Notes under the pieces: model-generated
Seen by the model: the letters and a program-made list of their open reading frames with translations, nothing else
Database searches by the model: none
Told to the model about the DNA's origin: nothing
Position numbers and translations under genes: made by a program
Shown: positions 1-40,375 of the stretch, in pieces
How positions within the stretch are numbered: position 1 is the first letter of the stretch
Layout: each line of letters starts with the position of its first letter
Source of the DNA: an uncultured Alphaproteobacteria bacterium
GTDB lineage: Bacteria > Pseudomonadota > Alphaproteobacteria > RF32 > CAG-239
Direction: 5' to 3'
Assembly (NCBI GenBank): GCA_944390375.1
Contig: CALXPZ010000079.1
Location: 1-40,375, forward strand
Length of the DNA stretch: 40,375 nucleotides

Positions 1-7979: not shown

Positions 7980-9254
7980 TCAGTATTCGCGATCCTGATA
8001 ATGTTTTATCTGCGCCTCGAGCGCCTGCTGATATTCTTTTTCCGTCAGTTGGTTTCTGTTTGTTTTTTTCTGCGGCCGGCGGTTGTTGCGGCTGCGGCCG
8101 CTTTTTTCCATAATTATCTCTTTAGCCGAGCTGTCTTTGGCTTCTGCCTCCCGTTTTTCGGCCGGTTGCTCTTTGTTTTTTTCTTTTACTATTTCTTTGG
8201 CATCTTCTTTCGCTTCTTCTTGGACGGCAGCGGTTTTTTCCGCCTCTTCGGCCGCTTGCTGCCGTTCTTTAACAACGGTTGCCTGCTGTTCCGTTTTTTC
8301 CGCTGATTCAATATTTTTCTCTTCTGTCGGAGCGGAAGCCTGATTTATCTTGTCCCGGTTGACTTCGTCCGCATTTTTCTCGGGCATTGCGGGCTTTTCT
8401 TCACGGACGGAGGAAACCTCGGTTTCTCGCCGTTCAACCGCTGCTTTTTCGTCGGCTTTGACGGAAGAAAGTTCTTCTTTTACGATTTCTTCCTCACGGA
8501 CGTTTTGCGGCGCGGCATTGATATCTTCTTTATCTTTCGGCATCGTCCGTTCCTTGTCGGCGCGGGCTTTTTCTTCCGCTTTCTGTTCGACCTCGTTCAG
8601 CTTGCGGGCAGCTTTTTTGGTTTCTTCATCACGGCTGCGGGCAATTTCTTTGGCGGCTGCACGGGCTTTGCCGTCTTCACGGCGCAAACCGGACGGTTTG
8701 GCCTGTTTGCCGACTGCTTTTTGCTTGACGGCATCGGCTACGACTTCATCAACGGAAACACGCCCGGCTTTCAGACGTTCTTCGTTCAAAAGCTTAGCAT
8801 CGGCACGCCCCAGACCCGCCTGCATAATCACTTTTTCGGCACGCGCAATGGCCGCTTCTTTGCCGGCGTTTTCCTGCATTCTAACAGCATTGATGTTCTC
8901 GTTTTGCTGCAAAATTTTCTTTTCTTCTTCGCTTAAGGCGCGCATCAGGGAACTTTCCCGCATATCTTCAAAAACGGGCACCAGGATATAGTCGTCTTCT
9001 TCTTCGTCTTCGTCCATGGAATCGCGGATTTTGCGGCGGACTTTCTTAAAACCTTTCGGCGTTTCTTTCACCGCCTGCAGCCCCTTTTTGCCTTTCAGGT
9101 CGTTTTTTTTGCCGGCTTGATATAAGTTTGCCTCCCTGACATTGATTTTCAGGGTCAGCCGTTCGTGTTTGTCAATGCCGCTTTTTTTCCATTCAATATT
9201 GGAATCCCCTTCTTTTTCGGCATCGTCTTTCGGATCTGAAAAAATATCGTCCAT
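7980..9254 (-). CDS. highly charged Lys/Glu/Ala-rich protein of unknown function
   Basis: The product has 424 residues and no recognised family. Residues 1-110 are the least repetitive part and include an acidic DEDEEEDDY cluster. Residues about 110-370 are dominated by Glu, Lys and Ala in long helix-forming runs with no hydrophobic segment, so they are predicted to be disordered or a single long helix. The C-terminus is basic (SGRSRNNRRPQKKTNRNQ) and may bind nucleic acid. No signal peptide or membrane segment is present. The long frames on the opposite strand are shadows of this biased composition. The start is supported by GGGA 6 bases upstream. Confidence 0.7.
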   Translation of the reverse strand: MDDIFSDPKDDAEKEGDSNIEWKKSGIDKHERLTLKINVREANLYQAGKKNDLKGKKGLQAVKETPKGFKKVRRKIRDSMDEDEEEDDYILVPVFEDMRESSLMRALSEEEKKILQQNENINAVRMQENAGKEAAIARAEKVIMQAGLGRADAKLLNEERLKAGRVSVDEVVADAVKQKAVGKQAKPSGLRREDGKARAAAKEIARSRDEETKKAARKLNEVEQKAEEKARADKERTMPKDKEDINAAPQNVREEEIVKEELSSVKADEKAAVERRETEVSSVREEKPAMPEKNADEVNRDKINQASAPTEEKNIESAEKTEQQATVVKERQQAAEEAEKTAAVQEEAKEDAKEIVKEKNKEQPAEKREAEAKDSSAKEIIMEKSGRSRNNRRPQKKTNRNQLTEKEYQQALEAQIKHYQDREY

Positions 9255-9315
9255 TGAAATCCCTTTGCAGAACTGTTTGCTTTAATCTAGGCTTTCTTTA
9301 AGATTTTGTCAAATG

Positions 9316-10965
9316 TTATAGGGACGAAGTTTTGTGCATCAGCACCATAATCGACTCATTGGAAAGCAGCAGAGAAAAGCATTTTACCTTTACGCCGTCG
9401 CTGCGGTTCAGGCAAAATGTTTCCGTGGTGCTGCTGAAGAGATGACCGATGATTTCTTTTTTCAGTTCTTCCCAGTCGCTGACACGGTTAAAAAAGTTTT
9501 TCTGGGTTTCAAGAATTTCAACAAACGAAGGTTCTTTTTGCAGCATAACCTCGTCCGAATCCCACAGGCTGACATAGGCCTGATTGTAAAATTGCAGGCG
9601 GCCGTTGGAGGCAAAAATCAAAACCGCTTCTTCGATATTATTCAAAATTTCCTGCTGGACGCTGACCAACGAGTTATATTCCCGCCGGTCGGCCAGACGG
9701 TCGGTTATGTCTTCAAAAGCAAAAATCAGCCCGCCTTTAAGGTGCGGCGCGCGGATACGGCGAAGACTGCGGCCGTCGGGCAAATGCAAAAGATCTTCTT
9801 TCGGCTCTATCACGGAAGCAAACATTTTATGCTCTTCGCTGCGAAAATGCGGATAATCGGGAACTTCCGGCAGAATCCGTTTTTCCCGCAGCATATCGAG
9901 AAACGCGCCATAGGTCGGATGTTCTTCAAGCCAGCTTTCTTCCAACCGCCAAAGACGAACAAAGGCCTGGTTGTAAAACGTCAGCCGAAAATCCGCTTCA
10001 AAAACGGCAATCGCCGTACCGAGGGAGGCCAGAATTTCCAAATGGGCATTTTGATTCTGTTTCAGATTGCGGCGCAGGTTGTCAAGACGGCTGATGTCGG
10101 TCATGGCGCCGACGGTCGCAATCTTGTCCAGGCTCTGATCGGCGTAAAAAGGCGTTTCCGTTACCTCAAAGCAGCAGCGTTCGCCACCGCGGTTCAGGTA
10201 AATGCTTTTTTGCTTTTGTTTATTGCTGTCCCGCGCCTGGGCAGCCAGCTCGCGGATATCGTCGGCGGCCAGCTCGCCGGATGAACCGGCGGCAGCATAT
10301 TCCGCATATTTTTTGTTGAAAATTTTAATATCAAGCGCCGGCGTATGCATCCAGACGGGGTAAGGCAGGTTGTCAATCAGATCTTTCAGATCCCGTTCTT
10401 TCTTTTCGGCCTCCTGCTTTTCGCGCTGCATTTCGTCAATCCGCCCGGAAATGTAGCTGATATCCCGAAACCAGATGATGTCGCTGTAAATACTGCCGTC
10501 CGCCCCATTGATACGAACACCGTTCAAAACCATTTTTTTGCCGTTTTTCAAGCTGAAAACATCTTCAAAAGAAACTCCTTCTTCTTTCAGCAAAGTTACA
10601 TATTTCACGATTTTGTCGGCATCGTCTTTATAAAAATTTTTAAGCACTTCGGAAAACGGTGTTTCTATCCCGCCCGGCAGATTGAGCTGAACAGCCAGCC
10701 GGCGGGAGCAGCGTTCGCTGGTTTCCGCCTCGTCATTGACTTTGTCATCGGGATAGATAAAGGCAAAATAACCGTCCCGGCCGGCATAAAGCGTTTCCGC
10801 ATAGCGCTCGCGATCGCGGCGGGTGAAGTAGTTTTTGCGTTTTAATTTCAGTAGCCGAATATAGTTTGAAACCGACCAATAGACCAAAACGGCAAAGACG
10901 GCCAGAACCGTGTACCACAATTCCGGCGCGGCAAAAAACATATCCGAAAGCAGGCTGATGTTCAT
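9316..10965 (-). CDS. membrane-anchored multi-PAS sensor protein lacking a histidine kinase domain
   Basis: The product has about 549 residues from the ATG at 10965; a GTG 18 bases upstream is a less likely start. A membrane segment lies near residues 14-35. At least three PAS-type segments follow, around 55-170, 200-300 and 310-430, with a fourth (QQEILNNIEEAVLIFASNG onward) at about 435-545. The order and motifs (ITDRLADRREYNSLVSVQQ, then FYNQAYVSLW) resemble alphaproteobacterial PAS sensor kinases that continue into HisKA and HATPase domains. Here the protein stops right after the last PAS, at MHKTSSL, and no H-box, N-box or G-box follows. It could be a sensory scaffold or a decayed kinase. 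It is divergent from tsaB. Confidence 0.75.
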   Translation of the reverse strand: MNISLLSDMFFAAPELWYTVLAVFAVLVYWSVSNYIRLLKLKRKNYFTRRDRERYAETLYAGRDGYFAFIYPDDKVNDEAETSERCSRRLAVQLNLPGGIETPFSEVLKNFYKDDADKIVKYVTLLKEEGVSFEDVFSLKNGKKMVLNGVRINGADGSIYSDIIWFRDISYISGRIDEMQREKQEAEKKERDLKDLIDNLPYPVWMHTPALDIKIFNKKYAEYAAAGSSGELAADDIRELAAQARDSNKQKQKSIYLNRGGERCCFEVTETPFYADQSLDKIATVGAMTDISRLDNLRRNLKQNQNAHLEILASLGTAIAVFEADFRLTFYNQAFVRLWRLEESWLEEHPTYGAFLDMLREKRILPEVPDYPHFRSEEHKMFASVIEPKEDLLHLPDGRSLRRIRAPHLKGGLIFAFEDITDRLADRREYNSLVSVQQEILNNIEEAVLIFASNGRLQFYNQAYVSLWDSDEVMLQKEPSFVEILETQKNFFNRVSDWEELKKEIIGHLFSSTTETFCLNRSDGVKVKCFSLLLSNESIMVLMHKTSSL

Positions 10966-11066
10966 TTTTTTTGCTTTTACCACTAAAATTCGTTGTCTGT
11001 CGGTTAATTTTATAATATAAAAGCTTTGACAAGTAAAATTTTAAAACCAAACGGTAAACAAAAAAG

Positions 11067-11726
11067 ATGTTGAATTTAGCCTTTGACACCACCGCCGGCA
11101 GTTGTTCGGTCATTTTGACGAACGACGGGAAAACGGTTGAAAAAATCGTGCAGAAAATGGATTTCGGACAAGCGGAAGCTCTGTTCCCGGCGATTGAAAA
11201 AATTCTGAACGGCAACCGGCTTAAACCGGCCGACCTTGACCTGATCACGGTTTGTACCGGTCCGGGATCTTTTACCGGTGTCCGCTCTTCACTTTCGGCC
11301 GCGAGGACGCTCGGGCTGGCGCTGCCTGCCACCGGGTTGACGGGGGTTTCCGCCTTTGAGGCTTACGTTTGTGATTTGGAACCGGAAGAGTTGGCTTTTT
11401 ACAACGCCGTTATCATAGAAACTAAACGGGAAGATTTTTATTTCCAATGCTTTGACGCTAAAAAAAATAAAATCGGCGAACCGGAGGCGCTCGGATACGA
11501 GGAAATCATCGACCGGCTGCGACATAAAAAAGTTACTCTGACCGGCGACGGGGTCGAACGTTTCCTCTGCCGGCCGTCGGGACTGAGCCTGCACGTCATC
11601 CGGATGGAAGACTGCCTGCCGATTGAGGCGCTGGCCGCCTGCGGAAACGAAAAATTCCGCTTAAAAAAACTAGATTATCCCAAGCCGCTTTATCTGCGGG
11701 CGCCCGACGTCTGCGTCAAAGCTTAA
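11067..11726 (+). CDS. tsaB: tRNA threonylcarbamoyladenosine biosynthesis protein TsaB
   Basis: TsaB is the partner of TsaD and TsaE in making N6-threonylcarbamoyladenosine at position 37 of ANN-decoding tRNAs, in the cytoplasm. The 219-residue protein begins with the ASKHA-fold motif LAFDTTAGSCSV and has the family signature VCTGPGSFTGVRSSLSAARTL near residues 62-82. The length is normal. TsaE is encoded in the same window at 22084-22527, while TsaD and TsaC are not seen. There is no clear Shine-Dalgarno before the ATG. Confidence 0.93.
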   Translation: MLNLAFDTTAGSCSVILTNDGKTVEKIVQKMDFGQAEALFPAIEKILNGNRLKPADLDLITVCTGPGSFTGVRSSLSAARTLGLALPATGLTGVSAFEAYVCDLEPEELAFYNAVIIETKREDFYFQCFDAKKNKIGEPEALGYEEIIDRLRHKKVTLTGDGVERFLCRPSGLSLHVIRMEDCLPIEALAACGNEKFRLKKLDYPKPLYLRAPDVCVKA

Positions 11727-11739
11727 AAGCACCCGTACC

Positions 11740-12096
11740 TTAAAACCGGAAAGCATCCGGTATATGGCGGATATTAAAGGGAAGACTGACCAAAACCACA
11801 TCAAAACGAATATCAAAACCGGCATATGACGGATGCCGGCTGATGAAGTTTTCGGCCGCACGCCAAATTCTTTTCTGTTGTTCCGGAAAAACGGAATATG
11901 CCGCTTTTTCAATACTTGAACGCTGTTTCACTTCAACAAAAACAAGAACATTTTGCCGGCGGGCGATAAAATCTATTTCGCCGGCGCCGGTTCTTTTTCC
12001 GGTTATGTAATTGGCGGCGACAATCCGGTATCCCTTCAGCCGAAACAAAAACCGCGCCAAAAATTCCGCCCAATGTCCCTTAGCGTCCGCTTTCAT
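11740..12096 (-). CDS. yraN: UPF0102 (YraN) family protein
   Basis: The product has 118 residues, the usual length. It has the restriction-endonuclease-like fold motifs of the family: GHWAEFLARFLFRLKGYRI at the start, then GEIDFIARRQNVLVFVEVKQRSS, which holds the D-(E)VK nuclease-type core. Its biochemical function is not established. The start overlaps the end of rsmI by 17 bases, the usual rsmI-yraN arrangement, so the two are co-translated. Confidence 0.92.
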   Translation of the reverse strand: MKADAKGHWAEFLARFLFRLKGYRIVAANYITGKRTGAGEIDFIARRQNVLVFVEVKQRSSIEKAAYSVFPEQQKRIWRAAENFISRHPSYAGFDIRFDVVLVSLPFNIRHIPDAFRF

Positions 12097-12925
12097 TTTT
12101 TATTTCCACCGCTTTGCGGTAAACTTCGTTTTTGTTCAGGCCGTATTTTCTGACCGTTTCGGCAACTGCGGATTTGAGGGGCATTGTTTTCATCAGTTCT
12201 TTCAGAACAGTGTTCAGATCAATATTTTCCCCGTTTTCCGCGGACGGCGGAGCAACCATCAGGACAATCTCCCCTTTCGGCGGATTTTGCTCAAAGCGGG
12301 CGATCAGTTCTTCTGCCGTGCCGTTTGCGCATTCCTCATAGATTTTGGTGATTTCGCGGGCAATCGCCATTTCCCGCCCGGGGAAAGCTTTAGCCGCCGC
12401 GGCAAGAGTTTTTAACAGTCGCGGCGCCGTTTCGTAAAAAACCAGCGTGGTATTAACCGGAGCCAGTTCGGCAAACAAATCGGCACGGGCTTTTTCTTTG
12501 TTGGGTATGAAACCGGCAAACATAAAACGGTTGGTCGGCAGTCCGGAAAGCTGCAAAGCGCAGATAATCGCACAGCAGCCGGGTAAAACGCTGACCGGAA
12601 TATTTTCTTCCCGGCATTTGCGAACCAGCTTGTAACCGGGGTCGGAAATAAGCGGCGAACCGGCATCGCTGACCAGAACCACGGCGGCATCCCGGCGGCA
12701 GATGAGATCGATTATTTTGCCCGCTTTTTCTTCCTCGCTGTGATCTTCGTAAGTTATAAAAGTCTTGTCCAGCCCGATCCCGAGCAGAGAAAGCAGTTTT
12801 TTGGTAACGCGGGTGTCTTCGCAAGCGATATATTCCGCCTCGCGCAGAAGATCTGCCGCACGGCCGGAAATGTCCCCCAGATTGCCGATCGGCGTTGCCA
12901 CGATGTACAGGCCTTTTTTCATCAT
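12080..12925 (-). CDS. rsmI: 16S rRNA (cytidine1402-2'-O)-methyltransferase RsmI
   Basis: RsmI methylates the 2'-OH of C1402 in the decoding centre of 16S rRNA using SAM. The 281-residue protein opens with the tetrapyrrole-methylase-fold signature GLYIVATPIGNLGDIS and contains ACEDTRVTKKLL, VSDAGSPLISDPGYKLV and LPTNRFMFAGFIP, all diagnostic of the RsmI family. The length is typical. It is divergent from the lipoprotein gene at 13006, a common neighbour in Proteobacteria. Confidence 0.95.
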   Translation of the reverse strand: MMKKGLYIVATPIGNLGDISGRAADLLREAEYIACEDTRVTKKLLSLLGIGLDKTFITYEDHSEEEKAGKIIDLICRRDAAVVLVSDAGSPLISDPGYKLVRKCREENIPVSVLPGCCAIICALQLSGLPTNRFMFAGFIPNKEKARADLFAELAPVNTTLVFYETAPRLLKTLAAAAKAFPGREMAIAREITKIYEECANGTAEELIARFEQNPPKGEIVLMVAPPSAENGENIDLNTVLKELMKTMPLKSAVAETVRKYGLNKNEVYRKAVEIKNESGR

Positions 12926-13005
12926 TTATTGTTTTTCCGCCCCTTTACAACAAGTTTTTTTTCATTTAAATTGAGCAACATAATTGTTTTCGATTTTGGG
13001 ATAAA

Positions 13006-14442
13006 ATGCAAGTGTTTAAAAAGTTTTGTATGCTGACTTTGGCCGGACTGCTCATCGGCTGCCGGTCTTCCATGATTACGACCGACGGCGGACTGCACGA
13101 CGGCGTGTCCGACATTAACGAAGCCGCTTTTGAAACGCCCGCCAGTTTCAGGGTCGGTGTTCTGTTGCCTTTGAGCGGCGATGCCGCACCTTACGGACAG
13201 GGGCTGAAAAACGCGGCACTGATGGCACTTGAGGATATGAACAATTCTGATCTGATCCTTCAATTTTACGACACTCAGAGCACTGCCGACGGCGCCGAAG
13301 CGGCAGCCCGGACGGCGCTTGAGCAAAAAGCGCAGATGATTATCGGCCCGCTGACGGGAAGCTCGGTCAAGGCTATTTCCGGTCTGACTAAATCTGCCGG
13401 CGTCCCGGTCGTTGCTTTCTCCAGCAATGCCGACGTGTTGCAAAATCAGGTTTATACACTCGGTCTGCTGGTAGAAGAACAGGTGCGCCGGATTATCACT
13501 TTTGCAGCCGCCCACGGAAGGAAAAACTTTGCCCTTCTGGTACCGGATAACAACACGGGCTTGGCGGTTGCGCGAGCAGCTGTCAGAACAACCACCGGCA
13601 GCAGCGCCAAAATTGTCCGGATCGCTTTTTATCCGCCCAATTCGACCGATTTTTCGGAAATCATACGCCAGTTGAGCGACTATGACAGCCGGGCTGAAAA
13701 CGTCAACAGGGAAAGAAACAGGCTTAAACCCCTGGCCGCCCGGGGCGACGAAGAAGCGCAAAAAGCCCTGCGGCGGCTTAGTCTGAGCGATACGGACAAA
13801 GGGGTTGATTTTGACGCGGTTCTGATCCCCGAATCCGGCGCCAGACTGAAATCCGCGGTTGCCATGTTCGGCTATTATGACGTTTTTGCACCGGAAGTTA
13901 AATTTTTGGGGACTTCCGTCTGGGAAAATACCCGGCTGAACAAAGAATCGACCCTGACCGGAAGCTGGTATCCGGCCATGTCGCGCACACATAACGCTTA
14001 CTTCAACAAAAAATATTATTCGCTTTTCGGCGAATATCCGCAAAGCCTGTACGCTTTTGCTTATGACGCGGTCGCCCTATCCTCGGCACTGGCCAGAAAC
14101 AAACCGGCCGATATTGACGCGGCAATTACGACCGAAGACGGTTTTTACGGCATAAGCGGTATGTTTCGGATTTTGCCGGACGGCAAGAACGAACACAGTC
14201 TGGATATTGTCGAAGTGGCGGCAAGAGGCGATGTGGTTATTGATATCGCGCCCGGCAAATTCAGCGCGGCTCTGCCGGAAACATCGGGAAGAAAGGCTGC
14301 CGAAGCATATGATTTCAATCCGCCGCTGATTTTCGGCAAAGAGCAAAGCGAAGCAGAAGAACTGATTTTCGGCCGCACGCTTGAACCGGCCGTGCCGGTT
14401 CCCGCCGCAGACGTTGAAAACAGCGAATATTCTTATTTTTAA
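13006..14442 (+). CDS. lipoprotein with periplasmic binding fold, LppC/LpoA-type penicillin-binding-protein activator
   Basis: The product has 478 residues. The signal peptide ends in a lipobox, LLIGC, with the acylated Cys near residue 19. From about residue 47 the protein reads as a type I periplasmic-binding fold: RVGVLLPLSGDAAPYGQGLKNAALMAL, then IIGPLTGSSVKAISGLT and the VPVVAFSSNADV segment. The adjacent rsmI-yraN pair is the classical neighbour of LppC/LpoA-type genes, which suggests a role in stimulating peptidoglycan synthases in the periplasm. The long helical insert at about 215-260 is unusually charged. GGGATAAAATG supports the start. Confidence 0.85.
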   Translation: MQVFKKFCMLTLAGLLIGCRSSMITTDGGLHDGVSDINEAAFETPASFRVGVLLPLSGDAAPYGQGLKNAALMALEDMNNSDLILQFYDTQSTADGAEAAARTALEQKAQMIIGPLTGSSVKAISGLTKSAGVPVVAFSSNADVLQNQVYTLGLLVEEQVRRIITFAAAHGRKNFALLVPDNNTGLAVARAAVRTTTGSSAKIVRIAFYPPNSTDFSEIIRQLSDYDSRAENVNRERNRLKPLAARGDEEAQKALRRLSLSDTDKGVDFDAVLIPESGARLKSAVAMFGYYDVFAPEVKFLGTSVWENTRLNKESTLTGSWYPAMSRTHNAYFNKKYYSLFGEYPQSLYAFAYDAVALSSALARNKPADIDAAITTEDGFYGISGMFRILPDGKNEHSLDIVEVAARGDVVIDIAPGKFSAALPETSGRKAAEAYDFNPPLIFGKEQSEAEELIFGRTLEPAVPVPAADVENSEYSYF

Positions 14443-14508
14443 TCGTGTTAATGAGATATTTTTTGCTTGCAAGTTAAGCGGAAATTGACGATATTATCTG
14501 ATGTATCA

Positions 14509-14605
14509 CGGAGGACGCCGGATCAGGCATTCGCCAACCCGGTCAGGTTCGGAAGAAAGCAGCCGTAACGAAAGCGCCCGAGGTCGGCCGTTCTCCGCCT
14601 TTTTT
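14509..14605 (+). ncRNA. ffs: signal recognition particle RNA (4.5S type) with terminator
   Basis: The domain IV core GGTCAGGTTCGGAAGAAAGCAGCC is present at about 14541-14564: a GGAA tetraloop, the symmetric loop and the AGCAG asymmetric-loop strand that binds Ffh. The ends pair: CGGAG at 14509-14513 with CTCCG at 14593-14597, extended through the GCCG and CGGC segments. The T-run from 14600 follows. The small hairpin form and its location just before dnaX match other Proteobacteria. Relative to E. coli, the pair below the tetraloop is changed from C-G to U-A on both sides, a compensatory change that keeps the stem. Confidence 0.95.
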
Positions 14606-14627
14606 GAGTTTTTTAAACGATTTGACG

Positions 14628-16391
14628 ATGGCTGAAGAAGAAAAACAGGAACAATATGTGGTTCTCGCCCGCAAGTACCGCCCGCAGAATTTTGAAGACC
14701 TGCTCGGGCAGGATGCGCTGGTGCAGACCCTGACCAATGCCATCAACAACAACCGCCTGCATCATGCTTATATTTTGACCGGGATCCGCGGGGTCGGCAA
14801 AACGACGACGGCCCGGTTGATTGCTAAAGCTCTTAACTGCACCGGACCGGACGGTAACGGCGGACCGACCACCCATCCCTGCGGTATTTGCGAAAACTGC
14901 AAATCAATCGCCGCGGGACGGAATATCGACGTATTGGAACTGGACGCGGCCTCGCGCACGGGGGTTGACGACATCCGCGATATTTTGGACGGCGTACGTT
15001 ATAAGCCGACCAACTGCCGTTACAAAATCTACATCATTGACGAAGTGCATATGCTTTCCAAAAACGCTTTCAACGCTTTGCTGAAAACTTTGGAAGAACC
15101 GCCGGCGCATGTTAAATTTATTTTTGCCACGACCGAAATCAGAAAAGTGCCGGTAACCGTTTTGTCCCGCTGTCAGCGGTTTGATCTGCAGCGACTGTCG
15201 ATTGAAGACCTGCTGAAACTGTTTAATAAAATCGCTGCGGCCGAAAACCTCAAAGCCGACGAAGAGGCTCTGCACATGATTGCGGCAGCGGCCGACGGTT
15301 CCGCCCGCGACGGATTGTCCCTTTTGGATCAAGCTATTTCTCTCGGCGGCGGAAAAGTGCGGATAGACATTGTCAAGGAAATGCTCGGCATGGCCGATCG
15401 CGGACAAACTTTTGAGCTGTTTAAGTTGATGGTCGGCGGCGATATGCCCGCGCTGCTTGCAAAATTGCAGGAAATGTACAGAAACGGCGCCAACCCGACG
15501 GTCGTCATCAATGATTTGATCAATCTGACTCACGCCCTGACCAAGGTTTTGCTGGTTCCCGCTTTTATCAACGACTCTTCCCTGGCGGAAAGTGAGCGTG
15601 ATTTCTTAAAAGAAATGTCCGGACGGCTCAATATTGCAGTGCTTTCAAAAATCTGGCAGATGCTGATTAAGGGCTTAAACGAGATGCAGACGGCGCCGGT
15701 GCCGATTGACGCCCTGGAAATGATTTTAATCAGGATAGCTTATTCCGCCAACCTGCCCTCTCCCGCCGAACTGCTGGAAAGTATAAAAAAAAAATCTGAG
15801 CTAGGCGGTAACCGCTCCATAGCCGCTTCTCCGGCGCAGGTCGTTCCAGCGGCAACATCAACGGCAGAATTACAAGCTCCTGTTTTTCAAAAAGAAAATC
15901 ATACGGCCGGCATCAAGAATCCGACTGCGGCGGCAACTTTCAATATGCCTTTTGCGGATATCGGCGGTTTGGTCAAATTTCTTGAAGACAACAAGCAGGC
16001 ACGGCTGGCATATACTTTGCGCCACGATACCGAGATTTTGGAGTTTGTTCCCGGGCGGATGAAGTTTAAGACCGCCGACCGGGTCGGAAATGATACTCTG
16101 GCGGCGCTGAACAAAATTTTGGAAGGTGCCACCGGCGGTAAATGGGTGTTTGACATCGTGCCCGGAGAACCCGGCAGAACCATTGCCGACATTGAAAAAG
16201 AACAAAAGGAAAAAGACAAGAAAGACATTGCCGAAACACCTTTGGTTAAAGCTATTCTCGATGAATTCCGCGGTGCCAAAATAGAAACTCTGACGCGGAA
16301 AGTTTCTCCCGTAAACAACGATGAAGACAATGATGAAAGCGAAGATATTTTCAACAATAACAGTGATGACTATTTTAACAGCGAGGATTAA
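14628..16391 (+). CDS. dnaX: DNA polymerase III subunit tau (and probably gamma)
   Basis: DnaX is the clamp-loader ATPase and replisome organiser. The 587-residue product (start ATG 14628; the in-frame TTG at 14604 lies in the SRP terminator and is rejected) shows Walker A GIRGVGKTT, the zinc-binding CGICENC region, Walker B IIDEVHML and the SRC motif in LSRCQRFDL. Clamp-loader domain III ends near residue 380. The tau-specific C-terminal part (about 390-587) is low-complexity and then acidic, ending in NNNSDDYFNSED. An A10 tract at 15785-15794 lies exactly between the two parts and is annotated separately. The gene is the first of the dnaX-ybaB-recR operon. Confidence 0.96.
   Translation: MAEEEKQEQYVVLARKYRPQNFEDLLGQDALVQTLTNAINNNRLHHAYILTGIRGVGKTTTARLIAKALNCTGPDGNGGPTTHPCGICENCKSIAAGRNIDVLELDAASRTGVDDIRDILDGVRYKPTNCRYKIYIIDEVHMLSKNAFNALLKTLEEPPAHVKFIFATTEIRKVPVTVLSRCQRFDLQRLSIEDLLKLFNKIAAAENLKADEEALHMIAAAADGSARDGLSLLDQAISLGGGKVRIDIVKEMLGMADRGQTFELFKLMVGGDMPALLAKLQEMYRNGANPTVVINDLINLTHALTKVLLVPAFINDSSLAESERDFLKEMSGRLNIAVLSKIWQMLIKGLNEMQTAPVPIDALEMILIRIAYSANLPSPAELLESIKKKSELGGNRSIAASPAQVVPAATSTAELQAPVFQKENHTAGIKNPTAAATFNMPFADIGGLVKFLEDNKQARLAYTLRHDTEILEFVPGRMKFKTADRVGNDTLAALNKILEGATGGKWVFDIVPGEPGRTIADIEKEQKEKDKKDIAETPLVKAILDEFRGAKIETLTRKVSPVNNDEDNDESEDIFNNNSDDYFNSED
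15785..15794 (+). promoter_or_regulatory. A10 tract in dnaX, candidate slippage or frameshift site for the gamma form
   Basis: Ten consecutive A residues encode the end of an Ile codon and Lys-Lys-Lys at about residues 387-389. If one A is added, or if ribosomes slip by -1, the next codons are ATC TGA, so translation ends at once. If one A is lost, reading runs AAT CTG AGC TAG and also ends. Either event yields a clamp-loader-only protein of about 390 residues. Known systems produce gamma in this way: transcriptional slippage on A9 in Thermus and -1 frameshifting on A6G in E. coli. Confidence 0.6.
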
Positions 16392-16397
16392 GAAAAA

Positions 16398-16718
16398 ATG
16401 ATGAATATGCAGGGAATTATGAAACAAGCCCAAATGATGCAGAAAAAAATGGAAGAGGCACAGAAAAAGCTGGCAGAAACCGAAGTTACCGGTACAAGCG
16501 GCGGCGGAATGGTCAAAGTAACTTTAAACGGAAAATTTGAAGCCAAAAAAGTGGAAATCGACAAGAGCCTTGTCAACGCGGAAGAAAAAGATATCCTCGA
16601 AGACCTGATTGTGGCCGCTTTTAATGATGCCCAGGGCAAAGTGGACAATATGATGAGCGACGGTATGAAAGATATTACCGGCGGGCTTAATCTCGGCGGA
16701 CTGAAGTTCCCGTTTTAG
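16398..16718 (+). CDS. ybaB: YbaB/EbfC family nucleoid-associated protein
   Basis: The product has 106 residues, the usual length. It starts with the family's Met-rich helix (MQGIMKQAQMMQKKMEEAQKKL) and has the conserved VTGTSGGGMVKVTLNGK core followed by EDKDILEDLI-like segments. It is a DNA-binding dimer thought to compact or protect DNA. It sits 6 bases after dnaX and 15 bases before recR, the widespread dnaX-ybaB-recR operon. AGGATTAAG supports the start. Confidence 0.95.
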   Translation: MMNMQGIMKQAQMMQKKMEEAQKKLAETEVTGTSGGGMVKVTLNGKFEAKKVEIDKSLVNAEEKDILEDLIVAAFNDAQGKVDNMMSDGMKDITGGLNLGGLKFPF

Positions 16719-16733
16719 GCAGGAGATACGACT

Positions 16734-17327
16734 TTGTCCGGTCAGGAAATTGAAAAACTGATAAAACTGACGGCCAAACTGCCGGCGCTCGGTTCGCGCT
16801 CGGCACGGCGAATCGTGCTGCACCTTTTGAAGAAAAAGGAAACCGTCCTCCTGCCTCTGATCGAATCTTTGCAGGAGGTGGCAGCCAATATCAAAACTTG
16901 TGAAGTTTGCGGCAATTATGACACGATTTCACCCTGCTCTCTTTGCAGCTCCGAAAAACGCGACCGCTCGACAATCTGCGTTGTTCAGGATGTGGCCGAT
17001 TTATGGGCGATGGAGCGGGTCGGGTTTTACCGGGGTCTGTATCATGTGCTGGGCGGTGTTTTGTCGGCTCTTGACGGCATTTCTCCCGAAGATCTGAACA
17101 TAGAAAAACTGCTCCTCCGACTGGAAAAAGGAGAAACAAAAGAAGTGATCCTTGCGTTGCCGGCAACCGTTGACGGACAGATTACTTCCCACTATCTGGT
17201 CAGCCGGCTGAAAGACAGCAATATTAAAATCACCACTCTGGCGCAGGGGATTCCGGTCGGCGCCGAACTGGATTACATGGACGAAGGCACCATCCAACTG
17301 GCCATCAATTCACGTAAGGAAATGTAA
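16734..17327 (+). CDS. recR: recombination mediator protein RecR
   Basis: RecR works with RecO (and RecF) to load RecA onto SSB-coated single strands. The 197-residue protein starts with TTG at 16734, preceded by an AGGAGAT ribosome site. It has the helix-hairpin-helix region LPALGSRSARRIVLHLL, the C4 zinc finger CEVCGNYDTISPCSLC (about 55-72) and the Toprim segment ICVVQDVADLWAMER to LALPATVDGQ. All parts are intact and the length is normal. Confidence 0.95.
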   Translation: MSGQEIEKLIKLTAKLPALGSRSARRIVLHLLKKKETVLLPLIESLQEVAANIKTCEVCGNYDTISPCSLCSSEKRDRSTICVVQDVADLWAMERVGFYRGLYHVLGGVLSALDGISPEDLNIEKLLLRLEKGETKEVILALPATVDGQITSHYLVSRLKDSNIKITTLAQGIPVGAELDYMDEGTIQLAINSRKEM

Positions 17328-17342
17328 AAAGGAAACAAAGCT

Positions 17343-17861
17343 ATGAAACGGCAAATGACTACTTTCTTTTTTCTGCTTATTTCTGTATTTCCTTTTTCTG
17401 CCGAAGCAATCTCCAGTGTTTCGTTTCAGGCGATGTATGCGGCGGCCTCCCGCGGTGATGTCGAGGGGTTGCGCAGCGCCATGCACCGGGGATTAAAAAT
17501 TGATTCCGTCAACCAAAAAGGCGACACCGGGGTTTGCGTTGCAATCAAGCGCGGAGATTATAAGGCATATAATGCTTTTATCCAGGCCGGCGCCCGGGAC
17601 AATCCGCCCTGCCTTGCTCGGATTAAACGTTCAAAATACGAAAGGTTTATCGCTTCCGACAAAATAGTCCGCTTTCCGCGTAATCAATATACACCGCCGG
17701 CGGGAAGACAAGCGCCGGACAACTATTATTATCCCGATCAGTATATTGCCGCCCGACAAGTAAACATTATCCAGCGGGAACTTGATTACACCGCCCGGAC
17801 GGGCAATGCCTATAATCTGCTTTATATGCCGGTTTCCCTTTTGTTTTCCTTTTTTCCTTAA
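17343..17861 (+). CDS. small secreted protein with ankyrin-like repeats
   Basis: The product has 172 residues. A signal peptide covers residues 1-21 (basic start, FFFLLISVFPFS core, AEA-I cleavage). Residues 28-90 have two ankyrin-type units: MYAAASRGDVEGLRSAMHRG then GDTGVCVAIKRGDYKAYNAFIQAGA. The remainder is Tyr/Pro/Arg-rich without a known domain, with a hydrophobic C-terminal tail (LLYMPVSLLFSFFP). The substrate or partner is unknown. It is 15 bases after recR and probably at the end of the dnaX operon, as a terminator follows. Confidence 0.75.
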   Translation: MKRQMTTFFFLLISVFPFSAEAISSVSFQAMYAAASRGDVEGLRSAMHRGLKIDSVNQKGDTGVCVAIKRGDYKAYNAFIQAGARDNPPCLARIKRSKYERFIASDKIVRFPRNQYTPPAGRQAPDNYYYPDQYIAARQVNIIQRELDYTARTGNAYNLLYMPVSLLFSFFP

Positions 17862-17902
17862 AATAAAGAAAAAAATATTCCCGGCATTTTCGGATAAAAC
17901 AA

Positions 17903-17932
17903 AACACCGGTTTGACTGCCGGTGTTTTTTTG
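17903..17932. terminator. bidirectional intrinsic terminator
   Basis: AACACCGG (17903-17910), loop of 8, CCGGTGTT (17919-17926), then a T-run to 17931. It lies between the plus-strand gene ending at 17861 and the minus-strand cvpA ending at 17951. The minus-strand reading also ends in TTTTG, so it may serve both. Confidence 0.85.
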
Positions 17933-17950
17933 GGGCCTGAAAAAAAGCAA

Positions 17951-18631
17951 TTATTCGATTGTTTCAATCAGACGATCAAGGCTTTTCTGCTCGGATTTGT
18001 CATAGCCCACCGTTTCGTCTTCTTTGACTTCGACCACGGTCTTTTTGGCAACTTTCGGCTGCGCCAGTTTTTCAAACAAATCGTCAATATCACTTTCCAG
18101 TTCCACCCCGGGAGCGACTTCTTTGTCGGGATTGATTTGATCGTGTACCTTATCGCGGGCAGAGCGGGGAATAAGTTTTTCAATCGGTTCGGCAAAAGAA
18201 CCGGCTAACTGAAAATATTTTGACTGCTTAAAGGTTTCCGGCTGAGCCTCAGGCGGCATAATCCAGCCGATCAGTATGTTGAGCAGTATAATCAGCAAAA
18301 ACGCTCTCAAAACGCCAAAAAACAGCCCTAAAGCACGATCCATTCCGCTCAGCTTGCTGCTGCGGACCTTGCCGATGATAAAAGAGCACAGATAAATCCA
18401 GATAATGAAAAAGACGATCAAGATACCAAAAGCGGAGGCAATAATGGCCATCAACTCGCTTTCGATATAATTTTCCGCCAGCGGCTGGACATAGGGCAGC
18501 AGGTAGATGATGGCAACAACCCCCAAAAACCAGCCGATTATCGACAAAACTTCCTTGATCAGCCCGCGATTGAGCGCAATCAGGGCAGAGATCAAGACAA
18601 TGACCAAAATAATGATATCCAGACCGTTCAT
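17951..18631 (-). CDS. cvpA: CvpA family inner-membrane protein
   Basis: The product has 226 residues. Four membrane segments lie in the first ~125 residues, beginning with the family signature NGLDIIILVIVLISALIALNRGLIKEVLSIIGWFLG (residues 2-37). The cytoplasmic C-terminal tail (about 145-226) is charged and more variable. The family is named for colicin V export but its true role is envelope-related and not well defined. It follows radA by 10 bases. In many relatives purF comes next, but here a terminator does. Confidence 0.88.
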   Translation of the reverse strand: MNGLDIIILVIVLISALIALNRGLIKEVLSIIGWFLGVVAIIYLLPYVQPLAENYIESELMAIIASAFGILIVFFIIWIYLCSFIIGKVRSSKLSGMDRALGLFFGVLRAFLLIILLNILIGWIMPPEAQPETFKQSKYFQLAGSFAEPIEKLIPRSARDKVHDQINPDKEVAPGVELESDIDDLFEKLAQPKVAKKTVVEVKEDETVGYDKSEQKSLDRLIETIE

Positions 18632-18641
18632 AACTTTTATC

Positions 18642-20015
18642 CTAATTAAACCAATTAATCAGCTTTTGCACGTTGCCGATTTCGTGAATATTGATGTCGA
18701 CGTTGTTTTTCTTTTTGTCCTTGCTGTACTGCGACGGCATAATGGCGCTCTTAAAACCGAGCTTGTGCGCTTCTTTCAGCCGCAGGTTCGGTTGGCTGAC
18801 GGCGCGGATTTCGCCCGACAGGCCGATTTCGCCGAAAACGACCATATCCGCCGGCAGCGGGTGGTTGGTCAAGGAAGACACAATCGCCATCGCAACCGCC
18901 AGATCGGCCGCCGGTTCGGAAATTTTCAGCCCGCCGGCGATGTTGAGATAGACGTCCTGAGAACCAAGATTGAGCCCTCCCCTTGCCTCCAAAACGGCCA
19001 GTACCATCGACAGACGACCGGAATCCCAGCCGACAACCGCCCGCTTGGGGCTGGAGTAGCCGCTCTGGCTGACCAGCGCCTGAATTTCTACCAGCACCGG
19101 CCGCGATCCTTCTATCCCGGCAAACACGCAGGAACCGGAAATATTGCCCTGACGCTCGGCCAAAAACAGGGCGGAAGGGTTTTCCACTTCGACCAGACCT
19201 TTGTCCTGCATTTCAAAAACACCGATTTCGTCGGTGGCGCCGTAACGGTTTTTGACCGCCCGCAAAATCCGGAAATGATGACCGCGTTCGCCCTCAAAAT
19301 AGAGCACGGTGTCAACCATGTGTTCCAAAACCCGGGGGCCGGCAATCGCTCCCTGTTTGGTTACATGCCCGACCAAAAACAGCACAAAACCTTTCTTTTT
19401 AGCCAGTTTTATCAGCTCGTAGGCACAGGCGCGCACCTGGGCAACGCTGCCGGGGGTTGACTCCGCCTCTTCCAGATACATGGTCTGGATTGAATCAATG
19501 ACGACAACCGCAGCATTTGTTTTTTCCAAAGTGGATATAATGTCTTTTATTTCGGTTGCCGAGGCCAGATTAACCGGAGCATTTTCAAGCCCCAGCCGGC
19601 GGGCGCGGATTTTGACCTGATCAGCCGCCTCTTCGCCGGAAATATAATAACATTCCGGCTGACCGGGCAGGCAGGCAATGCTTGCGCAAACCTGCAGCAG
19701 CAACGTGGACTTACCGATGCCGGGATCGCCGCCGACCAAAATGACCGAACCGGGAACCAGACCGCCGCCGCAAACCCGGTCAAGCTCCCGGATATTGGTG
19801 TGCAGGCGTGTCAAAGCTTCGGTCGAACTGCTTAAAGAAACAAAACTGAGCTGAGAACCTTTTTTTTTGGGATTGAAATTAGAAAACCCCCCGCCGCCGA
19901 TTTTTTCCTCAATTATCGTGTTCCATTCCCCGCAGGAATCGCATTTTCCCTGCCATTTCAGATAAACGGCGCCGCAACTTTGGCAGACATACTCAATTCC
20001 GCTTTTTTTGGACAT
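18642..20015 (-). CDS. radA: DNA repair helicase-like protein RadA (Sms)
   Basis: RadA promotes branch migration during recombination. The 457-residue protein has the N-terminal C4 zinc finger CQSCGAVYLKWQGKCDSC (residues 10-27), a RecA-type ATPase with Walker A GGDPGIGKST (about 93-102), the RadA-specific KNRYG motif, and a C-terminal Lon-protease-like domain (GGLKISEPAADLAVAMAI) that lacks the protease dyad, as is normal for RadA. All features are complete. It lies 3 bases after mlaF. Confidence 0.96.
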   Translation of the reverse strand: MSKKSGIEYVCQSCGAVYLKWQGKCDSCGEWNTIIEEKIGGGGFSNFNPKKKGSQLSFVSLSSSTEALTRLHTNIRELDRVCGGGLVPGSVILVGGDPGIGKSTLLLQVCASIACLPGQPECYYISGEEAADQVKIRARRLGLENAPVNLASATEIKDIISTLEKTNAAVVVIDSIQTMYLEEAESTPGSVAQVRACAYELIKLAKKKGFVLFLVGHVTKQGAIAGPRVLEHMVDTVLYFEGERGHHFRILRAVKNRYGATDEIGVFEMQDKGLVEVENPSALFLAERQGNISGSCVFAGIEGSRPVLVEIQALVSQSGYSSPKRAVVGWDSGRLSMVLAVLEARGGLNLGSQDVYLNIAGGLKISEPAADLAVAMAIVSSLTNHPLPADMVVFGEIGLSGEIRAVSQPNLRLKEAHKLGFKSAIMPSQYSKDKKKNNVDINIHEIGNVQKLINWFN

Positions 20016-20018
20016 TCG

Positions 20019-20789
20019 TTATATCTCCACTTTGATAGGCCCTTTTGAGCTGCCGTTGACAAATTGCAGCACATAAGGATTGTCGGTTTTATCCATTTCG
20101 GCAACCGTTCCCTGCCAGATGATTTTTCCCTGATAGAGCATGGCGATCCGGTCGGCGATTTTGCGGGCGGAAGCCATATCGTGAGTGATGGTCAGCGCGC
20201 TGGCGCCGAGTTTTTTAACCGAATCTATAATCAGATCGTTAATAACGTCGGCCATAATCGGGTCAAGCCCGGTTGTCGGTTCGTCAAAAAAGATGATTTC
20301 CGGGCGGGTGGCAACCGCACGCGCCAGCCCTACCCTTTTTTGCATGCCGCCGGACAATTCGGAAGGGGACAAATCGGCAACATCCGGACCCAAACCGACC
20401 TGACGCAAAACTTCAATCGCTTTTTCTTTCGCCTGACGACGCGGCATTTTTTGATTTTCGAGCAAGCCGAAAGCCACGTTTTCCCAAACGCTCAGGCTGT
20501 CAAACAATGCCCCGCCCTGAAACAGCATACCCATTGTGGCATAAAGTTTTTCGCTTTCTTTGCGCGGGGCGCCGACGGTTTCGATGCCGTCAATTTTAAT
20601 GGAGCCGGAATCCGGCGTTATCAGCCCCTGAATGCATTTTATCAGAACGGATTTTCCGGTTCCCGAACCGCCGATGACAACCAGTGATTCCCCTTTGCCG
20701 ACGGTCAGGTCAACACCGTTTAACACGCGTTTGCGGCCGAAAGCCTTGCGCAAACCTTTGACCTCGATTTTATTTGTTTCTTTTTGCAT
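20019..20789 (-). CDS. mlaF: MlaF, ABC ATP-binding subunit of phospholipid transport
   Basis: The product has 256 residues. It has Walker A GGSGTGKSV (about 37-45), a Q-loop in MGMLFQGGALFDSL, the signature LSGGMQKRVGLARA, Walker B EIIFFDEPTTGLDP and the H-loop TITHDM. The Q-loop and GGALFDS stretch are typical of MlaF/Ttg2A rather than of sugar or amino-acid importers. It pairs with MlaE at 20809 to drive retrograde or anterograde lipid transfer between membranes. MlaD is not encoded next to it. Confidence 0.92.
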   Translation of the reverse strand: MQKETNKIEVKGLRKAFGRKRVLNGVDLTVGKGESLVVIGGSGTGKSVLIKCIQGLITPDSGSIKIDGIETVGAPRKESEKLYATMGMLFQGGALFDSLSVWENVAFGLLENQKMPRRQAKEKAIEVLRQVGLGPDVADLSPSELSGGMQKRVGLARAVATRPEIIFFDEPTTGLDPIMADVINDLIIDSVKKLGASALTITHDMASARKIADRIAMLYQGKIIWQGTVAEMDKTDNPYVLQFVNGSSKGPIKVEI

Positions 20790-20808
20790 AACGTTTCCGC
20801 TCCGTCAT

Positions 20809-21603
20809 CTATTTGGTAAAAATAAGACCGGTGATGATATAGTTGAAAATGAGGATGATTATCGAAGACGCAACCACAGCATTAGTCGTCGCCTCACCTA
20901 CCCCTTGAGCTCCGCCTTTTGATTTGTAGCCGTTGTAGCAGCCCATCAAAGCAATGACAAACCCAAAAACGGCAGCTTTGATAACACCGGTATAAATATC
21001 TATCGACTGGAGTTCGTTTATGGTGGCCTTGATGTAATTGGCCGGGTTAAAATCCAACTGATAAACCGCAACAATATAGCCGCCGAAAATGCCGATGACA
21101 TCACCGATCAAAACCAGCAGGGGAAGCACAATTACACCGGCTAAAAGCCGCGGCGCCACCAGATATTTGTAGGGATTGGTCGACAGGGTGGAGAGGGCGT
21201 CTATCTGCTCGGTTACGCGCATGGTACCGATTTCCGCGGCCATTGCGGCACCGATACGGCCGGCAACCATCAGGCCGGCAAAGGCCGGCGCCAGCTCACG
21301 GGTAACCGAAATAAGAACGACCGAGGCAATGGCACTTTCGGCACCGTAGCTGGAAAAACCGGCGTGCGTCTGCAAAGCAATCACCATACCGGCAAAAATC
21401 GTGGTCAGCGCCACTACCGGCAGAGAATAAAAACCGATGTCGACGACCTGACGAAGCAAAAGCTTGGGATAAAAAGGCGGGGTAACGCAGTTGTACAGCG
21501 CTTTGGCAATAAATTCCGCAAGTTGCCCTATGCGGGAAATAAAAACAACCAGCGGCTTACCGAGCGTCCGCAAAAAATTTTCCAGATACCTGTGATGTTG
21601 CAT
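20809..21603 (-). CDS. mlaE: MlaE, ABC permease subunit of phospholipid transport
   Basis: The product has 264 residues. MlaE-family motifs are present: the QVVDIGFYSLPVVALTTIF segment, LTTIFAGMVIALQTHAGFSS, and the long SVVLISVTRELAPAFAGLMV stretch. Five or six membrane segments are visible. Length and order match the MlaE/Ttg2B permease, co-encoded with MlaF 19 bases downstream. An N-terminal amphipathic region (residues 1-35) precedes the first membrane segment, as in the family. Confidence 0.92.
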   Translation of the reverse strand: MQHHRYLENFLRTLGKPLVVFISRIGQLAEFIAKALYNCVTPPFYPKLLLRQVVDIGFYSLPVVALTTIFAGMVIALQTHAGFSSYGAESAIASVVLISVTRELAPAFAGLMVAGRIGAAMAAEIGTMRVTEQIDALSTLSTNPYKYLVAPRLLAGVIVLPLLVLIGDVIGIFGGYIVAVYQLDFNPANYIKATINELQSIDIYTGVIKAAVFGFVIALMGCYNGYKSKGGAQGVGEATTNAVVASSIIILIFNYIITGLIFTK

Positions 21604-21665
21604 TGCTTTTTCCTAAATCCGTTAAACGGCTTTATCTTAAAATAAGAGCAACAATAAAGCAAGGG

Positions 21666-22091
21666 CTATTTATTTTGGTAACAAGAGAGAATGATCTTAT
21701 CTATTGCCGATATTTCAAAGCCGTGGAGGCGGATTTTGGGAACTTTTACCCCGCAGTATTCAACCGTTTCCCCCATCGGCAGACGCTCTATTTTTTCCTC
21801 AGCCGGCACCAGTTCGACGACCAGTTCGACAAAAGCAGAGGGGCAGGGCTCAAAACGGCAGATGCCGACCCCGCGGACTTCCATCATCCCGCGGATTTCT
21901 TCCGGACAAGAGGCTCTTAAGCGGCCGAATTTCTCTTCCAGATCGGTGCGGTCGTCGGCAACCAACAGGGCGCCTTTGTTCATCATCATACGAAGCGCAA
22001 GGTCAGATTTGCCGCTGCCCGAAGGTCCGGTAAACAGGATGCCGTTTTCCTTGTAGCTGATGCAGGTTGCATGTATGTTTATCTTAGTCAA
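21666..22091 (-). CDS. hprK: HPr kinase/phosphorylase, short alphaproteobacterial form
   Basis: The product has 141 residues. It contains only the catalytic domain: Walker A FTGPSGSGKSDLALRMM (about 19-35), ADD at about 48-50, and the HPrK signature EVRGVGICRF (about 72-81). The N-terminal domain of Gram-positive HprK is absent, as is usual in Alphaproteobacteria, where the enzyme phosphorylates HPr in a regulatory nitrogen-type phosphotransferase system. No ptsH or ptsI is seen in the window. The start overlaps the tsaE stop by 8 bases. Confidence 0.88.
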   Translation of the reverse strand: MTKINIHATCISYKENGILFTGPSGSGKSDLALRMMMNKGALLVADDRTDLEEKFGRLRASCPEEIRGMMEVRGVGICRFEPCPSAFVELVVELVPAEEKIERLPMGETVEYCGVKVPKIRLHGFEISAIDKIILSCYQNK

Positions 22092-22527
22092 GATCTTTTT
22101 CGCCTTTCATGCCGCTGACCGTTATGCGGCGGCCAGACATTGCGGGGACAATTTCTATCCGGATTGCTTTACGAGGCAGGTAACCGCCCATTTTTTCGGG
22201 CCATTCTATCAGGGTAACGCCGGAATAGAGCGCCTCTTCCATTCCCAGTTCAAAAATTTCTTCCGGTGATTTTAAACGGTAAAGATCAAAATGATAGATA
22301 TCAAAATCTTTTGCCGGATATGTTTGAACCAGCGTAAAAGTCGGACTGGGAATTTCTTCAGCGCCGGTCAGGCTGCGGATAAAAGCACGGCAGAGCACGC
22401 TTTTTCCCATCCCGAGCGTGCCGTAAAGGGCAAAACAGTCGCCTTTGCGGGCAGCGGCGGCCAGCCGGCGGCCGAGTTCTTCCGTATCTTTTTCCGTGGC
22501 GCAAAAATAAGTTTCAGATGTACTCAT
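22084..22527 (-). CDS. tsaE: tRNA threonylcarbamoyladenosine biosynthesis ATPase TsaE
   Basis: The product has 147 residues, the usual length. It has Walker A YGTLGMGKSVLCRAFIRSL (residues 35-53), the family motif IPSPTFTLVQTY and the DFDIYHFDLYRLKSPEE segment, and LIEWPEKMGGYLP near the end. All are diagnostic of TsaE (YjeE). It acts with TsaB (encoded at 11067) and TsaD in t6A formation. It is translationally coupled to hprK downstream. Confidence 0.94.
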   Translation of the reverse strand: MSTSETYFCATEKDTEELGRRLAAAARKGDCFALYGTLGMGKSVLCRAFIRSLTGAEEIPSPTFTLVQTYPAKDFDIYHFDLYRLKSPEEIFELGMEEALYSGVTLIEWPEKMGGYLPRKAIRIEIVPAMSGRRITVSGMKGEKDLD

Positions 22528-22535
22528 GCCTGTCC

Positions 22536-23579
22536 TTAAAAATCGAGAATACTTTTTTTCGGCTGCTTAGGTTTTATCACCTTGATTTTCGGCTTTTTAG
22601 ACTGAATTTCGCGCCAATCCCAGGGTTTGTAAAACTGTCCCTGCCACAATCCGCGGCCGCTGTCCCGCGCCTGCTGCTCGTAGGGCAGGTAAATACCGCT
22701 TTGCTGCGGATCGGCAACCGCCCAGCCGGCATTGACCAGCGCCGCGCCGATATCATATTGCCCCAGCGAACAGGTGGCAACCATATTGCCCTTGGAATCC
22801 TGTTTTAAAACATGGCATTCGAGTTCGTGGCCGGATATCCAGCTTTTCAGCCAGCGGGCGGCTTCCTGTCCGCAGCGGTAGGCACGTCCTTTGCCGTCAG
22901 CACAGGTCTGGTTGGATTCCGGTGCGTCGATGCCGTAAAGTTTCAGGTAGCGGCCGCGCATTTCAAGTGTATCGCCGTTGATTACCCGGGTTACACCGTA
23001 AACGGCGGGATAATCGTTGGGGTTAAAACGTCTTACGGGTTCCGGTTCGGGACTGCTGCCGGTCAGGCTGCTCAGCAGTTTTTCAAAACCGCTTTCCTCT
23101 TCCGCACGGGGTTCGGCAGCGGGGCGAGGGGCTGTTTCCGCACTGACGGGCGCCGGCATTTCTTCCGCCAGATCAACGTCATCAAAATTTTCGCTCAAAA
23201 GAGGGGCTGTCGGAGAAGAGGCTTTTTCAACCTCGGGCTCAGCCGAAGCCGCGGCTTGCATTTCGGACACGGCTGCCGTACTGCGGCCGGCACCCAAAAA
23301 GCTGCGAATATTGGGTATCACCTTATCAACCCCGCCGTTGAAAGCACCGATGGCATAAAGAACAAAACCGACAATCAGGCAGATAATGAGCAAGACGGGA
23401 ATGCAGCCCATGGCTCGCCAAACCATTTTGCCGAAAATGTATAAAACCACAAAGCCGACAATAATGCCGATAAAACCACCGCCCTGAAACAGCAAATTTG
23501 AACTCTGAGTGCCGCTGCCGCCCAGATAAATCAGGATTACCGCGGCAAGACCAAGGATTAACTTTTTAATAAAAAACAT
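22536..23579 (-). CDS. membrane-anchored staphylococcal-nuclease-like (SNase) protein with altered active site
   Basis: The product has 347 residues. Three hydrophobic segments at about 7-22, 33-50 and 54-75 anchor it, followed by a Pro/Glu/Ala-rich linker (about 95-190) and then a thermonuclease-like domain (about 195-330): VINGDTLEMRG, YGIDAPESNQTC, YRCGQEAARWL, ALVNAGWAVA. Asp and Glu of the IDAPE motif are kept. The residue matching Arg35 of staphylococcal nuclease is Lys (in YLKLYGID), and that matching Arg87 is Asn (in QDSKGNMVATC). Activity is therefore doubtful. It lies 8 bases before tsaE, probably in one transcript. Confidence 0.8.
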   Translation of the reverse strand: MFFIKKLILGLAAVILIYLGGSGTQSSNLLFQGGGFIGIIVGFVVLYIFGKMVWRAMGCIPVLLIICLIVGFVLYAIGAFNGGVDKVIPNIRSFLGAGRSTAAVSEMQAAASAEPEVEKASSPTAPLLSENFDDVDLAEEMPAPVSAETAPRPAAEPRAEEESGFEKLLSSLTGSSPEPEPVRRFNPNDYPAVYGVTRVINGDTLEMRGRYLKLYGIDAPESNQTCADGKGRAYRCGQEAARWLKSWISGHELECHVLKQDSKGNMVATCSLGQYDIGAALVNAGWAVADPQQSGIYLPYEQQARDSGRGLWQGQFYKPWDWREIQSKKPKIKVIKPKQPKKSILDF

Positions 23580-23632
23580 GGCAGGGTTCCTTAAAAATTT
23601 TTAATTTGCTGCAATATATATCAAAAGACGGT

Positions 23633-23655
23633 AAAAATATGGTTACCATATTTTT
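23633..23655. terminator. perfect 23-bp palindrome, possible weak terminator of parAB
   Basis: AAAAATATGGT, one central T, ACCATATTTTT. Read on the minus strand it lies about 90 bases after the parB stop, with a stem of nine pairs, a GTAAC-type loop and a T5 tail. The stem is AT-rich, so either weak termination or an operator function is possible. Confidence 0.4.
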
Positions 23656-23743
23656 GTCTTTATCGTATTTGGCAGAATGAAAATAATTCCCCAGTTTTCA
23701 GCTCCGTCTAACCGGTACCGCGGTGATTGTTTTGCTGCCGTCG

Positions 23744-24625
23744 TCAGACCGCTTTTTGCCGGAGAATATCGACAATCCTGTCCAGTTCCGCCGGATCGGC
23801 ATATCGGAGAACGATTTTTCCGCCGCCGTTGCGGCCGGCCGTAACTTTGACTTTCATCCCCAAACTGCGGCCGATGAAAGAAGATATTTCCTCAAGATCA
23901 CTGTCGGCCGGTTTTTCTTTTCTGCTTTCTACCGGTTTTCTGGCTTTGGCCGCCAGTTCTTCCGCCTGACGGGCATTGAGGCCACGGGCGGCAATTTTCT
24001 GCGCCAGGGCTTCCGCGTCGGCAAGCCCGATTAAGGGACGAACCTGGCCGGCAGTTAAAATACCGTCGCGGACCATTTTTTGGACACTTGCCGGCAGGGC
24101 AAGCAAGCGGAGCGTGTTGGCAATATGGCTGCGCGATTTTCCGATCACTTTGGCCAATGCTTCCTGGGTATGGGAAAATTCATCAATCAGGCGCTGCAAA
24201 CCTTCCGCCTCTTCTATTGCCGACAAATTTTCGCGCAGCAGGTTTTCAACCAGGGCAACTTCCAGCACTTCTTTGTCGTTCATGCTTTTAACGATAACGG
24301 GAACTTCTTTCAGCCCCGCCATGCCGGCTGCTCTGTAACGGCGTTCACCGGCGATGATTTCGTACTTTCCGCCGCCAAGCTCGCGAACCAAAAGCGGCTG
24401 GAGAACACCTTTTTCGCTGATGGAGCGAGCAAGGGCGTCAAGCGCTTCCTGATCAAAATCGAGCCGGGGCTGGTAGCGGCTGGGGGACAAATCGTTGATA
24501 TTGACATTTTTTTCGCCGGCGCGGGAAACCGTGTTGTTATCCGACTGGATGAAATCGATATCATCGCCGAGGAGGGCGCCCAAACCGCGGCCAAGGCTTT
24601 TTCTTTTGTGATTATCTTCTAACAT
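23744..24625 (-). CDS. parB: chromosome-partitioning protein ParB
   Basis: ParB is a CTP-dependent DNA clamp that loads at parS and spreads. From ATG 24625 it has 293 residues; the start opens MLEDNHKRKSLGRGLGALLGDD, with the KSLGRGLGALL sequence that recruits ParA/MinD-type ATPases. Motifs present are the CTP-binding LRENLSAIEEAEGL region (ENLxREDLNPIEEA in relatives), GERRYRAA and the helix-turn-helix AKVIGKSRSHIANTLRLLALP. The ATG overlaps the last codons of parA by 7 bases, so the two are coupled. Two parS sites lie at 25985 and 28771. Confidence 0.96.
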   Translation of the reverse strand: MLEDNHKRKSLGRGLGALLGDDIDFIQSDNNTVSRAGEKNVNINDLSPSRYQPRLDFDQEALDALARSISEKGVLQPLLVRELGGGKYEIIAGERRYRAAGMAGLKEVPVIVKSMNDKEVLEVALVENLLRENLSAIEEAEGLQRLIDEFSHTQEALAKVIGKSRSHIANTLRLLALPASVQKMVRDGILTAGQVRPLIGLADAEALAQKIAARGLNARQAEELAAKARKPVESRKEKPADSDLEEISSFIGRSLGMKVKVTAGRNGGGKIVLRYADPAELDRIVDILRQKAV

Positions 24626-25398
24626 GCGAGCAATTCCTTTTCTCTTTTCAATACTTCGCCGGTCAGGTTGATATAAGCCTGCGAACCCGGACATTTGAAA
24701 TCATAAAGCAATACCGGTTTGCCGTGAGAGGGCGCTTCCGATACCCGCACATTCCGCGGAATTACCGTTTGGTAAACTTTGCTGCCGAAGAAACTGCGGA
24801 CATCTTCTTCCACCATCTGAGTCAGATTGTTGCGGCCGTCGTACATTGTCAGCACAACCCCCTGCAACTCCAACTTCGGGTTAAAGCGTCTTTTTATCTG
24901 GTTGATGTTGCCGATAAGGTCGGTGATACCTTCCAGGGCAAGATATTCGCACTGAAGAGGGACAATCACCGCATCGGCGGCAACCAAGGCATTGATGGTT
25001 ACAAGGCTTAAGGAGGGCGGGCAGTCTATCAGGATATAATCGTAGTTGAGATTTTTGTCGCTCAGGGCATCTTTTAATGCAAATTCACGCCGCTCGCGAT
25101 CAATCAGCTCGACCTCAGCACCGGCCAGATCAGGAGTTGCCGGTACCAGCGAAAAACCGGGAATCTCGGTTAAGACAACCGCGTCTTTGATATCTTTTTC
25201 CCCGATGATGACTTCGTAAGACGAAACCATGCCGGAATGTTTGTCTATCCCCAGCGAGGTTGACGCATTCGACTGCGGATCCAGGTCAATCACCAGAACA
25301 TTTTTACCGGCCGCCGCCATCGCCGTCGCGACATTGACCGTGGTCGTTGTTTTGCCGACGCCGCCTTTACGGTTGGCAACTGCAATAATACGAGGCAT
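24619..25398 (-). CDS. parA: chromosome-partitioning ATPase ParA
   Basis: The product has 259 residues. The deviant Walker A KGGVGKTTTTVN (residues 11-22), the DLDPQSNASTSLGI motif and the YDYILIDCPPSLSLVTINALVAAD Walker B region are intact and typical of chromosomal ParA/Soj. It would form ATP-dependent DNA-bound gradients that pull ParB-parS complexes. It starts 2 bases after the rsmG stop, in the order rsmG-parA-parB. Confidence 0.97.
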   Translation of the reverse strand: MPRIIAVANRKGGVGKTTTTVNVATAMAAAGKNVLVIDLDPQSNASTSLGIDKHSGMVSSYEVIIGEKDIKDAVVLTEIPGFSLVPATPDLAGAEVELIDRERREFALKDALSDKNLNYDYILIDCPPSLSLVTINALVAADAVIVPLQCEYLALEGITDLIGNINQIKRRFNPKLELQGVVLTMYDGRNNLTQMVEEDVRSFFGSKVYQTVIPRNVRVSEAPSHGKPVLLYDFKCPGSQAYINLTGEVLKREKELLAC

Positions 25399-25399
25399 T

Positions 25400-26014
25400 T
25401 TAATATCTCCCTTTTTCAGTTAAATTGCGGATTATCAAAACAACACTTTCCGAATCGGTTACGCTCGGAACAGTTTTATAATCGAAATTCCATTTTGCCG
25501 ACGCCTGTTTTATTTCTTCGGCATAGCTTTTCCCTTTGGGAAAAATACAAACACCGTTTTTTTTCAAAAGCGGGCGGGCATATCCTAAAAGATCGGACAA
25601 GGCCGTCAGCGCCCGGGCGGTGATAACGTCAAATTTTTTATCTTTAATGCTTTCGATACGCTGATTTAGTATCTCAACATTATCACATCCGGTGATTTCT
25701 TTAAGATGATTTAAATACAGTGTTTTTTTACCCGTACTTTCAATCAGGGTCAATTTTAAATACGGTGTTTTTTCTTTAGCCATAACAGCCAGCACCATAC
25801 CCGGAAATCCGGCGCCGCTGCCCAGATCGGCCAGCGAATGCGCTTTTTCCGGCAAAAGAGGAAACAACTGTGCAGAATCGACAAAGTGCCGGTTCCAACT
25901 GTCTTCCAGAGAATTTTTGCTGACGAGGTTAAATTTGTTCTGCCATTCGGAAAGAGCTTCCTGACAGAGCTTTAAACGATCAAATGTTTCACGTGAAACA
26001 TTGTATGTTGTCAT
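25400..26014 (-). CDS. rsmG: 16S rRNA (guanine527-N7)-methyltransferase RsmG
   Basis: RsmG methylates N7 of G527 in 16S rRNA. The product has 204 residues from ATG 26014, chosen because GGAAAATTTT precedes it; the upstream ATG at 26026 has no ribosome site. Class I methyltransferase motifs are present: LADLGSGAGFPGMVLAV, LTLIESTGKKTLYLNHL and ITARALTALSDLLGYA. The N-terminal NVSRETF is encoded by a perfect parS sequence, as in many bacteria. Two copies of the 15-bp repeat lie inside the gene. Confidence 0.96.
   Translation of the reverse strand: MTTYNVSRETFDRLKLCQEALSEWQNKFNLVSKNSLEDSWNRHFVDSAQLFPLLPEKAHSLADLGSGAGFPGMVLAVMAKEKTPYLKLTLIESTGKKTLYLNHLKEITGCDNVEILNQRIESIKDKKFDVITARALTALSDLLGYARPLLKKNGVCIFPKGKSYAEEIKQASAKWNFDYKTVPSVTDSESVVLIIRNLTEKGRY
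25710..25724 (+). repeat. TTTAAATACRGTGTT motif, copy 1
   Basis: TTTAAATACAGTGTT on the plus strand, inside rsmG, where the minus strand encodes KTLYLN. It is 45 bases from copy 2, in the same orientation. Confidence 0.7.
25755..25769 (+). repeat. TTTAAATACRGTGTT motif, copy 2
   Basis: TTTAAATACGGTGTT inside rsmG, where the minus strand encodes KTPYLK. It differs from copy 1 only at the R position. Confidence 0.7.
25985..26000. promoter_or_regulatory. parS centromere site 1
   Basis: TGTTTCACGTGAAACA, a perfect 16-bp palindrome identical to the universal ParB-loading consensus, at the 5' end of rsmG. It is about 10.4 kb from the predicted oriC. Confidence 0.97.
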
Positions 26015-26194
26015 AAAATTTTCCATATCGTTATTTATATATTTATAATTATATTTTTAAAATATAAAAATACCACTTATGAACATTTTAATTTTTGATA
26101 CGAAAAATCAGAGAACTATAAAAAACAAGAGCAAATAATTTATTTATTTTCCATAAATTTCATACTGTTAGCTCAAATTTTTAAATTTAAATCT
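26015..26194. other. AT-rich spacer upstream of rsmG-parA-parB
   Basis: 180 bases of very AT-rich sequence without an open frame, between the second PHP gene and rsmG. It probably carries the promoter for rsmG-parA-parB on the minus strand, but no clear -10/-35 pair could be singled out, and no terminator is visible for the PHP gene ending at 26195. Confidence 0.4.
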
Positions 26195-27022
26195 TTACTT
26201 TTCAAAAGACCAACGATTGCGACATTGATGTGCTTGCAAATAATTTTCAGCTTCATCAAAAGCAAAACCGAGTTCGCTTATGCGGTGGGCGTCGTCGCTG
26301 ATAACAAGCGGGATGTTGTTTTTGATAATTTCTCCGGCCAGCCGATCGGCAGGGTAAAAATCACCCCGTTTTCGCAGCCCTTTGGTGCTGAGTTCGGTTG
26401 CGGTTTGATATTTTTTTAAGTATTCTATCACCCGCATTTTTTCGGTTTGAAAAGCGTCATCGGGACAAAATGGTGATTTCCGGATATAGTCGATATGCGC
26501 GATAAATGAAAATATTTTACTCTCAATCGCCCGACAAATTGAGTCAAAATGATTTTTCAGCGCCCGGTTCCGCTCTTCTCCGGAAAGCAGGGGGAGATCT
26601 TTTATATCAAGAATTTCCCCATCGGACGGCTGGAGAAAATGATTGCCGGATATATAATAATCAAGCTCTGTTTTCCGGCGGAAACAGGCAAATTCGTCCG
26701 TCCAGCCGTCGTAAGTAAAATAGTCCACTTCGGCTCCGACTCTGACTTTGATATTGCGGCCGCGCGCAATTTTCCCGATTTCTTCGGCATGGCGGCAAAA
26801 CTCGTCGGCGGCTTTTGCAAAATCGGTCTTGTAAACATGGTTTCCGGCACTGCTTTGCCAGCGCGGAAAAGAGCGGCTCTGGGGAATGTTTTTATGAACA
26901 ATCAGGTGATCGCTGATGCCCATTTCTTCCCATCCAAGCCTTTCTGCCCGTTCTATCATCTCTTTGACATTGTTATGTCCGTCAGAAAAAACGGTATGAG
27001 TATGATAACTGAATTTTTGCAT
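26195..27022 (-). CDS. PHP-domain phosphoesterase, HisJ-like (copy A)
   Basis: The product has 275 residues from ATG 27022. PHP metal-site motifs run in order: HTHTVFSDG (residues 6-14), GISDHLIVH, GAEVDYF, SGNHFLQ, AHIDYIR, ELSTKGL and ISDDAHR. The pattern matches histidinol-phosphatase-type PHP proteins, although the natural substrate cannot be named and no other his gene is present. The start ATG overlaps the stop of the upstream paralogue by one base (TGATG), so the pair is translationally coupled. Both copies begin with the same MQKFSYHTHT sequence. Confidence 0.85.
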   Translation of the reverse strand: MQKFSYHTHTVFSDGHNNVKEMIERAERLGWEEMGISDHLIVHKNIPQSRSFPRWQSSAGNHVYKTDFAKAADEFCRHAEEIGKIARGRNIKVRVGAEVDYFTYDGWTDEFACFRRKTELDYYISGNHFLQPSDGEILDIKDLPLLSGEERNRALKNHFDSICRAIESKIFSFIAHIDYIRKSPFCPDDAFQTEKMRVIEYLKKYQTATELSTKGLRKRGDFYPADRLAGEIIKNNIPLVISDDAHRISELGFAFDEAENYLQAHQCRNRWSFEK

Positions 27023-27840
27023 CAACGTTTTAACCTCCAACGATTGATATAATTCATTTTTGAAAGCAATTCTTCAGCCTGTTCAAAATGACGGGCAAGA
27101 TGGCCTATATCGTGGGCGTCGTCGCTTATTATCACCGGCACGCCGTTTTTATTCAGCTCTTCAAGCATCCATCCATACGGATGCTGTTCGCCGCATTTGG
27201 TCCAGCCGCTGGTGTTGAGCTCATAAGGGTGGCGGAGCCGGCTTAAGGTTTCGACCACCGCCTGTTTATCTTCTTTTGTGCCAAGCGGTGCAAAATCGGG
27301 AAAAATTTTGTAAACGTCAAGATGAGCAATAAAATCAAAATAGCCGCTTTCCGCAGCCTGCGAGATGTTGTGCCAGTAGTTATGAACGGCGTCCGCCAGC
27401 TCTTCCGGCGAAAAAGGCAAACCGGATTCCTTATAGTGATACATATTATAAACTCGGCTTTCATCGGCGTTGCGCAGAAAATGGAAGGAGCCGATGTAAT
27501 AATCCGCACCGAGATTCTTTATCAGTTTTTCAAAGGCATTCCGCCAAACGGCGGAAGGAAAAAAATCCACTTCAAAACCGACATAAACGGGGATAGAAGC
27601 CTTTTCGGACGCCCGGCGTATATCATCAACATTTCTTTGCATTGTCTTTTTCAACAGATCAAAATCATTGAAAAACATCGGGCTGGTTGTCAAAAGGTTG
27701 GGGTGATAAACCAGATGGTTGGAAATACCTATTTCCTCGTAGCCGATTTCTTCCGCCCGTCGAATCATCTCCGCCGCCGAATGATGACCGTCAAAAACAC
27801 CTAAGCCGTTGGTGTGGGTGTGATAACTGAATTTTTGCAT
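27022..27840 (-). CDS. PHP-domain phosphoesterase, HisJ-like (copy B)
   Basis: The product has 272 residues and is a paralogue of copy A. Motifs: HTHTNGLGVFDG (about 6-17), GISNHLVYH (Asp to Asn next to the His ligand), GFEVDFF, IGSFHFL, AHLDVYK, ELNTSGW and ISDDAHD. The HTHT-to-FDG spacing is three residues longer than in copy A. The second motif's Asn for Asp and the longer first loop suggest a diverged substrate. It lies 2 bases after the HD gene. Confidence 0.83.
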   Translation of the reverse strand: MQKFSYHTHTNGLGVFDGHHSAAEMIRRAEEIGYEEIGISNHLVYHPNLLTTSPMFFNDFDLLKKTMQRNVDDIRRASEKASIPVYVGFEVDFFPSAVWRNAFEKLIKNLGADYYIGSFHFLRNADESRVYNMYHYKESGLPFSPEELADAVHNYWHNISQAAESGYFDFIAHLDVYKIFPDFAPLGTKEDKQAVVETLSRLRHPYELNTSGWTKCGEQHPYGWMLEELNKNGVPVIISDDAHDIGHLARHFEQAEELLSKMNYINRWRLKR

Positions 27841-27842
27841 TT

Positions 27843-28466
27843 TTATTTATCCGTCAAATTTAATAACCGATAGACATCCTGACCGGTTTTTTTATCAAAA
27901 TAGTTTTTCAACTCTATGCTTTCTTTATAAAGAAATTCCCGTTGTTCCGCTTTGAGATTGTAGCGGGCGGAAATGTCTTCAACCCGTTTTTCGACAGTAA
28001 CCATTTTCATGCCTTCAAACAGTTTGTCGCAAAAAGCAATGAGATAATCATAATCCGTATAAACGACGTTTTTCAGGAGCCCGCGCGCCCAATCCAACCA
28101 TTCGTCGGGATAAGAATATTGCTCGTTCTTAAAATCTTTGGAAGGAAAAGTGTGGGTCAGGCATATTTGCGCAACCTCCGGATAGCCCATCAGCATCATC
28201 TGCTCGTATCCCTCGCGGCCATGAAATTTGTTTTCCAACCTTTCGTTAATGCGTTTTCCGTAATCGTGCAACAAGCCTAAGACATAAGCCTTTTCGCCAT
28301 CCATTCCGATTATGCTTCCGGCAACTTTTTCTGCCGCCGCAGCCACGCCTTTGGTGTGGAAACGGTATTCTTTTTCCTGCGGAAAGGAATAGGGGCGGGA
28401 AAGGCGATAGAGGATTCCTTCCTGCCAAATCCGCTCGGCTTCTGCACGGGGTGGAAATTTTGCCAT
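27843..28466 (-). CDS. HD-domain hydrolase
   Basis: The product has 207 residues. The HD metal-binding set is visible: His37 (RFHTKG), His67-Asp68 (LLHDYGK), His82 (FHGREGY) and a later LTHTF. It resembles small HD phosphohydrolases acting on nucleotides or phosphomonoesters; the substrate is unknown. The ribosome site AGGTG lies before ATG 28466, 7 bases from the mnmG stop, so it is probably cotranscribed with mnmG and the two PHP genes. Confidence 0.8.
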   Translation of the reverse strand: MAKFPPRAEAERIWQEGILYRLSRPYSFPQEKEYRFHTKGVAAAAEKVAGSIIGMDGEKAYVLGLLHDYGKRINERLENKFHGREGYEQMMLMGYPEVAQICLTHTFPSKDFKNEQYSYPDEWLDWARGLLKNVVYTDYDYLIAFCDKLFEGMKMVTVEKRVEDISARYNLKAEQREFLYKESIELKNYFDKKTGQDVYRLLNLTDK

Positions 28467-28473
28467 TTTGCAC

Positions 28474-30327
28474 CTACTTTTTTAAATATCCCAAAATTGC
28501 CATAATTGCCGCCGGCGTAACACCGGAAATACGGGAAGCCTCGCCGATGGTCGAAGGACGTACCCGGCTCAGCTTAATGACCATTTCGTTTGACAGGCCG
28601 CCTATTTTGGCATAGTCGATATCTTCCCTGATTTTTAATTTTTCATCTTTTTTGAAAACTTCAATATCGGCAAGCTGTCTTTTTATGTAGCCGGCATATT
28701 TGGCCTCGGTTTCAACCGCCTCGTAAACGGCTGCCGGATATTTTTTCAACTCGGGCCAGATCGACAATATTGTTTCACGTGAAACATCATCATAAGACAT
28801 CAGGTTAAAAGCCGTCCGGCGGACTCCGTCCTTTTTGTTCTTTATCCCGAAATCGTCAAGCAAAGAGGCTTTGACAGTCAGATTTTCAGCCTCCTGTTGT
28901 AATTGTTCAATCTGCTGCTCTTTGTGTTTGAAACGGCGAAACCGCTCCTCCCCCACACAACCGATTTGACGACCGGCCTCGGTTAAGCGCATGTCGGCAT
29001 TGTCGGCCCGCAAATACAAACGGTATTCGGAGCGGGAAGTAAACATCCGATAGGGTTCGTCAACCCCTTTTGTTATCAGATCGTCAATCATCACGCCCAA
29101 ATAAGCCTGCGATCGGTCGATTGAAAATTCGCGCCCGCGGCCTTCGGCCTTAAGCGCCGCGTTTATACCGGCAAGCACACCCTGGGCGGCGGCTTCTTCA
29201 TAGCCGGTAGTACCATTAATCTGTCCGGCCAAAAACAAACCGGGAACTTTCTTTAGTTGCAGACAGTGATCAAGCTCCTGCGGATCGACATAATCGTATT
29301 CTATAGCATAGGCATAGCGGATAATGCGGACATTTTCCAGTCCTTTGATGGTATGGATAAAAGCGTCCTGCACATCGGCCGGCAAAGACGTCGAGATACC
29401 GTTGGGGTAGACAACATCGGTATTAAGACCTTCCGGCTCAAGGAAAATCTGATGGCTTTCGCGGTCGGCAAATTTTACCAGTTTATCCTCTATGCTCGGA
29501 CAATAACGCGGGCCGACGCCTTTAATCAAACCGGAAAAAAGAGCGCATTTTGAAAAATTGTCGCGGATGATTTTATGCGTCTGCAAGTTGGTATGCGTGA
29601 TATGGCAGTCTATCTGCGGGTTGGTGATTTTTTCCGTCAGATAAGAAAAGGGCTGCGGATCTTCATCACCGTGTTGAACGTCCAGAATATCCCAATTTAT
29701 CGATTTGCCGTCAAGACGGGCAGGGGTACCCGTTTTCAGACGCCCCAAACGCAGTTCACGTTGGTTTAAATACGGTGTTATACCGGTACAGGTAACATCG
29801 CCTACACGGCCTCCTGCCGTAGCCTGATGACCGGTAAACATAACACCGTTCAAAAAAGTTCCCGTTGTCAGCACGATGGCATCGGCAAAAATCTTTTGCC
29901 CGTCGGCCAGGATTATTCCGGCCGCTTTGTCGCCTTCAAACAACAGGCCTTCGACGGCGGCCTCGAGAATATCAAGACCGGGTTGGGCACGAAGAGCCTC
30001 CAGCATATATTTTTTATAAAGCTCACGGTCGGCCTGGGCACGTGGACCGCGGACAGCCGGACCTTTTGACATATTGAGCATTCTGAACTGAATGCCGGCC
30101 TTATCAATAACACGTCCCATCAGGCCGTCGAGAGCATCTATTTCCCGCACCAAGTGGCCTTTCCCCAATCCGCCGATTGCCGGATTGCAGGACATTTCTC
30201 CGATTGTGCCGATGCTGTGGGTTACAAGCAAGGTTTCTGCCCCCATGCGGGCCGCAGCAGCGCAGGCCTCGCAACCGGCGTGTCCGCCACCGACGACGAT
30301 TACGTTATAATGTTTATTTGTCTGCAT
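28474..30327 (-). CDS. mnmG: tRNA uridine-5-carboxymethylaminomethyl modification enzyme MnmG (GidA)
   Basis: With MnmE it installs the cmnm5 group on U34 of tRNAs reading purine-ending codons, using FAD. The product has 617 residues from ATG 30327, chosen for the GAGG ribosome site 7 bases upstream; an open extension of 32 basic residues to 30423 is rejected. It starts with the FAD motif [14 protein letters not shown], and has the signatures [24 protein letters not shown] and [21 protein letters not shown]. It also carries a parS at 28771 (encoding DVSRET) and one 15-bp repeat at 29765. Confidence 0.97.
28771..28786. promoter_or_regulatory. parS centromere site 2
   Basis: A second perfect TGTTTCACGTGAAACA, within mnmG, about 7.6 kb from the predicted oriC and 2.8 kb from site 1. 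Confidence 0.97.
29765..29779 (+). repeat. TTTAAATACRGTGTT motif, copy 3
   Basis: TTTAAATACGGTGTT inside mnmG, where the minus strand encodes TPYLN. Same orientation as the other copies. Confidence 0.7.
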
Positions 30328-30483
30328 TTTTGCCTCGTTTTTCCTCTTTCGGGGTTTAGCGTTTTTTTGTTTTTTTAGCAAGCCTTTTTTGACTCTTAAA
30401 TAAAAATTCATCACATTAACCAATGGTTAGCACAAAATATGTAAACTGAGGGTAAACAAAAAAAGGGAAAAAAACGGGAAAAT

Positions 30484-31053
30484 ATGATTATCTGGTTTGG
30501 TATATTACTTTATGCGCTGCTGATGGTCGCTCTGGCTTATGTATGGATCGACATCATCAGGCTTTTTGTCAGCCGCAAATACAGGCAGTGTCCGCCGCTT
30601 GTTCCCAGTTTCGGCAAGCAAAAAGAAATTATGATTGAAAAAATTGCAACCGAACTGAAGAAGAGGAAACAGCCGCAAAACATACTTGATCCCGGCTGCG
30701 GCACCGGTACGCTGCTGGTTGCTTTGGCGGAAAAATTCCCCGAACATAATTTTACGGGGATTGAATGGAATCCGCTGGCGGCGGCAATCGCAAGAAGGCG
30801 GACGCGCAAATTCAAAAATATCAAAATTATCCGCCAGGATATGTTTGAACATTCTTTTTCGAGCTTTGACATTATCGTCTGTTTTTTAATGCAGCCGCTG
30901 ATGGAAAGTTTCGGCAACAAAATCAAAAAAGAGTGCCGGCCGGGAACGTTGGTTTATTCCAACAGTTTTTACATTCCTCAAATGCAGGCAAAAGAAGTTT
31001 TTAAAATCAAAGGCTTTTACAAATTTAATGATGTTTATGTTTATGAAATCTGA
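30484..31053 (+). CDS. membrane-anchored class I SAM-dependent methyltransferase
   Basis: The product has 189 residues. A membrane segment lies at residues 2-22 (IIWFGILLYALLMVALAYVW), followed by a Rossmann-fold methyltransferase with motif I NILDPGCGTGTLLVAL (about 67-82), the acidic loop FTGIEWNP and a motif IV-like FDIIVCFLM. The acceptor is unknown. The N-terminal anchor and small size recall FAM173-type lysine methyltransferases, but that is only a guess. It is encoded opposite to its neighbours mnmG and mnmE, and its stop abuts the mnmE stop with no gap. Reading is toward oriC. Confidence 0.8.
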   Translation: MIIWFGILLYALLMVALAYVWIDIIRLFVSRKYRQCPPLVPSFGKQKEIMIEKIATELKKRKQPQNILDPGCGTGTLLVALAEKFPEHNFTGIEWNPLAAAIARRRTRKFKNIKIIRQDMFEHSFSSFDIIVCFLMQPLMESFGNKIKKECRPGTLVYSNSFYIPQMQAKEVFKIKGFYKFNDVYVYEI

Positions 31054-32394
31054 TTATTTGCCGATACAGAAACTGCCGAAAATTTTATCCAGGATTTCAT
31101 CAACCTCAATCCGGCCGGTAATTTTCCCGATTTCGCGGGCGGCCATACGGATATCTTCCGCCGCAAGTTCTATCGATTTTTTAAGATTAAAGCGTTCCAG
31201 ATGTTTAAATACATCGTTCAAAACTTCACGATAACGCTGGCGTGTAATCAGAGCGCCGGAAGAAGAAGTAAAGCCTTCGGCAATGCGGTCGTTTATTTGC
31301 TTCAGCAGGTTTTCTATACCCTGCTGATATTTGGCGGAAATAACAATATATCCCTTGGCATTGAACATCGAACACTGTTTTTGATCCAGCTTGTCGGCTT
31401 TGTTGATCACATAAAGAATTTTGTTTTTACAATGCTTTTCAATATTTTCGAAAAGCAGAGGATTAAAATTTTCACTTTCGGAAAGAGCAATAATTAAATC
31501 GGCCGACAGAGCTTTGTCATAGGCAATTTCTATCCCTTTTTTCTCAATTTGCTCTTTGGTATCGCGCAGACCGGCCGTATCCGTGAAAATAACGGGATAA
31601 CCGTTGATGTCCATATAAACATCTATTGCGTCGCGGGTGGTGCCGGCAATATCGGAAACAATTACCGCCTCGCGCCGGGCAAGTGTATTCAAAAGGCTTG
31701 ATTTTCCGGCGTTCGGTTCGCCTACGATGACAACCCGGAAACCTTCGCGCAGGCGTTCGCCAGCGTTGCTTTGAGAAAGGTGTTTTTTTATTTCTCCGGA
31801 AACTTTAAATACAGTGTTTTCAAGTTTTAAAACAATGTTATCAGGCAGTTCTTCGTCGGGAAAATCTATATAGGCTTCCAGATAAGCCAGAATTTCAACC
31901 AGACCGGTGCGCCAGCTCTCGTAAAGGTTTTTAAGTTCGCCGTCCATCTGGCGGAGAGCGTATTTTTGCTGTTCCCTGGTTTCGGCATCTATCAGATCGG
32001 CCAGTCCTTCGGCTTCGGTCAGATCCATTTTGCCGTTATAAAACGCGCGTTTTGAAAACTCTCCCGGTTCGGCCAAACGAAAATCTTCAATATTCCCCAG
32101 ATTTTCCAAAAGAGAAGAAATAACGGCACGGGAACCATGCGTATGTATTTCGACAATATCCTCGCCGGTGAAAGAAGAGGGCGCCTTAAAATAAATTATC
32201 AGCGCATGATCGAGGGGAGCGCCGTCTTTATCCCGGAGAGCCGTAAAGTACGCATGACGGGGGGTGATTGTTTCCGTATTCAAAGAAGTCAGACAGCGAA
32301 CGGCCGAAAGCGCGTCGGAACCGGAAACCCGAAAAACGGCAACTCCCGATTTTCCGGTAACGGTGGACAAAGCATATATGGTTTTGTTATTCAT
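31054..32394 (-). CDS. mnmE: tRNA modification GTPase MnmE (TrmE)
   Basis: The partner GTPase of MnmG. The 446-residue product has the N-terminal tetrahydrofolate-binding domain (TIYALSTVTGKSGVAVFRVSG), then helical and G domains with GEPNAGKSSLLN (G1), DTAGLRDT (G3) and NKAD (G4), and ends in the invariant FCIGK with the catalytic Cys. GGAGC precedes the ATG. One exact and one degenerate copy of the 15-bp repeat lie inside it. Confidence 0.97.
   Translation of the reverse strand: MNNKTIYALSTVTGKSGVAVFRVSGSDALSAVRCLTSLNTETITPRHAYFTALRDKDGAPLDHALIIYFKAPSSFTGEDIVEIHTHGSRAVISSLLENLGNIEDFRLAEPGEFSKRAFYNGKMDLTEAEGLADLIDAETREQQKYALRQMDGELKNLYESWRTGLVEILAYLEAYIDFPDEELPDNIVLKLENTVFKVSGEIKKHLSQSNAGERLREGFRVVIVGEPNAGKSSLLNTLARREAVIVSDIAGTTRDAIDVYMDINGYPVIFTDTAGLRDTKEQIEKKGIEIAYDKALSADLIIALSESENFNPLLFENIEKHCKNKILYVINKADKLDQKQCSMFNAKGYIVISAKYQQGIENLLKQINDRIAEGFTSSSGALITRQRYREVLNDVFKHLERFNLKKSIELAAEDIRMAAREIGKITGRIEVDEILDKIFGSFCIGK
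31204..31218 (+). repeat. degenerate TTTAAATACRGTGTT motif
   Basis: TTTAAATACATCGTT, 13 of 15 matching, inside mnmE, same orientation as the exact copies. Confidence 0.35.
31804..31818 (+). repeat. TTTAAATACRGTGTT motif, copy 4
   Basis: TTTAAATACAGTGTT inside mnmE. Here the minus strand reads it in a different codon frame (NTVFK), so the match cannot come from a shared peptide. Confidence 0.7.
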
Positions 32395-32473
32395 AAAAGC
32401 TCCTTTTATCTATAAAAACTGTATAGCGTTAAAAATGCCAGCTGGCAAGTTTTAAAAAGAGGCGTTTTTTTGC

Positions 32474-32540
32474 CCGCTGAGAGCTTTTTTATTTTATCTT
32501 AACACTTATATCGTAAATTGTTCGCAACGGCTCTCAGCGG
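32474..32540. repeat. 11-bp perfect inverted repeat around a 45-bp AT-rich core
   Basis: CCGCTGAGAGC (32474-32484) and GCTCTCAGCGG (32530-32540) enclose an AT-rich 45-bp core with a TATATC segment, in the gap between divergent mnmE (32394) and the HAD gene (32583). It could be a two-site operator, an RNA hairpin or a remnant of a tiny mobile element. Confidence 0.6.
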
Positions 32541-32582
32541 CCTTTAGACGGACTCGATTTTTTAAACGGGAAAATTTTTGCC

Positions 32583-33263
32583 ATGAACAAAAAACTTATC
32601 ATCTGGGACTTTGACGGTGTTATTTCCGACACCGAAAAATTGTGGGTTGAAAACCGGAGACAGATGCTGAACGAAAAATTCGGACTGAACTGGGATTTTG
32701 ATACGGCTAATATGCATATAGGCGGCAAAAGCGACAAGACAAAACAGAATGATTTGGCAAAACTCGGCGTCAATACGGATCAAAACTTTTGGGAAAAAGC
32801 TCTGGCAAGAGATTATGAAATCCTGAAAAAAGGAATAGAACTGACGACTGGAATAGAAAAAATATTTAAAAATCAAGAAATTGAACAATGTATTGCAACA
32901 GGCGGAATTAAAGATAAGACAGCCGCCAAGATAGAGGCCGTCAATATCCGGAAATATTTTCCGGAAGAAAAAGTTTTTACCGCCGATATGGTTGCGCACG
33001 GCAAACCGGAACCGGATTTGTTTTTGTTGGCCGCCAAAACAATGGGATACAGGCCTCAAGATTGTCTGGTTATTGAAGATTCTTTAGCCGGTATGACGGC
33101 CGGACTCAGAGCCGGCATGAAGGTGGTTGCTTTTCTCGGTTTTGAAATGAACCAAAGCTCCGAATATCTTGCAAAGGTAAAAGCTCTCGGCGTAAAATAC
33201 ATTTTTTACGACATGGAAGAAGTTGAGCATTTTATTATTGAAAAATGGACAAAAATGAGTTAG
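32583..33263 (+). CDS. HAD-superfamily phosphatase, beta-phosphoglucomutase-like
   Basis: The product has 226 residues. HAD motif I is IIWDFDGVISDTE (residues 6-18, Asp nucleophile and Asp acid), motif II ATGGIKDKTAAKIE (about 99-112), motif III Lys in GKPEPDLFLL and motif IV VIEDSLAGMTAGLRAGM. The cap between motifs I and II is of the alpha-helical type. The substrate is unknown. An unusual Gly-Gly stretch (THIGGKS-like MHIGGKS) follows the cap. The gene is divergent from mnmE and lies 30 bases before a membrane protein gene. Confidence 0.85.
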   Translation: MNKKLIIWDFDGVISDTEKLWVENRRQMLNEKFGLNWDFDTANMHIGGKSDKTKQNDLAKLGVNTDQNFWEKALARDYEILKKGIELTTGIEKIFKNQEIEQCIATGGIKDKTAAKIEAVNIRKYFPEEKVFTADMVAHGKPEPDLFLLAAKTMGYRPQDCLVIEDSLAGMTAGLRAGMKVVAFLGFEMNQSSEYLAKVKALGVKYIFYDMEEVEHFIIEKWTKMS

Positions 33264-33293
33264 TATATAACTGTTAACTAAAATTATTTTTAT

Positions 33294-33953
33294 ATGAAAA
33301 AATATTTATTATTTGTCTTCAGTTCGTTGGTTGTTGCCGGATCTTTAAGTTTAATCAACATAAACAACGGATCTGTTTTGTTTCTGGGGCTCATCATCGC
33401 CGTAGCAGCTTATATTAAGCTGTCAATCGATGAATATCAAATTAAAGATATATTCATCAAGGCCGGATGGTCTATGATTATATATTCGATTTTTGTCTTA
33501 TGTATGTCATTTCCGTTCAGTAACGAATGGTGGATAGTGGCAGCCGGTGTATGCATTACATCAGTTTATACATTCATTCCCATTTTAACCAAAAAAATGG
33601 AATTGGATTATTTTAAGTATGGCTGCGGCCGAAACGGCATTAAATTTTGGATATTATTTTTCCTCAGCCTGTTTTTTCTTGTTGTCATAGCTGACAGTGA
33701 AGCAAAAAAAGAGGAAAAAATGGAAGCCGAATATGCCAAAGCGGCATTTGTGGGAATTGAATCCGTCAGCAAGGAAATCTACCGGGGCAACACCTATTAC
33801 GTGGTTGTTACCGAAAGCGGAGATATCTTTGGTGTCGATGCCCGCAAATATCCGGAAATAAGAACGGCGAACGAACAAAGCGAGGTTAAGTATGTCATTG
33901 ACAGCTACAAAGTCAACGGCTTACAAAAACCTTTTAAGCTGGAACTGAAATAA
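33294..33953 (+). CDS. membrane protein with conserved C-terminal domain (paralogue 1)
   Basis: The product has 219 residues and no recognised family. Four membrane segments are predicted in the first ~145 residues (about 3-20, 22-38, 55-95 and 120-138), followed by a soluble C-terminal domain of about 80 residues containing SKEIYRGNTYYVVVTESGD and KYPEIR. The protein at 34104 has the same plan and matching sequence (KEIYQGKTVYIVTTKDGT, EYPAIR, IFIKAGWS versus VFVRAGWS), so the pair arose by duplication. Base composition is more AT-rich than neighbours. A strong terminator follows. Confidence 0.75.
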   Translation: MKKYLLFVFSSLVVAGSLSLININNGSVLFLGLIIAVAAYIKLSIDEYQIKDIFIKAGWSMIIYSIFVLCMSFPFSNEWWIVAAGVCITSVYTFIPILTKKMELDYFKYGCGRNGIKFWILFFLSLFFLVVIADSEAKKEEKMEAEYAKAAFVGIESVSKEIYRGNTYYVVVTESGDIFGVDARKYPEIRTANEQSEVKYVIDSYKVNGLQKPFKLELK

Positions 33954-33970
33954 TTTCCGGCAAAACAAAA

Positions 33971-34008
33971 AAACTCCGTGTCGTATGAAAACGACACGGA
34001 GTTTTTTT
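33971..34008 (+). terminator. strong intrinsic terminator
   Basis: AAACTCCGTGTCGT (33971-33984), loop ATGAAA, ACGACACGGAGTTT (33991-34004), then T-run to 34008: a perfect 14-bp stem 18 bases after the stop of paralogue 1. Confidence 0.95.
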
Positions 34009-34103
34009 GACAAAAAGATGAAAAACAAGTTGATTATGTACAAAAAATATGTTATTTATATATTGTAGTTAAATAATTTTTTTTATTATAATTTTTTAAA
34101 CGT

Positions 34104-34850
34104 ATGAAAAAAAATAAGTTTTGGATCGAATTATGGTCCAAGTATGGGAAATTTGTGTTTGCGGGAGCGAGCCTGCTTTTTCTGCTTATTGTCCTGCTTT
34201 GTGGTTCTTACGATGGCATAATGCTGACTTTTGCGGTGATTGTCATGTTAATCGCCTTTTTTAGACTTGATATATGCAATCTGCCGATAAAAAGCGTTTT
34301 TGTCCGTGCCGGCTGGAGTTTGATAATGGGAGCCGTGTTTGTTCTGGTTGTACCGTTGCTGACTTACAATAAAGACGGGTTTATTCATCATTTTCCAGGC
34401 TATATAGCGGCTTATATTGTGGTTATAAATATTTATGCTTTTTCTTCCATAATATCTTACCATATGAAGCTGAATGATCTAAACAGCGGATGTGCTTTCT
34501 GGCCTCTGGCAGAGCCGGTAGAAACAAAATTAAACGGTGTACTCCTATGGTTGCTTGTCTCTACCGTGCTTTTTATTTCACTGTTTGTGATTGAAACGCA
34601 CCAATATGATAACTACCGTTTCAGCAAAGCAGAGTTCACGGACGTTATTTCCTGGGAAAAAGAAATTTATCAGGGGAAAACAGTATACATCGTTACAACC
34701 AAAGACGGTACTTTTAGCATCAGCCCCTGGGAATATCCGGCAATCAGGAAAATTAATCCAAACACAAAATTGAAAATACTTTATGACCAGTCAAACGATA
34801 ACAACAAAAATCAATGTCTGCCTGTCAAACGACTGGAAATAAAGAACTAA
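34104..34850 (+). CDS. membrane protein with conserved C-terminal domain (paralogue 2)
   Basis: The product has 248 residues. Four or five membrane segments lie in the first ~165 residues, then the same soluble C-terminal domain as the gene at 33294 (KEIYQGKTVYIVTTKDGT, EYPAIRKINPNTKLKILYD). Its own promoter must lie in the 33.95-34.10 kb gap, which is AT-rich (a TATATATTG segment at 34055-34063), because a terminator separates the two genes. Function is unknown. Confidence 0.75.
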   Translation: MKKNKFWIELWSKYGKFVFAGASLLFLLIVLLCGSYDGIMLTFAVIVMLIAFFRLDICNLPIKSVFVRAGWSLIMGAVFVLVVPLLTYNKDGFIHHFPGYIAAYIVVINIYAFSSIISYHMKLNDLNSGCAFWPLAEPVETKLNGVLLWLLVSTVLFISLFVIETHQYDNYRFSKAEFTDVISWEKEIYQGKTVYIVTTKDGTFSISPWEYPAIRKINPNTKLKILYDQSNDNNKNQCLPVKRLEIKN

Positions 34851-34888
34851 AAAAATCCCCTTTATCATGATGATAAAGGGGATTTTTT
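34851..34888. terminator. bidirectional intrinsic terminator between paralogue 2 and rho
   Basis: AAAAATCCCCTTTATCA (34851-34867), loop TGA, TGATAAAGGGGATTTTT (34871-34887): a perfect 17-bp stem with A-run on one side and T-run on the other, between genes that converge (34850 plus, 34893 minus). Confidence 0.95.
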
Positions 34889-34892
34889 TGTC

Positions 34893-36146
34893 TTAAGAAT
34901 TCATATTGTTAAAGAAATCCTGATTATCTTTGCTTTGCTTAAGTTTATCAAGCAGGAATTCCATACCGTCGGTCATCCCCATCTGCATCAGCACACGGCG
35001 CAGAACCCACATCTTGGTCAGTGTCGCCTTATCAACCAGCAGTTCTTCCTTACGGGTGCCGGAACGGGTAATGTCAATGGTCGGGAAAAGGCGTTTGTCG
35101 GTTAATTTACGGTCAAGAATAATCTCCGAATTGCCGGTACCCTTAAATTCCTCAAAAATAACTTCGTCCATGCGTGAACCGGTATCAATCAGCGCGGTGG
35201 CAATGATTGTCAGTGAACCGCCTTCTTCCACATTACGGGCAGCACCAAGCAGACGTTTCGGCCGCTGGAGAGCATTGGCGTCGACACCACCGGTCAAAAC
35301 TTTACCGGAAGAAGGAACCACGGTGTTATAAGCACGCCCCAGACGGGTAATGGAATCGAGCAGGATAACTACGTCTTTTTTGTTTTCTACCAAACGTTTG
35401 GCTTTCTCAATCACCATTTCCGCAACCTGAACATGGCGGGAGGCCGGTTCGTCAAAAGTGGAAGAAATCACTTCGCCTTTGACCGAACGGGTCATATCGG
35501 TTACTTCTTCCGGCCGCTCGTCAATCAGCAGCACCATCAGATAAACTTCCGGGTGGTTGGTGGAAATGGCATGGGCAATATTTTGCAGCATAACCGTTTT
35601 ACCGGTGCGGGGGGGCGCCACAATCAGCCCGCGTTGTCCTTTGCCCTGAGGAGCCACCAGATCGATAATACGGGTGGTATAGTCCTTATCGCCGCAGATA
35701 ATGTCAAAATCGAGCTTTTCTGTCGGGTAAAGCGGCGTCAGGTTGTCAAAATTGATTCTTAGTTTGGATTTTTCGGGATCATCAAAATTGATGCGGTTGA
35801 TTTTGGTTAGGGCAAAATAGCGCTCATTGTCTTTGGGAGCGCGGATTTCTCCTTCGATCGTGTCGCCGGTACGCAGCCCGAATTTTTTAACCTGGGCGGG
35901 AGAAACATAAATATCGTCGGGACCGGCCAGGTAGTTGGATTGTGCCGAACGCAGAAAGCCAAAGCCATCCTGTAAAACTTCGATTGTTCCTTCACCGTAT
36001 ATGATATTGTCATCAGAGGCAACTTTTTTTAAGATAGCAAACATCAAGTCCTGTTTGCGCATGGAAGAAGCGTCTTCAATACCGAGCGCTTCAGCTTCGG
36101 TTAACAAATCCTTGGGGGATTTTTGCTTTAAATCGTTTAAATGCAT
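34893..36146 (-). CDS. rho: transcription termination factor Rho
   Basis: An RNA-dependent hexameric ATPase. From ATG 36146 ([15 protein letters not shown]) it has 417 residues, matching other alphaproteobacterial Rho; an ATG at 36173 adds nine residues and is less likely. It has the N-terminal RNA-binding region (GFGFLRS), Walker A in [26 protein letters not shown], the Q-loop region [19 protein letters not shown] and the C-terminal GTRKEELL segment. It flanks the origin, as in many Alphaproteobacteria. Confidence 0.97.
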
Positions 36147-36340
36147 TGAATGTCCGTTGTTTGTGGATGTCAAAAAATTTTATATTGGAAAATTAAAGAG
36201 AGACGTTGCCAACCGGCAACAGGAATTTTATAATTCATAAAATACCGGTTGTCAAATAATTGTTCACGAAAAGTTTTCAACACCTCTTTTGCCCAATCAT
36301 ATATATTTTTAAAATGTTTTTGAAGGTTGTATATAGCGGT

Positions 36341-36432
36341 TTAAGCTGGGGATTAAATTTTATTAACAGATTTATCCAGATTTTAACGGTTTGTTAATAA
36401 AACGGTTAAGAAAATTTTAAGAAAGTTTTAAC
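36341..36432. promoter_or_regulatory. phased TTAA array, candidate CtrA-binding sites in oriC
   Basis: TTAA tetramers start at 36341, 36353, 36363, 36383, 36394, 36406, 36417 and 36428, with steps of 12, 10, 20, 11, 12, 11 and 11. Three adjacent pairs fit the CtrA spacing TTAA-N7-TTAA exactly (36383/36394, 36406/36417, 36417/36428), and the last is the full consensus TTAA-N7-TTAAC. Confidence 0.65.
36372..36380 (+). promoter_or_regulatory. DnaA-box-like site
   Basis: TTATCCAGA, one mismatch from TTATCCACA, inside the TTAA array. Confidence 0.55.
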
Positions 36433-36489
36433 TTCTTTGTCGGTCGCGAGTCAGGTTTGTAAATAAAAATTTTTACCGTTTGTTAATAA
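36381..36489 (+). repeat. imperfect 20-bp direct repeats in oriC
   Basis: Positions 36381-36400 and 36470-36489 match at 18 of 20 bases and share the core GTTTGTTAATAA, with 69 bases between. They flank the CtrA-like sites and the GAGTC site. Confidence 0.65.
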
Positions 36490-36515
36490 TTTTTGTTATC
36501 CCTGTTTTTGCCATA

Positions 36516-36536
36516 AGTGGATAAAAGTTATCAACC
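36516..36536. promoter_or_regulatory. pair of opposed DnaA-box-like sites
   Basis: TTATCCACT on the minus strand at 36516-36524 (one mismatch) and TTATCAACC on the plus strand at 36528-36536 (two mismatches), 3 bases apart. Confidence 0.55.
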
Positions 36537-36588
36537 TGTTAGTATCTTGTTTTATTGAATTTGAATTATCGGGATTAAATTGTATAAA

Positions 36589-36627
36589 TGTGGAAAAAGC
36601 CCCTGTTATACACAGGGCTGTTGATAA
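36589..36627. promoter_or_regulatory. three clustered DnaA boxes, including one consensus site
   Basis: TTTTCCACA (minus, 36589-36597, one mismatch), TTATACACA (plus, 36606-36614, matching the consensus TTATNCACA) and TTATCAACA (minus, 36619-36627, one mismatch). The consensus box sits in the centre of the palindrome CCCTGT-TATAC-ACAGGG (36601-36617). The group ends 18 bases before the coaE start, so DnaA could also regulate coaE-dnaQ. Confidence 0.75.
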
Positions 36628-36645
36628 GTTTGGATTTTTGAGAAA

Positions 36646-37230
36646 ATGAAACTGATTGCTGTTACCGGCTCAATAGGCTGCGGAAAAACGACCATTGCCC
36701 GCATTATCAGAGAGCAGGGATATGTGGTGTTTGACGTCGATGCATGGGTCAGACGCCTGTATTACAACAAAAATTTTATTAACCGAATCAGGGAGGCTTT
36801 TCCGGGAACAACGGAAGGCTGGACGGTTGATAAGCGCAAACTGCGCAACATTGTTTTTAACGATAACCGGGAGCTTAAAAAACTGGAGGCGATGACGCAC
36901 CCGTTTTTGCGCCGCTATTTGAAATCGGTTATCCGCCGCAACAGTCGGGTTGACGCTTTGTTTTTTATCGATGTGGCGCTGCTTTTTGAAATGGGATGGG
37001 ATATTTACTGCGACCGGATCATTGTGGCCGATGTTGCATACGAAATCCAGAAAAAACGGGTGATGGCGCGGGATCATGTTAACGGTGAGGATTTTGACAA
37101 GATAAACGACGTGCAAATGAGCAACGAGAAGAAAAAACAAATGGCAGACGCGGTTATTGACACCGACAAGCCGATTAATGTATTAAAAACAGAAGTGATT
37201 GCTTTGCTTGGCGAACTGGAGAAAGAATAA
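36646..37230 (+). CDS. coaE: dephospho-CoA kinase
   Basis: Last step of coenzyme A synthesis: ATP-dependent phosphorylation of the ribose 3'-OH of dephospho-CoA. The 194-residue protein has Walker A VTGSIGCGKTTIAR (about 6-19), the VFDVDAWVRRLY motif, MTHPFLRRYL and FFIDVALLFEMGWD. These are typical of CoaE, and length is normal. It lies directly beside oriC and 2 bases before dnaQ. Confidence 0.95.
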   Translation: MKLIAVTGSIGCGKTTIARIIREQGYVVFDVDAWVRRLYYNKNFINRIREAFPGTTEGWTVDKRKLRNIVFNDNRELKKLEAMTHPFLRRYLKSVIRRNSRVDALFFIDVALLFEMGWDIYCDRIIVADVAYEIQKKRVMARDHVNGEDFDKINDVQMSNEKKKQMADAVIDTDKPINVLKTEVIALLGELEKE

Positions 37231-37232
37231 AA

Positions 37233-37970
37233 ATGAAAACGGCATTGCGGGAAATTGTGTTTGATACGGAAACAACGGGGTTGTCGCCGGAAACAGGCGA
37301 TCGGCTGGTTGAAATCGGCGCGGTTGAGCTGATTAACCACATCCCGACCGGACGGACTTATCATCAGTATATCAACCCGGAACGCAGCGTGCCGGAAGAA
37401 GTGGTGGCGGTACACGGGTTAACGGAAGAGTTTTTGAAAGATTATCCGGTTTTTGCCGACGTGGCGGCCGCTTTCATCGAGTTTGTCGGCGATGACGGCA
37501 TTTTGGTTGCTCATAACGCCTCTTTTGATATCAAGTTTATCAATTTTGAATTAAAAAAACTCGGTTACCCCGAATATGAATGGGACCGGGTGGTCGATAC
37601 GCTGGAAATTGCCCGTAAGAAGTTTCCGGGAGCCAAAAACAATCTTGATGCGCTGTGTAAAAGGTTTAACATTGACAACAGCCATCGTACCAAACACGGC
37701 GCCCTGCTTGACGCGGAACTTCTGGCCGACGTTTATCTGGAGCTTTTGGGCGGTGCCGAACCTTCCATGCTGCTTAAGACGGAAGAAGAAAAATCCGTTC
37801 AGAGTACCGGCGGGTTTGTTTTTGCTGCAGAAAAGAAAATGCGCCCGTTGAGAGTGTTCGCCATAACGCCGGAGGAAGAGGCCGAACATCAGGAATTTTT
37901 GAAAAGCAAGCTGAAAAACGCCCTTTGGCTGGCAGAACCGGCAGCTGAAAAGGAAGAGGCCAAGGCTTAA
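37233..37970 (+). CDS. dnaQ: DNA polymerase III epsilon subunit (3'-5' proofreading exonuclease)
   Basis: The product has 245 residues. The DEDDh exonuclease motifs are complete: FDTETTGLSP (Exo I), the HNASFDIKFIN segment (Exo II), and RTKHGALLDAELLADVYL (Exo III with His and Asp). The C-terminal tail (about 185-245) would hold the polymerase-binding part. The coaE-dnaQ order is conserved beside alphaproteobacterial origins. The stop converges on the kinase gene at 37974 with a 3-base gap and no terminator. Confidence 0.95.
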   Translation: MKTALREIVFDTETTGLSPETGDRLVEIGAVELINHIPTGRTYHQYINPERSVPEEVVAVHGLTEEFLKDYPVFADVAAAFIEFVGDDGILVAHNASFDIKFINFELKKLGYPEYEWDRVVDTLEIARKKFPGAKNNLDALCKRFNIDNSHRTKHGALLDAELLADVYLELLGGAEPSMLLKTEEEKSVQSTGGFVFAAEKKMRPLRVFAITPEEEAEHQEFLKSKLKNALWLAEPAAEKEEAKA

Positions 37971-37973
37971 ATT

Positions 37974-39383
37974 TTAACGGGCTCCCAAAAGCGAAAAAGC
38001 CGATATCGTATCGCCCATACCGACCAGGGTTTTGGGGTGGTCAATGATGATGGCGGGAACGGCTATGACGTCGCAGCCCGAATAAGATCCCAGCCCTGTC
38101 AGCAAAAAGTTTTCATCAGCCAGAAAAGCGGACAGTTTTTTTAATCCCTCAATTCCGTATTGACTGACGGGCATTGAGACCGCGGCTGTCAAATCGCGGT
38201 AGGAAGCCAGTTGTCCGGTCAGGGCTTTGGAGGCGGCCGCAGCAGCGGCCAGAACCATACCGTTTCTGTCGGCAGCGGGAGAAATCGGGAAATTTTTATC
38301 CTGCATGGTCATGTAAAGTCCGAACATATGGAGCTGGATGCGCGGGCAGCCGGTTTCTTTTTTGATTGCGGCAAGAGCTTTAAACATATTTTCCGGCGAG
38401 GGCTGACGGCGGCATTCTTCGGCCAGCGTTTGTTGTCCGAGAACTTCCAGAAAGTCGATGGCTTCGCGCTCGTTTAAGCCGGCGGAATCGGCAAGCGGCA
38501 TAATCAGCCGGGCAACGCTTTCGCGGACGGCCGTGTCCTGCGTGGAGGCTATTTCCAGATGGATAACCGGCCGCGGATTTTTCTGCCGCCATTGTTTGAT
38601 AACGGGGATCGTTTTTTTGACCAGCGCGGTTCCGTTGTTGTTTTCGCTTAAGGCCTGGTAGCCGGAAAGAATGATATAGTCAACCGGTTCGCGGAAAGTA
38701 AAGTCCGTAAAATGCGGGTCTATCACCAGATTGAACAGTACCGGATCATAGGTGGCAATAAAACGGTTTGATTTCGGACAGGTGAAAGTTTTTCCCTCAA
38801 TTTCCAGGCTGTCGCCTTTGGAAAATTCGATAATCCAATGAACGGAGGCTTCTTCCCCGGGGCGGTCAATCTGATATGCCGGTTTTAAGACGCCGCTTTC
38901 GTCAAAAGAAAGAAGATTGTTTTTTTTAAAAAATTGTTCTGCCTGCAAGGCGGGCAGAGAAGCAACGTGGGCTATAACCCTTTTGATGCCGGTCAGCGAC
39001 ATGGTATTGGCAATGATCCCCGCCTGCGCTCCCATCTGAAGTTTGCGGGTGCCGAGTTCTTTTTTCATCCATTGATAAATTTCGGGATCTTCGGCCGTCC
39101 ATTCTTCCGCAATCCCCAGAGTAAAGCAGCGGAAAATGCCGCGGAGAATATCTTCAGGACGGCGGATACCGCGGGTCGGGATATTTTCCAGATCGGCCAG
39201 ACTCATGCCTGCCTGATTTATTCTTGCCTGTAAGTCGCTGCCGGAAAAACGGACGACGGAATCGACATTGGCATTGAAAGCGGCGGCCAGAGTGCCGATT
39301 TCTTCCATTTTAGCCAGGGTTTCGGGCGCTTTTTCGTATTCTTTCCGCCAGCTTTCTGCAATTTGTTCAGGGGAGGGATACAT
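37974..39383 (-). CDS. ADP-dependent glucokinase/phosphofructokinase family protein
   Basis: The product has 469 residues. ADP_PFK_GK family landmarks run in order: AAFNANVDSVVRF (about 33-45, sugar site), MGAQAGIIANTMSLTGIK (about 117-134), PALQAEQFF, IIEFSKGDSL, DYIILSGYQAL, HLEIAST, IQLHMFGLYMTM and the C-terminal VGMGDTISAFSLLG with the catalytic Asp. The fold uses ADP rather than ATP to phosphorylate glucose or fructose 6-phosphate and is best known from Archaea and animals. Which substrate applies here is undecided. AAGGA precedes ATG 39383, which overlaps the upstream stop by 17 bases. Confidence 0.85.
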   Translation of the reverse strand: MYPSPEQIAESWRKEYEKAPETLAKMEEIGTLAAAFNANVDSVVRFSGSDLQARINQAGMSLADLENIPTRGIRRPEDILRGIFRCFTLGIAEEWTAEDPEIYQWMKKELGTRKLQMGAQAGIIANTMSLTGIKRVIAHVASLPALQAEQFFKKNNLLSFDESGVLKPAYQIDRPGEEASVHWIIEFSKGDSLEIEGKTFTCPKSNRFIATYDPVLFNLVIDPHFTDFTFREPVDYIILSGYQALSENNNGTALVKKTIPVIKQWRQKNPRPVIHLEIASTQDTAVRESVARLIMPLADSAGLNEREAIDFLEVLGQQTLAEECRRQPSPENMFKALAAIKKETGCPRIQLHMFGLYMTMQDKNFPISPAADRNGMVLAAAAAASKALTGQLASYRDLTAAVSMPVSQYGIEGLKKLSAFLADENFLLTGLGSYSGCDVIAVPAIIIDHPKTLVGMGDTISAFSLLGAR

Positions 39384-40375
39384 TTTTTAATCCTTCGGTT
39401 TTCATCAATGCCAGCGAATAGGCGGAAATCTCGGAAAGAGCGCGGTTAAATTTCAGTTTGGAATCGGTCGTTGCATACCAGCGGGCGAGCTCTTTATCGG
39501 CGAGCAGAGGCTGGTTTTCCTCTTGGGAAAGCATTTCTACCGCGATGGCAAACTGTCCATCGTCAACATATTTTCCGATTTCCTTTAATGCCTTGATTTC
39601 CGGAGTTTCATTTTCGGTTCCGGAAATACGGATATATTCGTTGATTTTTCTTAATAAACGGTCTTTCCAACTGCCCCGGCGGTTGAAATCGGAAATGATG
39701 CGGCCGCTGATTTGATTGAACCCGGAAACAAGGTTTTTGTCGGAAGGATACTGACGAGAAGAATTGTTATAAATATAATTGATTTGGGTTTCTATTTCCG
39801 GCTCGGCGGCGGCCAGTTGTTTTAATACTTCCGCCTCAAAGCGCACCGGTTGCCCGGCGGCAGCGTTTTCTTTTATCATCATGGCGGCGGTCAGTATCAA
39901 AGCCCCGTCGTTTGAAATTTGCGCCAGTTTCGCCGTTCTTTTTTCCAGTGCGTCGAGCCTTTCGCCCATGCTGATGACGGCCGAAGAATCGGCTTTGATA
40001 TTCATATACTGGTTGGTCAGGTTTTCCATTTTGCCGACTTTGTCATAAAGACGGTTGATGGCGTTACTGATACTCTCCGGGATAACATATTTGATTTCTG
40101 TAACCGGTTCCTGCGGACGCGGGGCAGAAACTTTCTTTTCGGCCGGTTTTTCAGCCGGTGCCGCTTTGGGAGCGGGAACAACCGCCGGAATATGCGCCGG
40201 TCTTTCCGTTTGTGCCTGCATCGGCAGCGGTTTGTGTTCAGGCAAAATCATTTTTTCATAATAAACGGCGGCGGCCAGGACGCCGGCGGCAATTATCAGC
40301 GCCGTAAGCAGCGCCGGTACGGAAGCCTGACCGGAACATTTTTTTTCTTTTTGGTCGGGAACAGGCTGGTTGTCC
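39367..40375 (-). CDS. Mic60/mitofilin-like inner-membrane protein, 5' end beyond the window
   Basis: The frame is open to the right edge, so the start lies outside. Visible residues: a Lys-rich segment, then a membrane helix (ALLTALIIAAGVLAAAVYY at about 40263-40319), a Pro/Ala/Lys linker, a coiled coil (NAINRLYDKVGKMENLTNQY) and a helical C-terminal domain. Segments such as AAAGQPVRFEAEVLKQLAAAEPEI, SWKDRLLRKINEYIRI and DDGQFAIAVEMLSQ match the layout of alphaproteobacterial mitofilin-type proteins (COG4223), which shape inner membranes. The match is by pattern only; other coiled-coil membrane proteins are possible. It is coupled to the kinase gene downstream. Confidence 0.55.
   Translation of the reverse strand, partial: DNQPVPDQKEKKCSGQASVPALLTALIIAAGVLAAAVYYEKMILPEHKPLPMQAQTERPAHIPAVVPAPKAAPAEKPAEKKVSAPRPQEPVTEIKYVIPESISNAINRLYDKVGKMENLTNQYMNIKADSSAVISMGERLDALEKRTAKLAQISNDGALILTAAMMIKENAAAGQPVRFEAEVLKQLAAAEPEIETQINYIYNNSSRQYPSDKNLVSGFNQISGRIISDFNRRGSWKDRLLRKINEYIRISGTENETPEIKALKEIGKYVDDGQFAIAVEMLSQEENQPLLADKELARWYATTDSKLKFNRALSEISAYSLALMKTEGLKNVSLP

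Follow-up and report, generated by a model that had tools for sequence, protein, structure and literature searches.

A predicted ADP-dependent glucokinase of archaeal type in an order of gut Alphaproteobacteria

ADP-dependent glycolysis has been treated as a speciality of some Euryarchaeota, and ADP-dependent phosphofructokinases of the PFK-A family were recently reported from cyanobacteria and Azospirillum. The presence of an apparent archaeal-type ADP-dependent sugar kinase near the end of a 40,375-bp contig from an uncultured alphaproteobacterium (hereafter the window, meaning the whole stretch analyzed) raises the questions of which sugar and which donor the enzyme uses, how the gene reached its host, and whether the rest of glycolysis is built to match. 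The explanation that we favor, and that we consider highly probable as a whole, is that of an ADP-glucokinase acquired once from archaea and inherited vertically, which would serve an ADP-driven priming of the Embden-Meyerhof pathway with recycling of AMP. The gene product, a member of the ADP_PFK_GK family of the ribokinase superfamily, would convert glucose and ADP into glucose-6-phosphate and AMP; from the data below we infer that ADP is the donor and glucose the acceptor, and that flux through such a pathway would be sustained by AMP recycling.

The minus-strand open reading frame lies where the first-pass annotation had placed it, is intact, starts with ATG and encodes 469 residues. The 3′ end of an upstream ORF overlaps its coding sequence by 17 nt. 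The features of the locus are as follows.

37974..39383, minus strand: coding sequence of the predicted ADP-dependent glucokinase, 469 aa, stop codon included (PF04587, E = 1.4e-64; AlphaFold pLDDT 92.6; Z 45.9 against Pyrococcus horikoshii ADP-GK)
39391..39396, minus strand: GAAGGA, Shine-Dalgarno-like sequence 7 nt 5′ of the kinase ATG (direct reading)
39367..40374, minus strand: upstream ORF, open at the contig end, with one membrane segment and a coiled coil (no Pfam family)
39261..39275, minus strand: NxNxD sugar-binding motif, N37, N39 and D41 (alignment to N32/N34/D36 of 6c8z)
39102..39104, minus strand: E94, at the position of E90, where glucokinases and bifunctional enzymes have Glu and PhPFK has Ala (alignment; PMC7948494)
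38838..38846, minus strand: S180-V181-H182 in place of K179/N181 of fructose-6-phosphate-binding enzymes, with His as in Thermococcales glucokinases (alignment; PMC7948494)
38763..38765, minus strand: R207, equivalent of catalytic R206 (alignment)
38745..38747, minus strand: D213 in place of R212 of fructose-6-phosphate-binding enzymes (alignment)
38553..38561, minus strand: HxE motif, H275-E277, Mg-ADP binding (alignment)
38463..38474, minus strand: NxxE motif, N304-E307, Mg-ADP binding, with Asn as in Pyrococcus glucokinases (alignment)
38010..38021, minus strand: GMGD, residues 455-458, with catalytic base D458 (alignment)

The predicted protein matches the ADP_PFK_GK family (Pfam PF04587) over nearly its full length, with 218.9 bits (E = 1.4e-64) against a curated cut-off of 27 and an alignment spanning profile positions 3-429 of 430. 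Every PDB match with E < 1e-4 is to an ADP-dependent glucokinase or phosphofructokinase or to a reconstructed ancestor of such enzymes, and the best ones share about 28-30% identity with the window kinase, with E values down to 2.5e-58. The GxGD base (G455-D458), HxE (H275-E277), N/DxxE (N304-E307) and the conserved Arg (R207) are in place, as are the MGxQ loop at 117-120 and H352, and NxxE rather than DxxE is the form found in Pyrococcus glucokinases. These observations bear out the first-pass annotation, which had assigned the protein to the ADP-dependent kinase family and described its landmark motifs, including the terminal GMGDT, as intact, with one correction: in the MGGQ loop the window kinase and its genus relatives (L017/L086 and L040/L087) carry Ala in place of the Gly found in the other family members. 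The scores fall below the NCBIfam equivalog cut-offs both for ADP-PFK (217 of 408 bits) and for ADP-GK (PRK14038 and PRK14039, 201 of 554 and 187 of 387 bits, respectively), and the high PRK14038/PRK14039 values appear to be set for archaeal orthologues. Because these archaeal equivalog cut-offs are not reached, the assignment of specificity rests on residues, and we file the protein as a divergent, putatively glucokinase-type member of the family rather than as a PRK14038/PRK14039 equivalog.

The identity of the sugar can be approached through the binding site. In the structure of an ancestral enzyme with fructose-6-phosphate, Lys179, Asn181 and Arg212 serve the substrate and are conserved only in phosphofructokinases and bifunctional enzymes, while glucokinases and bifunctional enzymes conserve Glu90, and the Thermococcus litoralis glucokinase has His at position 181 (PMC7948494). 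The window kinase has the glucokinase set, with E94 and H182 at the Glu90 and His181 positions and S180 and D213 in place of Lys179 and Arg212. This pattern of Glu, non-Lys, His and Asp recurs in all 22 order proteins checked (K179 to S/L/M/P, N181 to H, R212 to D); residues of the E90/H181/D212 type are common to these 22 proteins, five Asgard proteins and two Thermococcales glucokinases, with K179/N181/R212 on the phosphofructokinase side. An ADP kinase for another sugar, such as glucosamine, N-acetylglucosamine, mannose or a host-derived sugar, is nevertheless a minor possibility to be taken seriously. The Gly-to-Ala exchange at the sugar loop and the variation of position 244 between H, N and Q would suit it, and glucose could then be taken with ATP by the one ROK kinase of the genome, for which the top-ranking models (N-acetylmannosamine kinase and ROK glucokinase) do not reach their cut-offs. 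Against it, the glucose-contact residues of Thermococcales glucokinases are otherwise retained.

We regard as improbable, more so than another sugar, that the protein is an ADP-phosphofructokinase, or a bifunctional PFK/GK resembling that of Methanocaldococcus. Its best single sequence match is the ancestral Methanosarcinales ADP-PFK 6c8z, its top-scoring NCBIfam model is ADP-PFK, and E94 occurs in bifunctional enzymes too, but the three residues that hold the phosphate of fructose-6-phosphate are substituted in the window kinase and throughout the 22 order sequences, the genome already has a PFK-A, and in a maximum-likelihood tree the order kinases share a branch (96/92) with PfuGK and PhGK. 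This tree omits the long-branched Heimdallarchaeota sequence L160 and includes a kinase from another alphaproteobacterial family (G591). Tree support for the glucokinase grouping is moderate, since an earlier unrooted tree with L160 and without G591 drew the Thermococcales branch on the opposite side. Because residues, tree and structural model agree, we conclude that the subtype is predicted to be ADP-glucokinase and not phosphofructokinase; of the double designation glucokinase/phosphofructokinase given by the first-pass annotation, the family stands and the residues narrow it to the former.

The same structural model bears on the donor. An AlphaFold prediction built from 16 aligned sequences (mean pLDDT 92.6) adopts the two-domain ADP-kinase fold, with Z scores of 39-46 over 421-463 residues in VIA-align comparisons: 44-46 against most Thermococcales glucokinase structures (rmsd 2.1-2.9 Å) and 39 against the P. 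horikoshii ADP-specific PFK, versus about 20-22 against ATP-type adenosine kinase and ribokinase. Nothing specific favors a reversion of the donor to ATP, as used by other ribokinase-fold kinases, and we hold it to be very improbable given these Z scores, the His at position 360 and the intact HxE/NxxE set, all as in ADP enzymes.

The host is an alphaproteobacterium, as indicated by the core genes rho, mnmE, mnmG, radA and dnaX in the window (dnaX scores above the threshold of PRK09111, its best model) and by close homologues in MAGs deposited as Alphaproteobacteria. Contamination of the assembly from an archaeon, to which only the archaeal nature of the nearest outside relatives might point, is practically untenable, being refuted by a gene order shared by 19 loci and contradicted by the alphaproteobacterial core genes on the 40-kb contig, by a base composition like that of the neighbors and by homologues 43-62% identical in many independent alphaproteobacterial MAGs. 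The kinase gene has a GC content of 0.514 and a GC3 of 0.557, close to those of five neighboring genes (0.402-0.497 and 0.423-0.549, respectively). In each of the 19 order loci examined, the kinase gene is preceded by a homologue of the membrane/coiled-coil ORF, which is Mic60-like by place and build only; a TPR gene intervenes in some, and wherever order contigs extend far enough tsaD and mostly nth, both profile matches over cut-off, lie divergently upstream. Elsewhere in the window, two adjacent plus-strand ORFs (33294-33953 and 34104-34850) encode paralogous proteins with multiple membrane segments, also paired in the related locus L086, and an 809-aa minus-strand ORF (3184-5613) matches LonB protease weakly and partially (152 of 516 bits) and does not resemble the typical bacterial Lon.

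Of 153 order genomes, 115 carry the gene, and 16 of the 17 genera are represented among them; it is absent from about a quarter of the genomes, so the kinase is not indispensable. In a smaller sample it occurred in 29 of 34 order genomes (the window's own included) and in none of 23 genomes from other families of the class. Among 398 genomes sampled evenly across the phylum, two were positive, the window's own and one with a divergent match (G480), and among 385 sampled genomes of the class a single carrier lay outside the order (G591), its kinase having the residues seen in the order kinases. Outside the order, matches in Pseudomonadota thus number two among about 760 sampled genomes, and the rarity that the first-pass annotation ascribed to the family in Bacteria is confirmed for this phylum. 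Named relatives are MAGs submitted as uncultured Alphaproteobacteria, proteobacterium or Rhodospirillaceae, and the isolate names of several, such as RUG410, buffalo colon, roe deer rumen and jejunum, denote rumen or intestine. Viral contig scans revealed no viral carrier, and the only plasmid carriers were four haloarchaeal plasmids with about 26% identity. The gene of G591 (L168, on C19) encodes the same glucokinase type and adjoins metal ABC transporter genes, with genes resembling an NADH-linked [FeFe]-hydrogenase operon a few kb off. The divergent ADP_PFK_GK protein of G480 (L166/L169, C25:12751-13665; 53-61 bits), from another alphaproteobacterial family, has a DeoR-type regulator encoded next to it; it retains GxGD, HxE and R206, has lost most sugar-site residues and may be a kinase that acts on another substrate.

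A single acquisition, from an archaeal lineage near the Asgard enzymes, would have brought the gene into the ancestor of this order of gut Alphaproteobacteria, or into a slightly earlier ancestor, and vertical inheritance at a fixed locus would have followed. To leave room for outgroups, the patterns used in the genome-collection searches were designed to pass over most order members, and of 183 relatives the best 80 were retained. Among these best 80, the nearest matches outside Alphaproteobacteria come from Heimdallarchaeota (31-32% identity) and then Methanosarcinaceae (about 28-31%), and other bacteria are represented by one Firmicutes MAG; the statement that there are no closer bacterial relatives holds only within the search patterns used, and distant bacterial members may be missing. 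In the phylogeny that the first-pass annotation had called for, the order forms one clade (100/99) joined to Asgard sequences (99/97), and the tree with G591 and without L160 separates glucokinase-type sequences (order, G591, Asgard and Pyrococcus GK) from phosphofructokinase-type ones (96/92). The G480 protein, which lacks the sugar-site residues, and mouse ADPGK, for which alignments were partial, were left out of the trees. The order clade, the gene order shared by all 19 loci and the neighbor-like GC and GC3 are why one old acquisition followed by vertical descent, with scattered loss, fits these data. Since the trees are unrooted, the direction from archaea to bacteria is one that we infer from the wide archaeal distribution of the family. 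The gene is fixed across the order and is not a stray transfer peculiar to the window genome, so that the transfer proposed by the first-pass annotation is refined into an old one. The Firmicutes sequence (L158, DGFC01000181.1, MAG UBA3910) is a PFK-type ADP kinase (K179/N181/R212, with Tyr at 90) that clusters with a Micrarchaeota sequence and seems to have entered Bacteria by a separate transfer.

The kinase would catalyze step 1 of the Embden-Meyerhof pathway on glucose freed inside the cell or imported unphosphorylated, and step 3 would probably be ADP-driven as well, through a PFK-A of the GGDGSxxI type. The genome encodes one PF00365 phosphofructokinase (G000:C30:3462-4367; L030:3384-4529), with GGDGSMNI and PKTIDND. 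Shen et al. identified GGDGSxxI as the signature of ADP-dependent PFK-A, GGDGSxxG as that of ATP-dependent and GG(D/E)D as that of PPi-dependent enzymes, and ADP specificity has been confirmed for the Azospirillum brasilense PFK-A (PMC11609450). A PPi-dependent reading is rejected because the motif is GGDG and not GGDD. Twelve of 13 order phosphofructokinases have GGDGSxxI, Val replacing Ile in the other. The partner enzyme combines this signature with identities above 40%, namely 45% to the Acaryochloris protein and 47-49% to other alphaproteobacterial PFKs, with which it forms a clade (100/99) apart from five PFKs of other bacteria, in a tree composed of sequences other than biochemically proven ADP-PFK-A. 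The Ilyobacter polytropus plasmid PFK (L063) has GGDGSQKI and falls outside this clade, so either it is a further ADP-PFK or the motif is non-exclusive; for this reason GGDGSxxI alone leaves the donor unsettled. As the partner has both signature and clade, we predict from its sequence that it uses ADP, and both priming steps may then do so, as in Pyrococcus, which strengthens the suggestion of the first-pass annotation that glycolysis here can run on ADP. In addition to an ADP-type PFK-A, the sister-family genome encodes another PF00365 protein, which is longer (L036, G033:C93:8816-9757).

The search for ATP-dependent pfkA and glk advocated by the same annotation was carried out by family searches on the window genome, which is 85% complete. 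Its sole PF00365 match is the one with the ADP signature, and neither the PF02685 glucokinase (Glk) nor PTS_EIIC was found in this 85% complete genome. The ROK kinase remains as a possible ATP glucokinase and hence an ATP route, and profile models leave the specificity of one PfkB-family sugar kinase unsettled.

The first-pass annotation had also proposed that ADP use would save ATP, and this part is unsupported in that form. Phosphorylation of glucose by ADP yields glucose-6-phosphate and AMP, and adenylate kinase spends one ATP on returning this AMP, so that by itself the use of ADP comes to the same net cost as an ATP kinase. A gain would require another way of recharging AMP, for example by pyruvate phosphate dikinase (PPDK) using PPi, which in the glycolytic direction converts PEP, AMP and PPi into pyruvate, ATP and Pi. 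PPDK is encoded in the window genome (TIGR01828, 1354 bits against a cut-off of 843), and the family occurs in nearly all order genomes. The two AMP formed per glucose, which would match two PEP, might thus return via adenylate kinase or go straight to ATP via PPDK. Pyruvate kinase is encoded as well, so PPDK has not replaced it and need not be the AMP sink, and the coupling is hypothetical. That both priming kinases run on ADP throughout the order, with AMP converted to ATP by PPDK at the expense of biosynthetic PPi, is a tentative extension that we rate as plausible yet rather doubtful.

If correct, our interpretation would describe a second, independently built ADP glycolysis, in mesophilic, host-associated gut Alphaproteobacteria and, with PPDK recycling, a bacterial analogue of the Thermococcales pathway that nets more ATP. 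Why cells choose ADP would become testable as AMP coupling to PPDK, energy-charge control or fast restart after starvation. The trait would be hidden in gut-community metabolic models because the NCBIfam models that best match the partner PFK carry the name "ATP-dependent". ADP-glucokinase, ADP-PFK-A and AMP-linked PEP conversion are each already known singly. The occurrence of the ADP_PFK_GK family in bacteria has been noted in general terms (PMC7948494), and one study that first seems to report a bacterial ADP-GK in fact reports its absence (PMC7761423). Within the open-access papers searched, we found no report of an ADP-glucokinase in Alphaproteobacteria or of both ADP kinases in one bacterium.

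Among known systems, the closest in fold are the archaeal ADP-glucokinases of T. litoralis and Pyrococcus furiosus (glkA; 1gc5, 1ua4), which share with the window kinase the full-length fold (Z 44-45), the catalytic motifs and the Glu, His and Asp residues; in contrast, the window kinase is only 28-30% identical to them, carries Ala in the MGGQ loop like its genus, belongs to a mesophilic gut bacterium and is paired with a PFK from a different family. The Asgard (Heimdall-/Lokiarchaeota) ADP_PFK_GK proteins L099, L100, L142 and L154 join the order in one clade (99/97) and have glucokinase-type residues, yet are about 27-32% identical to the window kinase. Mouse ADPGK (5ccf) has the same fold (Z 33) and reaction class at 18-19% identity. 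The partner PFK-A resembles the cyanobacterial and Azospirillum ADP-dependent enzymes (PMC11609450) in GGDGSxxI, PKTIDND and 45-49% identity, and this family is non-homologous to the window glucokinase, so that the order pairs a PFK-A with an archaeal-type ADP-glucokinase. The ADP/AMP-coupled glycolysis of Thermococcus kodakarensis, in which PEP synthase is proposed to recharge the AMP (PMC8100219), is similar in its ADP priming, predicted here, and in having an enzyme converting PEP to pyruvate that is able to make ATP from AMP, whereas the order has PPDK (AMP and PPi) instead of PEP synthase, together with pyruvate kinase, and only the glucokinase is homologous between the two.
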